64,000 nt of DNA from Nautiliales bacterium (lineage in GTDB: Bacteria > Campylobacterota > Campylobacteria > Campylobacterales > JAADDX01), in contig JAUUDM010000033.1 of NCBI GenBank assembly GCA_030826765.1, forward strand, positions 1 through 64,000. Reading direction: 5' to 3'. This document shows, one piece after another, positions 1 to 64,000 of the stretch. Each line of letters starts with the position of its first letter. Position 1 is the stretch's first letter. The translations under genes and the position numbers were made by a program. The notes below the pieces were generated by a model. It made no database searches. It saw nothing but the letters and a program-made list of their open reading frames with translations, and was not told where the DNA came from.

Positions 1-79
1 AAATTGTTAATATTGTAGAATTTAAAAAGGGAGTTTTGAAGAATTAGTCATTATCAATTGTTAATTATCAATTAATAAG

Positions 80-154
80 TGGCTCCCCGAACTGGATTCG
101 AACCAGTGACCAAGTGATTAACAGTCACCTACTCTACCGCTGAGCTATCGGGGA
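80..154 (-). tRNA. tRNA-Asn (anticodon GTT), encoded CCA
   Basis: Reverse strand TCCCCGATAGCTCAGCGGTAGAGTAGGTGACTGTTAATCACTTGGTCACTGGTTCGAATCCAGTTCGGGGAGCCA; cloverleaf with 7-bp acceptor stem, GGTTCGAATCC T-arm and GTT anticodon. Confidence 0.95.
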
Positions 155-189
155 TTATTTACAAACATTTGTTTGTGGAATGAAATAAT

Positions 190-215
190 ACAAAATAAAA
201 GCTTAAGAAAAGCTT
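190..215 (-). terminator. possible intrinsic terminator of nadA
   Basis: Reverse strand AAGCTT-TTCTT-AAGCTT hairpin followed by TTTTATTTTG, just after the nadA stop. Confidence 0.4.
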
Positions 216-227
216 AAATTTTAACAA

Positions 228-1193
228 TTATGAAATTTCCATCATTCTATCAAGTGCTAATTTTGCATTCTTAGCAACTTCTTTATCTACAATAATTTCA
301 TTATATCCCTTACCTTCGTCAATAGCTTTTACAAGATTATAAAGTTCTTCTAATGAAGTTTCATTCATACTTGGACATTCTGGTTTTGTAGAAGATAATA
401 CAAATGTATTTGGATGTTTTAATCTTTTAACAAAATTATATTCAGTCCCTACTGCTACTTTTTGCTCAGCTGGTAAATTTTCTATAAATTCTAAAAGTTG
501 AGAAGTAGAACCTACAAAATCACATTTATCACACACTTCCGGTTTTGCTTCTGGATGAGCTACTACTAAAATATCAGGATATTTTTCTTTATAAAACTCT
601 ACATCACTTACTTCAAAAAGTTGATGAACACTACAAAGTCCATCATAACAAATAACATCTGCTTCTTCAAAGTTATTTTCACCTACAATTGAAGCTTTTT
701 TATTTAACATTTTGGCTATATTTGTCCCTAAATTTTTATCAGGCAAGAAAAATACTTTTTTATTTTGAGATAACACCCATTCTACTATTTTTTTAGCATT
801 GGCACTCGTACAAGTAAGTCCACCAAGCTTTGCTACTTTTGCTTTAATTGAAGCAGTTGAATTAACATAAACAACAGGTATAAAATCTACATTTTTTGCT
901 TGTAGTTCTTTTACCGCTTTATCAAAACCGCTTTCAGTAGCCATTCTTGCCATAGAACAACTCCCAAGTATTGGCATATAAACTTCTAAGTCAGGATTAA
1001 TTGCTTTAGTAGATTCTCCCATAAAAGTTACACCACAAAAAATAAGTTTCCCTTTTACATTCAAGCTTTTTTTAGCAAGTTCTAAACTATCTCCTATTAA
1101 ATCTGCACATTTAAAAACTTCATCTTTTTGATAATAGTGAGCAGCTATTGTGATATTATTTTTTTCTTTTAATCTTAAAATTTCATTTATCAC
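228..1193 (-). CDS. nadA: quinolinate synthase NadA
   Basis: AAHYYQKDEV N-terminus, conserved Cys motifs (FCGVTFMGES, CYDGLCSVHQ, HPEAKPEVCDKCDFVGSTS). Confidence 0.95.
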   Translation of the reverse strand: MINEILRLKEKNNITIAAHYYQKDEVFKCADLIGDSLELAKKSLNVKGKLIFCGVTFMGESTKAINPDLEVYMPILGSCSMARMATESGFDKAVKELQAKNVDFIPVVYVNSTASIKAKVAKLGGLTCTSANAKKIVEWVLSQNKKVFFLPDKNLGTNIAKMLNKKASIVGENNFEEADVICYDGLCSVHQLFEVSDVEFYKEKYPDILVVAHPEAKPEVCDKCDFVGSTSQLLEFIENLPAEQKVAVGTEYNFVKRLKHPNTFVLSSTKPECPSMNETSLEELYNLVKAIDEGKGYNEIIVDKEVAKNAKLALDRMMEIS

Positions 1194-1214
1194 TATTTAA
1201 TCCTTTTTTGAGTT

Positions 1215-1237
1215 ATTATAACAAAATTTGATATAAT
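1215..1237. promoter_or_regulatory. back-to-back extended -10 promoters for nadA (-) and plsY (+)
   Basis: ATTATA-ACAAAATTTGA-TATAAT; each arm is TTTGnTATAAT or its complement. Confidence 0.7.
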
Positions 1238-1257
1238 TCTACAAAAAAAGGCAAAAA

Positions 1258-1866
1258 ATGGAAAATTTACTATTTTATATTATAGCTTATCTTGCTGGTG
1301 GTATTCCATTTGGATATCTACTTGTAAAATATAAATATGGAATTGATGTAAGAAAAGAAGGAAGTGGAAATATAGGCGCTACTAATGTTTTAAGAGTTTT
1401 AAAAGCAAAAAAACCAGAAGTTGCTAAAAAAGTAGCTTTGATGGCATTAATTTTTGATGCTTTAAAAGGTGCAGTTATAATTTTAATTGCTAAACTTTTT
1501 GGAATGAGTTTAGAAACTCAATATGCCATAGCTGTTTTTGCTGTTATTGGTCATTGTTTTTCTCCATTTTTAGGTTTTGAAGGCGGAAAAGGTGTAGCAA
1601 CGACTGCTGGGGTTATGCTTGTTTTACTTCCAATTGAAGCAATTATCGGGCTTATTGTATGGGGAGTGATGGCAAAAGTCACTAAAATTTCGTCATTATC
1701 TTCGTTAACTGGTATTTTGGTTGGAATCGCATCAAGCTATATAATTCATCCAAATTTATTCGAAGGAAGTCATGCACCACTTATTATTATTGCTTTAATT
1801 GTAATTTATAAACATTTTCCAAATATTATAAGACTTATTCAAGGTAAAGAAGGGAAAGTTGCATGA
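1258..1866 (+). CDS. plsY: acyl-phosphate glycerol-3-phosphate acyltransferase PlsY
   Basis: GSGNIGATNVLR and GFEGGKGVATT motifs, multi-pass membrane. Confidence 0.95.
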   Translation: MENLLFYIIAYLAGGIPFGYLLVKYKYGIDVRKEGSGNIGATNVLRVLKAKKPEVAKKVALMALIFDALKGAVIILIAKLFGMSLETQYAIAVFAVIGHCFSPFLGFEGGKGVATTAGVMLVLLPIEAIIGLIVWGVMAKVTKISSLSSLTGILVGIASSYIIHPNLFEGSHAPLIIIALIVIYKHFPNIIRLIQGKEGKVA

Positions 1867-2189
1867 TAAGTATAATTATTAAAAACTTAGAGTTTGAAAC
1901 AATTATAGGAGTTTTAGATTTTGAAAAAATTACTCCTCAAAAAGTAATAATTAATTCTAAAATAAAATATAAATATGAAAATAAATATTTAGATTATGCA
2001 AAAGTTACAGATATTATCAAAAATATTCTAACTACAAAAAAATTTGAACTTATAGAAGATAGTTTAAATTTTATTTGTAGTTATTTAAAAAATGAATATC
2101 CTTCTATAAAAAAAATAAAACTTGAAATATTAAAACCTGATATTTTAAAAGATTGCATAGTTGGAGCTAAAATAATTAAAAAATATTAA
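1863..2189 (+). CDS. folB: dihydroneopterin aldolase-like FolB
   Basis: IGVLDFEKITPQKVIIN start, small size, overlaps plsY stop; family-typical C-terminus. Confidence 0.8.
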   Translation: MISIIIKNLEFETIIGVLDFEKITPQKVIINSKIKYKYENKYLDYAKVTDIIKNILTTKKFELIEDSLNFICSYLKNEYPSIKKIKLEILKPDILKDCIVGAKIIKKY

Positions 2190-2208
2190 ATTTTTCTTAA
2201 ATTTTAGA

Positions 2209-2214
2209 TATAAT
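2209..2214 (+). promoter_or_regulatory. -10 element upstream of hsrA-like gene
   Basis: TTAGATATAATTCTC, about 28 nt before the start codon. Confidence 0.5.
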
Positions 2215-2241
2215 TCTCAAAAAACTTTAAGGAGACCTATT

Positions 2242-2907
2242 TTGAGATTTTTAGTTGCCGAAAGTGATTTGACTCTCAATCAAATGATTCAAAAAGCTCT
2301 TAATAATAATGGATACAAAACAGATGAAGCTTTAAGCATAGCCGATGCAAAATATTATACAAATATTAGAAATTATGATTTAATTATTGTTGATTACTCT
2401 TTTGGTAAAAAAAATGTGTCTAATTTTATAAAAGAAATTAGAACAAATTTTACAACTACAAAAATAATAGTAATCAGTGATGAAAATGATATTCAAACAG
2501 AAATAGATGTTCTTAAAATAGGTGCTGATGATTATATCAAAAAACCCCTACATTTTGAACTACTAATTGCAAGAATTGAATCTAAAATAAGATTTGGTAA
2601 CTTTAAACAAATTCAAATAAAAGATTTAATAATCTCGCCAAATGAAGAAAAAATTGTTTTCAATTCAAAAGTAATCGAACTAAAAGGAAAACCGTTTGAA
2701 GTATTTACTCATTTAGCTAAACATCCCAACCAAATTATTTCAAAAGAACAACTTTTAGATGCTATATGGGAAGAGCCTGAGCTTGTTACTCCAAATGTAA
2801 TAGAAGTTGCAATAAATCAAATTAGACAAAAAATTGATAAACCATTAGGTATAACAACAGTTGAAACAGTTAGAAGAAGAGGATATAAATTCTCATATTC
2901 TTCTTGA
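2242..2907 (+). CDS. hsrA: OmpR-family response regulator, HsrA (HP1043/Cj0355)-like; TTG start
   Basis: C-terminal half KGKPFEVFTHLAKHPNQIISKEQLLDAIWEEPELVTPNVIEVAINQIRQKIDKPLGITTVETVRRRGYKF is near-identical to the recalled HsrA DNA-binding domain. Confidence 0.85.
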   Translation: MRFLVAESDLTLNQMIQKALNNNGYKTDEALSIADAKYYTNIRNYDLIIVDYSFGKKNVSNFIKEIRTNFTTTKIIVISDENDIQTEIDVLKIGADDYIKKPLHFELLIARIESKIRFGNFKQIQIKDLIISPNEEKIVFNSKVIELKGKPFEVFTHLAKHPNQIISKEQLLDAIWEEPELVTPNVIEVAINQIRQKIDKPLGITTVETVRRRGYKFSYSS

Positions 2908-2960
2908 TATTTATAAAATTTTATGATATAACCCACGAACCAAAACAAAAGGAGTGAAAA

Positions 2961-3212
2961 ATGTCACTATTAATTACAGAAGAATGCATAGCTTGTGATG
3001 CTTGTATTGATGAATGCCCAAATGAGGCTATTGAAGTAGATGATCCTGTTTATGTAATTGATCCAGACAGATGTACAGAATGTATTGAAGAAGGTGGTGA
3101 GCCTGCTTGTGTTCCAGCTTGCCCTGTTGACTGTATTGTCCCTGATCCCGATAATGTAGAAAATGCAAAAGAACTTAAACTAAAAGCAGAACAAATAAAT
3201 AAGGAAGATTAA
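2961..3212 (+). CDS. 2[4Fe-4S] ferredoxin (YfhL-type)
   Basis: CIACDACIDECPNEAI...CTECIEEGGEPACVPACPVDCI. Confidence 0.92.
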   Translation: MSLLITEECIACDACIDECPNEAIEVDDPVYVIDPDRCTECIEEGGEPACVPACPVDCIVPDPDNVENAKELKLKAEQINKED

Positions 3213-3261
3213 TCTCTTCTTTTTTGCTATAATTATTTTTATTAAAAAATAAAGGATTTTT

Positions 3262-4707
3262 ATGGCAAAAATAACCGCTGTTATTGATATAGGTTCAAAT
3301 TCTGCAAGAATGGCAGTTTTTAAAAAAACAAGTCATTTTGGTTTCGTTTTATTAAAAGAGATAAAAAGTAAAGTTAGAATTAGCGAAGGGGCTTATGAAA
3401 GCAGTGGAAATTTACAACCAAATGCAATAAATAGAGCTATAAATGCACTTAAAGAATTTAAACTAATAGCCGAGTCTCTTAAAGCAAGAAAAATTTTAGC
3501 AGTAGCTACTTCAGCTGTCCGTGATGCTCCAAATAAACAAGAATTTTTGAACTTAGTAAAAAAAGAAACTGGTTTACAAATAAAAGTAATTGACGGAGAA
3601 AAAGAAGCGTTTTTTGGAGCAGTTGCAGCAAGTAATTTACTACCGCAAAAAAATGGAATTACAATTGATATTGGTGGAGGAAGTACTGAATTCGCTTTAA
3701 TTAAAAATAAAAAAATAATAGATAAAATATCACTTAAATTAGGAACTGTTAGATTAAAAGAGCTATTTTTTGATAAAAATAATATAGAAGGTGCTAAAAA
3801 ATATATCCAAGAAGAGCTTTCTAAACTACCTGATAATTTTAAAAACAGTACTATTTTAGGAATTGGTGGTACAATAAGAGCTTTAAGTAAAGTGATTATG
3901 GAAAAAAACAAATATCCCATCGATATATTACATGGATTTACTTACAAAATAGAAAAAGAAGAAAAATTTATAAATGAAGTAATTAAATCAGATTATAAAA
4001 ATCTTAAAAATTTAGGATTTAAAGAAGATAGATGGGATGTTATTAGAGAAGGAAGCTTAATTTTAAAAGAAGCTCTTAATCATATAAAAGCCACTAAAAT
4101 AGTAACAAGTGGAGTTGGTGTAAGAGAAGGTGTATTCTTAGCAGATATGCTTAGAAATTCAAACTATATGTTTCCATCAAATTTCAATCCCAGTGTAAGA
4201 AGTATAGAAGATATATATCAAATTGATAAAAAAATTTCTGTATATGAATCAAATCTTGCTTTAAAACTTTTTGATATTTTAAAACCAATACACAATTTAG
4301 ATGAAAAATACAAAACTCATCTAAAATATGCTATCAAATTATCAAGTGCTGGTAATTATATAGATTTTTATTCAAATCATAAACATACAAACTATATTTT
4401 ATTAAATGCTTTACATTATGGATTTACACACGAAGATAGATTATTAATTTCTAAAATAATTAGATATCATAGAAAAAAAAGGATAAAAAAAGAATATATC
4501 CAAAGATATAAAGAAATAGCTCCAAATAAAGATGTGTTAGAAAATTTATGCAAAATATTTTTTATTACAAAAACATTAAATTCAAATCTTTCAAATCCTA
4601 AGCTTGAACTAAGTTTAGAAAACAGACAACTTATTATAAAAGGTGAAAATTTATATTTAGCCAAAGAAAATATGAATAAAAAAGAGTGTAAAGTAATTAT
4701 TGAATAA
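3262..4707 (+). CDS. ppx: Ppx/GppA exopolyphosphatase / guanosine pentaphosphatase
   Basis: VIDIGSNSARMAVFK, TIDIGGGSTEFAL, GIGGTIRAL ASKHA motifs. Confidence 0.92.
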   Translation: MAKITAVIDIGSNSARMAVFKKTSHFGFVLLKEIKSKVRISEGAYESSGNLQPNAINRAINALKEFKLIAESLKARKILAVATSAVRDAPNKQEFLNLVKKETGLQIKVIDGEKEAFFGAVAASNLLPQKNGITIDIGGGSTEFALIKNKKIIDKISLKLGTVRLKELFFDKNNIEGAKKYIQEELSKLPDNFKNSTILGIGGTIRALSKVIMEKNKYPIDILHGFTYKIEKEEKFINEVIKSDYKNLKNLGFKEDRWDVIREGSLILKEALNHIKATKIVTSGVGVREGVFLADMLRNSNYMFPSNFNPSVRSIEDIYQIDKKISVYESNLALKLFDILKPIHNLDEKYKTHLKYAIKLSSAGNYIDFYSNHKHTNYILLNALHYGFTHEDRLLISKIIRYHRKKRIKKEYIQRYKEIAPNKDVLENLCKIFFITKTLNSNLSNPKLELSLENRQLIIKGENLYLAKENMNKKECKVIIE

Positions 4708-4713
4708 TTACTT
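4691..4713. repeat. perfect inverted repeat spanning both convergent stop codons
   Basis: AAGTAATTAT-TGA-ATAATTACTT (10-bp arms). Confidence 0.85.
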
Positions 4714-6898
4714 AAAAAGATGTTCCAATAGAAAATTCAAATTTTCTTAAATCATCTCCTTTTTTATCACCTATCGGTAATGCATAAGTAAGATCTAATG
4801 GCCCTACTGGCGTTATCCAATCAAATGATAATCCATAAGAGCTTCTTCGAATATCAAATGAATTTTTTCCAACATTTCCATTATCAAAAAATGCACTTAT
4901 CCACATTTTTCTTTTTAAATTAATAGGAGCTGATACCTCTACACTATTTGTAAACATTCTATCTCCACCGATATTATTTCCATCGCTATCTTTTGGAGAA
5001 ATACTTCCCCATTCATAACCTCTTACACTCCCAAGTCCTCCAAGATAATATCTTTCACTAAGTGGAGTATAACCTGTTTCTTTTAGATAACCAAGTTTAA
5101 ATTTATATTTTAAAATAGTTGTGATTTCAAATCTATCTTCTAATGAATAGAAAAATTTACCATAAATAGAATTTTTAATAAATTTTTGAGTTCCCCCTAC
5201 TCCCGCATAATTCATACTAATACCTGCATTAATCCCGTGCTGAGGGAAAAATCTATCATCTGTTGAATTATAATTAATTCCTGGAGTTAAATAACTTTTT
5301 GTAGAATCCTCTTTATAATCATCAGCTATCGTATCATCAACATCTGTTAGATGTAATTTTTCATATCCATATGTTAAAAAAGCTCTACTATGCCTTGTAA
5401 TCTCTCTACCAGTTGTTAAAGATATACCTTTTTTATGACTACTATATGATATTGCATCAAATTTACTATTATAAATATTGGTTGAAAGTGAATATTTACT
5501 ATCATAAACTGCCGGATTTGATAAATTTATATTATATGTATTTGATTTTGATGTTTTATCTACTAAAACACTAAGAGATTGACCACTACCAAAAACATTT
5601 CTTTCTGTAACTGCTAAATTAATACCAATTTTAGAATAAGAGTTATAGCTAATTCCCGCTTTTAAACTTCCAGTTAATGATTCTTTTACTTTTACAATAA
5701 TTTTCATATGAGAATCATCAATCTTCACTTCTTTTAATTGCACATCATCAAAATATCCACTTCTTTTAAGTGCATTAATACTATCTTCTTTATCTGTAAG
5801 TGAATATAAACATCCAGGTGCTAAATACACATTTCTTCTAATAACTCTATCTAATGTTGTTGTATCTCCACTAATTATTACATCACTAATATAAACTTTA
5901 TTTCCAGGGATTATTTTATAAGTAACATCAGCAGTTGAGCCATGTTTTTTTATATCAGGATAAACAACAGCATATGCATATCCCTTATCTGCAACTGCCC
6001 TTTTTAGCATTTTCATATCTTTTTTTGCTCTTTTGATATTAAAATAATGTCCTTTTAATAAAAGTAAATCATCTTGATATTTTTTAATATCAATTATTCC
6101 ATCTGGAATATCTATTTTTATAGATGAAACTTTATATTGTTTTCCTTCATCAATTTTATATTCCATTTCAGCTTTATTATTATCAAAATTTGCTAAAAAA
6201 AGTGGATTAGACACTTTAGCATCTAAATACCCTTTTGATAAATAATATTCTTTAATATTTTCAGGATCGCTTAAAAGTCCTTGAAGAGAAAATTCTCCAG
6301 AATTTCTAAATGGAAGCCATCCTAAAATATCTCTATCTACATTTTTAATATTATCTTTTATATCACTAATAGATTCTTTTTTTACGCCATAAAATTTTAA
6401 TTTATCAATCGTAATTCTTTCACCTTTATTAATAGTTATAGTTAAAATTATTCCATTTGCTTGTTTTTTTGTATCAAAAATTACAACTGTATTAAATTTA
6501 CCTTTTGCATCATAATAACTTGTAATTAAATTTCTAATCTCTTTTAATTTTTCATTTGAAAAAATTTCACCTCTTTTTATTTTTTCTTTAATTATTTTTT
6601 TTAAATCTTCACTCACATTTTTATATTTAATATTTAAAATTTCAGGTTTTTCTATAAATTCAAATTTTAAAACACCATTTTCAAAATCGGCTTTAATATT
6701 CTTGAAATATCCATAAGAATAAAAATTTTTAATTGTTTTATCAACTTTTTCTATATCTAAATAATCACCTTTATGTAAAAGTGAAGTCTGTTTTGCACTA
6801 ATAATAGATAAATGTTTTAAATCATTAAATTCAACTTTATCTATTTGATTATTAGCAGCAAAAAGCATAAATGGTGCTAAAAATAGTATTTTCTTCAT
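4712..6898 (-). CDS. bamA: outer membrane protein assembly factor BamA (POTRA repeats + barrel)
   Basis: POTRA-like repeats, GLGSVRGYEWGSISP, C-terminal FSIGTSF ending in Phe. Confidence 0.93.
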   Translation of the reverse strand: MKKILFLAPFMLFAANNQIDKVEFNDLKHLSIISAKQTSLLHKGDYLDIEKVDKTIKNFYSYGYFKNIKADFENGVLKFEFIEKPEILNIKYKNVSEDLKKIIKEKIKRGEIFSNEKLKEIRNLITSYYDAKGKFNTVVIFDTKKQANGIILTITINKGERITIDKLKFYGVKKESISDIKDNIKNVDRDILGWLPFRNSGEFSLQGLLSDPENIKEYYLSKGYLDAKVSNPLFLANFDNNKAEMEYKIDEGKQYKVSSIKIDIPDGIIDIKKYQDDLLLLKGHYFNIKRAKKDMKMLKRAVADKGYAYAVVYPDIKKHGSTADVTYKIIPGNKVYISDVIISGDTTTLDRVIRRNVYLAPGCLYSLTDKEDSINALKRSGYFDDVQLKEVKIDDSHMKIIVKVKESLTGSLKAGISYNSYSKIGINLAVTERNVFGSGQSLSVLVDKTSKSNTYNINLSNPAVYDSKYSLSTNIYNSKFDAISYSSHKKGISLTTGREITRHSRAFLTYGYEKLHLTDVDDTIADDYKEDSTKSYLTPGINYNSTDDRFFPQHGINAGISMNYAGVGGTQKFIKNSIYGKFFYSLEDRFEITTILKYKFKLGYLKETGYTPLSERYYLGGLGSVRGYEWGSISPKDSDGNNIGGDRMFTNSVEVSAPINLKRKMWISAFFDNGNVGKNSFDIRRSSYGLSFDWITPVGPLDLTYALPIGDKKGDDLRKFEFSIGTSF

Positions 6899-6955
6899 AA
6901 TAATAATTTCTCCTATTTTAATTAATAATTTTATTTAATTATTTTAATGTCAAGA

Positions 6956-6978
6956 ATTATATCAAAATTTGCTATAAT
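6956..6978. promoter_or_regulatory. back-to-back extended -10 promoters for bamA (-) and tyrA (+)
   Basis: ATTATA-TCAAAATTTGC-TATAAT. Confidence 0.7.
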
Positions 6979-7022
6979 CCTAATTAAAAAGCATCTTTGT
7001 TTAGATATTTGAAGGAAAATTT

Positions 7023-7856
7023 ATGATTTTAGGTATTATTGGATTAGGTCTAATGGGAGGAAGCTTTGCAATAAGTTGCAAACAAAATTACAATTTTACA
7101 AAAATAGTTGGAATTGACCATAATACAAAGCACGCCCAAACTGCTTTAAAATTAAATTTAGTTGATGAAATTATAGAATTTAATGAATTACATAAATGTG
7201 ATGTAATCGTTATTTCTGTTCCTATTTGTGCAATTATTTGCATTTTAAAAGACTTATCTAAAATGAATTTAAAAAAAAATGTAACTATTATAGATTTTGG
7301 TTCTACTAAAGAAGAAATAATAAAAAAATGCCCTGAAAACATCAGAAAAAATTTCGTTCCTTCTCATCCAATGGCAGGTACGGAATATTCAGGACCAGAG
7401 GCTGCTTTACCTAATCTATTTGAAAATAAAGTAATGGTTGTTTGTAATATTGAAGACTCTGGAAAATATCAAGTTAATTTAGCTTTAGATATTTATAAAA
7501 AAATCAAAATGAATATAAAAATTATGGATGCACATGAACATGATAGACATGCAGCATTTATATCTCATATGCCTCATATCGTAAGTTATTCATTAACAAA
7601 TTCTGTTTTAAAACAAGAAGACAAAAACCATATTGTAACACTTGCAGCTGGTGGATTTAGAAGTATGGCACGCTTAGCAAAAAGTAATCCAGCTATGTGG
7701 AAAGATATATTTGAAAGTAATGAACAAAACTTACTTGATGCAATTGAAGCGTTTGAAAAAGAATTAAAAAAGGCAAAAAATTTAATTAAAGAAAAAGAAT
7801 ATGATAAATTATATGAATGGATGGAAAAAGGAAATAAATTACACGAAATTTTATAA
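7023..7856 (+). CDS. tyrA: prephenate dehydrogenase TyrA
   Basis: IIGLGLMGGSFA, VPSHPMAGTEYSGP, HDRHAAFISHMPHIVSYSL. Confidence 0.92.
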   Translation: MILGIIGLGLMGGSFAISCKQNYNFTKIVGIDHNTKHAQTALKLNLVDEIIEFNELHKCDVIVISVPICAIICILKDLSKMNLKKNVTIIDFGSTKEEIIKKCPENIRKNFVPSHPMAGTEYSGPEAALPNLFENKVMVVCNIEDSGKYQVNLALDIYKKIKMNIKIMDAHEHDRHAAFISHMPHIVSYSLTNSVLKQEDKNHIVTLAAGGFRSMARLAKSNPAMWKDIFESNEQNLLDAIEAFEKELKKAKNLIKEKEYDKLYEWMEKGNKLHEIL

Positions 7857-7866
7857 AGGAAGTAAA

Positions 7867-8406
7867 ATGTTATTAGGATATAAAAATGATTTTCCAAAAA
7901 TAGATAAAACTGCTTGGATAGCTCCAAGTGCTGATATTGTAGGAGATGTTGAAATTGGTGAAGATAGTTCAATCTGGTTTGGATGTGTTGTTAGAGGAGA
8001 TGTTCATTTTATCAAAATAGGAAAAAGAACTTCAATTCAAGATATGAGTATGATTCATGTTACACATTTCAAAAAAGAAAAAATCATCGGTGATGGAAAT
8101 CCTACTATCATCGGAGATGATGTAACAATCGCCCATAAAGTTATGCTTCACGGATGTGAAATCAAAAATGCTTGTTTAATTGGAATGAGTGCTACTATTT
8201 TAGATGGTGCTGTAATTGGTGAAGAAAGCATCGTCGGTGCTGGAAGTTTAGTAACTAAAAATAAAAAATTTCCACCAAGAAGCCTAATTATGGGAAGTCC
8301 TGCTAAGGTTGTAAGAGAACTGAGCGATAAAGAAGTAGCTGGAATTTATGCAAATGCAAAAAATTATGTAAAATTCAAAAATGATTATATAAATACGATT
8401 CAATAA
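7867..8406 (+). CDS. gamma carbonic anhydrase-like hexapeptide-repeat protein (start revised from the ORF track)
   Basis: ADIVGDVEIGEDSSIWFGCVVRGDV, IAHKVMLHGCEI; ATG at 7867 after AAAGGAAGT. Confidence 0.9.
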   Translation: MLLGYKNDFPKIDKTAWIAPSADIVGDVEIGEDSSIWFGCVVRGDVHFIKIGKRTSIQDMSMIHVTHFKKEKIIGDGNPTIIGDDVTIAHKVMLHGCEIKNACLIGMSATILDGAVIGEESIVGAGSLVTKNKKFPPRSLIMGSPAKVVRELSDKEVAGIYANAKNYVKFKNDYINTIQ

Positions 8407-8414
8407 GGAATGCA

Positions 8415-10580
8415 ATGATAAAAAAATTAGATTTACAAGATTATATAAATTCTTTAGAATCACTTTTTGCAAGAAGTAAAAATTTTATTTTAGAAGGTGA
8501 TATAAATGTCCATTATAAATATATTCAAAAGTTACAAAAATATGACTATGTATCTCCTCCTACTATTATAAATTTAGATGAACAATTAATTAAATTAAAA
8601 AAACAAGGTGTTTTATCTCACAAAGAGATTTTTGAATTTGTTAAAATAATAAATTATTTCAAATATTTAAAGTCAAGAAAATGGAGTGATTTAGAAGAGT
8701 GGTTTCATAAAATAGAAATCCCAGATGAAATTGAAAATATAATAAAAAAATATGATAAAAAAGGAAATTTAACAGGAATTGAAGAGCTTGATAATATCAA
8801 TCAATTAATTTCTCAAAATAGAAGTAATATCCGTCAATCTTTATATAAAGTTGTAAATTATTCTAAACTAAGTAGCTATTTAGTAGATAGACAAATCCAC
8901 CTTGTAAATGATGAAGAGTGTGTAATGCTTAGAGGTGGATTTAATAGAGTTTTAAAAGGGGAAATAGTTGGAAGAAGTGCAAATGGATATTTTTATGTAT
9001 TTCCAAGTGAAATTTCAAGATTTAAAGATAGAGAAAGCGAACTTTTAAGCAAAAAAGAAGAAATAGAGTATCAATATGCAAAAGAATTTAGTGAAATTTT
9101 TACAAAATGGAATAAATTTCTAAGTTTTATAAATAAAGAGTTTGATAAGTTTGATTCATATAATGCCAGAATTAATTTAGCAAAAGGAAAAAATTTAGAA
9201 TTTATTCTACCTAAAAAAGATAAAAAAATAATTCTTAAAAATTTCTGTCACCCTGCTCTAAAAAACTGTAAAAGTATTGATTTAGAATACAATAAAAACA
9301 TTTTACTAATAACTGGAGTAAATGCTGGTGGTAAAACTATGCTTTTAAAATCAATCCTAACATCAGCTTTTATGGCAAAATATCTGCTTCCTATGAAAGC
9401 ACATCCTGATTCACATATAGGACACTTCAAAAACATAATAGCAATTATAGATGATCCACAAAGTGTAAAAAATGACATATCTACATTTGCAGGAAGAATA
9501 AAAGAGTTTGCAAAACTTTTTAATTCAAAAGATGCTTTAATTGGAGTTGATGAAATAGAACTTGGAACAGATGCAAATGAAGCAGCAAGTCTATTTAAAG
9601 TAATTATTCAAGAATTAATTAATCAAAAAATAGTTATTACAACTCACCATAAAAGATTAGCTTCACTTCTTGCAAATGATGAAAGAGTAGAACTTTTAGC
9701 AGCAATTTACGATGAAGAAAAACAAAAACCAACATATGAATTTATCCAGGGAACTATTGGAAGAAGTTATGCTTTTGAAACTGCTTTAAAATATGGAATT
9801 CCAGCAAGAATTGTTAATAAAGCTAAAAAAGAATATGGAGATGATTTAGAAAATTTAAATCTATTGATTGAAAAAACTGCTAAACTTGAACTTGAGCTTA
9901 AACTAAAAAATAGAGAAATTGATGAAAAACTTGAGAATATTAAAAAAATAGAAGAATCATTAAAATATCAAAAAGAAGAATTTAATAAAAATATTGAACA
10001 AGAAAAACTTAAACTATTAAAAGAGTATAATGAAGCAATTAAAGTTGCTAAAGAAGCCCAAAAAGCCAAAAATGAAAAAGAATTTCATCAAAAACTAAAT
10101 GAAGCAAATTCTAAAAAATCTCAAATTAAAATAAAAAAAGAAGATACTCATGAAAAAATAGAAGTTGGAGATAATGTAAAATATTTTAATTCCAAAGGAC
10201 AAGTAGTTTCAATAACTGGAAAAAATGCAATTATAGATGTAGATGGGAAAAAAATAACAGCTCCACTTAATGCACTAAAAAAATATATTAAAACTAAAAA
10301 ACTTAAAAAAGTATCTTTTAATAAACCAAAACCTTCTAAAATAGATGTAAAACTGGATTTACACGGAATGAGATATGAAGAAGCTATGGAAAAAGCGGAT
10401 AAATTTATAAATAATGCTCTTTTAGCAGGTCTAAATGAGATAGTAATTTATCACGGAATGGGAAAAGGGATTTTAGCAGCTGGAATTAAAAACCTTCTTA
10501 AAAGCCATCCTTTAGTAAAAGAATTCCACCCAGCACCACCAAATATGGGTGGATATGGAGCGACTATTGTTAAATTATAA
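8415..10580 (+). CDS. mutS2: MutS2 endonuclease/ATPase with C-terminal Smr domain
   Basis: TGVNAGGKTMLLKSI Walker A, DEIELGTD, LDLHGMRYEEAMEKADKF Smr domain. Confidence 0.93.
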   Translation: MIKKLDLQDYINSLESLFARSKNFILEGDINVHYKYIQKLQKYDYVSPPTIINLDEQLIKLKKQGVLSHKEIFEFVKIINYFKYLKSRKWSDLEEWFHKIEIPDEIENIIKKYDKKGNLTGIEELDNINQLISQNRSNIRQSLYKVVNYSKLSSYLVDRQIHLVNDEECVMLRGGFNRVLKGEIVGRSANGYFYVFPSEISRFKDRESELLSKKEEIEYQYAKEFSEIFTKWNKFLSFINKEFDKFDSYNARINLAKGKNLEFILPKKDKKIILKNFCHPALKNCKSIDLEYNKNILLITGVNAGGKTMLLKSILTSAFMAKYLLPMKAHPDSHIGHFKNIIAIIDDPQSVKNDISTFAGRIKEFAKLFNSKDALIGVDEIELGTDANEAASLFKVIIQELINQKIVITTHHKRLASLLANDERVELLAAIYDEEKQKPTYEFIQGTIGRSYAFETALKYGIPARIVNKAKKEYGDDLENLNLLIEKTAKLELELKLKNREIDEKLENIKKIEESLKYQKEEFNKNIEQEKLKLLKEYNEAIKVAKEAQKAKNEKEFHQKLNEANSKKSQIKIKKEDTHEKIEVGDNVKYFNSKGQVVSITGKNAIIDVDGKKITAPLNALKKYIKTKKLKKVSFNKPKPSKIDVKLDLHGMRYEEAMEKADKFINNALLAGLNEIVIYHGMGKGILAAGIKNLLKSHPLVKEFHPAPPNMGGYGATIVKL

Positions 10581-10610
10581 AGTTTTTACTTAAAAATCAT
10601 TTTTTTATGA

Positions 10611-10616
10611 TATACT
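10611..10616 (+). promoter_or_regulatory. extended -10 (TGATATACT) of RRM protein gene
   Basis: TTTTTTATGATATACTTC. Confidence 0.55.
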
Positions 10617-10631
10617 TCTATTACTAAAGAA

Positions 10632-10647
10632 AGAAACTTCGGTTTCT
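10632..10647 (+). promoter_or_regulatory. 5'-UTR hairpin with UUCG tetraloop
   Basis: AGAAAC-TTCG-GTTTCT, between predicted promoter and RRM start codon. Confidence 0.7.
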
Positions 10648-10682
10648 GTGTTTTAGAATTTATTACAAAGAGAACTTAGAAC

Positions 10683-10940
10683 ATGAACATTTATGTTGGA
10701 AATTTGGCTTATAGCCTAACAGAAGATGAATTAGCAAACGAATTTGCTAATTATGGTGAAGTAACTAGTGCAAAAATTATCGTTGACAGAGAAAACAACA
10801 ATAGAAGTAAAGGTTTTGGATTTATTGAAATGAGTGATGACTCAGCTGCTCAAAAAGCAATTGAAGAACTTAACGGTAAAGAAGTAGCGGGAAGAAACTT
10901 AAGAGTTAACGAAGCTAAACCAAGACAACCAAGATATTAA
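10683..10940 (+). CDS. RRM-type RNA-binding protein
   Basis: NIYVGNLAYSLTEDEL (RNP2) and RSKGFGFIEM (RNP1). Confidence 0.95.
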   Translation: MNIYVGNLAYSLTEDELANEFANYGEVTSAKIIVDRENNNRSKGFGFIEMSDDSAAQKAIEELNGKEVAGRNLRVNEAKPRQPRY

Positions 10941-10948
10941 TTTTATTA

Positions 10949-10981
10949 TACTAATATCCTTTTGGGATATTTAGTATTTTT
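10949..10981 (+). terminator. intrinsic terminator of RRM gene, overlapping 3' end of the opposing Hpt gene
   Basis: TACTAATATCC-TTTTG-GGATATTTAGTA (one bulged T) then TTTTT. Confidence 0.65.
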
Positions 10982-11355
10982 GGATTAATTACAGATAATT
11001 CTCCATTTTTCATAATTTCATCATACCATTTTCCTAATTGACTACTTGCTATAAATAACCAATCAATAAGCTCATCTGTTGCTTTATCTTTTTTACGAGC
11101 ATTTTCTAATACTTCTTCTACTAATTTTGCAAATATATTCACTCTATTTAATTTCAAAAATGCCGTAGCAGACTTCAAAGAATGAAAAATTCTAAAAAGT
11201 TCATTTACAGCATCTTCATAATCATTATTTAATCTCTCGATAACTAAATCTATCTCATCTATAATATAATCCCATTGACTCAGAAACTCTTCTACTATTT
11301 CAGGATCATTTTCTTCATTTAATTTATCTAAAATTCCCATAACCTTATTCTTCAA
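10951..11355 (-). CDS. stand-alone histidine phosphotransfer (Hpt) domain protein
   Basis: IFHSLKSATAFLKLNRV Hpt signature with His, all-alpha. Confidence 0.8.
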   Translation of the reverse strand: MKNKVMGILDKLNEENDPEIVEEFLSQWDYIIDEIDLVIERLNNDYEDAVNELFRIFHSLKSATAFLKLNRVNIFAKLVEEVLENARKKDKATDELIDWLFIASSQLGKWYDEIMKNGELSVINPKILNIPKGY

Positions 11356-12598
11356 TTCTAATTACATTAACAGGTTTTTTAACAAAATTTAATTTTTCTA
11401 TTTCTTCTATTGAATTTTTAATATCTTTTTCAATTGCTTCATGAGTTGAAAGAAGTATTTTTACAAATTCATTTCCTTGTTTTTGAAGAAAATTACTGAT
11501 TGATATACTATTTTTTGCAAAAATTGATGCTATTTTTTCAAGTACGCCTACCTCATCACTAACAGCAATTCTTAAATAATATTTACTTTTAATTTCATCT
11601 CTATTTCTTAATTTAAAATCTCCATTTTCTAGAGGCTTTTTATATCCAAGCATAGGTGCATTACTTCCTCTTACAATCGAAATAATATCACTTATAACTG
11701 CACTTGCAGTAGCATCACCTCCAGCACCTGCTCCATAATATAGAGTTTCCCCTACTTTATCACCCACAACACTAATAGCATTCATCACACCTTCTACTTT
11801 TGATATCATTTGATTATTAGGAACTAAAGTAGGATGAACTCTAAGTTCTATAAACTCACCATCTTTTTTTGCAATACCTAAAAGTTTTATTTCATATCCA
11901 AACTCTTTTGCAAATTCCATATCAATAGTATCTATATTTTCAATACCTTCTATTAAAATATCATCTGGTTTTGCATCAATATTATAAGCAATACTTGCTA
12001 AAATAAGAAGTTTATGAGCTGCGTCAAATCCACCAACATCAAAAGTAGGATCAGCTTCAGCGTACCCAAGCTCTTGAGCTACTTTTAAAATTTCATCATA
12101 ATTGGCACCCTTTTTCATTTCAGTTAGCATATAGTTACAAGTTCCGTTGATAATTCCTTTGATTGATTCAATATGATTTGCACTAAGTCCTTCTCTAAGG
12201 GCTTTAATTATGGGAATACCACCTGCTACACTTGCTTCATATTCAAAAGGTTTATCTGTCATATTTTGAAGCTCAAACCTATGATAAGCAAGCAAAGCTT
12301 TATTTGCCGTCACTACTGATTTTCCATTTTCAATAGCACTTTTAACTATTTTATAAGCTTCTTCTACTCCACCCATAAGTTCAACTACAATATCAATTTC
12401 ATCATCAGTTGTAACATCTAAATAATTATCAGTAAGTTTAATATTTACATCTCTTTCTTTATTAAGATTTCTAACTACTCCAGTTTTAACAACTATCTCT
12501 TTTCCACTTCTTGCACGAATTATATCTTTATTATCTTCTAAAATCTTAACTACACTTTCTCCAACTGTTCCAACTCCAACAATTCCAATTTTTATCAT
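11345..12598 (-). CDS. hom: homoserine dehydrogenase
   Basis: GIVGVGTVGESVV, GGIPIIKALREGLSAN, GTCNYML, C-terminal ACT-like domain. Confidence 0.95.
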   Translation of the reverse strand: MIKIGIVGVGTVGESVVKILEDNKDIIRARSGKEIVVKTGVVRNLNKERDVNIKLTDNYLDVTTDDEIDIVVELMGGVEEAYKIVKSAIENGKSVVTANKALLAYHRFELQNMTDKPFEYEASVAGGIPIIKALREGLSANHIESIKGIINGTCNYMLTEMKKGANYDEILKVAQELGYAEADPTFDVGGFDAAHKLLILASIAYNIDAKPDDILIEGIENIDTIDMEFAKEFGYEIKLLGIAKKDGEFIELRVHPTLVPNNQMISKVEGVMNAISVVGDKVGETLYYGAGAGGDATASAVISDIISIVRGSNAPMLGYKKPLENGDFKLRNRDEIKSKYYLRIAVSDEVGVLEKIASIFAKNSISISNFLQKQGNEFVKILLSTHEAIEKDIKNSIEEIEKLNFVKKPVNVIRIEE

Positions 12599-12617
12599 AA
12601 TTTACCTTTTTATTTTT

Positions 12618-12637
12618 TATGATATAATTATAACAAA
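12618..12637. promoter_or_regulatory. overlapping bidirectional -10 promoters for hom (-) and lipoprotein gene (+)
   Basis: TATGATATAATTATAACAAA; palindromic TATAATTATA core. Confidence 0.65.
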
Positions 12638-12655
12638 AAAAAGGATAAGAATATA

Positions 12656-12997
12656 ATGAAAAAATATTTAATTGGATTAGGAGTTTTAGGGTTACTTTTT
12701 AGTGGATGTACACAAGAACAACAAAATAAAATAAGTAGAGGTGTTCAAAATTGGACTGGTGTAAATGGTGTTGTTGATATTTATAGTGGTGGGAAATTAA
12801 TGAAAAGATTTATCAAAATTGATAAACTAACAACAGCAACAGCAACTGATGGAACAGAATCAAGAGCCTACAGATATGGATATGGTTATATTGATTCAAA
12901 CTTTAATTATAAAGTTGATAAAGATGAGAAAAAAGTATATTTTGAAATCAGTAACTATTCTACTCAATATGTCTTTTATGAGAACCCTACTAAATAA
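12656..12997 (+). CDS. small predicted lipoprotein
   Basis: Signal peptide plus lipobox LLFSGC. Confidence 0.75.
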   Translation: MKKYLIGLGVLGLLFSGCTQEQQNKISRGVQNWTGVNGVVDIYSGGKLMKRFIKIDKLTTATATDGTESRAYRYGYGYIDSNFNYKVDKDEKKVYFEISNYSTQYVFYENPTK

Positions 12998-13005
12998 GGA
13001 TTAAA

Positions 13006-14100
13006 ATGACAATCAATGAACTTTTTATAAATCTTTTACAATTTAAATCAATAACTCCAAATGATGATGGAGCTATGAAATTTATAAAAGAGTATTTAAA
13101 TGAATATGAAGTAGTAGAAATTAATAAAAATGGTGTAAAAAATCTATTTTTATATAAAAAATTTAGTGAAGGAGAACATTTATGTTTCGCTGGGCATATT
13201 GATGTAGTTCCCGCAGGAGATGGTTGGGAAAGTGACCCTTTTACTCCTACTATAAAAGATGATACAATTTATGCAAGAGGAACACAAGATATGAAAAGTG
13301 GAGTTGCTGCTTTTCTTTATGCGCTTAAACATACAAAAAACTTTAATGGAACACTTAGCACAATTATCACAAGTGATGAAGAAGGTGATGCTAAATTTGG
13401 AACTATTGAAGTTTTAAAATATTTAAAAGAAAAAAACTTCTTACCTGATTATGCTGTAGTTGCTGAACCAACTTGTGAAAAAGAGTTTGGAGATGCTATA
13501 AAAATTGGAAGACGTGGAAGTATAAATGGAGTTTTAAAAGTTTTTGGGAAACAAGGACACGCCGCTTATCCTGAAAAATCCATAAATCCAATCCATCAAA
13601 TCGCAAAAGTTTTAGATAAAATTGCTGGAATTAATTTAGATAATGGAGATGAATATTTTGCTCCAAGTAAATTTGTAATTACAGATATAAGAGCAGGAAT
13701 GGAAGTTACAAATGTAACACCAGGGGAACTTAAAATGATGTTTAATGTTCGAAATAATACTCACACTTCAAAAGAAGATATAAAAAACTTTATTAGTAAA
13801 TATTTTAAAGATATAAAATATACATTGGACTTAAATCAGAGTGCAAAACCATTTGTTACAAAACCTGATTCTAAAATAGTTAGATTATTAGATGAATCTA
13901 TCAAAGAAGAAACAAATATAAAACCAAAACATTCAACAGCAGGTGGAACAAGTGATGCTAGATTTTTGGCAAAATTTGGTATTAAAGCCATAGAATTTGG
14001 AGTAATTAATGATTCAATTCACGCTCCAAATGAAAATACAAAACTAAAATATATTGTGCAATTATCAAATATTTTTCAAAATACAATAAACAAATTTTGA
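13006..14100 (+). CDS. dapE: succinyl-diaminopimelate desuccinylase DapE
   Basis: FAGHIDVVPAGDGW, ARGTQDMKSGVAAF, TSDEEGDA. Confidence 0.93.
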   Translation: MTINELFINLLQFKSITPNDDGAMKFIKEYLNEYEVVEINKNGVKNLFLYKKFSEGEHLCFAGHIDVVPAGDGWESDPFTPTIKDDTIYARGTQDMKSGVAAFLYALKHTKNFNGTLSTIITSDEEGDAKFGTIEVLKYLKEKNFLPDYAVVAEPTCEKEFGDAIKIGRRGSINGVLKVFGKQGHAAYPEKSINPIHQIAKVLDKIAGINLDNGDEYFAPSKFVITDIRAGMEVTNVTPGELKMMFNVRNNTHTSKEDIKNFISKYFKDIKYTLDLNQSAKPFVTKPDSKIVRLLDESIKEETNIKPKHSTAGGTSDARFLAKFGIKAIEFGVINDSIHAPNENTKLKYIVQLSNIFQNTINKF

Positions 14101-14106
14101 TATAAT
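14101..14106 (+). promoter_or_regulatory. -10 element of YfaZ-like gene, overlapping dapE stop
   Basis: TTTTGATATAATTATGC. Confidence 0.55.
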
Positions 14107-14125
14107 TATGCAAAAAAGGAATTAA

Positions 14126-14650
14126 ATGAAAAAATTATTAATTGCAACTGCTTTAACATCAAGTATGTTATTTGCTAGAAATTTTGCAAATTTACAAATC
14201 ACAAACTCAACAATTTTTGTAAATGCACAAGCACAAATATCACAATCTCAACCACTTTATGTAAGAGGTGGTTATTTAATAAATAAAAACAAACATTATT
14301 TTGTATATGCTGGAATAAAAAGTGAAGGAAATCTATTGGGAGATAATTCTTCTATTATGGCTTCACTTTTTATAGATGGAGTTTATACAAAAGATTATAG
14401 TGCTATGCCAATCGGTATAGGAGCATCAAGTTATTTACCATTTTTACAAGTACCAACTTTTATAAAAGCTGAAATAGAATATGCACCAGAAATTTTAAGT
14501 TTTAATAAAGCAAATAGATTTTTAAAAGCTAATGCTGAAATAGGTATGCAATTTATTAAAAATGCAGAAGCTTTCGTAGGATATAGAAATATTTCATTTA
14601 ATCATACTTATAATAATGCAATATATGCAGGAGTTGGATTTAATTTTTAA
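14126..14650 (+). CDS. predicted outer-membrane beta-barrel protein, YfaZ-like
   Basis: Signal peptide, alternating hydrophobic strands, GVGFNF C-terminal Phe. Confidence 0.6.
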   Translation: MKKLLIATALTSSMLFARNFANLQITNSTIFVNAQAQISQSQPLYVRGGYLINKNKHYFVYAGIKSEGNLLGDNSSIMASLFIDGVYTKDYSAMPIGIGASSYLPFLQVPTFIKAEIEYAPEILSFNKANRFLKANAEIGMQFIKNAEAFVGYRNISFNHTYNNAIYAGVGFNF

Positions 14651-14683
14651 ATCCTTCTTTATCCTCCTATAAAAAAAATAAAT

Positions 14684-16327
14684 TTATTTTTCATTTAAAA
14701 AATTTAAATTAAGTATTTCCATTCCAAAATTATTAATTAAATATGCCTTCTCATCATCTTCTGATAATGTAATTGTAAAAATACGATCAGAAATAGCAAT
14801 TGAAGAAAGTTGCATTGAATCTATATCAAATACTTCTAAACCATTATTATTAACAAAATAAGCTTTTGTACCATCTTTTGATGGTACAACTTTATAAACA
14901 GAATCAGCAGTATCAATTAAAGAAATTCTATCTAGAATTCCTGGATCAGTCACATTTAGTTCTTCTACACCATGCTTAGTAGCTAAATAAATACTTTTAT
15001 CATCTTTTGATAATGCTATATCATAAATAGTAATATCTTTTTGATTTGAACTAAGCACCTTTAAATTTTCAGAATCACTAATATCTATTATTTCTAATTG
15101 ATTTGAACTAAGCACCTTTAAATTTTCAGAATCACTAATATCTATTATTTCTAAAGCATATCTATCTAATACATATGCTTTTGTTTCATCACTTGATACT
15201 ATAAGTTTTAAAGCATATCCATTCATCTCTACATAATCAATTATTTTTGGATTCATTAAATCACTTATATCTACTATTTCAAATAGATTATCATTAATTA
15301 AATAAGCTTTTGTATTATCAGTTTTTGATAATACAATTCCACTAACATTATCAAAATCATTAGATACACTAATATTTTTAGGATTTTTTGGATCACTAAT
15401 ATCTATTACTTTTAAACCATTATTCATACCAACTACATATGCTTTTGTACCATCTTTTGATAATACAATATTATATCCATTATTCATTTCTAATGAAGAA
15501 ATAAGTTTTGGATTCTTTGGGTCACTAACATCTACTATTTCAAATTTTTTATAAGTAACTAAATAAGCTTTTGTACCATCTTTTGATAATGTCATATTTA
15601 ATATAATATCATCAGATCCACTATTATTATAAAAACCTAATACTGGCAAAAACTTTGTAAGTGAGGTTTTATTACCATTATGAATAATATTTATAATATC
15701 TTGAGATTTATTTTTATAACAATCAATAAGTTTATCTTTATCTTTTACTGGATTAAATTGAATCATATTTTGAATATATTTTACAGAGTCATTTGTATAT
15801 GTTTTCTTTAAAAGAATAGATGTAACATTTTTCAATTTTTGTTCTAATTTTGTTTTATCAAAATGATTTTTTATTTCGTTATAAACTGCTTCATATACTA
15901 TTTCAGAGATATATGTGATTCTTAAATTATTACTAGCAGTTTTAATATCACTACCTTTTGCAATAAGTCTAATAGTACCATTATTTTCACTACAAGTTTT
16001 ATCTAATATACCATCATCATTTACATCACAATCTTTACCACCTACAACTTTATATAAATAATAATCTTCATTATTTAATTTATCTGAATGAGTATCAAAT
16101 TTCCCTATTTGATCAAGTGTTACCCCACTACTTGTTGTTTCATTCCATAAAAGACTAAATGAACCATTATTTTCTATTTTATAAATAGATACATTAGCAT
16201 CCTTTAAATTTCCTAATTGTGCAGTACCTTCTGAAGATGAATTGCTGTTTTCCTCACTACCAGCTCCACAAGCAAGAAAAAATATCATTGTCATAAAAGC
16301 TATAAATAGTTGAACTATTTTAATCAT
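14684..16327 (-). CDS. LVIVD-repeat beta-propeller lipoprotein
   Basis: Lipobox FFLACG; recurrent xLEIVDISDPKNPKxI / LSKDGTKAYLV repeats. Confidence 0.85.
   Translation of the reverse strand: MIKIVQLFIAFMTMIFFLACGAGSEENSNSSSEGTAQLGNLKDANVSIYKIENNGSFSLLWNETTSSGVTLDQIGKFDTHSDKLNNEDYYLYKVVGGKDCDVNDDGILDKTCSENNGTIRLIAKGSDIKTASNNLRITYISEIVYEAVYNEIKNHFDKTKLEQKLKNVTSILLKKTYTNDSVKYIQNMIQFNPVKDKDKLIDCYKNKSQDIINIIHNGNKTSLTKFLPVLGFYNNSGSDDIILNMTLSKDGTKAYLVTYKKFEIVDVSDPKNPKLISSLEMNNGYNIVLSKDGTKAYVVGMNNGLKVIDISDPKNPKNISVSNDFDNVSGIVLSKTDNTKAYLINDNLFEIVDISDLMNPKIIDYVEMNGYALKLIVSSDETKAYVLDRYALEIIDISDSENLKVLSSNQLEIIDISDSENLKVLSSNQKDITIYDIALSKDDKSIYLATKHGVEELNVTDPGILDRISLIDTADSVYKVVPSKDGTKAYFVNNNGLEVFDIDSMQLSSIAISDRIFTITLSEDDEKAYLINNFGMEILNLNFLNEK
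15041..15154 (-). repeat. perfect 2 x 57-bp tandem duplication inside the LVIVD gene
   Basis: TTGATTTGAACTAAGCACCTTTAAATTTTCAGAATCACTAATATCTATTATTTCTAA repeated twice head-to-tail. Confidence 0.95.
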
Positions 16328-16358
16328 TCATTATCCTTTTTTTATTTTTAATATTACT

Positions 16359-17366
16359 TTATATAATCAACATCGCATCTCCATAACTATAAAATCTATA
16401 TTTTTCTTTTATAGCTATTTCATAAAGCTCTAATGTTTTTTCCCTACCTACAAAAGCACTTACAAGCATAATTAATGTTGATTTTGGTAAATGAAAATTT
16501 GTAAGTAAATTATTTACTCTAATTGGTTTATTTTGTGGATGAAGAAATAAATCACATTCCCCAAAAAGTTTTTTTTCTCTTGCATAATATTCAATAGTTC
16601 TTGTTGCAGTAGTTCCAACTGCCGTAATTTTAATATCACTATCTAAAATTTTAGCTGTCGATTCTGGAATTTCAAAAAATTCAGAATGCATAGGATGTTC
16701 AAGAATATTTTCAACTTCTACGGGTTTGAATGTCCCTGCTCCTACGTGAAGAGTTAAAAAACTTTTATTTTTGATTTTTGATAAAAGCTCATCAGTAAAA
16801 TGTAAAGATGCAGTAGGTGCAGCTACTGCTCCAGGATTTTGAGCAAAAACAGTTTGATATTCATTTTCATCCAATTTTTCATCTTCACGATTTATATATG
16901 GTGGGAGTGGAATATGTCCTATTTCGTTTAAAATATCAACTAATTCTAAAAAATCAATTTTTTTATCATTTTGATAAAATTCAACTAATCTACTTCCATC
17001 TTCATTTAATTGTTTTACAACTCCTTTTAAATTTTTATCAAAAAATAGTTCAGTATCTATTTTTACTTTACCTCTAATATAAACTAAAAACTTATCATTA
17101 AAAGGTCTATTTAAAAGAAGCTCTACTTTTCCTCCTGTCTCTTTTTGTCCAAAAATACGAGCTTTTACTACTTTTGTATCATTAAAAATAAAATGACTTT
17201 CCCCCACAAAATCTAAAATTTTATCAAAAGTTGTATGAGTTATTTTATCATTTTTTATATCATAAACTAATAGTTTTGCTTTATCTCTTGGAGTTACTGG
17301 ATAAGTAGCAATTAATTCCTTTGGTAAAGTGTAATCATAACTTTCTACTAATAAATCCTTATTCAT
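16359..17366 (-). CDS. queA: S-adenosylmethionine:tRNA ribosyltransferase-isomerase QueA
   Basis: YDYTLPKELIATYPVTPRDKAKLLVYD, LHVGAGTFKPV, TNFHLPKSTLIMLVSAF. Confidence 0.95.
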   Translation of the reverse strand: MNKDLLVESYDYTLPKELIATYPVTPRDKAKLLVYDIKNDKITHTTFDKILDFVGESHFIFNDTKVVKARIFGQKETGGKVELLLNRPFNDKFLVYIRGKVKIDTELFFDKNLKGVVKQLNEDGSRLVEFYQNDKKIDFLELVDILNEIGHIPLPPYINREDEKLDENEYQTVFAQNPGAVAAPTASLHFTDELLSKIKNKSFLTLHVGAGTFKPVEVENILEHPMHSEFFEIPESTAKILDSDIKITAVGTTATRTIEYYAREKKLFGECDLFLHPQNKPIRVNNLLTNFHLPKSTLIMLVSAFVGREKTLELYEIAIKEKYRFYSYGDAMLII

Positions 17367-18438
17367 TATCCAATTCCGTCAATGCTTTTTTTAGCTCTTC
17401 TAGTTTAGTTGAATATTCTAAAGCTGTCTCTTTTGTAATCAATCCTTCTCTTACGGCTTCAACTAAAACTTGTGTTTGCGTTTGCATTCCTGTTTGAGCT
17501 TGGTTAAGTTGCATTTGAGAATATAATTGATTAAGTTTATTTTCTCTTATTAAGTTTGCAATTGCTAAATTATTAAGAAAAATTTCATGAACTGCTACTC
17601 TTCCCCCTCCAATTTTTGGTAAAAGTGATTGAGCAATAACAGCAACTAATCCCATAGAAAGTTGTGCTCTAACTTGCCCTTGCTCTTCAGCTGGAAAAAC
17701 ATCAATAACCCTATTTATAGTTTGAATAGCACTATTTGTATGAAGTGTTCCAAATACAATATGCCCAGTTTCTGCTGCTGTTAGAGCTGCTGCAATAGTT
17801 TCCCTATCTCTCATCTCTCCAACTAATATAACATCAGGATCTTCTCTAAGTGCATATTTAATAGCATTAGCAAAAGATTTACTATCTTTTCCAACTGTTC
17901 TTTGAGAAATTAAAGATTTTTTATGTTGATGAACAAATTCTACTGGATCTTCCATTGTTATAATATGTTTATTGTATGTTTCATTTATTTCATTAATCAT
18001 AGCAGCAAGAGTTGTTGATTTACCACTTCCAGTAGGTCCCGTAACTAAAATCAATCCCTTTTCTCTTCTTGTAAGTTGTCTAAAAACTTCAGGTGCATTT
18101 ATCTCATCTAAACTAAGTGGTCTTTCAGGAATAATCCTAAAAGCTGCAGCTAAAGTACTTTGTTGGTAATAATAACTTGCCCTAAATCTTGCTGTTTTTG
18201 GTATTTCAAAAGCAAAATCAATTTCTAAATTTTCTTCAAGATAGGCTTTATCTTTTTCTGTTAATACAGAATAACAAAGCTTTAAAGTGTCTTCAGGCTC
18301 TAAATTTGGTAAATTCAAAGCCTTAAGTCTTCCATCGATTCTTAATTGTGGTGGAGCGCCCACAACAAGATGTAAATCTGAGGCTTTATATTGAACAATC
18401 TGTTTAAGAAGGGTTTCTAAAGTATAACTTAATGCCAT
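17359..18438 (-). CDS. pilT: twitching motility ATPase PilT
   Basis: ASDLHLVVGAPPQLRIDG, LVTGPTGSGKSTTLA, LREDPDVILVGEMRD. Confidence 0.93.
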   Translation of the reverse strand: MALSYTLETLLKQIVQYKASDLHLVVGAPPQLRIDGRLKALNLPNLEPEDTLKLCYSVLTEKDKAYLEENLEIDFAFEIPKTARFRASYYYQQSTLAAAFRIIPERPLSLDEINAPEVFRQLTRREKGLILVTGPTGSGKSTTLAAMINEINETYNKHIITMEDPVEFVHQHKKSLISQRTVGKDSKSFANAIKYALREDPDVILVGEMRDRETIAAALTAAETGHIVFGTLHTNSAIQTINRVIDVFPAEEQGQVRAQLSMGLVAVIAQSLLPKIGGGRVAVHEIFLNNLAIANLIRENKLNQLYSQMQLNQAQTGMQTQTQVLVEAVREGLITKETALEYSTKLEELKKALTELDNE

Positions 18439-18440
18439 TA

Positions 18441-18725
18441 TTACCCTTCTATAATTTTTGGAACAATAAAATAATTTCCTTCACTTTTTGGTGCATGATC
18501 TAAAATTGTTTTAATAGCATCATTATTTACTGGCGTATCATCTCTCATTGGTGTTGAAGCATTTAATACATTAAAAGTTGCTTCTACATTATCAGTATTA
18601 ACTTCTTGTAAAATTTCTACAAATTCTACAATTTGATTTAAATCAGCTATCATTTCTTCTCTATTTTCTACTTTTATCATTGATAATTTTTCAAGTTTTG
18701 CTAAAAGTTTATCATCTATTTTCAT
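18441..18725 (-). CDS. gatC: Asp/Glu-tRNA amidotransferase subunit GatC
   Basis: LAKLEKLSMI...FVEILQEVNTDNVEAT...MRDD...APKSEGNYFIVPKII. Confidence 0.92.
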   Translation of the reverse strand: MKIDDKLLAKLEKLSMIKVENREEMIADLNQIVEFVEILQEVNTDNVEATFNVLNASTPMRDDTPVNNDAIKTILDHAPKSEGNYFIVPKIIEG

Positions 18726-18779
18726 TATTTTATCCTTTTTGATATAATCATTTAATTATTTTACCAAAAAAGGAAGAAA

Positions 18780-20060
18780 ATGAACAGGGAAAATAGTAAA
18801 AAATTATTCAAAGATGCACAAAAATATATAGTTGGAGGGGTAAATTCACCTGTTAGAGCATTTCAAAGTGTTGGAGGAACACCTGTTTTTATCAAAAAAG
18901 GAAAAGGCGCTTATATCACAGATGTTGATGATAATCAATATTTAGATTATATTCAAAGCTGGGGACCATTAATTTTTGGCCACGCTGATAAAGATATTGA
19001 AAAAGCTATTATTGAAACTATAAAAAATGGAACAAGTTTTGGAGCTCCTACTGAAGTTGAAACAATACTTGCAAAAGAAGTTTTAGAACTTTTTCCACAT
19101 TTAGACAAAATAAGATTTGTAAGTAGTGGTACAGAAGCTACAATGAGTGCAATTAGAGTTGCAAGAGGTGTTAGTGGAAAAGATGATATCATTAAATTCA
19201 AAGGTGGTTATCACGGACATAGTGATTCTCTTTTAGTTAGTGCTGGAAGTGGCGCGGTAACTTTTGGAAGTCCAAGTAGTCCAGGTGTTCCTGCTGATTT
19301 TACAAAACATACTCTTTTAGCTGATTATAATAATATTGAATCAGTTAAAAAATGTTTTGAAGCTGGAAATGTTGGTTGTGTAATCATAGAACCAATTGCT
19401 GGAAATATGAGTTTAATACCAGCTGATAAAGAATTTTTACTTGAACTTAGAGAATTATGTACAAAAAATGGTGCTGTTTTAATTTTTGATGAGGTTATGA
19501 GTGGATTTAGAGCTAGTCTTAAAGGAAGTTATGGACTTTTAGGAATAGAATCTGATATGGTAACTTTTGGTAAAGTTATAGGTGGAGGTATGCCAGTAGG
19601 TGCATTTGCAGGAAAAGCTGAAATTATGAAAGAATTAAGTCCAGAAGGTCCAATCTATCAAGCAGGAACTTTAAGTGGAAATCCAGTTGCTATGAGTGCA
19701 GGACTTGCAAGTCTAAAAAAACTGAAAGAAAATCCAGCAATTTATACTGATTTAGAAATAAAAGCAAATGTTTTAATGAAAGGTTTCAAAGATATTTGTG
19801 AAGAAAATTCTATTCCTTTTCATTATAATGTAAGAGGAAGTATGTTTGGATTCTTCTTCAATGAAAAACATCCTAAAAACTTCGATGAAGTATGTGAAGG
19901 TGATGAAAAAAGATATGCCAAATTCCATTCGGAAATGTTAGATAAAGGTTTCTATTTTGCCCCAAGTGCATATGAAACTGGATTTATCTGTACAGCTATG
20001 AGTGATTCTGATATAGATAAAACATTAACAGCATTTAGAGAAGTAGCAAAGAGTTTATAA
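18780..20060 (+). CDS. hemL: glutamate-1-semialdehyde 2,1-aminomutase HemL
   Basis: [36 protein letters not shown]. Confidence 0.96.
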
Positions 20061-20380
20061 TGAAAAAAGAAGAAATAAAAGAACCAAAATTTAAGCCAAT
20101 AATAGAGGGAGCTAATAAGCTTTCTCTTGGTATTTCAATGGTTGTTGCTATTTTACTGGGAATTGGTATAGGTAAACTTATGCAACATTTTTTTGGTGGT
20201 TCTATTTGGTGGCTTTGGCTTGGAGTTTTTTGGGGAGTTGCAGCTGCAGGACTTAATATATATAAAATGTATAAAGTAGTCAAAAAAGATCTTGATTCAG
20301 TAAAAGATGATCCAAAATATCAACATCAACTTTATACTGATAAATATGAAGATGATGGACTTGATAAATATGGGAAATAG
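20060..20380 (+). CDS. AtpZ/AtpI-like small membrane protein
   Basis: Two TM helices, GISMVVAILLGIGIGKLM...GVFWGVAAAGLNIYKM. Confidence 0.65.
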   Translation: MKKEEIKEPKFKPIIEGANKLSLGISMVVAILLGIGIGKLMQHFFGGSIWWLWLGVFWGVAAAGLNIYKMYKVVKKDLDSVKDDPKYQHQLYTDKYEDDGLDKYGK

Positions 20381-20398
20381 AAGATTAAAATATCTTCT
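20379..20398 (+). terminator. possible weak terminator hairpin
   Basis: AGAAGAT-TAAAAT-ATCTTCT overlapping TAG stop; weak U-tract. Confidence 0.35.
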
Positions 20399-20453
20399 TG
20401 TCTTTCTATTATTAAATATCTAAAAAAACTAATTTAAATTATCAATTTCTATA

Positions 20454-21074
20454 TTATTTATTATTCTTAAAAAATTCTATTCTTATTTCATTCGCTTTTT
20501 TAACTAATTCTAACTTTTTATTTTCTTCTTTAGTAGTATCTAATCCAAATTTCTTCATAAGCTTTATACAATTATAATAATCTCTTGCTTCTCCTAATAA
20601 CTTTTGCATTTTTTTTAAAAAATTAACTAATTTTTCTTCTTTTTTACTTTCTGAAAATACATATCTACATCTTTTTATAAAAATTCTTATTTTATGCAAC
20701 TTTTTATCACTCATTGATAAAAAATTTTTTTGTAATATTTTTAAACACTTTTTTTTAGATACAAGATATTTATTATTTTTTATATTTATTATTTTACTTT
20801 TAAATTCCTCTAAAAATTCAATAAATTTAACAACTTCTTCTTCCCTATGTTTATGTAAATATTTTAAAATTTCTAAATCTTCACATTTTTCAATCAACAC
20901 ATCATAATCTCTTATTTTATTAGATTTTTTAATCAAAAGTTTTAATCCTAAGTCATCTTTTGCATTATGATTTAAAACTGATAATTTAGATCTACAAGCA
21001 ACTCTTAAATCGTGAAGAGTATCTACATCTCTATCTTTTTTAAATTTTTCAATTAAACTTAAAATTTTTTTCAT
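20454..21074 (-). CDS. CHAD domain protein (polyphosphate-associated)
   Basis: LHDLRVACRSKLSVL, IRDYDVL, LHKIRIFIKRCRYV, MQKLLGEARDYYN. Confidence 0.85.
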   Translation of the reverse strand: MKKILSLIEKFKKDRDVDTLHDLRVACRSKLSVLNHNAKDDLGLKLLIKKSNKIRDYDVLIEKCEDLEILKYLHKHREEEVVKFIEFLEEFKSKIINIKNNKYLVSKKKCLKILQKNFLSMSDKKLHKIRIFIKRCRYVFSESKKEEKLVNFLKKMQKLLGEARDYYNCIKLMKKFGLDTTKEENKKLELVKKANEIRIEFFKNNK

Positions 21075-21097
21075 AGATACCCCTTTTAAATAAAAAT

Positions 21098-21520
21098 TTA
21101 ACTTTCTGTTCTTACAATCAAACTTTCAGGAAGATTAAATTGTTTTATAAGTTCTTCTTCTTTTTCTCTCATCTCCCCATTATCAGTTTCATGGTCATAT
21201 CCTGTTAAATGTAAAAGTCCATGAATCAAAAGCAATTTAAATTCATCATCTTTTGAATGTCCAAATTCATCTGCTTTTTCTATAACTTTATCAGCAGAAA
21301 TTATAATACTACCAATCGGCATATGTTCACATGCCACGTCAAGAGGAAAACTCAAAACATCTGTTGGTTTATCGATGTTTCGATACTCTTTATTAAGTTC
21401 TTGAATAGTTTTATTATCAACTACAATTAATTCAAACTCTTTATCTGTTATAAATTTTGCAATTTTTGCAATTTCTTCTAAATTAATTTCTAAATTAGTT
21501 TGATTTTCAAAATCTATCAT
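21098..21520 (-). CDS. ybeY: endoribonuclease YbeY (start revised from the ORF track)
   Basis: YRNIDKPTDVLSFPL, LLIHGLLHLTGYDHE. Confidence 0.93.
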   Translation of the reverse strand: MIDFENQTNLEINLEEIAKIAKFITDKEFELIVVDNKTIQELNKEYRNIDKPTDVLSFPLDVACEHMPIGSIIISADKVIEKADEFGHSKDDEFKLLLIHGLLHLTGYDHETDNGEMREKEEELIKQFNLPESLIVRTES

Positions 21521-21522
21521 TT

Positions 21523-21831
21523 TTATGCTCCGCAAGCAGCACTTCCACCTCTCCAATATTTTTTTTCTAATTCTAAAAATCTTGCTTTTTCATCTTCATT
21601 CATAACTCTTTCATTATATTCAAGTTCTAAACCTAAATTTTTAAGTGGAAGTTTTACTGAGTTAATTAATTGATCTTTTATTGGAATATTATCAAATGGC
21701 CATACAAAAGTTGCTTTTACTTTATTATCTTCAAAATCAACATCTTCTAACATTCCTAAATTTAATAAACTTGTTGCAATTGCTGGATGTTGAACACCTT
21801 CTATTGTTTGAATAACTTTAAAAAAATCCAT
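21523..21831 (-). CDS. MIP18/DUF59-family iron-sulfur assembly protein
   Basis: IQTIEGVQHPAIATSLLNLGMLEDVDFEDNKV pattern. Confidence 0.75.
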   Translation of the reverse strand: MDFFKVIQTIEGVQHPAIATSLLNLGMLEDVDFEDNKVKATFVWPFDNIPIKDQLINSVKLPLKNLGLELEYNERVMNEDEKARFLELEKKYWRGGSAACGA

Positions 21832-21840
21832 TTACTCTCC

Positions 21841-22320
21841 TTATAAATATTTTTTACTTATTTCTTTTATTTCTTGATATACTTTATCAAAATCTGCACT
21901 ATAAACTCTCGTTTCAGCAAGAGTTGTCATCATATTTGTATCTCTACTAAATCGTGGGACTAATTGCATATGAATATGTTCAGGTATCCCTGCACCCCCT
22001 GCAATTCCTAGATTAAATCCTATATTTAAACCTTCAGCACCCCATTCTTTTAAAATTTTTACACCCTTTTGAGACATAATTGCTAAATGAGATATCTCTT
22101 TTTGACTTAAATCTTCTAAATTTGATGTATGAATATTAGGAATAATCATAAAATGCCCCGGATTATAAGGAAATTTATTCATTATAAAAAAACAAATTTC
22201 ATCTCTATAAAAGATGTAATTTTTATCATCTTTATTAGAATCTCTAATATCACAAAAAACACACCCAGCTCTTTTATTTTTATGATATTCCCTTCTCCAA
22301 GGAGCATAAAGTCTATGCAT
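21841..22320 (-). CDS. HIT-family hydrolase
   Basis: CVFCDI, GHFMIIPNIHTSNL, EHIHMQLVPR. Confidence 0.92.
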   Translation of the reverse strand: MHRLYAPWRREYHKNKRAGCVFCDIRDSNKDDKNYIFYRDEICFFIMNKFPYNPGHFMIIPNIHTSNLEDLSQKEISHLAIMSQKGVKILKEWGAEGLNIGFNLGIAGGAGIPEHIHMQLVPRFSRDTNMMTTLAETRVYSADFDKVYQEIKEISKKYL

Positions 22321-22321
22321 T

Positions 22322-22537
22322 TTATAAAAATCCTAATTCATCTAAAATAGGTAAAATTTCTTCATCATAAATTTCTCTTAATTTATTTGGAATTAAAGCC
22401 ATAGCTTCTTCATCATGCTTCCACTCTTCTATTTTTTCTAAAATAGCACTTTTTTTAAGTTCATCTAATGTTGGATGCTCTTTTATTTTATTTTGTAATC
22501 TATCAATATCTTCTAATCTTAATTGTCGTTTATTCAT
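22322..22537 (-). CDS. small conserved-looking acidic protein of unknown function
   Basis: Directly coupled to the HIT gene, SD AAAGGAT upstream. Confidence 0.6.
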   Translation of the reverse strand: MNKRQLRLEDIDRLQNKIKEHPTLDELKKSAILEKIEEWKHDEEAMALIPNKLREIYDEEILPILDELGFL

Positions 22538-22552
22538 TTTTTATCCTTTCTT

Positions 22553-22572
22553 TTTGATATAATTCTACCAAA
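22553..22572. promoter_or_regulatory. overlapping bidirectional -10 promoters for 22322..22537 (-) and recR (+)
   Basis: TTTGATATAATTCTACCAAA. Confidence 0.6.
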
Positions 22573-22586
22573 AAAAGGATAACTTT

Positions 22587-23147
22587 TTGAAAAATTTAAA
22601 AAGTTTGAATGAATTAATTGAAAATCTACAAAAATTACCCACAATTGGTAAAAAATCTGCCACTCGTATGGCTATGTTTTTAGTAAAAAATAAATTTACT
22701 GCTATGAAAATAGCAAACTCTATAGAAAGTGCAATTACAGCAATAGGGGAATGCAGAGAATGTGGAAATCTAAGTGAACACGAACTTTGTGAAATTTGTA
22801 TGAGCCAAAGAGAAAATAAACTTTGCATTGTAGGGCATTCAAAAGATATTATTTTACTTGAGGAAAATTCTATTTTTAAAGGTTATTATTTTGTAATGCC
22901 TGAACTTGATAATGAAAAAATTGAAAAATTAATTAATATGATTAATAATAAAAATATTGAAGAAGTAATATTTGGCTATACTCATTCAATAGAAAATGAA
23001 GCAAAAATAATGTATTTAGAAGAAAGATTGAAAGATAAAAACTTAAAGTTCTCCAAAATAGCCCAAGGAATACCTATGGGTGTAAATTTCGAAAATGTAG
23101 ATATTACATCACTTTATAAAGCTTTTAGGGGGAGAGTGAAATTATAA
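22587..23147 (+). CDS. recR: recombination protein RecR (TTG start)
   Basis: LPTIGKKSATRMA, C4 zinc motif CRECGNLSEHELCEIC, GIPMGVNFENVD. Confidence 0.93.
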   Translation: MKNLKSLNELIENLQKLPTIGKKSATRMAMFLVKNKFTAMKIANSIESAITAIGECRECGNLSEHELCEICMSQRENKLCIVGHSKDIILLEENSIFKGYYFVMPELDNEKIEKLINMINNKNIEEVIFGYTHSIENEAKIMYLEERLKDKNLKFSKIAQGIPMGVNFENVDITSLYKAFRGRVKL

Positions 23148-23771
23148 TCCAAACTCACTAACTCTCAAACCTTTAGAAAAATCAATATAAATTAATTTAT
23201 CAAATTTTACTTCCAAACCTGCTAAATATTTAGTAGCAACCATTGCTTCAATACTTCCTACAATTCCAACCATTGCTGGCATAACTCCTGCAATTTTATG
23301 CTTATCACTAATATTAAAAATATCTAAGTTTTTTTCTTTAAATAGGCAAACTTGTCCTATCCAACCTTCAACTGAACTATAAAGCCAAGGAATATTTTTA
23401 TTTTTAGCAAATTTATCTATTTTTTTTCTCACTTCAAAATTATCAGTACAATCAATTACTAAATCTATTTTTTTATCAAAAGTTTCAAATTTTTCACAAA
23501 AATATTCTATTTTCGTTTCACATCTTGCTATTTTTTGAGCTAAAATTTTAGCCTTTTTTTGACCAATATCATTTTTAGTAAATTGAAATTGACGATGAAT
23601 GTTATGAATTTCTATTTCATCAAAATCAATAATAAAAATTTCTTTAAGTCCAATACAACTGAGTTCCGTAGCAACTACATTGCCAAGCCCCCCTGCTCCC
23701 ACTATTAAAACAGATTTTTGTTCTAACTTTTTTTGAGCATCTCCAATTAATTCTATTTGTCTTCTAAACAT
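23142..23771 (-). CDS. ThiF/MoeB/HesA E1-like family protein
   Basis: LIVGAGGLGNVVATELSCIGLKEIFIIDFDEIEIHNIHRQF, IDCTDNFEVR. Confidence 0.88.
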   Translation of the reverse strand: MFRRQIELIGDAQKKLEQKSVLIVGAGGLGNVVATELSCIGLKEIFIIDFDEIEIHNIHRQFQFTKNDIGQKKAKILAQKIARCETKIEYFCEKFETFDKKIDLVIDCTDNFEVRKKIDKFAKNKNIPWLYSSVEGWIGQVCLFKEKNLDIFNISDKHKIAGVMPAMVGIVGSIEAMVATKYLAGLEVKFDKLIYIDFSKGLRVSEFGL

Positions 23772-25051
23772 TTAATTCCTTCGTAAGCTGTATTTATCAT
23801 TTTATCAATCTCTTTATAAGTTATAACATATGGTGGCATAAAATAAATTACATTTCCAAGAGGTCTTAGTAAAACTCCATTTTTAAGCCCATATTTATAG
23901 ACTTCAAGACCTGCTCTTTTTTCAAATGGATAATCAATCATCTCAATTGCAGTTATCATTCCTGTTTGTCTAATTTCTTTGACATTTTTTAAGCTTTTAA
24001 ATTTTTGTATATTATCCCAAATATACTTTGCTTTTTTCCTGTTTTCTCCAATCACATCACTTTGTTCAAAAAGGTCAATAGTAGCATTTGCAGCACTTAT
24101 TGCTAAAGGATTTGCAGTGTAAGAATGTGAATGTAAAAAAGCCTTTAATTTTGTATAATCACAATAAAACTCTCTATAAATTTCGTCTGTTGTTAAAACA
24201 CAACTTAACGGCATATATCCTCCTGTCAAGCCTTTACTTAAACATAAAAAATCTGGCTTAATCTCTGCTTGAAAATGAGCAAACATTGTTCCAGTCCTTC
24301 CAAATCCTACAGCAATTTCATCAAGAATTAATTTTACATCAAATTCATCACAAAGCTCTCTAAGTCCCTTTACAAATAAAGGAGAATGCATTTTCATATT
24401 TCCCGCACATTGAACTAACGGCTCAATTATCAAACTACTTACTTGTTTATGATATTTTTCAAAATAAAGTCTTACTTCTTTCAAAGCTTTTTTTGCTTCT
24501 TCATCAGTTTGATTTTCTGGAATTGGTAAATGAATTGATTTTATAAGCAAAGGTGCATAGGTTTTTTTATAAAGTTCTACATCTCCTACACTTAAAGCTC
24601 CTATAGTTTCTCCGTGATATGAATTTTTAAGTGAAAAAAACAGTTCTCTTTTTTCACCTTTATTTAAATAATAATGAAAAGCCATTTTAAGAGCTATTTC
24701 AACTGCACTACTCCCATTATCAGCATAAAACACTTTATCAAGTTTTGTAAGTTTACATAACCGTTCACTAAGTTTCACAGCTCCTTCATGCGTAAATCCA
24801 GCAAATATTACATGCTCCAAAATTTCAAGTTGTTGTTTAACCTTTTCATTTATATACTCATTTGAATGACCAAATATATTTACCCACCAGCTTGAAATAG
24901 CATCAATATATTTCTTCCCCTCAAAATCTTCTAAATAAACTCCTTTTGCTTTTTTAATTGGAATAAGTGGTAAAAACTCGTGATCTTTCATTTGTGTACA
25001 AGGATGCCAATTAAATTTCAAATCTTTTTGTATAAATTCGTTATTTTTCAT
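23753..25051 (-). CDS. bioA: adenosylmethionine-8-amino-7-oxononanoate aminotransferase BioA
   Basis: WHPCTQMKDHE, SSWWVNIFGH, DEIAVGFGRTGTMFAHF, CLSKGLTGGYMPLS. Confidence 0.95.
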   Translation of the reverse strand: MKNNEFIQKDLKFNWHPCTQMKDHEFLPLIPIKKAKGVYLEDFEGKKYIDAISSWWVNIFGHSNEYINEKVKQQLEILEHVIFAGFTHEGAVKLSERLCKLTKLDKVFYADNGSSAVEIALKMAFHYYLNKGEKRELFFSLKNSYHGETIGALSVGDVELYKKTYAPLLIKSIHLPIPENQTDEEAKKALKEVRLYFEKYHKQVSSLIIEPLVQCAGNMKMHSPLFVKGLRELCDEFDVKLILDEIAVGFGRTGTMFAHFQAEIKPDFLCLSKGLTGGYMPLSCVLTTDEIYREFYCDYTKLKAFLHSHSYTANPLAISAANATIDLFEQSDVIGENRKKAKYIWDNIQKFKSLKNVKEIRQTGMITAIEMIDYPFEKRAGLEVYKYGLKNGVLLRPLGNVIYFMPPYVITYKEIDKMINTAYEGIKCLEDK

Positions 25052-25119
25052 CTTTTACCCTTTATTTTGGAGTTTTTTTTTAATATAATATCAAAAAACT
25101 AAAAAAAAGGCTTAATTTA

Positions 25120-26592
25120 ATGATAACTTTTATGCAGACTCATAAAAAATGGTTGATAATTACAATATGGATAGCTACCTTTGCTTTCGTTGGTGCTGGA
25201 TTTGTAGGATGGGGAGCCTATAGTTATGGTAAAAAAGAAGATACAGTAGCAAAAGTAAAAGATACTCAAATTAGTGTAAAAGATGTTCAAACTATTTACT
25301 CTCAACTTTTTAACCAATTAAACCAAGCAATGGGTGGAAAGCTTGATGAAGCAACTGCAAAACAATTTGGACTACAAAAAGCAGCATTTCAAAGAGCTTT
25401 AACAAGAGCAATTTTAATTCAATTTGCAAAAGATAATGGAATTTATATAACAGATGAAGAACTAGCAAAAGACATCACATCAACGACTATGTTTCAAACG
25501 AATGGTAAATTTGATGAAAAATTATACAAAAGATTTTTAAAACAAATACATCTAACTCCAAAAGAGTATGAAAATAATATCAGAAAAGATTTAATGATAA
25601 ATAAAGTTTTATCTGCTTTATCAACTCCTGCTCATAAAGTTACAACTGATACAGTAGCAAGTGCCATATTTATGGAAGATAAAGTAGAGGCAAAAATTAT
25701 AAATGCTCCCAAAATAGATGTAAATGAAAATGAAATTAAAACCTTTTGGGAAAAAAATAAAAATAATTATAAATCACAAACAACTTACGATATAGGTTAT
25801 TATTATATTCCTTTAAATGCAAAAGTAAGTGATGCTGAGTTACATAACTATTATGATGAACATAAACAAAATTATACAGATAAAGATGGAAAAATATTAT
25901 TTTTTGAACAAGCAAAAGATAAAGTAAAAATAGATTTATCAGCAAGTAAAACAAAAAGAGATGCTATCATAACTATGAAAAAATTAAAAAAAGATGAAAT
26001 TAAGTTTAATATTTCTAAAAACACTCCTTTAATAAATAACTACTTAAATATAAGTTTAATGCAAAAATTAATTCAAACAAAATTTTTAAAACCTGTATTA
26101 ACTAAAAAAGGATGGCTAATTGCAAAACTTATAAAAATAAATAAACCTCAAGTATTAAACTATGAAAAAGCCAAAAAACTTGTAAAAAATGATTTAATCA
26201 TACAAAAAAGAAAAGAAGCTTTAATAAAATTAGCTAAAGATAATCTTAAAACATTTAAAGGAAAGGATTTAGGATTTATTGGAAGAGAAGATATTCAAAA
26301 AGTTGCTAAAAAATTAAATATTACTATAGACGAAGCTGGAATATTTGAACAAACACTATTTAATTCTAAAACAGCAACAGGATATACTTTATTACCTACA
26401 AACAATCCAGAAAAAGCTATGATATTCAAAATTACGGCACAAAAATTGCTTAATACAACAAAATATAAAAAGTATGAAAAAAATGTAGAAAATTCTACAA
26501 ATCAATTAAAGCAAAATACACTAGAACAAAATTTGATTCAAAAATTAATGAAATTATATGAATCAGATATAAAAATATATATGAAAATTTAA
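25120..26592 (+). CDS. PpiD/SurA-like periplasmic folding factor (SurA_N domain)
   Basis: N-terminal TM anchor; SurA_N pattern ALTRAILIQFAKDNGIYITDEEL. Confidence 0.8.
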   Translation: MITFMQTHKKWLIITIWIATFAFVGAGFVGWGAYSYGKKEDTVAKVKDTQISVKDVQTIYSQLFNQLNQAMGGKLDEATAKQFGLQKAAFQRALTRAILIQFAKDNGIYITDEELAKDITSTTMFQTNGKFDEKLYKRFLKQIHLTPKEYENNIRKDLMINKVLSALSTPAHKVTTDTVASAIFMEDKVEAKIINAPKIDVNENEIKTFWEKNKNNYKSQTTYDIGYYYIPLNAKVSDAELHNYYDEHKQNYTDKDGKILFFEQAKDKVKIDLSASKTKRDAIITMKKLKKDEIKFNISKNTPLINNYLNISLMQKLIQTKFLKPVLTKKGWLIAKLIKINKPQVLNYEKAKKLVKNDLIIQKRKEALIKLAKDNLKTFKGKDLGFIGREDIQKVAKKLNITIDEAGIFEQTLFNSKTATGYTLLPTNNPEKAMIFKITAQKLLNTTKYKKYEKNVENSTNQLKQNTLEQNLIQKLMKLYESDIKIYMKI

Positions 26593-26604
26593 AAGGATTA
26601 AATA

Positions 26605-27942
26605 TTGAAAACAATTTTAGGTATTGATATCGGTTCTTCAAAAACAGTTGCACTAATTGCAGACATAGCAGAAGAAGCTACTATTACTGGAGTTGGTATA
26701 ACAAAAAGTAAAGGTATCAAAAAAGGTATAATTACAAATATTGACCAAGCAGCAACCTCTATAAAACAAGCTATAAATGATGCTAAAAGAATCGCTGGTG
26801 TAAATGTAAACAAAGCAATTGTTTCTATTTCTACAGCTTATACACAAAGTACAAAAAGTCATGGAATAGTAAATATACCAACAAATGAAATTACAATATC
26901 TGAAATAAATAGGGCTATTCAAACAGCACTCCATAATGCAACTATTCCTCACGAATATGAAATTATTCAAGCCTTACCTTATAATTTTAAAGTAGATGAT
27001 GTATCTGATATTGAAGATCCTGAAGGTATGAGTGGAAGTAGACTAGAAGTATCTGTACATATTATAATGGCTCAAAAGTCAGGAATTGAAAATACTAAAA
27101 AGATGCTAAAAATTGCTGGACTTAATATTGATAATATAGTTTTAAGCTCATTTGCTTCAGCAATAGCAACTTTAAATGAAGATGAAGAACAACAAGGAAT
27201 AGCTTTAGTTGATATTGGTGCTACTACAAGTGATTTAATAATTTTCAAAGAAAATAGCGTTAGATATACAGATTTTATAGGTATAGGAAGCTATCATATT
27301 ACAAATGATTTAGCAATGGCTCTTCATACTCCTATAAAAGAAGCTGAACATATAAAACTAAACATCGATAAATATTCTGATGAAGAAATAATCGAAATTC
27401 CTCTAATTGGTGACGAACATAATACAAAAACAGCAAATATTTCACTTATAAAAGAAGTTATGTCAGCAAGAATCAATGAGACACTTATTATTTTAAATGA
27501 TTTAGTTGAAAAAAGTAGATTAAAATCACAATTAACTGGTATTGTATTAACAGGAGGATTTGCAAATTTAGCTAATTTAAGAGAAATAGCTATTCCTATT
27601 TTTGGAAACATGTCAGTTAGAATTGCAAAACCAAAAGAAATAAATGGATTGTTTGATAATTTAAAAGCCCCTGAATTTAGCACGTCTATTGGGCTTGTTA
27701 TATATGCATTAGGAAATCATTCTTCTTATGAAATAGATTCTAATAGAAAATTTAGATCAAAATATTCATCACAAATCAATTCAGATATCAATACTCCTAG
27801 AGAAATTGATAATGACAATATATTTAACGACAAAGAAGAAGTAACAGAAAAAGAAAAAATTGTAAATCTAATGGATAAAAAAAAGAAAAATAGCGCATCT
27901 ATTTTTGAAAGATTTAGAATTTGGCTAAATGGAATTTTTTAA
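26605..27942 (+). CDS. ftsA: cell division protein FtsA (TTG start)
   Basis: LGIDIGSSKTVALIAD, VDIGATTSDLIIF, C-terminal amphipathic ERFRIWLNGIF; next to ftsZ. Confidence 0.95.
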   Translation: MKTILGIDIGSSKTVALIADIAEEATITGVGITKSKGIKKGIITNIDQAATSIKQAINDAKRIAGVNVNKAIVSISTAYTQSTKSHGIVNIPTNEITISEINRAIQTALHNATIPHEYEIIQALPYNFKVDDVSDIEDPEGMSGSRLEVSVHIIMAQKSGIENTKKMLKIAGLNIDNIVLSSFASAIATLNEDEEQQGIALVDIGATTSDLIIFKENSVRYTDFIGIGSYHITNDLAMALHTPIKEAEHIKLNIDKYSDEEIIEIPLIGDEHNTKTANISLIKEVMSARINETLIILNDLVEKSRLKSQLTGIVLTGGFANLANLREIAIPIFGNMSVRIAKPKEINGLFDNLKAPEFSTSIGLVIYALGNHSSYEIDSNRKFRSKYSSQINSDINTPREIDNDNIFNDKEEVTEKEKIVNLMDKKKKNSASIFERFRIWLNGIF

Positions 27943-27960
27943 AATAAAAAGGAGTTAAAA

Positions 27961-29103
27961 ATGGATAATGGTTATAAATTTGTAGAAGAAAATGAATATT
28001 TAGAAAATGCAAAAATAAAAGTAGTTGGTGTTGGTGGTGGTGGTGGAAATATGCTTAATTATATGATTGAAAAAGGCATAAAAGATATAGAAATGATATG
28101 TGCAAATACAGATGCGCAAGCTTTACAAGCCAACAAAGCACCTATAAAAATCCAATTAGGAAAAGAAGTAACAAAAGGTTTAGGTGCTGGAATGAATCCT
28201 GAAATCGGTAAAGCTGCCGCAGAAGAGAGTTATGATGAAATCAAAAGAGTTCTTGAAGGAGCTGACTTAGTTTTCATCTCTGCTGGAATGGGTGGTGGAA
28301 CAGGAACAGGAGCTGCGCCAGTAATTGCAAAAATCGCAAAAGAAATTGGAGCTTTAACTATTGGAGTTGTTACAAAACCTTTCAAAAGAGAAGGTGCTAA
28401 AAGAGCGAAATTGGCTGAAAACGGATTTAATGCTTTAAAAGATGAGTGTGATTCAATAGTTACAATTTTAAATCAAAAGCTTCTTTCTATTATAGATAGA
28501 AGAGCAAGTAGAAAAGATGCTTACAAAATGGTTGATAATGTACTACATCAAGCTGTAAGTGGAATTACAAATATTATTATTGCTGAAGGTGATGTAAATA
28601 CTGACTTTGCTGATTTACAAGCTGTAATGAGTCATAAAGGTATGGCACTTATGGGTATAGGTCATAAATCTGGGGAAAATTCCGCTTATGATGCTTTAAC
28701 AGAAGCTATAGAATCACCATTACTTGATGATGTTGATATCATGAGTGCAAAAGGATTGCTAATCAATACAACTACAAATGAAAATTATCCTTTGGTAGAT
28801 TTTGATGAAGCTATGAGCTCTGTTTTAGGAGATTTGATAGACAGTGAAGATGTAACTATTATCCAAGGGGAAGCTTACGATAATTCACTTGCAGATGATG
28901 AAATTAAAATAACAATTATAGCGACTGGATTTGATGATAATGAAAAAGCAGTAAACTTAACAAGCAAACCTAGTACTGAAGTTCCAAAACATTTAGATAT
29001 AAATTCATTAGCAAAAAAAGTAGCTGGTGGAAATGATTTTGGACTAGAATTAAGTGGAGAAGACATAGATATCCCTACTTATATGAGACATAGTAAAGAT
29101 TAA
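27961..29103 (+). CDS. ftsZ: cell division protein FtsZ
   Basis: VVGVGGGGGNMLNYM, GMGGGTGTGAAPVIAK. Confidence 0.98.
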   Translation: MDNGYKFVEENEYLENAKIKVVGVGGGGGNMLNYMIEKGIKDIEMICANTDAQALQANKAPIKIQLGKEVTKGLGAGMNPEIGKAAAEESYDEIKRVLEGADLVFISAGMGGGTGTGAAPVIAKIAKEIGALTIGVVTKPFKREGAKRAKLAENGFNALKDECDSIVTILNQKLLSIIDRRASRKDAYKMVDNVLHQAVSGITNIIIAEGDVNTDFADLQAVMSHKGMALMGIGHKSGENSAYDALTEAIESPLLDDVDIMSAKGLLINTTTNENYPLVDFDEAMSSVLGDLIDSEDVTIIQGEAYDNSLADDEIKITIIATGFDDNEKAVNLTSKPSTEVPKHLDINSLAKKVAGGNDFGLELSGEDIDIPTYMRHSKD

Positions 29104-29135
29104 TTATTTAATCTTACTTTTTTCTTACTTTTTAA

Positions 29136-29212
29136 CTCCCCATAGCTCAGCTGGATAGAGCGTCACCCTGCGGAGGTGAAGGCCACAGGTTCGACTCCTG
29201 TTGGGGAGGCCA
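29136..29212 (+). tRNA. tRNA-Arg (anticodon GCG), encoded CCA
   Basis: CTCCCCATAGCTCAGCTGGATAGAGCGTCACCCTGCGGAGGTGAAGGCCACAGGTTCGACTCCTGTTGGGGAGGCCA; anticodon loop CTGCGGA. Confidence 0.93.
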
Positions 29213-29262
29213 ACTAATAAAAATATACTAAAACCAATATCTAAAAAACAAATACTATTTTT

Positions 29263-29886
29263 TTAAGTATCAAATAATTTAAAGAAAATTTTTAAGCTCC
29301 TCTTTTCTTTATAACCCATTTTATAATATATTAATTTTAAATACTCTTTTACTTCTTTTGTAGTTAAACCTAATTTTTTAGCTCTTTGTTTAAGAATATA
29401 TTGAGGTATTTTTACTTTTGTTTTGAGAAATTTATTTATCAATTTTTCATACTGTTTATAATTTTTATTTACACAAAATCTTGCAAATACAAATGGTAAT
29501 TTATATTTTTTATGCCACTCATTAGCTAAATCTTTACAATTAGTTGAGTTTTTAAAATATCTTTTAAGTGCTTTATCACCTATTATCACTTCACCTTTTA
29601 AATTCAAAATTTTTGCTAAAATATTTGAAGTATTTGATTCAAAATCATCTTTTGTTTGACCTTGACAAACTAAAACGCTCATAACTTTTTTATTTGCAAT
29701 AATTCCAGCATCAAAACATTTTTTGTTTTTTGATTTAATTGAAGAAATAAATCCAGCTTCTACTAACTTTTTATCAAAAAGCCTATTTATTTGTGATGGA
29801 TAACCTTCTTTGGTCTTTATATTATATTTTTTTATAAAAATATGAAAAGGCAAAAGGTTTAGATAGTCTATTTTACCAACTACCAC
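29263..29886 (-). CDS. mqnA: MqnA-like futalosine-pathway (menaquinone) protein; GTG start proposed inside upstream gene
   Basis: VGKIDYLNLLPFHIFIKK typical of MqnA; residues upstream of this in the ORF track are read-through of the DUF2207 gene in another frame. Confidence 0.75.
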   Translation of the reverse strand: MVVGKIDYLNLLPFHIFIKKYNIKTKEGYPSQINRLFDKKLVEAGFISSIKSKNKKCFDAGIIANKKVMSVLVCQGQTKDDFESNTSNILAKILNLKGEVIIGDKALKRYFKNSTNCKDLANEWHKKYKLPFVFARFCVNKNYKQYEKLINKFLKTKVKIPQYILKQRAKKLGLTTKEVKEYLKLIYYKMGYKEKRSLKIFFKLFDT

Positions 29887-31624
29887 CACCGCCTCCACCA
29901 CTTCCACCTCCACTTGAATCACTTCCAGTAAAACTACTTGATGAGCTTTCACTTTGTGTATAATTTTTTGTAGTTTCAAAACTATCATATAAATCATCAT
30001 AAAGTCCGTCAAAATCAGATGTATCCCCTTCATACCACTCTATTTCTTTATTTAATTCAGAATATAACTTAAGCCAATGCTCACTCACTCCAAATAACAC
30101 TGCATAAGGTAAAATTTTATCTAAATATTCAGGGTCTTTCTCTAAAAATAACTTGATTTTATTTGCTTCTACTTTTTGAATAAAATCTTTAAATCCAAGC
30201 AAATATCGCAAAATATTAGCTCCTTTAGCTGTATAAACATCTACTTTTGAGCTAAAATATATTATTGGAATCAAAACTAATAAAATCAAAGGAAAAGGAT
30301 ATTTTAAAGTTTCTAAAATTTCAGTTGAAAGTCCAACAAGTTGAATTACAGGAACAATCATAAAAAGTATTTTCATAACTTTTGCTTTAATTAAAAAGAG
30401 AGCTATTAAAATAAAAACCATATCAAAAATCAAAAAGACACTAACACCTATCACATTTTCATCAGCAATAGATAATGTCTGATATCCTGCAAACACAATA
30501 AAAGGTAAAGCAACTAATAAATTTATCATAAAAAATCTACTTTTTGCAGATTTTGGAGTTTTAGAAAAATAACCTTTTTTTATAGCCCAATTAAAAAGTT
30601 TATCTTTTAATGTAGTTATGTTATGTCTCATAACTTTTGCTAAAATTAAATCTTCTTCTCCTAAAATAAAATAATCTTCTTTTACAAATAATATATCATT
30701 TAAATCTTTTAAAAATGGGCTCAATTCTTTATCTGATTCTGTTTTTTCAAGTATTATTTGTTTATCTTCTTTTTTAATTTTCAAATATCCTTTTGTAGCA
30801 AGTTCTAAAATAGCGGCTGTTACATCTTTATCATTAAATTCTTCATCTATTAAAACACCACTTTGTAAAATATCAAAGTTTTTAGGAGGATAATATTGCG
30901 GAGCAATTGGACCTAAATGAACGATATGTTTTTTATAAAAAATATAACTACCTATTGAAAAAACAATTACAAAAAACCATACCCACAAATTATTCGGCTG
31001 AGGCTTTTTATAGGCTTTGATTAAATTTTTATCAAAATATATTCCAACTGTTAATCCATTTTTTGGTGGTAGATCATTAAGTGTTATTAAATAGTTTAAT
31101 TCATCTATTTTTTTTACTTTTGCAGTAGTTGTTGTGCTTCCATAAACTCCACTAAAAGTTTTTATAGTGGCATTTTGTAAAATAGCAGGAAGTTTTAAAT
31201 ATATTTTTGCTACTTTTATAGGAATTTCCCATTCTGTCCCAACTGCATTAAATCTAATTGTATTTAATTTATCATTATATTCTCTAACAACTTTGTCCAT
31301 TGTGTACTTAATTTTATAAGTATGCACACCCGTTACTAATTTATGAGCATCCCCTATTCTAATAATCAATTTATTATCTTTTGTTGCAGTTACTAATTTA
31401 GCAAAGTGTTCATCCATACTTACACTAATATTTTCAGGCTTTCCCCTTAAAATAGGAATAAAACGAAAAATTCCGTGTTTTTTAACTTCACCAAAATTAT
31501 AAGTTATAACTTCACTTACATTTAATTTTCCATTTTGAGATACATTTAAATAAACATCATATTTATCAATTTCTTCAGCAAATAAAGAAACAATAAAAAT
31601 AAATAATACTAGTAACTTTTTCAT
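29873..31624 (-). CDS. DUF2207 predicted membrane protein with Gly/Ser-rich C-terminus
   Basis: Signal peptide, N-terminal beta domain, TM helices, SSSSSFTGSDSSGGGSGGGGGGSW tail; adjacent to lemA. Confidence 0.85.
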   Translation of the reverse strand: MKKLLVLFIFIVSLFAEEIDKYDVYLNVSQNGKLNVSEVITYNFGEVKKHGIFRFIPILRGKPENISVSMDEHFAKLVTATKDNKLIIRIGDAHKLVTGVHTYKIKYTMDKVVREYNDKLNTIRFNAVGTEWEIPIKVAKIYLKLPAILQNATIKTFSGVYGSTTTTAKVKKIDELNYLITLNDLPPKNGLTVGIYFDKNLIKAYKKPQPNNLWVWFFVIVFSIGSYIFYKKHIVHLGPIAPQYYPPKNFDILQSGVLIDEEFNDKDVTAAILELATKGYLKIKKEDKQIILEKTESDKELSPFLKDLNDILFVKEDYFILGEEDLILAKVMRHNITTLKDKLFNWAIKKGYFSKTPKSAKSRFFMINLLVALPFIVFAGYQTLSIADENVIGVSVFLIFDMVFILIALFLIKAKVMKILFMIVPVIQLVGLSTEILETLKYPFPLILLVLIPIIYFSSKVDVYTAKGANILRYLLGFKDFIQKVEANKIKLFLEKDPEYLDKILPYAVLFGVSEHWLKLYSELNKEIEWYEGDTSDFDGLYDDLYDSFETTKNYTQSESSSSSFTGSDSSGGGSGGGGGGSW

Positions 31625-32181
31625 AAATCTATCTTTGGCATTTTACTAACTTCATCTCTCTCATCTGCTTCTAATTCAAAATATGGTAACTCTTTAAATC
31701 CAAATTTTTGGGCTACTAAATTTGAAGGAAACATTTGAACTTTTGTATTATATTCTCTAACAGTTGCATTAAAATATCTTCTTGCATTAGAAATAGTATC
31801 TTCTGTATTTTTAAGCTCATTTTGTAAATTTATGAAGTTTTCATTTGCTTTAAGCTCAGGATAAGCTTCTGCAAGAGCAAAAATTCCACCTAAACTTTTA
31901 TTTAAAATGTTTGATGCTTGAACTTTATCTTCCAAAGAAGTTGCATTTGCAAAACTATTTCTTGCTTGAATTACTTTCTCAAGTGTTTCTTGTTCATACT
32001 TTTTATAACCTTTTATCGTATCAACAAGTGCAGGAATAATGTTATATCTTCTTTTTAGTTGAACTTCTATATCTGACCAGGCATTTTGAATATATTGTCT
32101 AAGCTTAACTAATGAATTATATATCGAAACAACATATAAAATACCCCCAACAATAAGTCCCAAAAATATCCACAATCCCAT
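31621..32181 (-). CDS. lemA: LemA family protein
   Basis: YNSLVKLRQYIQNAWSDIEVQLKRRYNIIPALVDTIKGY, AYPELKANENFINLQNEL. Confidence 0.95.
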   Translation of the reverse strand: MGLWIFLGLIVGGILYVVSIYNSLVKLRQYIQNAWSDIEVQLKRRYNIIPALVDTIKGYKKYEQETLEKVIQARNSFANATSLEDKVQASNILNKSLGGIFALAEAYPELKANENFINLQNELKNTEDTISNARRYFNATVREYNTKVQMFPSNLVAQKFGFKELPYFELEADERDEVSKMPKIDL

Positions 32182-32192
32182 ATTAACTCCTT

Positions 32193-33467
32193 TTATAAAG
32201 CATTTGCAATTAATTCAAGCGGATGTTTAAAAATAACATCACTTTTATTATTATTTAGTGCTTCTGTAATCTGAATTCTACATGCACTACATTCTGCTGC
32301 TACGACATCAGCTTTTGTTTCATCAATCATATCTGCTTTTATTTTACCAGCCTTTTGTGCTAAATCAAATTTTTCAGTTTGCATTGTAATCCCACCAAAT
32401 CCACAACAGATATTAGGGTCACTCATTTCAATTAAATTATAATTTTTTTCTATTAAACTTCTTGGTTCTTTATAAATTCCTTGTACTTTTCTGAAATGAC
32501 AAGGGTCGTGATAAGTAATTTTATCATTTTGCATAGCTTTTTTTGCTAAAAGTTCATTTAAATTTGTTTCTTTATAAAGCCACTCAGTAGCTCCAAAAAT
32601 TTTAGAATTAATTTTTTTATGTTTTTCTAAATATTCAGGGGCATACTCTTTAAAATAGTGTTCATAATCCACTTTCAACATCGCACTACAAGTCGCTTCT
32701 GGAACTAAAATTGCATCAACCTCATCAATCCATTCACTAAAATAATCCATATTAAATTTACTAAGTTTATCAGTAGTATCAAAATCTCCAGTAAAATAAG
32801 CAGGAGCAGAACAACACATCTGCTTTTTAGGAATAAAAATATCAATATCAAGAGCTTTTAATATTTTTACTAAAGCATCTCCAACCTCAACAAAATTATA
32901 ATTTGCCAAACATCCTATAAAAATAGCTACTCTTTTTTTTGGATTTTTTGCTGGAATTTTTTCAGGATATTTATTTAAAAATGATTTTTTCTTCATACTT
33001 GGGAGAAGTCTTCCTTTTTTAACTAAAGGAATTGAAAATTTACTTCTCATTGCATTTTTTTCTTCTTCTATCTTAAATCCACAAGTTTGAAACATATAAC
33101 CCATCTTAGCTACTAAATCAAATACTTTTCTATGTCTAAGTAAATAAAAAAAGACTCTTTTAAACCAACTAATTCCATATTTATCTGCTATATCTTTTCT
33201 TACATTTTCAATAGCAAAATCTGTTTGCAAATGGTTTGGACATACTTGCACACAATTCGTACATAAAAAACAACTTTCAAAAATATCTTTTGCATTTTTA
33301 TCAAGTTCAATATCTCCATTTTGATAACCAGCTAAAAGATCTAAAAATCCTCTTGGAGATGTTGTTTCATCTGGATTCACTCTATGAATTGTGCATTCTG
33401 GAATACATTTACCACATTTTATACATTCATCACTAATTTCTCTAAAATTAAAAATATTATTTTCCAT
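32193..33467 (-). CDS. (Fe-S)-binding protein, GlcF/GlpC-like with two ferredoxin and two CCG domains
   Basis: CIKCGKCIPECTIHR, CFLCTNCVQVCPN, CCSAPAYF, DPCHFRKVQGIY...CCGFGG. Confidence 0.88.
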   Translation of the reverse strand: MENNIFNFREISDECIKCGKCIPECTIHRVNPDETTSPRGFLDLLAGYQNGDIELDKNAKDIFESCFLCTNCVQVCPNHLQTDFAIENVRKDIADKYGISWFKRVFFYLLRHRKVFDLVAKMGYMFQTCGFKIEEEKNAMRSKFSIPLVKKGRLLPSMKKKSFLNKYPEKIPAKNPKKRVAIFIGCLANYNFVEVGDALVKILKALDIDIFIPKKQMCCSAPAYFTGDFDTTDKLSKFNMDYFSEWIDEVDAILVPEATCSAMLKVDYEHYFKEYAPEYLEKHKKINSKIFGATEWLYKETNLNELLAKKAMQNDKITYHDPCHFRKVQGIYKEPRSLIEKNYNLIEMSDPNICCGFGGITMQTEKFDLAQKAGKIKADMIDETKADVVAAECSACRIQITEALNNNKSDVIFKHPLELIANAL

Positions 33468-33484
33468 ATAATTTTGCCTTTTAT

Positions 33485-34270
33485 CTAATTATCGAATTTT
33501 ATCACAAATCCTCTTGTGTTACCACTTAAATCCTTATAAAAATAATAATTTTCTACATTTAAACTTTTAAAAAAGTCACACATTAACTTTTTTTGATTAT
33601 ATCCAAATTCACAAATAAGCAGTTTAACTTCTCTTTTCATTCCCTCTTTTACTATTTCTTTTAGCAAAAAAGTTCCATTATCTTTTGCAAAAAGTGCCTC
33701 TTCTGGCTCATATTTAAGCGCATCAAATTCCCATTCTTCTTCAACATACGGAGGATTTGAAATTATTATATCTATTTTTTCATCTACTTCATCAAGCAAG
33801 TTAGAAAGTCTAAAATTTACATTTACATTATGAGTTTTTGCATTAATTTTACTTATTTCGATTGCTTTTGGATTTATATCAGTTGCAATAAATTTAAATT
33901 GTGAAAATTTTTTAGCAAGAGTTATTGAGATAATACCACTCCCTACTCCTATTTCAGCAACTGTCGCTTTTGTAAAAGAGTTAAATTCTTTAATAGCTAC
34001 ATCAATTAATGGTTCTGTATCATCTCTGGGAACTAAAATACCTTCTTCAATATAAAATTTTTCTCCATAAAAATAAACTTCATTAAAAATATATTCAAGT
34101 GGATACTCTTTTTTTCTAAGTCCAATAATTTTTAAAAATTCTTCTTCATCAAATTCATATTCAGGATTTAAATGTAAAAATATATTATCTTTATTTAGAA
34201 GTTTAGAGAGAATATACTCTTTTTCGCTTCTGCTTAATTCTTTAATTTTTAATGCTTCTTTTATTTTCAA
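33485..34270 (-). CDS. prmC: peptide chain release factor N5-glutamine methyltransferase PrmC
   Basis: LVPRDDTEPL, VAEIGVGSGIISITLA, IISNPPYVEEEWEFDALKYEPEEALFA. Confidence 0.92.
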   Translation of the reverse strand: MKIKEALKIKELSRSEKEYILSKLLNKDNIFLHLNPEYEFDEEEFLKIIGLRKKEYPLEYIFNEVYFYGEKFYIEEGILVPRDDTEPLIDVAIKEFNSFTKATVAEIGVGSGIISITLAKKFSQFKFIATDINPKAIEISKINAKTHNVNVNFRLSNLLDEVDEKIDIIISNPPYVEEEWEFDALKYEPEEALFAKDNGTFLLKEIVKEGMKREVKLLICEFGYNQKKLMCDFFKSLNVENYYFYKDLSGNTRGFVIKFDN

Positions 34271-35642
34271 AAAATTCCTTTATAAATTGTTTTTCTTCTT
34301 TATTTAGCTTTTTTTTATTATACAATTTTTCTAAAATAGTTTTAATTTTTGGATTATCGGCATAAGGTAAAAGTTTATTATATAAATTTGCTGGCAATTT
34401 AAACTCTTTTTTGATTTTTATAAAACTTAACAAATATCCAACTATAACACCTAAAATAAAAATAGATAATAACATAATATAATTAGTTTTATATTTTGTA
34501 ACGATTTTTGTTTGAACTTGAATTTTAGATTTATTATTATCTATATTATTAACAACTACTCTGTTTTTATCTTTTATAACTTCCACAAAAACTGGTTTAG
34601 TTGAGATGTTTTTTACTTTCTTTTCTTTTATATCATAATAAGATATTTCAACAGGTGGAATTGTATAGTTATTATCAGCTAACACAACAAAACTTTTTTC
34701 ATATTTACTATAAATTTTATTATCTTTAATAATTTGAGTTATTTTTGGTTTATTATCATAAATAGTAGCATTTGGTATATCTATTTTTATATCGGATAAA
34801 TTATTTAAATCTCCATAACCTTCGATAATAAGTTTTCCATTTACTGGTTTATTTACTTTTACTTTTATTTTATCTAGATCCATAGATATTTTAAAATTAC
34901 CTATAATTCCATCATAAATTTTTTTTACTTTTATATCTATGTTTTTCGCTAATATTTTATATTTCATTACTTGTGTTACAAATCCAAAACTATCTATTGC
35001 AGACTTAGCAAATCCAAGTTTAAGCGCCACGCTAAAATGAATAATTCCTTCACTTTTTGGGATTAAAAGATATTTAACTTCAGCAACTTTATAAACTCCA
35101 TCAAAATAATCACTCTCTTTACCTACTTGTTTTAATGTAAAATCTCCTTTTGGTAAAATCATTTGAATAGCAGATACTTTTGCATTTGTTTTTTGATAAA
35201 ATTTAATATCTACTAAACTTGGATAACCTACTATTGCTTCTTTACTTGCATTAATTTCAAGTTTAAAATTTTTGTTTAATTTAGAGTCTTTTACTACATT
35301 TATTTTTATTGGTTTTGTATGATACTTTTTATTATCTACTTTTACAGTATATGAAGGAATAATTATTGATTTTAAAGGAGTAAAACTCCAACTTCTTATA
35401 AGTTTTTTTTGATAGTTTCCATTAATTATAGAAATGCTTTGAGAATTTGAAACTGATTCTATATTAAATCCAGCAATTTTATCTATTTTTGGAAAAGTTA
35501 TATTATTTCCATCTGCTATGATTGAATAAGTTACACCATCACCTTCAATTACATTTTGTTTATCAACTTTTGCGACTACATTCGCAAAAATATTCGTTAC
35601 TAACAACAAAAGAAATATAAATTTACCATTGATTATTTTCAT
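34242..35642 (-). CDS. BatD-like protein
   Basis: Signal peptide, large beta-rich region, C-terminal TM; between prmC and BatB-like gene. Confidence 0.75.
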   Translation of the reverse strand: MKIINGKFIFLLLLVTNIFANVVAKVDKQNVIEGDGVTYSIIADGNNITFPKIDKIAGFNIESVSNSQSISIINGNYQKKLIRSWSFTPLKSIIIPSYTVKVDNKKYHTKPIKINVVKDSKLNKNFKLEINASKEAIVGYPSLVDIKFYQKTNAKVSAIQMILPKGDFTLKQVGKESDYFDGVYKVAEVKYLLIPKSEGIIHFSVALKLGFAKSAIDSFGFVTQVMKYKILAKNIDIKVKKIYDGIIGNFKISMDLDKIKVKVNKPVNGKLIIEGYGDLNNLSDIKIDIPNATIYDNKPKITQIIKDNKIYSKYEKSFVVLADNNYTIPPVEISYYDIKEKKVKNISTKPVFVEVIKDKNRVVVNNIDNNKSKIQVQTKIVTKYKTNYIMLLSIFILGVIVGYLLSFIKIKKEFKLPANLYNKLLPYADNPKIKTILEKLYNKKKLNKEEKQFIKEFFENKRSIKN

Positions 35643-37266
35643 TATTTTTTCCTTTACTTAATGGATATAATAAGGTTTGAGATTTTATTTTGTTGAAAAT
35701 CTTTTGATTAGAATTTTTATTAATGCCTATTTTTATTGGTTTTATATTTTGTAATTTTCTTTTATTTACTCTTTTTTGAGCTTCTAACTTGTTTTGCTGT
35801 TTATTTTTAGTTTCCTGCTGTTGAGATTGATTCTTGTTTTGTTTTTGTTGTTCTTTTTGTTTATTATTTTGCTTTTTAGAATTATTTTTCTTTTCTTCAT
35901 TTTTTTGAGATTTATTTTTATTACTTTTATTATTATTTTGTTTCTCTTTATTTTGTTGTTTTTGATTTTTATTAGAATTTTGTTGTTGTTTATTATTATT
36001 TTTATTTTGCTTATGCTGTTTTTTCTTCTCTAAAAGTTCTAAATTATATTTAGCATCTTTATCATTTGGATTTAATTTAAGTGCATTTTTATATGAATTA
36101 ATTGCCTCATCAATTTTTCCCATTTTTGCATAACAATTACCTTTGTTATATTCTACTTTTTCAGCTAATTTTTTATCTTTTATTTGATTATAAACATCCA
36201 AAGCTTCTTTATATTTTTTCATTTTATATAGTGAATCTGCTTCATTATATTTAGCTTCATCATTATTTATTTTTTGATAAAGCTCAGCACTTTTTTGATA
36301 ATTTCCTTTTTGATAAGCAACTTTTGCCTGATTTAAATAGTGCCAATCAAGTATTGATGCATTTGAGTGAACTCCCATAAATAGAACAAAGATAGGAATC
36401 ATTCTTTTTAAATTTGAAATAGAGAAAAATCCTAAACTAATAAATAAAAGCCCAAACCACAATGGATAAATAAAAAGTTCTTTATAAACAACTACTTTTT
36501 TATTACTTTTTACTTTTTGAAAATTTTGTGAAATTAATTTATTTATATCACTATCTCCCGTTTTTGCAACTACTCCAAATTTAGTATATTTCAAAAATCC
36601 ATCATCTCTTTTTACTATAACTACTTTTCCATTATGCATAAGTAATCTTCCATCTTTTAGCTTAATTGGAGCACCCTGTTTCGTCCCAACTAAAAGTGCA
36701 TAAAGGTTAATTCCTTTGGTGTCTATTTGTTTAACACTTCCTCCATCTGTAAAAACTACTAAATCTTTATAACCCATTTTTTTAGCTGTATTGATTAGAT
36801 TTTGTAAATCAGTCCCCGATGAAGTTATATAACTGTTATTTATATTATTTAGTAAATATTTCAAAGTATCTTTATCTGTCGTATAAGGCGAGATTAGAAA
36901 TGTGTTATTACTAAAACCTAAAATCGCAATCTCTCCATTAAATTTATCAATAAACTGATTCATTTTATGTTTTGCAAACTCTAGTCTATTTGGATAAACA
37001 TCCTCTGCAAGCATTGAACGAGATATATCCAAAGCCAAAGCCACTTTTTTTAGATTCATATTAGTGGGAATCTCTTTTTTATCAGTTACAGGTCTTGCAA
37101 GGGCAATTACTAAAAAAATATAACCTATTGCTAAAAACACTTTTTTTAATTTATTTGATTCTTTATTAACTATTATTTTTGGATTTATATCTATTTTGGT
37201 CTCTTTTCTAAAAAACAGAGGCAAAAACCCAAGCAATAAAAATGCATAAGGATATAAAAAACTCAT
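35623..37266 (-). CDS. BatB-BatC fusion: VWA domain, TPR repeats and Q/N/K-rich tail
   Basis: ALDISRSMLAEDVYPNRL MIDAS-type motif, TPR NKGNCYAKMGKIDEAINSYKNALKLNPNDKDAKYNLELL. Confidence 0.88.
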   Translation of the reverse strand: MSFLYPYAFLLLGFLPLFFRKETKIDINPKIIVNKESNKLKKVFLAIGYIFLVIALARPVTDKKEIPTNMNLKKVALALDISRSMLAEDVYPNRLEFAKHKMNQFIDKFNGEIAILGFSNNTFLISPYTTDKDTLKYLLNNINNSYITSSGTDLQNLINTAKKMGYKDLVVFTDGGSVKQIDTKGINLYALLVGTKQGAPIKLKDGRLLMHNGKVVIVKRDDGFLKYTKFGVVAKTGDSDINKLISQNFQKVKSNKKVVVYKELFIYPLWFGLLFISLGFFSISNLKRMIPIFVLFMGVHSNASILDWHYLNQAKVAYQKGNYQKSAELYQKINNDEAKYNEADSLYKMKKYKEALDVYNQIKDKKLAEKVEYNKGNCYAKMGKIDEAINSYKNALKLNPNDKDAKYNLELLEKKKQHKQNKNNNKQQQNSNKNQKQQNKEKQNNNKSNKNKSQKNEEKKNNSKKQNNKQKEQQKQNKNQSQQQETKNKQQNKLEAQKRVNKRKLQNIKPIKIGINKNSNQKIFNKIKSQTLLYPLSKGKNNENNQW

Positions 37267-38114
37267 ACTCTTCTCCTAACATAAACTAAAAGTAAAACAA
37301 TTGCTAAAAGCAAAGGATAAATATATAAATACTCTTTGTAAATTAATTTATGAGTTATTTTACTTTTTTCTAAACTATCAATTTTTCGATATATTGGTAA
37401 AATATCATTAGGAGTAAGTGCTTGAAAAACTTCCCCACCACTATTTTTAGCTAAATAACTTAATAAATTAAAATTAACTTCATCAGCCCCACCTACTCCA
37501 ATAGTGTAAATTTTGATTTTATATTTTTTTATCTCTTTCATTACACTTTCTAAATCAACTTTACTTGAATTATCAACACCATCTGTAAGTAAAATGATGA
37601 TTTTTGTTTTTGCTTTGCTGTTTTTTAAAAGTCTTATACTTTGAACTAAACTATCTAAAATAGCTGTTTGCTGTCCAGCGATTCCTACATACATTTTATT
37701 TAAAATCTCTCTAACAAACTTTTTATTCTCAGTCAAAGGAGAAGCTATAAAAGAGTTAGTCCCAAACACTACAAGCCCAATTTTATCTGTTTTTCTTTTT
37801 TGTATGAAGTCATTAGCAGCTACTTTTACAAACTCAAATTTATTAAACTGGGCCATACTTCCACTACTATCAATACTTAAAACTATATCATCACCTTTAT
37901 TAGTTTGAATTATCTCTTTTTTCATATATGGATTACTCAAAGCCAATAAAATAGAAGTAAATATAAAAAATTTAAGCCAAAAATCACTATTTAACTTTTT
38001 AGTCATAGAAAAGTGTGGAAAATAGATAGCTACCCTTTTTTCTGGGCAAAATTTATAGCAAATAAAAAATAATATTAAAAGTAAAAATACCCACAAATTT
38101 CCGAACTCTAACAA
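37263..38114 (-). CDS. BatA-like VWA membrane protein
   Basis: LSIDSSGSMAQ MIDAS motif, LLTDGVDN, flanking TM helices. Confidence 0.88.
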   Translation of the reverse strand: MLEFGNLWVFLLLILFFICYKFCPEKRVAIYFPHFSMTKKLNSDFWLKFFIFTSILLALSNPYMKKEIIQTNKGDDIVLSIDSSGSMAQFNKFEFVKVAANDFIQKRKTDKIGLVVFGTNSFIASPLTENKKFVREILNKMYVGIAGQQTAILDSLVQSIRLLKNSKAKTKIIILLTDGVDNSSKVDLESVMKEIKKYKIKIYTIGVGGADEVNFNLLSYLAKNSGGEVFQALTPNDILPIYRKIDSLEKSKITHKLIYKEYLYIYPLLLAIVLLLVYVRRRV

Positions 38115-38134
38115 AACTATCCTTTTTTTACAAG

Positions 38135-38140
38135 ATTATA
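38135..38140 (-). promoter_or_regulatory. -10 element upstream of batA-batBC-batD
   Basis: Reverse strand TATGATATAATCTTG. Confidence 0.5.
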
Positions 38141-38175
38141 TCATAGAGAAATGAATAAAAAATTAAAAATAATTT

Positions 38176-40812
38176 TTAAACTTCTTTCATTTCCATCTTA
38201 TCAAGATAAAGAATATATCCTTTTGCAGGTCTATTTTTTAGGTTTTCCATTGCAGTTTTATATCTTTTTATCTGTTTAACATATCCTCTTTCATCTTCTG
38301 GAGTATGAGTTTTATAATCCACAATAATAACCTCATCATCTTTTTCAATAAGTAAATCTATAATACCTTTTTGCTCATCATATAAAAACGGATACTCTTT
38401 ATAAGTTTTCTCTTCTGTTGGAAGTAATTTTTTACCTTCTATAAAAAGTTCAAAAGCCTTTTTCGTATCACAAAATTCTCCATATCTGTTTTGAACTGCA
38501 TCTAAATTTTCACACTCAAAAGCATAATGCGTAGCAAGCCCGAAGTAAATAGCATCAAAATCATTTGGTTTATACTCTTTTTCTTCTATCTCTTTATACT
38601 CTTGTTTTCCATAATTTCTAAGTTCTAAATCAAATTTATCAACTTTCTTTTTATTTTCTTTTTTAGTATCATTTTCAAATTCTCCAATTGTTTGAGGAGT
38701 CAAAGAACTTACAAACTTAGATGATTTTGATTTTTTTACAATAAATAGAGAATTTTTAGGTCTTGTAAATGCTACATATTCAGCATTTTTACTATCTTCA
38801 TATTCTAATAATTTCTCTTTTTCTAAAACTTCTTTATATTCATTATCAACAATTTCTCTACCTTTGAAATATTTTTTGATATCTTTTAGTTTCACTGAAT
38901 CATAATCAAATAAAAGTTCATTAGGAGAATTCCTATTTTGTCCTAAAACATCTAAAACAATAACATTTTCAAATTCTAAGCCTTTTGATTTATGAACTGT
39001 TAAAATTTGAATACCTTTAAGCTCTTTTTGAGGCAATTCTTCATCAAAATTATCAATATCATAAACAAAATCAATTAAAGTTTTATATTTAAAAGAGTAT
39101 TCTAAAAGTCTTAAAGTTGATTCATCAATTAATTCATACTTATCCATAATAAATTTTATCATTTTAGATGGTTTCATTATCGGCACAACTATATCTTGGG
39201 CTGTGTATTTCTTACCAATTAGTGATAAAAAGTTAAGTTTATTTAACAAATTATTTTTATTATAAGCATATTTCATTAGATTTATTACCGCACTTGCAAA
39301 AGGTTGATTTATAACTTTTGCTCTTGTAGAAGTAAAAGCATCTTTATTAAAAGTCTCTTTTATAAAATCAGCAACTTTTATAATATCATCATTTTTCCAT
39401 ACTAAAATAGAGATATCTTCATCTCTCACACCTTTATCAAACATAAAACTGAGAGTTGCTTTTAAATCATCCAAAACACTATCACTTTCTATAACTTCTA
39501 CATATCCACCTTTTTTATTACTTTTTTGTCTTGGATTTAGTTTAAAAGTATCATTTACAAACTCTACTATATTTTCTTTTGAGCGATAATTTGTATCAAG
39601 TTCATCTTTTTTCATTCCAAAAGACTTATAATAATTATATACATAATCAAAAAGCTCTTTTTGTCCACCACGAAATCTATAAATTGACTGCTTTACATCT
39701 CCTACATAAAAAAAGCTTTTAAAAGGCTCAACTCCCTCTCCAGCTGCTATTTCATCAACTAAAGGCTCAAATATTTGCCATTGAGTAATAGAAGTATCTT
39801 GAAATTCATCTATTAAAATATGTTCTATTTTTGAATCAAGTCTAAAATAGATAAACTCTTTTATATCATTTACAAAACTTTCTTCTCTTAAAAGCTCATA
39901 CACTAAAATTTCTATATCTTTGAAATCAAATAGATTATTCTCTTTTTTATAATTAAATTTAGTTCTTTTATATTTTTCATAAAGATTTAAAAGTCTATCT
40001 AAAAATTCAACTTCTCTATTTATAAATTCAACTCTAAAAAATTCTTTTAATTCCAACAAAACATCATCAAACCAAGATTCATACACTTTTCTAAAATAAC
40101 TATATTCATTTAGTGAATTTTTTGCAAACCAAGTAGTAGTGGGAATATCTTCAAACTCAATAGTTACTGCTTTTTTAGCACTATTACTTGCTTTTGATTC
40201 TAAAATAAATTCTTTTAATCTATTAAATGCTTTAAAAGCTTTTTCTCTATCATTTGAATATTTAGTTTTATTTAATTTAGGGATTTCTTTATCTTTTTCA
40301 TACAAAAGCTTAAAAATTTCTTCCATCGAACTTTGCATTTTTGTTTCTCTTTTTGAAAAAATCACTAAATCTTCAAACTCTTTATCACTCAAATTATTTA
40401 AAAATTCTTTTAATACAACCTCTTTATCCTCTTTTCCTATTTCAAAATCACTCTCAACATTTACATACCAACTAAATTTTCTTAAAATTTTATTGATAAA
40501 AGCATCAATTGTAGAAATATAAATATCACTTACAAGGAACTTTTGTAAAATTCTATCTCTCATATCAAGTAAAATCTTTTCATCAATTCCAGTGTTTTTT
40601 GATACCATCTCTCTCATAGCATCTTCATTTTCAAGCTCTCTAAGATATTTTACAATTCTCTCTTTCATCTCATTTGCAGCTTTATTTGTAAAAGTAACTG
40701 CCAAAATATCACTTGGATTTACTCCTTTAAAAAGTAAAGATAAATATCTACCTGCTAATGAAAAAGTTTTTCCACTTCCCGCACTTGCACTAAGCGACAA
40801 AAGTCTTTTCAT
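38176..40812 (-). CDS. addA: AddA/RecB-like helicase-nuclease
   Basis: SASAGSGKTFSLAGRYL, HILIDEFQDTSITQW, QILTVHKSKGLEFENVIV, C-terminal nuclease IIVDYKTHT. Confidence 0.9.
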   Translation of the reverse strand: MKRLLSLSASAGSGKTFSLAGRYLSLLFKGVNPSDILAVTFTNKAANEMKERIVKYLRELENEDAMREMVSKNTGIDEKILLDMRDRILQKFLVSDIYISTIDAFINKILRKFSWYVNVESDFEIGKEDKEVVLKEFLNNLSDKEFEDLVIFSKRETKMQSSMEEIFKLLYEKDKEIPKLNKTKYSNDREKAFKAFNRLKEFILESKASNSAKKAVTIEFEDIPTTTWFAKNSLNEYSYFRKVYESWFDDVLLELKEFFRVEFINREVEFLDRLLNLYEKYKRTKFNYKKENNLFDFKDIEILVYELLREESFVNDIKEFIYFRLDSKIEHILIDEFQDTSITQWQIFEPLVDEIAAGEGVEPFKSFFYVGDVKQSIYRFRGGQKELFDYVYNYYKSFGMKKDELDTNYRSKENIVEFVNDTFKLNPRQKSNKKGGYVEVIESDSVLDDLKATLSFMFDKGVRDEDISILVWKNDDIIKVADFIKETFNKDAFTSTRAKVINQPFASAVINLMKYAYNKNNLLNKLNFLSLIGKKYTAQDIVVPIMKPSKMIKFIMDKYELIDESTLRLLEYSFKYKTLIDFVYDIDNFDEELPQKELKGIQILTVHKSKGLEFENVIVLDVLGQNRNSPNELLFDYDSVKLKDIKKYFKGREIVDNEYKEVLEKEKLLEYEDSKNAEYVAFTRPKNSLFIVKKSKSSKFVSSLTPQTIGEFENDTKKENKKKVDKFDLELRNYGKQEYKEIEEKEYKPNDFDAIYFGLATHYAFECENLDAVQNRYGEFCDTKKAFELFIEGKKLLPTEEKTYKEYPFLYDEQKGIIDLLIEKDDEVIIVDYKTHTPEDERGYVKQIKRYKTAMENLKNRPAKGYILYLDKMEMKEV

Positions 40813-43046
40813 ACTTCCCCCTTACAAGCAAGTTTATAATCACAATATTTACAAATATCACTCGCTTTTTTGATAGTTTTATCATTTACAACAATATCCT
40901 CAGCTACTCGGATTTGAGTTGGTAAATTTTTTAATATTTCTCTTAGTTCTTCTACTCTTGGCTCTACTTCTATAAATTCAGATTTATAAATATCCCAATA
41001 AGCAGTTTTTATAGTTTTATCTAGATAATTTTGAAGTGCATAAAGATAATAAAAAGTTAACTGAAAATCATAAATATAAGTTGTATCCAAACTTTTAGAA
41101 GTTTTATAATCAATTAAAGTAATACTTTTTTCATTAATATCAATTCTATCAATTCTTGCACCAAGTTCAATTCCCTCAAATATAAAATTTACATTTTTTT
41201 CACATTCATTTTTTTGAGAATATTTCATCTCTTCAAAATCTTGCTTACAAAACTCTTTTATAGAATCCTCAAAATTTACTCTAATTTCATAAATATCTTT
41301 TTTTGAATTCATTTTTTGATAAATTTCATTCATTATAAATTCAAAATACTCATCCTCAGAGTTTATTTTATTTTTATTTTCTACTGCTTTTTGCACAGAT
41401 TCGTGAAAAATAGTTCCAAAATTTTCATTTTGCTCTTCATCATTTTCTATTTTTAAAATTTTACTAAAATAGTATTTTTTAGGACATTCAAGCAAAGTTT
41501 TTAAAGTTGTTGGATAAAGTGGGTTTCTTACTTCAAATTCATCATCATAATAAGCTATATTTTTAGGAGTTGAAAATTTATATAAAACTTCATTATATTT
41601 TTCATCTTGATTTTGACCAAGTTCAAGACCTAACTCATAAATAAATCTACTTGGAATATCTTTTTCATTTTGAACATAAGAGAGGGCTACTTTTTTTGAT
41701 TTATTTATTAAATTATAATAGTAATGTTTTTGGAGATTTTCTTTATCACTTCTTGTAGGAAGTTTCGCTTTTTTTCTAATTGCTGTATTTAAAAACAGAT
41801 CTTTACTATTTACATTTGGCACAATTCCTTCATTAAAATCAACTAAAATTACACCATCAAATTCAATTCCCCTACTTTCCAAAACTCCCATGGTAGTTAC
41901 TTTTCCACTATAAATATCATCAAAACTAAGCTCTTTTAATCTTTCAAGTATAAAATGTAAAAATAGCTTCTTATCTTCAAACATCTTCTCAAAAACTTTT
42001 AATTTAAACAGAGTTTCATCAATTAATTCAAGCTCTTTATTTGTTGCTAAATCTCTTATAAACTCAATTAAATTTTCATTTTGATAATTATCTAAAATAT
42101 CATTTATTTTTAAATAAGAAACCTCATCTTCATTTGTTAAATATGAATAAAGAGCTTCAAGTTTTATAAATAATTTACTTTCTGTAAAACTTTTTCCCAT
42201 AGCAAAGTTTAAATTTTTAAATTCATCAAATTCTTCTAAAAATTCAGCAAAACTCTCATCTGGTAAAATTACTGCTATTTTATCTGCTTCAATTCCACTC
42301 TCTACAAATTCAGCAATTTTTGCAAATACAAAATTAATTTCATCAAATCTTTTTGAAAAATGTGTTACTTCTATATCACTTTTACTACTAATAACCTCTT
42401 TTTCTAAAATCTCATTTGTATTAAACTTAATCTTATATTTATACCCGTCATCTAAATCTACTAAAAATTTTCTAATTAAACTTCTATTAAATTTAGAAAC
42501 TTCTACATTTATAATAATATTTTTATTTATTTTATTTAAAATTTCTACATCAAGTTTAGATAAATATCCATCTAAATGAATCTCTATTTCTTCAATTCCT
42601 TCAAGTAATTTTTCATTTATTTCATACTCTTCAATTAAAAAGTCATCCGTGTAACCTTCTTTAAATAAAAGTTTAGAATAATTATTTTTTATCTCTTTTA
42701 GTAAATTCAAATGCTCTTCATACTCGATATAAGTATCACTCATAATAACATCATCAATATCAACTCTTTCAAGAAATAACTCTTTAAAAAAACTAAATAT
42801 AAACTCACTATCATTTGCAAAACTTAAAAACTCTTTTTTAAATCCAAGTTTTGAAATATCTAATTCTTGTATAGCTTTAAAAAGATATATTTTTCTAATA
42901 TCTTTATCTATAAATTTTTTATCTTTAACTACAATAATATTATTTAAAAACTCACCAATTGTTTGATGCTTATCTAAAATAGTATTATTTTTATCCTGTA
43001 GCCAATTTCTAATTTGCCTCTCTGTCGAAAAAAGTTTTAATTTCAT
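40809..43046 (-). CDS. addB: AddB-like PD-(D/E)XK nuclease with putative Fe-S cysteines
   Basis: LIDYKTSKSLD motif, LLECPKKYYFSKIL...ICKYCDYKLACKGEV; 4-nt overlap with addA. Confidence 0.85.
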   Translation of the reverse strand: MKLKLFSTERQIRNWLQDKNNTILDKHQTIGEFLNNIIVVKDKKFIDKDIRKIYLFKAIQELDISKLGFKKEFLSFANDSEFIFSFFKELFLERVDIDDVIMSDTYIEYEEHLNLLKEIKNNYSKLLFKEGYTDDFLIEEYEINEKLLEGIEEIEIHLDGYLSKLDVEILNKINKNIIINVEVSKFNRSLIRKFLVDLDDGYKYKIKFNTNEILEKEVISSKSDIEVTHFSKRFDEINFVFAKIAEFVESGIEADKIAVILPDESFAEFLEEFDEFKNLNFAMGKSFTESKLFIKLEALYSYLTNEDEVSYLKINDILDNYQNENLIEFIRDLATNKELELIDETLFKLKVFEKMFEDKKLFLHFILERLKELSFDDIYSGKVTTMGVLESRGIEFDGVILVDFNEGIVPNVNSKDLFLNTAIRKKAKLPTRSDKENLQKHYYYNLINKSKKVALSYVQNEKDIPSRFIYELGLELGQNQDEKYNEVLYKFSTPKNIAYYDDEFEVRNPLYPTTLKTLLECPKKYYFSKILKIENDEEQNENFGTIFHESVQKAVENKNKINSEDEYFEFIMNEIYQKMNSKKDIYEIRVNFEDSIKEFCKQDFEEMKYSQKNECEKNVNFIFEGIELGARIDRIDINEKSITLIDYKTSKSLDTTYIYDFQLTFYYLYALQNYLDKTIKTAYWDIYKSEFIEVEPRVEELREILKNLPTQIRVAEDIVVNDKTIKKASDICKYCDYKLACKGEV

Positions 43047-45541
43047 ATTTCTACTTTTGGTTCAGCTATATAATACCCTTGAACACCATCAATATTAAGT
43101 TTTTCAACAATATTAAGGACTTCTTTATTATGCACAAATTCTGCTATTGTTTTACATCCAATCTCTTTTGCAAAATTATGTATATTTTTTGTAATAATTA
43201 ACGATTTTTCACCTTCATGAATATTTTTAATCAAACTTCCATCTATTTTAATAAAATCTGGATTAATCTTTGTTAAATAAATAAAATTACTATATCCACT
43301 TCCAAAATCATCAATAGCTATTTTTGCACCATAACTTCTAACTATTTTGATAAATTCTTCAATTTTTTCAAAATCCTCAATAGCCTCACTTTCAAGTAAT
43401 TCTATAATAATTCTATTATACATTTTATATTCATCAATCATATCACAAAGATATTCAATTGTCTCATCATTAATAATATCTTCAAATGAAAAATTGAGTG
43501 AAAAACTATATTTTTTATTTTTAAAATATTCAAAAGATTTTTTTATCATAATTTTAGTCAAATCTTGATAATATCTCGTATGCTTTACAGTGTCTAAGAA
43601 GAAAAAAGGTGAAAGTAACTTACCATTTTCTTTATCTTTTATTCTTATTAAACATTCATAAGAATCACCATCTTTTTTAAAAATTTTTTGAAAAACAGGA
43701 ACAACTCTATCTTCTTTAATTGCATTTTTAACCATTTCAATAGTTTCTAATTCTTTTGATATAGTTTCTTCAAGTTTTAAATCTTCACTATAAATTATAA
43801 AATCTTTTTTATATTTTTTTGCATAATTAAGAGCTAAATCAGCCCTTATTTTATAAAGTTCTGGTTTCGTCTTAGGTACCATTGCTATTCTAACAGGTAA
43901 ATCAATAGATATATTTTTATCTCCAATCTTAAAAGATATTGGATTATTTTTAAAATATGTAAATATTTCACTAGATACTTTTAAACATAATCCAGTATCA
44001 TTAATTAAATTTAATGTCATAAATTGATCAGCTGCAACTCTATAAACACTACAATTATATTTTTGTGTGATTTTTAATAACTCTTTTGAAAAATATTTTA
44101 AAATTAAATCTCCTATTTGTTCACCATAGACATCATTTATAGATGAAAATTTTTTAATATCTATAAGTAAAGATCCTATTGGATTTTTTTGTAAAATATC
44201 CCTTTGTAATGCATTTTTATTTTGTAAATCCGTTAGGTCATCATGATAATATAGATATCCAAGTTCTAAATTTTTAGCTTTTATTCTTGCTGTTTTACGT
44301 TTAATTGTTTGTTCTAATTCTTCATTTAAATCAATCAATTCTTTACTTGTTACATTTATTAAATGACTTAAAACATTTAAAGTCAATAATTCTTCATTTT
44401 TTATACTCAATGTATTATTTTTAGGCACTATTTTTTTATTTTTATTTTCACTTAAAAATAAAATAGTCATAGTTTGATTGAATAAATAATTTTTACTCAT
44501 TTGATAAAATTCTCCATAAGTAAAAAATCCACTAACTGGTGCAATTTCTTTAAAAGGAGCAATTTCATATTTTACATTTTCACCTAAAAATCTTTTTCTT
44601 GCAGTACAAGAATAAATAAAAATAGATTCTACATTATCTATATCATTTAATAAATCATTGTTTTTTTTCAAAATATATTCAAAATTACCAAATCCAAATT
44701 GAATCTTATCACCTTCTTCTATATTTCCGGCTAAAACTAAACTTCCATCACTATTTTTCTTTACAATAGCTCTTCCTATATTCATTCCATTTCTATTTAT
44801 TAAAATAGGAAATTTTAAACACTCTTTAAGTATATCTTTTGTGATTTCTTCCCCTAAATAATATTTATAAATATCAATAGTTTTTTTACCATCTATTTCA
44901 TAAAGTACATTTTTATTGGCTTTTGTAACTGTCATAAATTTACCAATACCTTGCCAATTAAAACTATATTTATTATGAGCAATTAATTCTTCACTATTTA
45001 AACTTGCTCCAACACAGCCATTTGTTACTATTCTTTCTTCATTAAATACTAATGTTTTTGTAAATTTTCCATTGTCTCCAGCCATTCCTCCAGCTATTAG
45101 AACATCTGTTTGTGATTCTATACCTGTTATAAAGTCTTCTCCATTTATATTTAATCCATCAGTAAATAAAATCATACATTTACTATTTTGTTCTTTTAAT
45201 AAAATAGCTAACTCTTCACCCATATCAAAATCACTCATATCATCTTTTTCTAAAATTGCTGTTTTTATAGTTGTTTTTTCAAAAATTGTAAAATCAATAA
45301 TAATTTCTTTTGTTGCAATATCTCCATCTATAATTTCTCCATCTGTTGTACAACCTATTATTTTTACATTCTTAATATTTTCTTTTATAAGATTTATTAT
45401 ATTCCTTATTATTTTTTCATCTATAAGTCCTGAAAAAATTTGAACTAATATATTTTTATTAGTAGGAATGTTATTTTTTATAAAAATTTTTAACTCTTTT
45501 TCTGAAATAAATTTTACATTCAAACTTTTCATACTACACAA
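43043..45541 (-). CDS. FIST sensor-GGDEF(degenerate)-EAL protein
   Basis: FIST N/C-type region, RVAADQFMTL at GGDEF site, YECLIR, AIDDFGSGYSNF, KTIAEFV, GVQGYYIAEP EAL motifs. Confidence 0.88.
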   Translation of the reverse strand: MCSMKSLNVKFISEKELKIFIKNNIPTNKNILVQIFSGLIDEKIIRNIINLIKENIKNVKIIGCTTDGEIIDGDIATKEIIIDFTIFEKTTIKTAILEKDDMSDFDMGEELAILLKEQNSKCMILFTDGLNINGEDFITGIESQTDVLIAGGMAGDNGKFTKTLVFNEERIVTNGCVGASLNSEELIAHNKYSFNWQGIGKFMTVTKANKNVLYEIDGKKTIDIYKYYLGEEITKDILKECLKFPILINRNGMNIGRAIVKKNSDGSLVLAGNIEEGDKIQFGFGNFEYILKKNNDLLNDIDNVESIFIYSCTARKRFLGENVKYEIAPFKEIAPVSGFFTYGEFYQMSKNYLFNQTMTILFLSENKNKKIVPKNNTLSIKNEELLTLNVLSHLINVTSKELIDLNEELEQTIKRKTARIKAKNLELGYLYYHDDLTDLQNKNALQRDILQKNPIGSLLIDIKKFSSINDVYGEQIGDLILKYFSKELLKITQKYNCSVYRVAADQFMTLNLINDTGLCLKVSSEIFTYFKNNPISFKIGDKNISIDLPVRIAMVPKTKPELYKIRADLALNYAKKYKKDFIIYSEDLKLEETISKELETIEMVKNAIKEDRVVPVFQKIFKKDGDSYECLIRIKDKENGKLLSPFFFLDTVKHTRYYQDLTKIMIKKSFEYFKNKKYSFSLNFSFEDIINDETIEYLCDMIDEYKMYNRIIIELLESEAIEDFEKIEEFIKIVRSYGAKIAIDDFGSGYSNFIYLTKINPDFIKIDGSLIKNIHEGEKSLIITKNIHNFAKEIGCKTIAEFVHNKEVLNIVEKLNIDGVQGYYIAEPKVEI

Positions 45542-45562
45542 CCTTTTGTTAAAATTTCATCA

Positions 45563-45568
45563 ATTATA
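45563..45568 (-). promoter_or_regulatory. extended -10 for FIST-GGDEF-EAL/addBA operon
   Basis: Reverse strand TTTGTTATAATTG. Confidence 0.55.
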
Positions 45569-45585
45569 ACAAATTTAAAATTCTT

Positions 45586-45620
45586 TTTTGCTATAATTTA
45601 GCAATTGTTTTGCTATAATT
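45586..45620 (+). promoter_or_regulatory. tandem identical extended -10 promoter elements
   Basis: TTTTGCTATAATT at 45586-45598 and 45608-45620. Confidence 0.65.
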
Positions 45621-45641
45621 CAATAAAAAAGAAGGAATTGA

Positions 45642-46292
45642 ATGAAAAAAATATTATTTTTATTAGTTTTTATTAATTTATTTGCATTTAATATAAATCA
45701 AATCAATACACAAATTTTGACTACAAATACAAAATATGCAACTATAAATAAAAATATACAAAATGGTATAATTGGATATGTAATACATAATAATATGATA
45801 ATAGCAAAAGCTCTATCTATAAGAAATCATAAGATTAAATATTTACCTTTTACTTCACTTAAAAATGATGCCTTAGCCACACCTAAAATTATGCCTGTAA
45901 AAGGTGATAAAATTATTTTTGGACTATATAATAAAAGAGGCTTAATAATAGCACCTAATCAAAATAGCTATATTCAAGTTCAAAACAATCATCCAAAAAT
46001 AGAATGGATAAGTAGTGATCTATTTGCATCCTATTTTGAAGATAAACCAACAAAAGAAAATTTTCAAAATTTTTGTAATGATATGAAAGTTGGAATAATC
46101 GATTTTATTTTAGATAAAGAGTATATAGTGGATTGCGAGAGTATGGCTATTTTAGAAACAAATAAAATAAAATCTCCTACAAATTATAAAAAGCCTTTCT
46201 TTTGTAGTTATAATAAATTTGGTAGTAGTTTTTTATCATCAATTCCAGATAATTGGATAAACTATTATAAATCACTTATAAAAGGGAAATAA
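45642..46292 (+). CDS. exported protein resembling the plasminogen-binding protein (PgbA) N-terminal domain family
   Basis: Signal peptide; gene location directly before glcD; overall resemblance only. Confidence 0.5.
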   Translation: MKKILFLLVFINLFAFNINQINTQILTTNTKYATINKNIQNGIIGYVIHNNMIIAKALSIRNHKIKYLPFTSLKNDALATPKIMPVKGDKIIFGLYNKRGLIIAPNQNSYIQVQNNHPKIEWISSDLFASYFEDKPTKENFQNFCNDMKVGIIDFILDKEYIVDCESMAILETNKIKSPTNYKKPFFCSYNKFGSSFLSSIPDNWINYYKSLIKGK

Positions 46293-47674
46293 TGGACAAT
46301 AAACACATAGAATTTTTAAAAAAAATTGTTGGTGATGAAAATGTTTATTCAGATAAGGCTCATCTAAGAGCTTACTCTTATGATGCTACAAAAAAAAGAT
46401 TTAAACCTGAACTTGTAGTATTTCCAAAAAATGAGGAAGATGTAAGTAAAATTTTAAAATATTGTGATAAAAATAGAATTTTAATAACACCAAGAGGTGC
46501 TGGAAGTGGATTTACTGGTGGAAGTTTACCAGTAAATGGAGGTATTATTTTAGCACTTGAAAAACATATGAATAAAATAATAGAAATTGATGAAGCTAAT
46601 ATGGTAGCTGTTGTTCAACCTGGTGTAATAAACAGAGATTTACAAAATGCCGTAGAGCAAAAAGGTCTTTTTTATCCACCAGATCCTGCAAGTATGGATT
46701 ATACGACACTAGGTGGAAATGTAAGTGAAAATGCAGGTGGTATGAGAGCTGCTAAATACGGAATTACAAAAGATTATGTAATGGCTATGAGAGCTGTTTT
46801 ACCAAATGGAGATATAGTAAGAGCCGGTAAAAAAACTATTAAAGATGTAGCAGGTTATAATTTAGCTGGAATCTTAATAGCAAGTGAAGGAACATTAGCT
46901 GTTATTACAGAAATCACATTAAAACTAATACCAAAGCCAAGATTTAAAAAAAGTTATATAGCTTCATTTCCTAATGTCGAAAATGCTATGAATGCTGTTT
47001 TTAAATCCCTTGCAAATGGTGCAAATCCTGTAGCTATGGAATTTTTAGATCAACTTGTAATTAAAGCACTTAGACAAAAATTAAATGCCGATTTACCAGA
47101 AAATGCTGGTGCAATTTTAATTGGTGATATTGACGGAAATGTTCAAGAAGATATTTTGTTTCAAGAAGGTATTTTGGAAAAATCTTTCAAAGAAAACGGA
47201 TGTTTTGATTTTAAAATTTCAACTAATGAAAAAGAGAGTAATGAAATTTGGTATGCAAGAAGAAATGCTTCTCCTGCTACTACTATCTATGGAAGCTTAA
47301 AATTAAATGAAGATATTTCAGTACCAAGAAGTAAACTCCCAGTTGCACTTAATGAAATATATAAAATTGGTGAAAAATATGGATTTAAAATTCCTTGTTT
47401 TGGTCACGCAGGAGATGGGAATATTCATGTAAATGTAATGGTAAAAGATAAAAACAATTCTGAAGAAGTAGAAAAAGGTCATCAAGCAATCAAAGAAATT
47501 TTTCAACTTGTTATAGATTTAGGTGGGACTTTGAGTGGAGAGCATGGAATAGGAATAAGCAAAGCTGAATTTATGAATATAGCATTTAATGAAGCAGAAT
47601 TAAATCTATTTAAAAAAATCAAACAAACATTTGATCCAAATGGAATACTAAATCCAGGTAAAATGGGTATATAA
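46292..47674 (+). CDS. glcD: FAD-linked oxidase GlcD (glycolate/D-lactate dehydrogenase subunit)
   Basis: PRGAGSGFTGGSLPVNGGIILAL, TLGGNVSENAGGMRAAKYG, GHAGDGNIHVN, LSGEHGIGISKAEFM. Confidence 0.93.
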   Translation: MDNKHIEFLKKIVGDENVYSDKAHLRAYSYDATKKRFKPELVVFPKNEEDVSKILKYCDKNRILITPRGAGSGFTGGSLPVNGGIILALEKHMNKIIEIDEANMVAVVQPGVINRDLQNAVEQKGLFYPPDPASMDYTTLGGNVSENAGGMRAAKYGITKDYVMAMRAVLPNGDIVRAGKKTIKDVAGYNLAGILIASEGTLAVITEITLKLIPKPRFKKSYIASFPNVENAMNAVFKSLANGANPVAMEFLDQLVIKALRQKLNADLPENAGAILIGDIDGNVQEDILFQEGILEKSFKENGCFDFKISTNEKESNEIWYARRNASPATTIYGSLKLNEDISVPRSKLPVALNEIYKIGEKYGFKIPCFGHAGDGNIHVNVMVKDKNNSEEVEKGHQAIKEIFQLVIDLGGTLSGEHGIGISKAEFMNIAFNEAELNLFKKIKQTFDPNGILNPGKMGI

Positions 47675-47683
47675 GGAGAAAAA

Positions 47684-49672
47684 ATGAATTTAAGAAATTT
47701 CACAATTAAGCAAAAACTATTTGGAATACTAAGTATCGTGATATTATTACTTGTTATGAATACAATAAACACTATTATACAAACAACAAGTGCTAATAAT
47801 CGTTTAGAACAATTAAAAGCCCTAAGCATTATTTCCGCTAAAATATCACTTCTTTTACATGAAACACAAAAAGAAAGAGGTGCAAGTGCTGGATTTATAG
47901 GTAGTCATGGGAAAAAATTTGCTACAATCTTACCTAAACAAAGATTATTAACAGATAAAAGACTAAAAGAGTTAAAAATAACTTTAAAAACCATAGATTT
48001 AAATCTATTTAATAATACTTTAAAAGACAAAATTCAAGATGCTTTAAATAGTCTCTCAAAATTAAATAGCATAAGAAAAAAAGTATCTAATTTATCTATC
48101 TCTTTAAAAGATGAAGTAACATATTACACAAAAACAAATGCCAAACTATTAAAAATAGTTGAAACAGCTACAAATTTAGCCCAAAGTGCAAAACTTACAA
48201 AAGCATTAAATAGTTATACAAACTTTTTAAAATCAAAAGAGAGAGCAGGAATTGAAAGAGCGGTATTATCAGGGACATTTGGAGCTAATAAATGGAAAGA
48301 AGGATTTTATGCAAAATTCATCACTCTTTTAGCTGAACAAAATTCTTATTTAGATGCATCTATGGCAACAGCAACTCCATATATTAAAAATTACTATAAA
48401 AAAACAATGCATTCAAAAGTTGTAAATGAAGTTAAAAGAATGGAAAATATAGCAAAAAATAATTTAAAGGGAAATTTTGGAGTTGATTCTGAATATTGGT
48501 TCAAAACAATTACAAAAAAAATAAATCTTCTTAAAAAAATAGATGACGAAATGAGTGCATATAATTTTAAATTATTAAAAGAAATTAATAACGAAATTAT
48601 GAAAACTTTATATATAAATATTGGATTATTATTATTATTTATATTCTTTATAGTAATTCCTATCTTTATATTACAAAAAGAACTATCAACAGATTTAACA
48701 AAAATTAAAACTGATCTCGAAGAAATAGCAAAAAATTTACATTTAAGTAAAAAACTTAAAGTAAATGGAAAAGATGAAATATCTGAAATGGCTCAACATA
48801 TAAATGATTTTATAGATATAATTGCAAACATGATTCACAATATTAGAAATAATGCATTAACTGTAAACGATATATCAAATCAAATATCTAAAGAATCTAA
48901 TGAATTAACACAAGTTTTAAATTCACAAAAAAAAGCAATTGAAAATATTGGAGATGCTACTAATTCTGTTCAAAATGACCTATCAAGCGCAGAAGAAAAA
49001 GTAATTGAAACTGCTGAAAAATTAAATGAAACTTATAATACACTAGATAAAATGATGGATAACTTACATTCAGTAACTGAAAAAATAACTCAAAATTCAG
49101 ACCAGGAACTTCAAATTGCTTCTTCTGTAACATCTTTATCAGAACAATCAAAACAAGTAGGAGATGTTGTAGTTATTATTAAAGAAATAGCGGAACAAAC
49201 AAACTTATTAGCATTAAATGCAGCTATTGAAGCAGCAAGAGCTGGAGAAGCAGGAAGAGGATTTGCCGTAGTAGCTGATGAAGTTAGAAAACTAGCCGAA
49301 AGAACTCAAAAAAGTATAATTGAAATTGAAAGTGTAATAAATATTATTATCCAAGCTGTAAATAATATCGAAAGAGAAATAATAGATATTAGTCAGGATG
49401 CTAATCATGTAGCTGAAATAACTCAAGATTTAGTTGCTCTTGCTGATGATACTAAACAACACACAATAGAAACTATACAGTTATCTAAAGAATCAAGTGC
49501 ACAAACAACAAAAATTAATTTCACACTTAGAACTTTACTTGATTTATCTAAAGAAACAAATAAAAAAACAGAAAATTTAGAATATGTAGCAGTAAATCTA
49601 TCTAAAATTTCTAATGAATCTAAAAATATTACTAACAAACTTGAAAAAGAAGTAGAAAAATTTGAAATATGA
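47684..49672 (+). CDS. methyl-accepting chemotaxis protein with NIT (nitrate/nitrite sensing-type) domain
   Basis: [15 protein letters not shown]...[62 protein letters not shown]. Confidence 0.9.
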
Positions 49673-50391
49673 TATTTTCTACTTTCAATGTAAATAGTAT
49701 AAAAAAAAGAAAAGATTTAGTCCAAAACTGGGCTAAATCTAATAATATTGATTTTTTAGCTTTGCAAGAGCTAAAAACATTAAATCCTCCTTTATTAGAT
49801 AATTATGAATGTTTTTATTCTTCTGCTAAACAATTTAATGGTGTTATGAATTGTTCTATTTTTGAATTTGAAAAAAACACTATTTTAGAACCAGCCCGAG
49901 CAATTTATACAAAAACAAATGATATAAATATAATAAATATTTATGCACCTCTTGGAGATTTATATTCAGAAAAATTTGAATATAAAATAAAATTTTATAA
50001 AAATCTAATTAATTTTATCAGTAAATTTGATTTGAAAAATGAAAAGTTTATTTTGATGGGTGATTTCAATATTATTCATAAAGAAATAGATGTTTTTGAT
50101 GCTAAAAAATTCGAGGGACATGTTACATTTTTACCTGAAGAAAGAGAAATTTTTAATCAATTATTAAGTTTAGGTCTATATGACAGTTTTAGAGAACTTT
50201 ATCCAAACAAACAACAATTTTCATTTTATGATTATCGTGATAAATATTTCAAAAGAGGTTTGAGACTTGATTATATATTAGTTACAAAGCCTATTTTAGA
50301 TAAAATAAATGATGTTTATATAGATTTAGAGCCAAGAACTCTCCCTACTCCATCAGACCATACACCAGTTGTTATGGAGCTAAATTGCTAA
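49669..50391 (+). CDS. xth: exodeoxyribonuclease III (ExoIII/Xth family)
   Basis: [54 protein letters not shown]. Confidence 0.93.
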
Positions 50392-52154
50392 ATAAACTCA
50401 AATCTTTACCAGATTTACCAGGAGTTTATCAATATTTTGATAAAAGCAATAAACTATTATACATAGGAAAAGCAAAAAATTTAAAAAATAGAATAAAAAG
50501 TTATTGGAGATTTACTCCTACCCTACATCCAAATCCAAATTTATCTCCAAGAATTTTTAAAATGATAAGTGAAGCTGTAGATTTAAGATATATTGTAGTA
50601 GAAAATGAAAATGATGCTCTTATTTTAGAAAATTCACTTATAAAACAACTTAAACCAAAATATAATATTTTACTAAGAGATGATAAAACTTATCCTTATA
50701 TTTATATAGATCTAAATGAAAAATTTCCAAGATTTGAAATAACAAGAAAAGTAATAAAAGGAAATGTTAAATATTATGGCCCTTTTAGCTCAGGGGCAAG
50801 AGAATTGCTTGAAACAATTTATGAAGAAATACCTCTTAAACAATCAAAATCGTGTAAAAAACTTTGCTTATTTTATCAACTTAAAAAATGCTCAGGCCCT
50901 TGTGAAGGTAAAATTACACAAAAAGAGTATCAAACTTTAATAAAAAAAGCCCAAGATTTAATTTTAGATAAAGAAAAAACTATACAGCTATTAGAAAACA
51001 AAATGCATAAATTTGCCGAAAATTTACAATTTGAAGAAGCAAAAATTTATAGAGATAGAATAAAAGCAATCTCATCAACTGAGCTTTTTAGTAATGTTGA
51101 TATGGCAAAACTTGATGACTTAGATGTTTTTTATGTTCATTTATTTGATAAAAAAGCTATTGTTATTAGACTATTTATAAGAAATGGTAAAGTAATATCA
51201 AGTAATAATTCAATAATTAATTCTGAATTTTTAGATAAAGATGAAATTTATAAAAGAGTAATTTTAGATTTTTACTCAAAAGAGACTCCTTTTATCTCTC
51301 AAAAAATAATGGTCGCCCAAAATTTTAAAGATAAAGAATCGATCAAAAACTTATTGAGTGAAAAATTTAATAAAAAAATATCAATTATTACTCCAACAAC
51401 CAAAGAAAGAAAAAAACTTATCGATATTTGTAAATTAAATGCAAATGAAATAATTAAAAATCAAAAACCTACTGATATTTATCAAAAAATAAAAGAATAT
51501 TTTAAACTATCAAATACTCCTTACACAATAGAAGTTTTTGATACTTCCCATATGCAACAAGAGGCAACAGTAGGTAGTAAAATTGTATGGAGTAATGATA
51601 AATTTAAAAAAGATGAATATCGTCATTATAATTTAGAAAGTAAAGATGAATATTCTCAAATGAGAGAACTACTAACAAAAAGAGCTGAAAGTTTTGACAA
51701 ACTTTCTCCTCCTGATTTATGGTTAATTGATGGTGGAATGCACCAAATAAAAATAGCTAAAGAAATAATTAATTCAACTGGAATAGATATCGATATTTTA
51801 GGAATAGCAAAAGAAAAAATAGATAAAAAAGCACATAGAGCAAAAGGAAGTGCAAACGATAAAATATACTCTTTCGATGAAGTTTATAGCTTAAATACTC
51901 ACTCCCCTATTTTACAATTTTTACAAAAACTTAGAGATGAAGCACATAGATTTGCCATAACTTTTCATAGAAAACAAAAAATAAAACAAGATAAACAGAT
52001 TGAACTTTTAAAAATAAAAGGAATAGGAAAAGCTAAAATAGTAAAATTACTTAATTATTTTGGAAGTTTTGAAAATATAAAAAATGCATCTTTGAAAGAA
52101 TTAAGTAAAGTTATTGATAAAGAAAGTGCTAAAAAAATCAAAGAATATTTTTAA
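50385..52154 (+). CDS. uvrC: excinuclease ABC subunit UvrC (TTG start)
   Basis: LPDLPGVYQYFDKSNKLLYIGKAKNLKNR, EVFDTSHMQQEATVGS, LWLIDGGMHQIKIA. Confidence 0.95.
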   Translation: MLNKLKSLPDLPGVYQYFDKSNKLLYIGKAKNLKNRIKSYWRFTPTLHPNPNLSPRIFKMISEAVDLRYIVVENENDALILENSLIKQLKPKYNILLRDDKTYPYIYIDLNEKFPRFEITRKVIKGNVKYYGPFSSGARELLETIYEEIPLKQSKSCKKLCLFYQLKKCSGPCEGKITQKEYQTLIKKAQDLILDKEKTIQLLENKMHKFAENLQFEEAKIYRDRIKAISSTELFSNVDMAKLDDLDVFYVHLFDKKAIVIRLFIRNGKVISSNNSIINSEFLDKDEIYKRVILDFYSKETPFISQKIMVAQNFKDKESIKNLLSEKFNKKISIITPTTKERKKLIDICKLNANEIIKNQKPTDIYQKIKEYFKLSNTPYTIEVFDTSHMQQEATVGSKIVWSNDKFKKDEYRHYNLESKDEYSQMRELLTKRAESFDKLSPPDLWLIDGGMHQIKIAKEIINSTGIDIDILGIAKEKIDKKAHRAKGSANDKIYSFDEVYSLNTHSPILQFLQKLRDEAHRFAITFHRKQKIKQDKQIELLKIKGIGKAKIVKLLNYFGSFENIKNASLKELSKVIDKESAKKIKEYF

Positions 52155-53568
52155 TCTCTTTTTTCAAACTATTTATATTTTTGTGATCAATATAAACTAT
52201 ATCTTTTCTATTAGCTATATTTTCTGAAAAAAGAAGAAAATCAATATCCAACTTTTTCAATATAAATATAATTTTTTCAATACTTTGTATATTACTTTTA
52301 TCTACTTCTGAAATAGCTATATCTATCTTTGAATCATTCTCTTTGATATACAAAACAAAATCTTTTAAAGAACTAATAATTTTTACATTTGCATCATGGT
52401 CTAAATTTTCAATCAACATAGATAATTCTCTTGCTCTATTTAAGTTTCTATCATAAATTATTATACTTTTACTAAATAGAGTAAGCTCATTCATTATTTC
52501 TAATAATTGTTGATTCTTGTCATTCATCTTATCAACATTTAAAGTTTTAAGATAATATTTCATAAATGTTTTAGTGCTATAACTACCCTCTATTTTTGCT
52601 TCTTCGAAAAATTTATGGATATCTTTTGATTTTTTAGCATTTTCCCATAAAAGAGCATCAAACTGATAACCCAGTATATTCATCTCTTTTTCTAAGATTT
52701 TCTTTAATATTCTACTCTCTTTTTCAAAAAAGTTTTTAAACAACTCTTTATACACTTTTTCAAATTCTGTAATATCATTTACAATTAGGGAATTTTCTTC
52801 TTTGAGATTTTGTGCAGTATCAATTAAATCAACATATTTTCTTTTTTTAGATTTTATCATTTCTAAAACTTCTTTATACTCTTTACTTTTTTGATTAAGT
52901 TTCTTAATATCATCTTTTAATTTTTGAATCTCTAATTCTAATAAATTAGCTTTTTTTATAGACTCTACGGAAAGCTCTTTATTAGCTTCAAATCTTTTTT
53001 TTATTACACTGTAATTTTTTTGTTTGTTTAAAACAAACTTCTCTAAATTAACATAAACAGGACTTTTAATAATTCTTAATAAATCATCATAAAAATATTC
53101 TATATCATATAGTGAGTCACGAACTTCAACTAAATATTTATCATCAATTTTCTGGTCAATTTCTAAAAGATTATTATAAGCAGTTTTTATAAATCTTTTT
53201 ACTTTTTTATATGGGATTGATTTGTTTTTTTCTAAAATATCTTTATATTTTAATGCTATTTTTTTATATTTTCCAAACAAATCTTCCAAACATTGCTCAA
53301 TTGCAACACTGCCTTTTATTTTTAAGTCGGGCAAAGGAATAGAGTCAAACTCTTTTTTTAGTTCATTTAATAGAGATTTGGAAGAATTGACAGATGTAAT
53401 ATCTATAAGTTTATTATTTTCTATTCCACACTCTACTTCCATAGAAACTTGTGGAGTATTATCATAATCAATCCAATTATCAATAGAAAAAATATGAACA
53501 CCCCTATTTTTTATGATAATTTTTCCAACTCCTTTTACAGGATCATAACTAACAATTTTTCCTTTCAT
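52138..53568 (-). CDS. coiled-coil protein with OB/cold-shock-like N-terminus and receiver-like C-terminus
   Basis: MKGKIVSYDPVKGVGKIIIKNRGVHIFSIDNWIDY; long charged helical middle; SIIIYDRNLNRARELSMLIENL...IDIAISEVD. Confidence 0.65.
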   Translation of the reverse strand: MKGKIVSYDPVKGVGKIIIKNRGVHIFSIDNWIDYDNTPQVSMEVECGIENNKLIDITSVNSSKSLLNELKKEFDSIPLPDLKIKGSVAIEQCLEDLFGKYKKIALKYKDILEKNKSIPYKKVKRFIKTAYNNLLEIDQKIDDKYLVEVRDSLYDIEYFYDDLLRIIKSPVYVNLEKFVLNKQKNYSVIKKRFEANKELSVESIKKANLLELEIQKLKDDIKKLNQKSKEYKEVLEMIKSKKRKYVDLIDTAQNLKEENSLIVNDITEFEKVYKELFKNFFEKESRILKKILEKEMNILGYQFDALLWENAKKSKDIHKFFEEAKIEGSYSTKTFMKYYLKTLNVDKMNDKNQQLLEIMNELTLFSKSIIIYDRNLNRARELSMLIENLDHDANVKIISSLKDFVLYIKENDSKIDIAISEVDKSNIQSIEKIIFILKKLDIDFLLFSENIANRKDIVYIDHKNINSLKKEIKNIL

Positions 53569-53594
53569 ATTTTTACTTAAAAGAGAATCAAACC

Positions 53595-55175
53595 TTAAAG
53601 GCTTGGTCCTGCTTTTGAATAATCTTCCTCTGTTTTAGCATCTGCATATCTTTTGAAATTTTCTATAAACATTCCTGCAAGTTTTTTAACAGTTGCATCA
53701 TATTCTTCTTTGTTTTCCCAAGTATTTCTTGGATTTAATACATTATTATCAGCTACACCTTCTAAAGTTTTTGGAATTTGAAGATTAAATACTGGTAAAG
53801 TTTCAAATTCTGCATCATTGATACTTCCATTTAAAATACCATTTATACAAGCTCTTGTATCTTTGATACTCATTCTTTTTCCAACACCATAAGCTCCACC
53901 AGTCCATCCTGTATTTACAAGATATACATTAACTTGGTGTTTATCAATTTTTTCTCCAAGAAGTTTAGCATAATCAGTTGGATGAAGTGGTAAAAATGGT
54001 TCACCAAAACATGCACTAAATGTTGCTACTGGTTCTGTAATTCCTCTTTCTGTCCCTGCTACTTTTGCAGTATATCCACTTAGGAAATAGTACATTGCTT
54101 GCTCTTTTGTAAGTTTAGAAACTGGTGGTAAAACTCCAAATGCATCAGCAGTTAAGAAAATAATATTTTTAGGATGTCCACCTCTTAGTGTACATTCGTG
54201 ATTTTCAATATGTTCAATTGTATAAGAAACTCTTGTATTTTCAGTTTTTCTTCCATCTTCAAAATTTACTCCACCATCTTCATTTAAAACTACGTTTTCA
54301 AGTAATGCACCTCTTTTGATAGCTCCATAAATTTCTGGTTCACTTTTAGGATCTAAGTTAATAACTTTTGCATAACATCCACCTTCGAAGTTAAACACAC
54401 CTTCATCATCCCATCCGTGTTCATCATCACCAATTAATCTTCTCTCAGGGTCAGTTGAAAGAGTAGTTTTTCCTGTTCCACTTAAACCAAAGAAAAGTGC
54501 AACATCATCATCTTTTCCTATATTTGCAGAACAGTGCATAGAAAGTTTTCCTTCAAGTGGAAGCCAATAATTCATCATAGTGAAAATTCCTTTTTTAAGC
54601 TCTCCACCATATAATGTTCCACCCATTACAGCCATACTTTCTTCTACATTAAATGCAATAAACACATCAGAATTTAATCCTTGTTCTTTGAATTTATCAT
54701 TTCTTACACCACTTGCTACATAAAAAGTAAAATCTGGATTGAAAGTTTCTAATTCTTCTTTTGTAGGAACAATAAACATATTTTCAACAAAATGTGCTTG
54801 CCAAGCTGTTTTTGTAACAAATCTAATAGCTCTTCTACTATTACCAACACCTGTAAATACATCAATAATATATAAATCACTATTTGAAAGTTCTTTTCTT
54901 GAAATTTCTAAAAGATGATTAAAAACTTCTAATGAAATTGGTTGATTAATTTCTCCCCACGCAATATTATCTTCACTTGGTTTTTGTTTTACAAAATATT
55001 TATCTTTTGGACTTCTACCAGTAAAAATTCCAGTATCCACAGCAGTAGCTCCAAGAGATGTCATCTCAACTTCACCAGCTTTCATAGTATCTTCAATTAA
55101 TTCATCATAACTTGGATTATATTTAATATTTCCTATATTTTCTAATTTTAAATCTTCTAAATTATTGATTTTCAA
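53595..55175 (-). CDS. pckA: phosphoenolpyruvate carboxykinase (ATP)
   Basis: [37 protein letters not shown]. Confidence 0.98.
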
Positions 55176-56029
55176 TTTTTATCCTTTGAATTTTTTTTGT
55201 TATTATATAACTTTTTTTTTGAAATGTTGCTTAGTTTTATAAAATATATAATAATTCCAGCCAAAATCATTACAAAACTTAACAATTCTCCCATTGTAAA
55301 ATGCATAAAAATAAATCCAAGTTGTGGATCTGGTTCTCTAAACATTTCACAAAAACTTCTTGCCATTCCATATAAAATCATATAAAGAGCAATCAATTCT
55401 CCATCAAATTTTTTCTTTTTTCTATATAAAAATAGAATTATAAAAATAAATACACCTTCAAAAAAAGCTTCAAAAAGTTGTGATGGATATCTCAAAACTC
55501 CATTTACATAAATTCCAATATCACTTTCAGTAACTCTTCCAACTAATCTTTGATTTAGAAAATTACCAATTCTTCCAAAAACATATCCAGCAGGAACTGC
55601 AACTGCTACAATATCTAGCAGTTTCCACATATCAACTTTATATTTTTTAACAAATAAAAAAGTAGCAATAGCAAATCCAATAACTGCCCCGTGGTAACTC
55701 ATTCCGGCAATTCCTACAAATTTACCATTTACAAATGGATTAAACATTTGCCAGGGATGAGTAAAATAGTATAAATTATTTGGTACATAAAATATAAAAT
55801 ACCCTATTCTAGCTCCCAAAATCACACCAATTTCAACCCAAATAAAATAGTTATCAAGTAAAGTCTCACTAATACTTAATTTATCTTTTTTTACTATCCA
55901 TTTTGCTGCATATAAAGCACTTAAAAGTGCTAAAATATACATAATTCCATACCAATGAACTTTTAAACCAAAAATTTCAAAAGCTATCGGATTAAAATGC
56001 GCATAAATATGATGCCAAAAATCTATCAT
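55172..56029 (-). CDS. lgt: prolipoprotein diacylglyceryl transferase Lgt (start revised from the ORF track)
   Basis: [41 protein letters not shown]. Confidence 0.95.
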
Positions 56030-57123
56030 TTTTCCCTCTTTAAAACTACACCACATTCCATATGATTAGTCCAAGGAAACTGGTCAAAAAATGCAAATGC
56101 TTTTATCTTTCTTCCTTCACTTAGGGTTTCTAAATCTCTTTTTAATGTTTCAGGATTACAAGAAATATAGATAATATTTTCAAAACTATCTACAAATTTT
56201 CTACTTTTATCATCAAGCCCTGCACGAGGTGGGTCAATAAGTATATTTTGTAAATCATATTTTTTTATAAGTGGAGAATCTTCATCTTTTAGTCTTGCAA
56301 AATCAGCTGCACTCATTGCCAAAAATGTAATATTATCTATTCCATTTATATCAGCATTATAAAAAGCAGCATCTATAGATTGCTGTGAAATTTCAGTCGC
56401 TATAACTTTTCTAAATCTTTTTGAAAGAGGTATTGTAAAATTTCCATTTCCACAATAAAGCTCTACTAAATCACCTTTAAGCTCTTCAGAAGAATCCATC
56501 GCCCAAGTTATCATCTTCTCAGCCATTTTTCTATTTGGTTGAGTAAATGTTGCTTCAATTTGTTTATATTTATAAACCTCATCTTTTATATTAAGTTCTT
56601 CAATTAAGTAATTCTTATCTAAAAATAGTTTTTTACCTTTTCTTCTTACTACAAAATCACAATTTTTAAATTTATCTTTTAAAGCATAAATATGAGGTTT
56701 CATCTCCTCTTCATCCCATTTTTTGTGATAAATCAGAGTTACAATCAATTCACCTTTTGAATTACTTAAATATTCTACTGCATATAGTTTAGTTTTAAGA
56801 TATTCATCTTTTATAATCTCTTCTAGCATTGGCTTCATAATATCACTAATTGATTTATCTACAATATTACATTCATCAATTGTAACTATTCTTCTTTCAC
56901 GCAGTCCAAACATTCCATAATCACATCTATCCCCATCGTGCCAGATTCTAAACTCGGCTCTTGCTCTAAAATGTTCATCACTTCCTGTAAAAACTTCTAA
57001 TTTAGGCATATCAAACTGACTAAACATATCAACTAATTTATTTTTTTTCATTTCAACTTGTTCTTCATACGGTATTTGATACAATACACAACTTCCACAT
57101 TTACCAAAACTACTACAATTCAT
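56026..57123 (-). CDS. trmA: tRNA (uracil-5-)-methyltransferase TrmA
   Basis: [53 protein letters not shown]. Confidence 0.94.
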
Positions 57124-57132
57124 AATTATCCT

Positions 57133-57879
57133 TTATTTAAAACTTAAAACTAAATTTTGAACCAATAAATTCCATCCATCAACTAAAACAAAAACTAACA
57201 ACTTAAACGGCATTGAAATCATAACTGGTGGTAGCATCATCATACCTAAACTCATCAAAATTGCACTTACTACCATATCAATGATTAAAAATGGTAAATA
57301 TATTAAAAATCCAATCTCAAAAGCTGTTTTAAGTTCACTTATCATAAAAGCTGGAATTAAAGTTGTCAAATCCACATCTTTTACAGTTTTAGGATTTGGT
57401 AAATGTCTAATTCTATAAAAAAGTGCTAAATCTTTCTCACGAGTATTTTTAATCATAAAATTTTTAAAGGGTGCAACTCCCTTACTAAACGCCTCTTCAT
57501 AACCTATTTTTTCTTCTATATATGGCTTAATTGCATTATTATAAGACTGCACTACATAAGGTTTCATTATAAAAAATGTCAAAACTAAAGCTAAACTCAC
57601 TAAAATTTGAGCAGGAGGCATTTGCTGTGTTCCTAATGCTTGCTTTAAAAATGAAAAAACAACAAGAAGTCTAACAAATGAAGTCATAACTAAAACTATA
57701 CTTGGTGCTAAAACAAGTAAAGTCATAATAATAACTATATTTAATGATTTTACTAGTTGTGTTGGACTATTAGGTGTAGTTAGACTTAAATTTACCATAG
57801 GTATTGGAGGTGCATTAACATCTGCCCCAAATATACCAATTGGAAGTAAAATTATAAATAAAATTATAATTTTTTTCAC
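57133..57879 (-). CDS. fliP: flagellar export protein FliP
   Basis: MTSFVRLLVVFSFLKQALGTQQMPPAQILVSLALVLTFF, PAFMISELKTAFEIGF. Confidence 0.97.
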   Translation of the reverse strand: MKKIIILFIILLPIGIFGADVNAPPIPMVNLSLTTPNSPTQLVKSLNIVIIMTLLVLAPSIVLVMTSFVRLLVVFSFLKQALGTQQMPPAQILVSLALVLTFFIMKPYVVQSYNNAIKPYIEEKIGYEEAFSKGVAPFKNFMIKNTREKDLALFYRIRHLPNPKTVKDVDLTTLIPAFMISELKTAFEIGFLIYLPFLIIDMVVSAILMSLGMMMLPPVMISMPFKLLVFVLVDGWNLLVQNLVLSFK

Positions 57880-58652
57880 TTTGTATTATCCAATACTGAT
57901 TTTTGAATTTTTTGAGCATTTTTAATTACATTTTTCTGAGCAAAAAATATAATATCAACTCTTCTATTTTTCTTTTTACCTTCAGGTGTTGCGTTTGTCG
58001 TTATTGGATGAGAATCTCCATATCCAGCAAAACTAAGCTTTTTTGGATTTACTCTAAATTTGATTAAATATCTAACTACAGTTAAAGCTCTTGCCCCACT
58101 TAACTCCCAATTATCTTGATAAGGAGATGTTTTAGCTAAAGGTGTATTATCGGTAAAACCTCTTACTTGTACTTGAACTTCTGGTGGAAGTGTTTTTATA
58201 ATTAAAGCTATTCTTTTTAAAAATAAAATAGAATCTTCATTATAAATTTCAGCTGTTCCTGGTTTAAAAGAAATATCGGCAGGCAAATGAACTATTAACC
58301 CTTCTTCTGCTTCTTCTAAAGAGATAGCACTTCCAGCCATTCCTTGTTTTAATTCATTAAACTCTTTTACTGCTTGAGAAACTTCTTTTGCCATTTGTGA
58401 TGCGTTTTGTGGTACTGGTGATTGAGTTGTAGGTGTTCCTTTTTTAATGGAAGTTTTTGTAATAGTTCCACCTTCTAAAATCCCCATACTCCCCTGCAAA
58501 CTTCCTATTGCCTCTTCTATTTTTTTTGCATCCATAGTTGACATAGAAAGAAGTAAAACGAAAAAACATAATAGAAGACTCATCAAGTCACCGAATGTAG
58601 CAAGCCACTCAGGCATACATTCAGGACATTCACATTTACATTTTTTTGCCAT
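57876..58652 (-). CDS. motB: flagellar motor stator protein MotB
   Basis: WLATFGDLMSLLLCFFVLLLSMS plug/TM motif and OmpA-like C-terminal domain. Confidence 0.95.
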   Translation of the reverse strand: MAKKCKCECPECMPEWLATFGDLMSLLLCFFVLLLSMSTMDAKKIEEAIGSLQGSMGILEGGTITKTSIKKGTPTTQSPVPQNASQMAKEVSQAVKEFNELKQGMAGSAISLEEAEEGLIVHLPADISFKPGTAEIYNEDSILFLKRIALIIKTLPPEVQVQVRGFTDNTPLAKTSPYQDNWELSGARALTVVRYLIKFRVNPKKLSFAGYGDSHPITTNATPEGKKKNRRVDIIFFAQKNVIKNAQKIQKSVLDNTK

Positions 58653-58655
58653 TTT

Positions 58656-59423
58656 TTACTCGAATTGACTTTGTCTTTGGGCTGGTGGTAAAAAGCTTAA
58701 TAGTTTTGCTTCTAATGTTCTAGGATTATCTCCTGATTGAATAGACATAATTCCCTCAATAATCATAGTCTTAGCTAAAATTTCATCACTATTTCTAAGA
58801 CCTAACTTCCCAGCAATAGGACCACCAAAAATATTCCCAATCATTGCTCCATAAAGAGTTGTAAGTAAGGCAACGGCCATTGCTGGACCAATCGCAGAAG
58901 GATCAGCCATATTTAAAAGCATAGCAACAAGACCAACCAGTGTACCAATCATACCCATAGCTCCAGCAAGTCCTGCCCAACCACTAAAAATAGAGGCCAT
59001 TGTTTTATGTCTTTCATCCATTTGTTCCATATCTATTTCTAAAAGTTCTCTAATAGTATCAGGTTCATTTCCATCCACTGCCATAGAAAGACCTTTTTTC
59101 AAAAATTCATCTTCTTCATTAGCAACAGGTCCTTCCAGAGCTAAAATTCCATCTCTTCTTGCTTGTGTAGCATACTCTACAAGTTTTTTAATAAGTTCTG
59201 GAAAATCTGGTTGATAACTTGGCTTAATTGCCAACATAAATACTTTTGCAAATTGTGTCATATGCTCCATTTTAAAGTTAATAAATAGAGTCATAATAGA
59301 ACCAATTACAACAATTAGTACTGATTGTGGATCAATATAAGGTCCAATACCAACCCCCATAGCCATTGCTGCAACAATAAGCCCAAGTGCACCAACAAGC
59401 CCTATGACTGTAGCTAAATCCAA
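58656..59423 (-). CDS. motA: flagellar motor stator protein MotA (TTG start)
   Basis: Four TM segments, GWAGLAGAMGMIGTLVGLVAML, MAVALLTTLYGAMIGN. Confidence 0.95.
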   Translation of the reverse strand: MDLATVIGLVGALGLIVAAMAMGVGIGPYIDPQSVLIVVIGSIMTLFINFKMEHMTQFAKVFMLAIKPSYQPDFPELIKKLVEYATQARRDGILALEGPVANEEDEFLKKGLSMAVDGNEPDTIRELLEIDMEQMDERHKTMASIFSGWAGLAGAMGMIGTLVGLVAMLLNMADPSAIGPAMAVALLTTLYGAMIGNIFGGPIAGKLGLRNSDEILAKTMIIEGIMSIQSGDNPRTLEAKLLSFLPPAQRQSQFE

Positions 59424-59445
59424 TTTTATATTCCTTTTATAATTT

Positions 59446-59465
59446 TTTGCTATAATTATAACAAA
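59446..59465. promoter_or_regulatory. overlapping bidirectional extended -10 promoters for motA (-) and glmU (+)
   Basis: TTTGCTATAATTATAACAAA, inverted repeat TTTGn-TATAATTATA-nCAAA. Confidence 0.7.
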
Positions 59466-59486
59466 TTTTTATAAAAAAGGGTTTAA

Positions 59487-60779
59487 ATGTTATCTGTTAT
59501 TATTATGGCCGCTGGAAAAGGGACAAGAATGAAATCAAATTTACCAAAAGTTTTACATAAAATTAGTGGTAAAGAAATGTTATTTTATTCTATAAATGAA
59601 GCTAAAAAATTATCAAATAATATAAATGTCGTAGTTTATCATCAAAAAGAAAAAGTAATTGAAACTATGGAAAAATATTTTGATGATGTTGAATTTATAA
59701 CACAAGACCATGAAAATTTCCCTGGAACTGGTGGTGCAGTTAAATGTTGTAATCCTAAAAATGAAAAAGTTTTTATTCTAAATGGAGATATGCCTTTAGT
59801 TACAAGTGAAGAACTTCAAAAATTTAACAAAATTGACGCTGATATTGTAATGAGTGTAATAAAACTTGATAATCCTAATGGTTATGGAAGAGTAGTTATT
59901 AAAAATGATAAAGTAACAAAAATTATAGAACAAAAAGATGCAAATGAGGAAGAATTAAAAATAAAATTTGTAAATGCTGGAGTTTATTTAATTAAAAAAG
60001 AGATTTTAGATGAATTCTTACCTAAATTAAATAATAATAATTCTCAAAAAGAATATTATTTAACTGATATTATTGATTTGGCAAATAAAGCTGGAAAAAC
60101 TATAAAAGCTATTGAAGTAAAAGAAGAAGATTTTAAAGGTGTAAATTCTAAATTTGATTTAGCAAATGCAGAAATTATTCATCAAAATAGAATAAAAGAA
60201 AAATGGATGAGAAAGGGTGTAATTATGCATTTACCTCAAACTATTTTCATAGAAGATGATGTAGAATTTATAGGTGAATGTGAAATTGAAAGTGGATGTG
60301 TATTCAAAGGAAAATCTGTAATAAAAGAGAGTTATATAAAAGCAAATACAATTATTGAAGATGCTGAAATTGAAAATTCTGAAATTGGACCAATGGCGAG
60401 AATAAGACCTGCTTCAAAAATAATAGATAGTAAAATTGGAAACTTTGTAGAAATCAAAAAATCAACTCTAAATGATGTAAAAGCTGGACATTTAAGCTAT
60501 TTAGGTGATGCCCAAATAGAAAGTGGAACAAATATAGGAGCTGGAACAATTACTTGTAATTACGATGGTATTAATAAATATAAAACAAAAATAGGCAAAA
60601 ATGTTTTTATTGGAAGTGATTCTCAATTAGTAGCACCTATTGTGATTGAAGATGATGTAATGATAGCAGCTGGAAGTACTATTACAAAAGATGTAAAAAA
60701 AGGTGACTTAGCAATATCAAGAACTCCTCAAAAATCTGTAAAAGGGTTCTTTTATAAATTTTTTAAAAAGGATAAGTAA
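59487..60779 (+). CDS. glmU: bifunctional GlcNAc-1-P uridyltransferase/acetyltransferase GlmU
   Basis: [24 protein letters not shown], hexapeptide C-terminus [17 protein letters not shown]. Confidence 0.97.
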
Positions 60780-62026
60780 TGAATTATATTATAAATTTCT
60801 TTCAAAATATGTCAATAAAACAAAAACTATATCAAAATGCTTTTTGGGCTACAATTTATATGCTAATACTTGGTTTAGTGGGTTTATATTTTTTAAACGA
60901 AATTGGAAATTTAATTGATAAACATGAATTAGAAGACATTAAAGAAAAAATAGAATTTGCAAAAGAAGTTATAATTTCTTTAAATATAATTTTTGCTATT
61001 ATTATAATATTTTTTTCTATATTTTTTGCAAAAATAATATCTTCTCCTATATTAAAATTAGAAAAAGAAATTACAGATCTTTCACAAACAAAAAATTTAA
61101 CTAAAAATATAGATTTAGGAACAAAAGATGAAATAGGAGAAATATCAAAATATATACTTAATTTAGTAGAAACTATTAGAGAAACATTAACTAATACCAT
61201 ACATGAAATAAATAAAAGTACTCCTTTAGTAAACAGTGTTGATACTGGTTCTAAGGAATTAATAAAAAAAATAGAATTACAAAATGAAAAAATTACTATT
61301 ATAAAAAATATAATAGATGATTTATATCAAAGAATTGATAAAATGGAAGAAGATATAATTTCTACTACTGATGATTCGCAAAAAGTTAAAAAGATCTTAA
61401 CTATATTTAGTGGAGAGTTAGATAAAAGTGTAGCAGATATTACCAATACACAAAAAGAAGAAGAAGAATTAGCAGCACAAGCTTATAGCTTAAAAGAATC
61501 TTCTGAACAATCAAAAGAAGTAATAGAAATTATAAAAACTATTTCTGAACAAACAGAATTATTATCATTAAATGCAGCAATTGAAGCAGCAAGGGCAGGA
61601 GAAGCTGGAAGAGGTTTTGCTGTAGTTGCTGATGAAGTTAGAAAGTTAGCTGAGAGAACAAATAAAGCATTAATTGAAATTAATTCTATTATAAATACTA
61701 TTTCAGAAGGTGCTCAAAATATGTCTAATGAAATAATAGGAAATAGTCAAAAAATGAATAATATTGCTAATAATGCTCAAAATTTAAAAAATAAATTATT
61801 AGAAGTTACAACTAATTTAGATAACACTATAAATAAATCTTTACAAGCAACACAAGAATCAACTTATATTTCTATCCAAACAAAAGAGCTCATGAAACTT
61901 AGTTTAGACATTACAGAGTTATCACATTCTAATTTAAAATTTGCTAAAAAAACAACTAAAAATATTCAAAAAACTATCAATTCATTAAAATCAATTGAAT
62001 CTTCAGCAAAAGAATTTAAAATATGA
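60779..62026 (+). CDS. methyl-accepting chemotaxis protein with a minimal periplasmic segment
   Basis: Two TMs separated by a short loop, HAMP-like [45 protein letters not shown]. Confidence 0.9.
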
Positions 62027-63180
62027 ATATATTAATTGGTGTAACAGGAAGTATTGCAATTTATAAAACATTAGAACTTATTCGTTTGTTTGTAAAAAAT
62101 GGAGATAATGTTAGAGTTATTATGACAAACTCAGCTAAAAAATTTATAAATCCATTAACATTTAAAACTTTAACAAGAAACAAAATTTTAGATGAAACAA
62201 CTGAAGATTGGAGTAATGATTTTAATCATATTGATATAGGTAAATGGGCTGATATTTTTATAATTGCCCCAGCTACTGCAAATACTGTAAATAAAATAAA
62301 TGCAGGAATTGCAGATAATTTACTTTTACAAACTTATTTAGCATTTACCAAAGAAGTTTTAATAGCCCCAAGTGCTAATACAAATATGTATATGCATCCA
62401 ACAACTCAAACAAGTCTAAAAAATCTACAAAAGGATTTAACAATTATAGAAGCAGATTCTGGGTTACTTGCTTGTGGTGATACTGGAATTGGAAAAATGG
62501 CAGATGTAAATGACATTTTTTACAAAAGTATGAGGATTTTAAATAAAAAAGAGTTTTGGTGCAATAAAAATGTAATAGTAACAGCAGGTGGAACTATAGA
62601 AAAAATAGATGACGTTAGATTTATTAGTAATTTTTCAAGTGGGAAAATGGGAGAAGCTTTGGCACTTGAGCTATATATTTCTGGAGCAAATGTTACACTT
62701 CTTAGCTCAAAAACACACAATTTACCAAAAGAGATAAAAATTATTGCTTTTGAAAGTGTGAAAAATTTAAAAACAAAACTTGATGAATTAACTCCTAAAA
62801 ATGATTATTTATTTATGGCTGCAGCCGTAAGTGATTATTCTCCTATTTATTCAAAAGGAAAAATCAAAAAAGATAAATTAAATAGCAATACTTGGAAACT
62901 TGAAATGACAAAAAATATAGATATTTTAGCTTCTATAAATGGTATTAAAAAAATTGGATTCAAAGCGGAAACAGATGAAAAAAATGCCCTAAATTCTGCT
63001 AAAAAAGCACTAATATCAAAAAATGCAAATGCAATTTGCTTGAATTTACTTACAAAAAATAATTTTGGAAGTGATGAAAATGAAGTTATTTTCATTACAA
63101 AAGATAGTGAAACAAAAATACCACAAGCAAATAAAAGAGAAATTGCAAAAAAAATAATAGAGCTAAGTCAAAATGTTTAA
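62023..63180 (+). CDS. coaBC: bifunctional phosphopantothenoylcysteine decarboxylase/synthetase CoaBC
   Basis: [61 protein letters not shown]. Confidence 0.95.
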
Positions 63181-63895
63181 TATTTCTCAAATTGGCAAAA
63201 TTATGAAAGCCACAAACAGACTTAATATGCCAACTGAATTCAATTCAACTCTACCTCTTACAATAACAGTAAAAAAACAACTAAACCCCATAAGATATCT
63301 ACTTCAATTAGGTAAAAAAGAAGTAGAAGTAAAATCTTATACTAAATTAGAAATCGGAGCAAATTATAAAGCACAAATCAATCAAACAGACAATAAAATA
63401 GAAATTAAAAACCTTTCAAAAATACCTACTATTTTTAATAAAATTCCTAAAACTTTAAATTATACAATAGATGATTTAATCAAAGATGACTCTTTAAAAG
63501 ATAATAAAAGTTATAAACATTTTTTATTAAATCATTTAGCAAATTCTAATTCAAAAGATGAATTTTTGTTTTTCACTCAACTTTTACTTGCTGATAATCA
63601 ACAAATCAAACATCTTTTTATCAATGAAAAGAAAAAAAGAGCTTTAATGCAATTAAAATATAAAAAAAACAGATTAAAATTTTATGGATTTTTTGAACAT
63701 TTAGGAGCAATTGGAGGAGAAATGTTTTTGGCAGATACTATTTATCTAAATTTAATGGTAGAATTTCAAAATAGTTTAACTTTAATAAATCAAAATATTG
63801 ATGAATTAAAAGGAATAGTTGTAAATATCAAACAAGAAAAAATAAAACCACTATTTGAAGTAAGTAATAATAGTTTATTAAATCTAAAAGCATAA
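63173..63895 (+). CDS. hypothetical protein, possibly FliK-like, between coaBC and uppS
   Basis: 8-nt overlap with coa[31 protein letters not shown] pattern. Confidence 0.65.
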
Positions 63896-63906
63896 GGAAA
63901 AAAAAT

Positions 63907-64000
63907 ATGCATTTATCTATAATTATGGATGGAAATGGAAGATGGGCAAAAGCAAAGGGACTAAATAGAACTGAAGGGCACAAAAAAGGTGCCCAAGTTG
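63907..64000 (+). CDS. uppS: undecaprenyl diphosphate synthase UppS (truncated by window end)
   Basis: [31 protein letters not shown]. Confidence 0.92.

Follow-up and report, generated by a model that had tools for sequence, protein, structure and literature searches.

Is the UUCG-capped hairpin in front of a small RRM protein gene of a Nautiliales bacterium a regulatory element, and what could it do for the mRNA? The hairpin lies in the window, which is the whole stretch of 64,000 nucleotides analysed here, and the features of the locus are collected in Table 1. The original prediction described an AGAAAC-UUCG-GUUUCU hairpin in a leader of about 60 nt upstream of an RRM gene. This hairpin is real: AGAAAC (10632-10637), the TTCG loop (10638-10641) and GTTTCT (10642-10647) can be read directly from the sequence, and folding showed that they are enclosed by an outer stem pairing CUAAAG (10624-10629) with UUUUAG (10651-10656). 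The leader counts 66 nt from the -10 to the ATG at 10683, close to the predicted length. The downstream gene was also correctly recognised; the Pfam match falls on the only single-RRM protein of the genome, the NCBIfam model NF058537 scores 121.6 bits (cut-off 100), and the protein is related to the structure 2KI2 of Helicobacter pylori HP0827 (6e-18).

Table 1. Features of the RRM locus in the window, with the basis of each assignment
Feature	Position	Strand	Basis
Predicted extended -10 TGATATACT (hexamer TATACT, 10611-10616)	10608-10616	+	Sequence; keeps the spacing to the hairpin seen for TATAAT/TATAGT in relatives
Whole hairpin CUAAAG-aa-AGAAAC-UUCG-GUUUCU-gug-UUUUAG, 33 nt, predicted to be 5'-terminal	10624-10656	+	-6.8 kcal/mol; begins 7 nt past the -10, as in relatives
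Inner UUCG-capped stem of the original prediction	10632-10647	+	Sequence; -3.4 kcal/mol on its own
Remaining leader, unpaired, with weak ribosome site AAAGAGA (10667-10673)	10657-10682	+	Sequence; only the last bases paired in the fold
Single-RRM protein, 85 aa	10683-10940	+	ORF; PF00076 2.2e-23; NF058537 above cut-off; related to 2KI2

The gene upstream of the hairpin is mutS2, and its ORF ends at 10580. Synteny with mutS2 was considered as the cause of the hairpin and rejected, as neither mutS2 nor the downstream neighbour adjoins the RRM gene at any other locus tested. Because the flanking genes differ at these loci, the hairpin goes with the RRM gene and is not a leftover of the gene upstream. 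Other inverted repeats were also observed nearby. The repeat ACTAATATCC-TTTT-GGGATATTTAGTATTTTT at 10944-10981 lies between the convergent RRM gene and minus-strand ORF 10951-11355, and is probably a terminator shared by the convergent genes. A perfect 10-bp hairpin, AAUUAGCAAA-CGAA-UUUGCUAAUU at 10729-10752, lies within the RRM ORF some 47 nt past the start; on the minus strand its loop reads TTCG, and the residues encoded there are not common to the orthologues.

Judging from the consensus -10, transcription would start near A10623, and the first stem base would then be at about +2. Since the outer stem begins 7 nt past TATACT, only about one unpaired 5' base is expected. The stem starts at offset 7 from the predicted -10 in the window and at offsets 6-8 in the relatives; its distance to the +1, itself placed from the -10, is a predicted one.

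Within the window alone, with 20-kb stretches and shorter contigs serving as controls, the hairpin is only moderately unusual, and it is the comparison with relatives that makes the case convincing. A matching stability was reached by 1.6% of the 33-nt stretches on the plus strand, and UUCG loops with at least six perfect pairs occur four times in 306 kb of the genome (both strands), so that the predicted scarcity of stable hairpins was a fair description. The window taken by itself gives a moderate case, because the fold of the whole 101-nt leader has a z of -1.24 against shuffles, and an equally stable local hairpin is present in 10% of the other leaders if the promoter register is not fixed. 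The Rfam scan of the leader gave chance matches only. A hairpin that arose by chance in this genome, beyond the reach of the pattern seen in the relatives, is quite improbable. Such a reading could draw on the z value and on the window's own family, in which a single leader was read and the other sampled member has no RRM gene; however, the register equals that of the relatives, and only 1 of the 49 other leaders with a -10 in the window genome has an equally stable hairpin 5-9 nt past it.

Of 399 Campylobacterales genomes sampled, 223 contain an RRM gene, and about 140 leaders were read. Among the families compared, f4 includes the Hydrogenimonas genomes; f11 and f13 are, by inference, Campylobacteraceae-type and Helicobacteraceae-type, respectively. 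The leaders of f4, f18 and f11 have a hairpin directly past the -10, and its letters vary both between and within families. For example, the f18 hairpins include CCCGUA-CAAA-UACGGG, CCCAAA-AAUU-UUUGGG and CUCGACC-AAGA-GGUUGAG; a hairpin of f4 reads UCCGUUUUAUAAAAAAUAUUGAAUUUUUUGUAAUUCGGA, and one of f11 reads ACCGA-ACAAA-UCGGU. The same layout was seen at single loci, including L103, C. majalis (L148; CCGU-aaau-ACGG, offset 7) and the Helicobacteraceae-type L259, in which a 21-bp hairpin (-26.9 kcal/mol) begins 6 nt past the predicted -10. The short leaders of the Arcobacter-type genus g10 and of f15 contain no such hairpin.

The register was evaluated by counting hairpins of -3 kcal/mol or below that start 5-9 nt past a -10. 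Among leaders with a -10, such hairpins were present upstream of the RRM gene in 15/15 (f4), 16/16 (f18) and 10/15 (f11) cases, versus 3/13, 2/14 and 2/20 control leaders of the same families. As the leaders are related, one leader per genus gives the fairer figure, the genera still being partly dependent: 22 of 45 RRM leaders have such a hairpin, compared with 37 of 313 controls, which came from 19 genomes and had their gene starts called by a simple script (Fisher p ~4e-8). About half of the genera fail this test. With the best-scoring -10 chosen first and blind to the hairpin, the 47 leaders of f1, f4, f11 and f18 showed a pile-up of hairpin starts at offsets 6 and 7 (19 and 21 counts), compared with about 2-3% per position in control leaders. 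Moreover, the first four transcript bases have a median unpaired probability of 0.25 in these four families versus 0.86 in the controls; the difference is weaker per genus (p = 0.03). Raw hairpin energy was also compared with that of other leaders, with the promoter register not fixed, and gave a weak signal.

The f18 alignment shows that pairing is maintained under sequence change. Six hairpin pairs are kept in 90% of the cells, and the covariation score of 0.48 (0.22 in shuffles) was reached by 0 of 500 shuffles. Both sides have changed in 12 cells, where shuffles gave 4.1; sliding the 3' arm by one column reduced the signal to less than half. Together with the unrelated arms of the different families, these indicate that pairing rather than sequence matters in the relatives. 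RNAalifold on a MAFFT alignment of f4 was discarded, the arms of differing length being misaligned; a global-pair alignment of f4 recovers the hairpin. A covariance model built from the f18 leaders (R1) does not match the window leader, and its matches to f11 leaders, found at the leader position, are weak (L054, E 0.004; L034, E 0.012). The original prediction had named a stem lacking upstream of orthologues as the observation that would speak against it. In the comparison its position and pairing were found to be kept; its sequence was not. Upstream of the RRM genes of several Campylobacterales families, a hairpin predicted to lie at about +1 to +3 is thus shown to be kept, with letters that change and pairing that is restored, and this pattern supports a functional leader structure.

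An inverted repeat just past the promoter might also bind a repressor at the DNA level, and in many relatives such repeats do overlap the predicted transcription start. Nevertheless, the half-sites vary within one family though the pairing is kept, and G-U pairs occur (UUCG/CGGA in L048 of f4). A DNA operator is disfavoured because of these paired changes and G-U pairs, and it is highly improbable.

The leaders of f4 differ in one respect from that of the window. Their hairpin leads into 5-8 consecutive T, such as CGGAGAGAGTTTTT in L010, and a terminator-like hairpin that halts a fraction of the transcripts early is possible in f4. The stem in the window lacks such a run, UUUUAG being itself an arm of the outer stem, and so do the stems of f18 and f22; the terminator scan of the window locus found no terminator-like site. 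A G+C-rich stem followed by a T run was seen in the f4 relatives only, and attenuation is very unlikely as the function of the hairpin.

The original prediction further proposed a temperature-responsive leader; an RNA thermometer would mask the ribosome site at low temperature. The predicted stability does drop with temperature, the outer stem being gone by 60 C. This claim is nevertheless not supported, because in the window the hairpin ends short of the ribosome site and the start codon, and both are likewise left free in f4, f11 and f18. A predicted hairpin at about 10680-10697 does cover the AUG, but it uses bases before the AUG that are not common to the relatives. An RNA thermometer is therefore hardly credible here.

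The best reading, held with moderate confidence, is that a stem-loop at the 5' terminus delays the decay of the RRM mRNA from its 5' end. It is favoured over a protein-binding or ribosome-hiding element because tight coupling to the predicted +1 together with free sequence is required for such a stem-loop and not for the other two. The mRNA would begin with the stem-loop, the first pair being at about +2. RppH would act poorly on a triphosphate end with about one unpaired base, and RNase J would enter poorly there; the slower decay would give a longer-lived mRNA and a high, steady level of the RRM protein. The ribosome site downstream would stay open, and translation would not be blocked. Stem-loops at the 5' end stabilise mRNA in Escherichia coli and Bacillus subtilis. 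The RppH of B. subtilis requires two or more unpaired bases at the 5' end (PMC3997798). In H. pylori, breaking the 5' UTR stem-loop of vacA shortened the mRNA half-life 1.6- to 2-fold, and a mirrored stem restored it (PMC4843948), which provides a precedent within the phylum of the window. The window genome encodes RNase J (647 bits), RNase Y (583 bits) and RppH (NF001936, 249 bits), and the enzymes of 5'-end-dependent decay on which a stabilising stem-loop would act are thus present in the host. In this genome the RppH gene is directly followed by an aspartokinase gene (L264, 1411-3089).

The main rival is autoregulation, also raised in the original prediction, in which the RRM protein would bind its own leader, in the single-stranded part near the ribosome site or in the loop, and reduce the translation or the stability of its mRNA. 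The hairpin might present or insulate the site. The reading is plausible for RRM genes generally, since other phyla have curated structured RRM leaders (Chlorobi-RRM, RF01697), and RbpB, an RRM protein of Bacteroides with a preference for single-stranded RNA, has a CLIP site in its own transcript (PMC11697453). The retention of leader structure in many clades would also agree with it. On the other hand, RRM domains usually recognise single-stranded sequence, the loop and arm sequences differ between families with none in common, and protein binding would not need an exact link to the +1. A binding site beside the ribosome site was sought as U-runs of at least five before the start, which were not significantly enriched (27% versus 19% in controls, p = 0.23). 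The free letters of loop and arms give no support to a sequence-specific recognition of the hairpin. Autoregulation of the window gene is regarded as possible but rather unlikely, and it could hold together with a stabilising stem-loop.

Larger leader folds were also observed upstream of RRM genes in other families. In f20 (L013, L021, L049, L088, L091, L093, L096, L099 and L101) a kept fold carries GUUACC...GUUACGGGCAAAAGGUAAC, with paired changes. In f10 (L003, L020, L023, L041, L130 and L131) a 12-bp long-range stem connects the predicted 5' end with the stretch before the ribosome site and encloses a domain of about 60 nt. Such leaders would be more than a simple 5' cap needs. A broader reading is that a common pressure across bacterial phyla folds single-RRM leaders, the RRM proteins controlling their own mRNA through whatever structure exists; the 5' hairpins of Campylobacterales, the larger domains of f20 and f10, and Chlorobi-RRM would then have evolved independently. 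This broader reading is tentative and judged unlikely.

The leader element is real, conserved and of a known kind, and it is better supported than the sequence alone could tell. Leader elements that keep position and pairing with free sequence tend to evade Rfam-style searches, which need sequence anchors; the element of the window type emerged only once the frame was set on the -10 box. If confirmed, it would serve as a simple test of 5'-end protection for bacteria dependent on RNase J, and as a first regulatory handle on the single-RRM proteins of Campylobacterota.

Several known systems resemble the locus. Chlorobi-RRM is likewise a folded leader placed immediately before a single-RRM gene; whereas RF01697 has a conserved sequence with a model of 73 positions, the window leader is unmatched (no match in 10500-11000 at E up to 10). 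The positive controls matched just upstream of their RRM genes, at 82.5 bits (L187) and 70.7 bits (L152). RF01697 exceeds its cut-off in two Chlorobiaceae leaders. Below the cut-off of 45 bits, it scores 41 bits in a Gammaproteobacteria MAG and 26 bits in a Marinimicrobia MAG, in both cases right in front of an RRM gene. The loci in this comparison were L177 (1400-1471), L198 (1403-1472) and the leaders of L192, L201, L203, L187 and L152. Similar UUUGUGC...GCAC hairpins at other loci suggest that the Chlorobi-RRM family is wider than Chlorobi.

In the rne 5' UTR, too, a hairpin precedes the gene of a protein that handles RNA; feedback through RNase E is proven there, whereas feedback at the window leader is hypothetical. 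RbpB and HP0827 belong to the same class of single-RRM proteins as the window protein; the binding site in its own mRNA is a feature of RbpB. The 5'-terminal stabilising stem-loops of E. coli ompA and papA have in common with the window type a hairpin near the 5' end, which is a predicted end in the window, a free ribosome site and the importance of pairing over sequence. The window type differs from these in recurring, with unrelated letters, in front of the genes of one family across a bacterial order, and its effect on the half-life of the mRNA is a predicted one.
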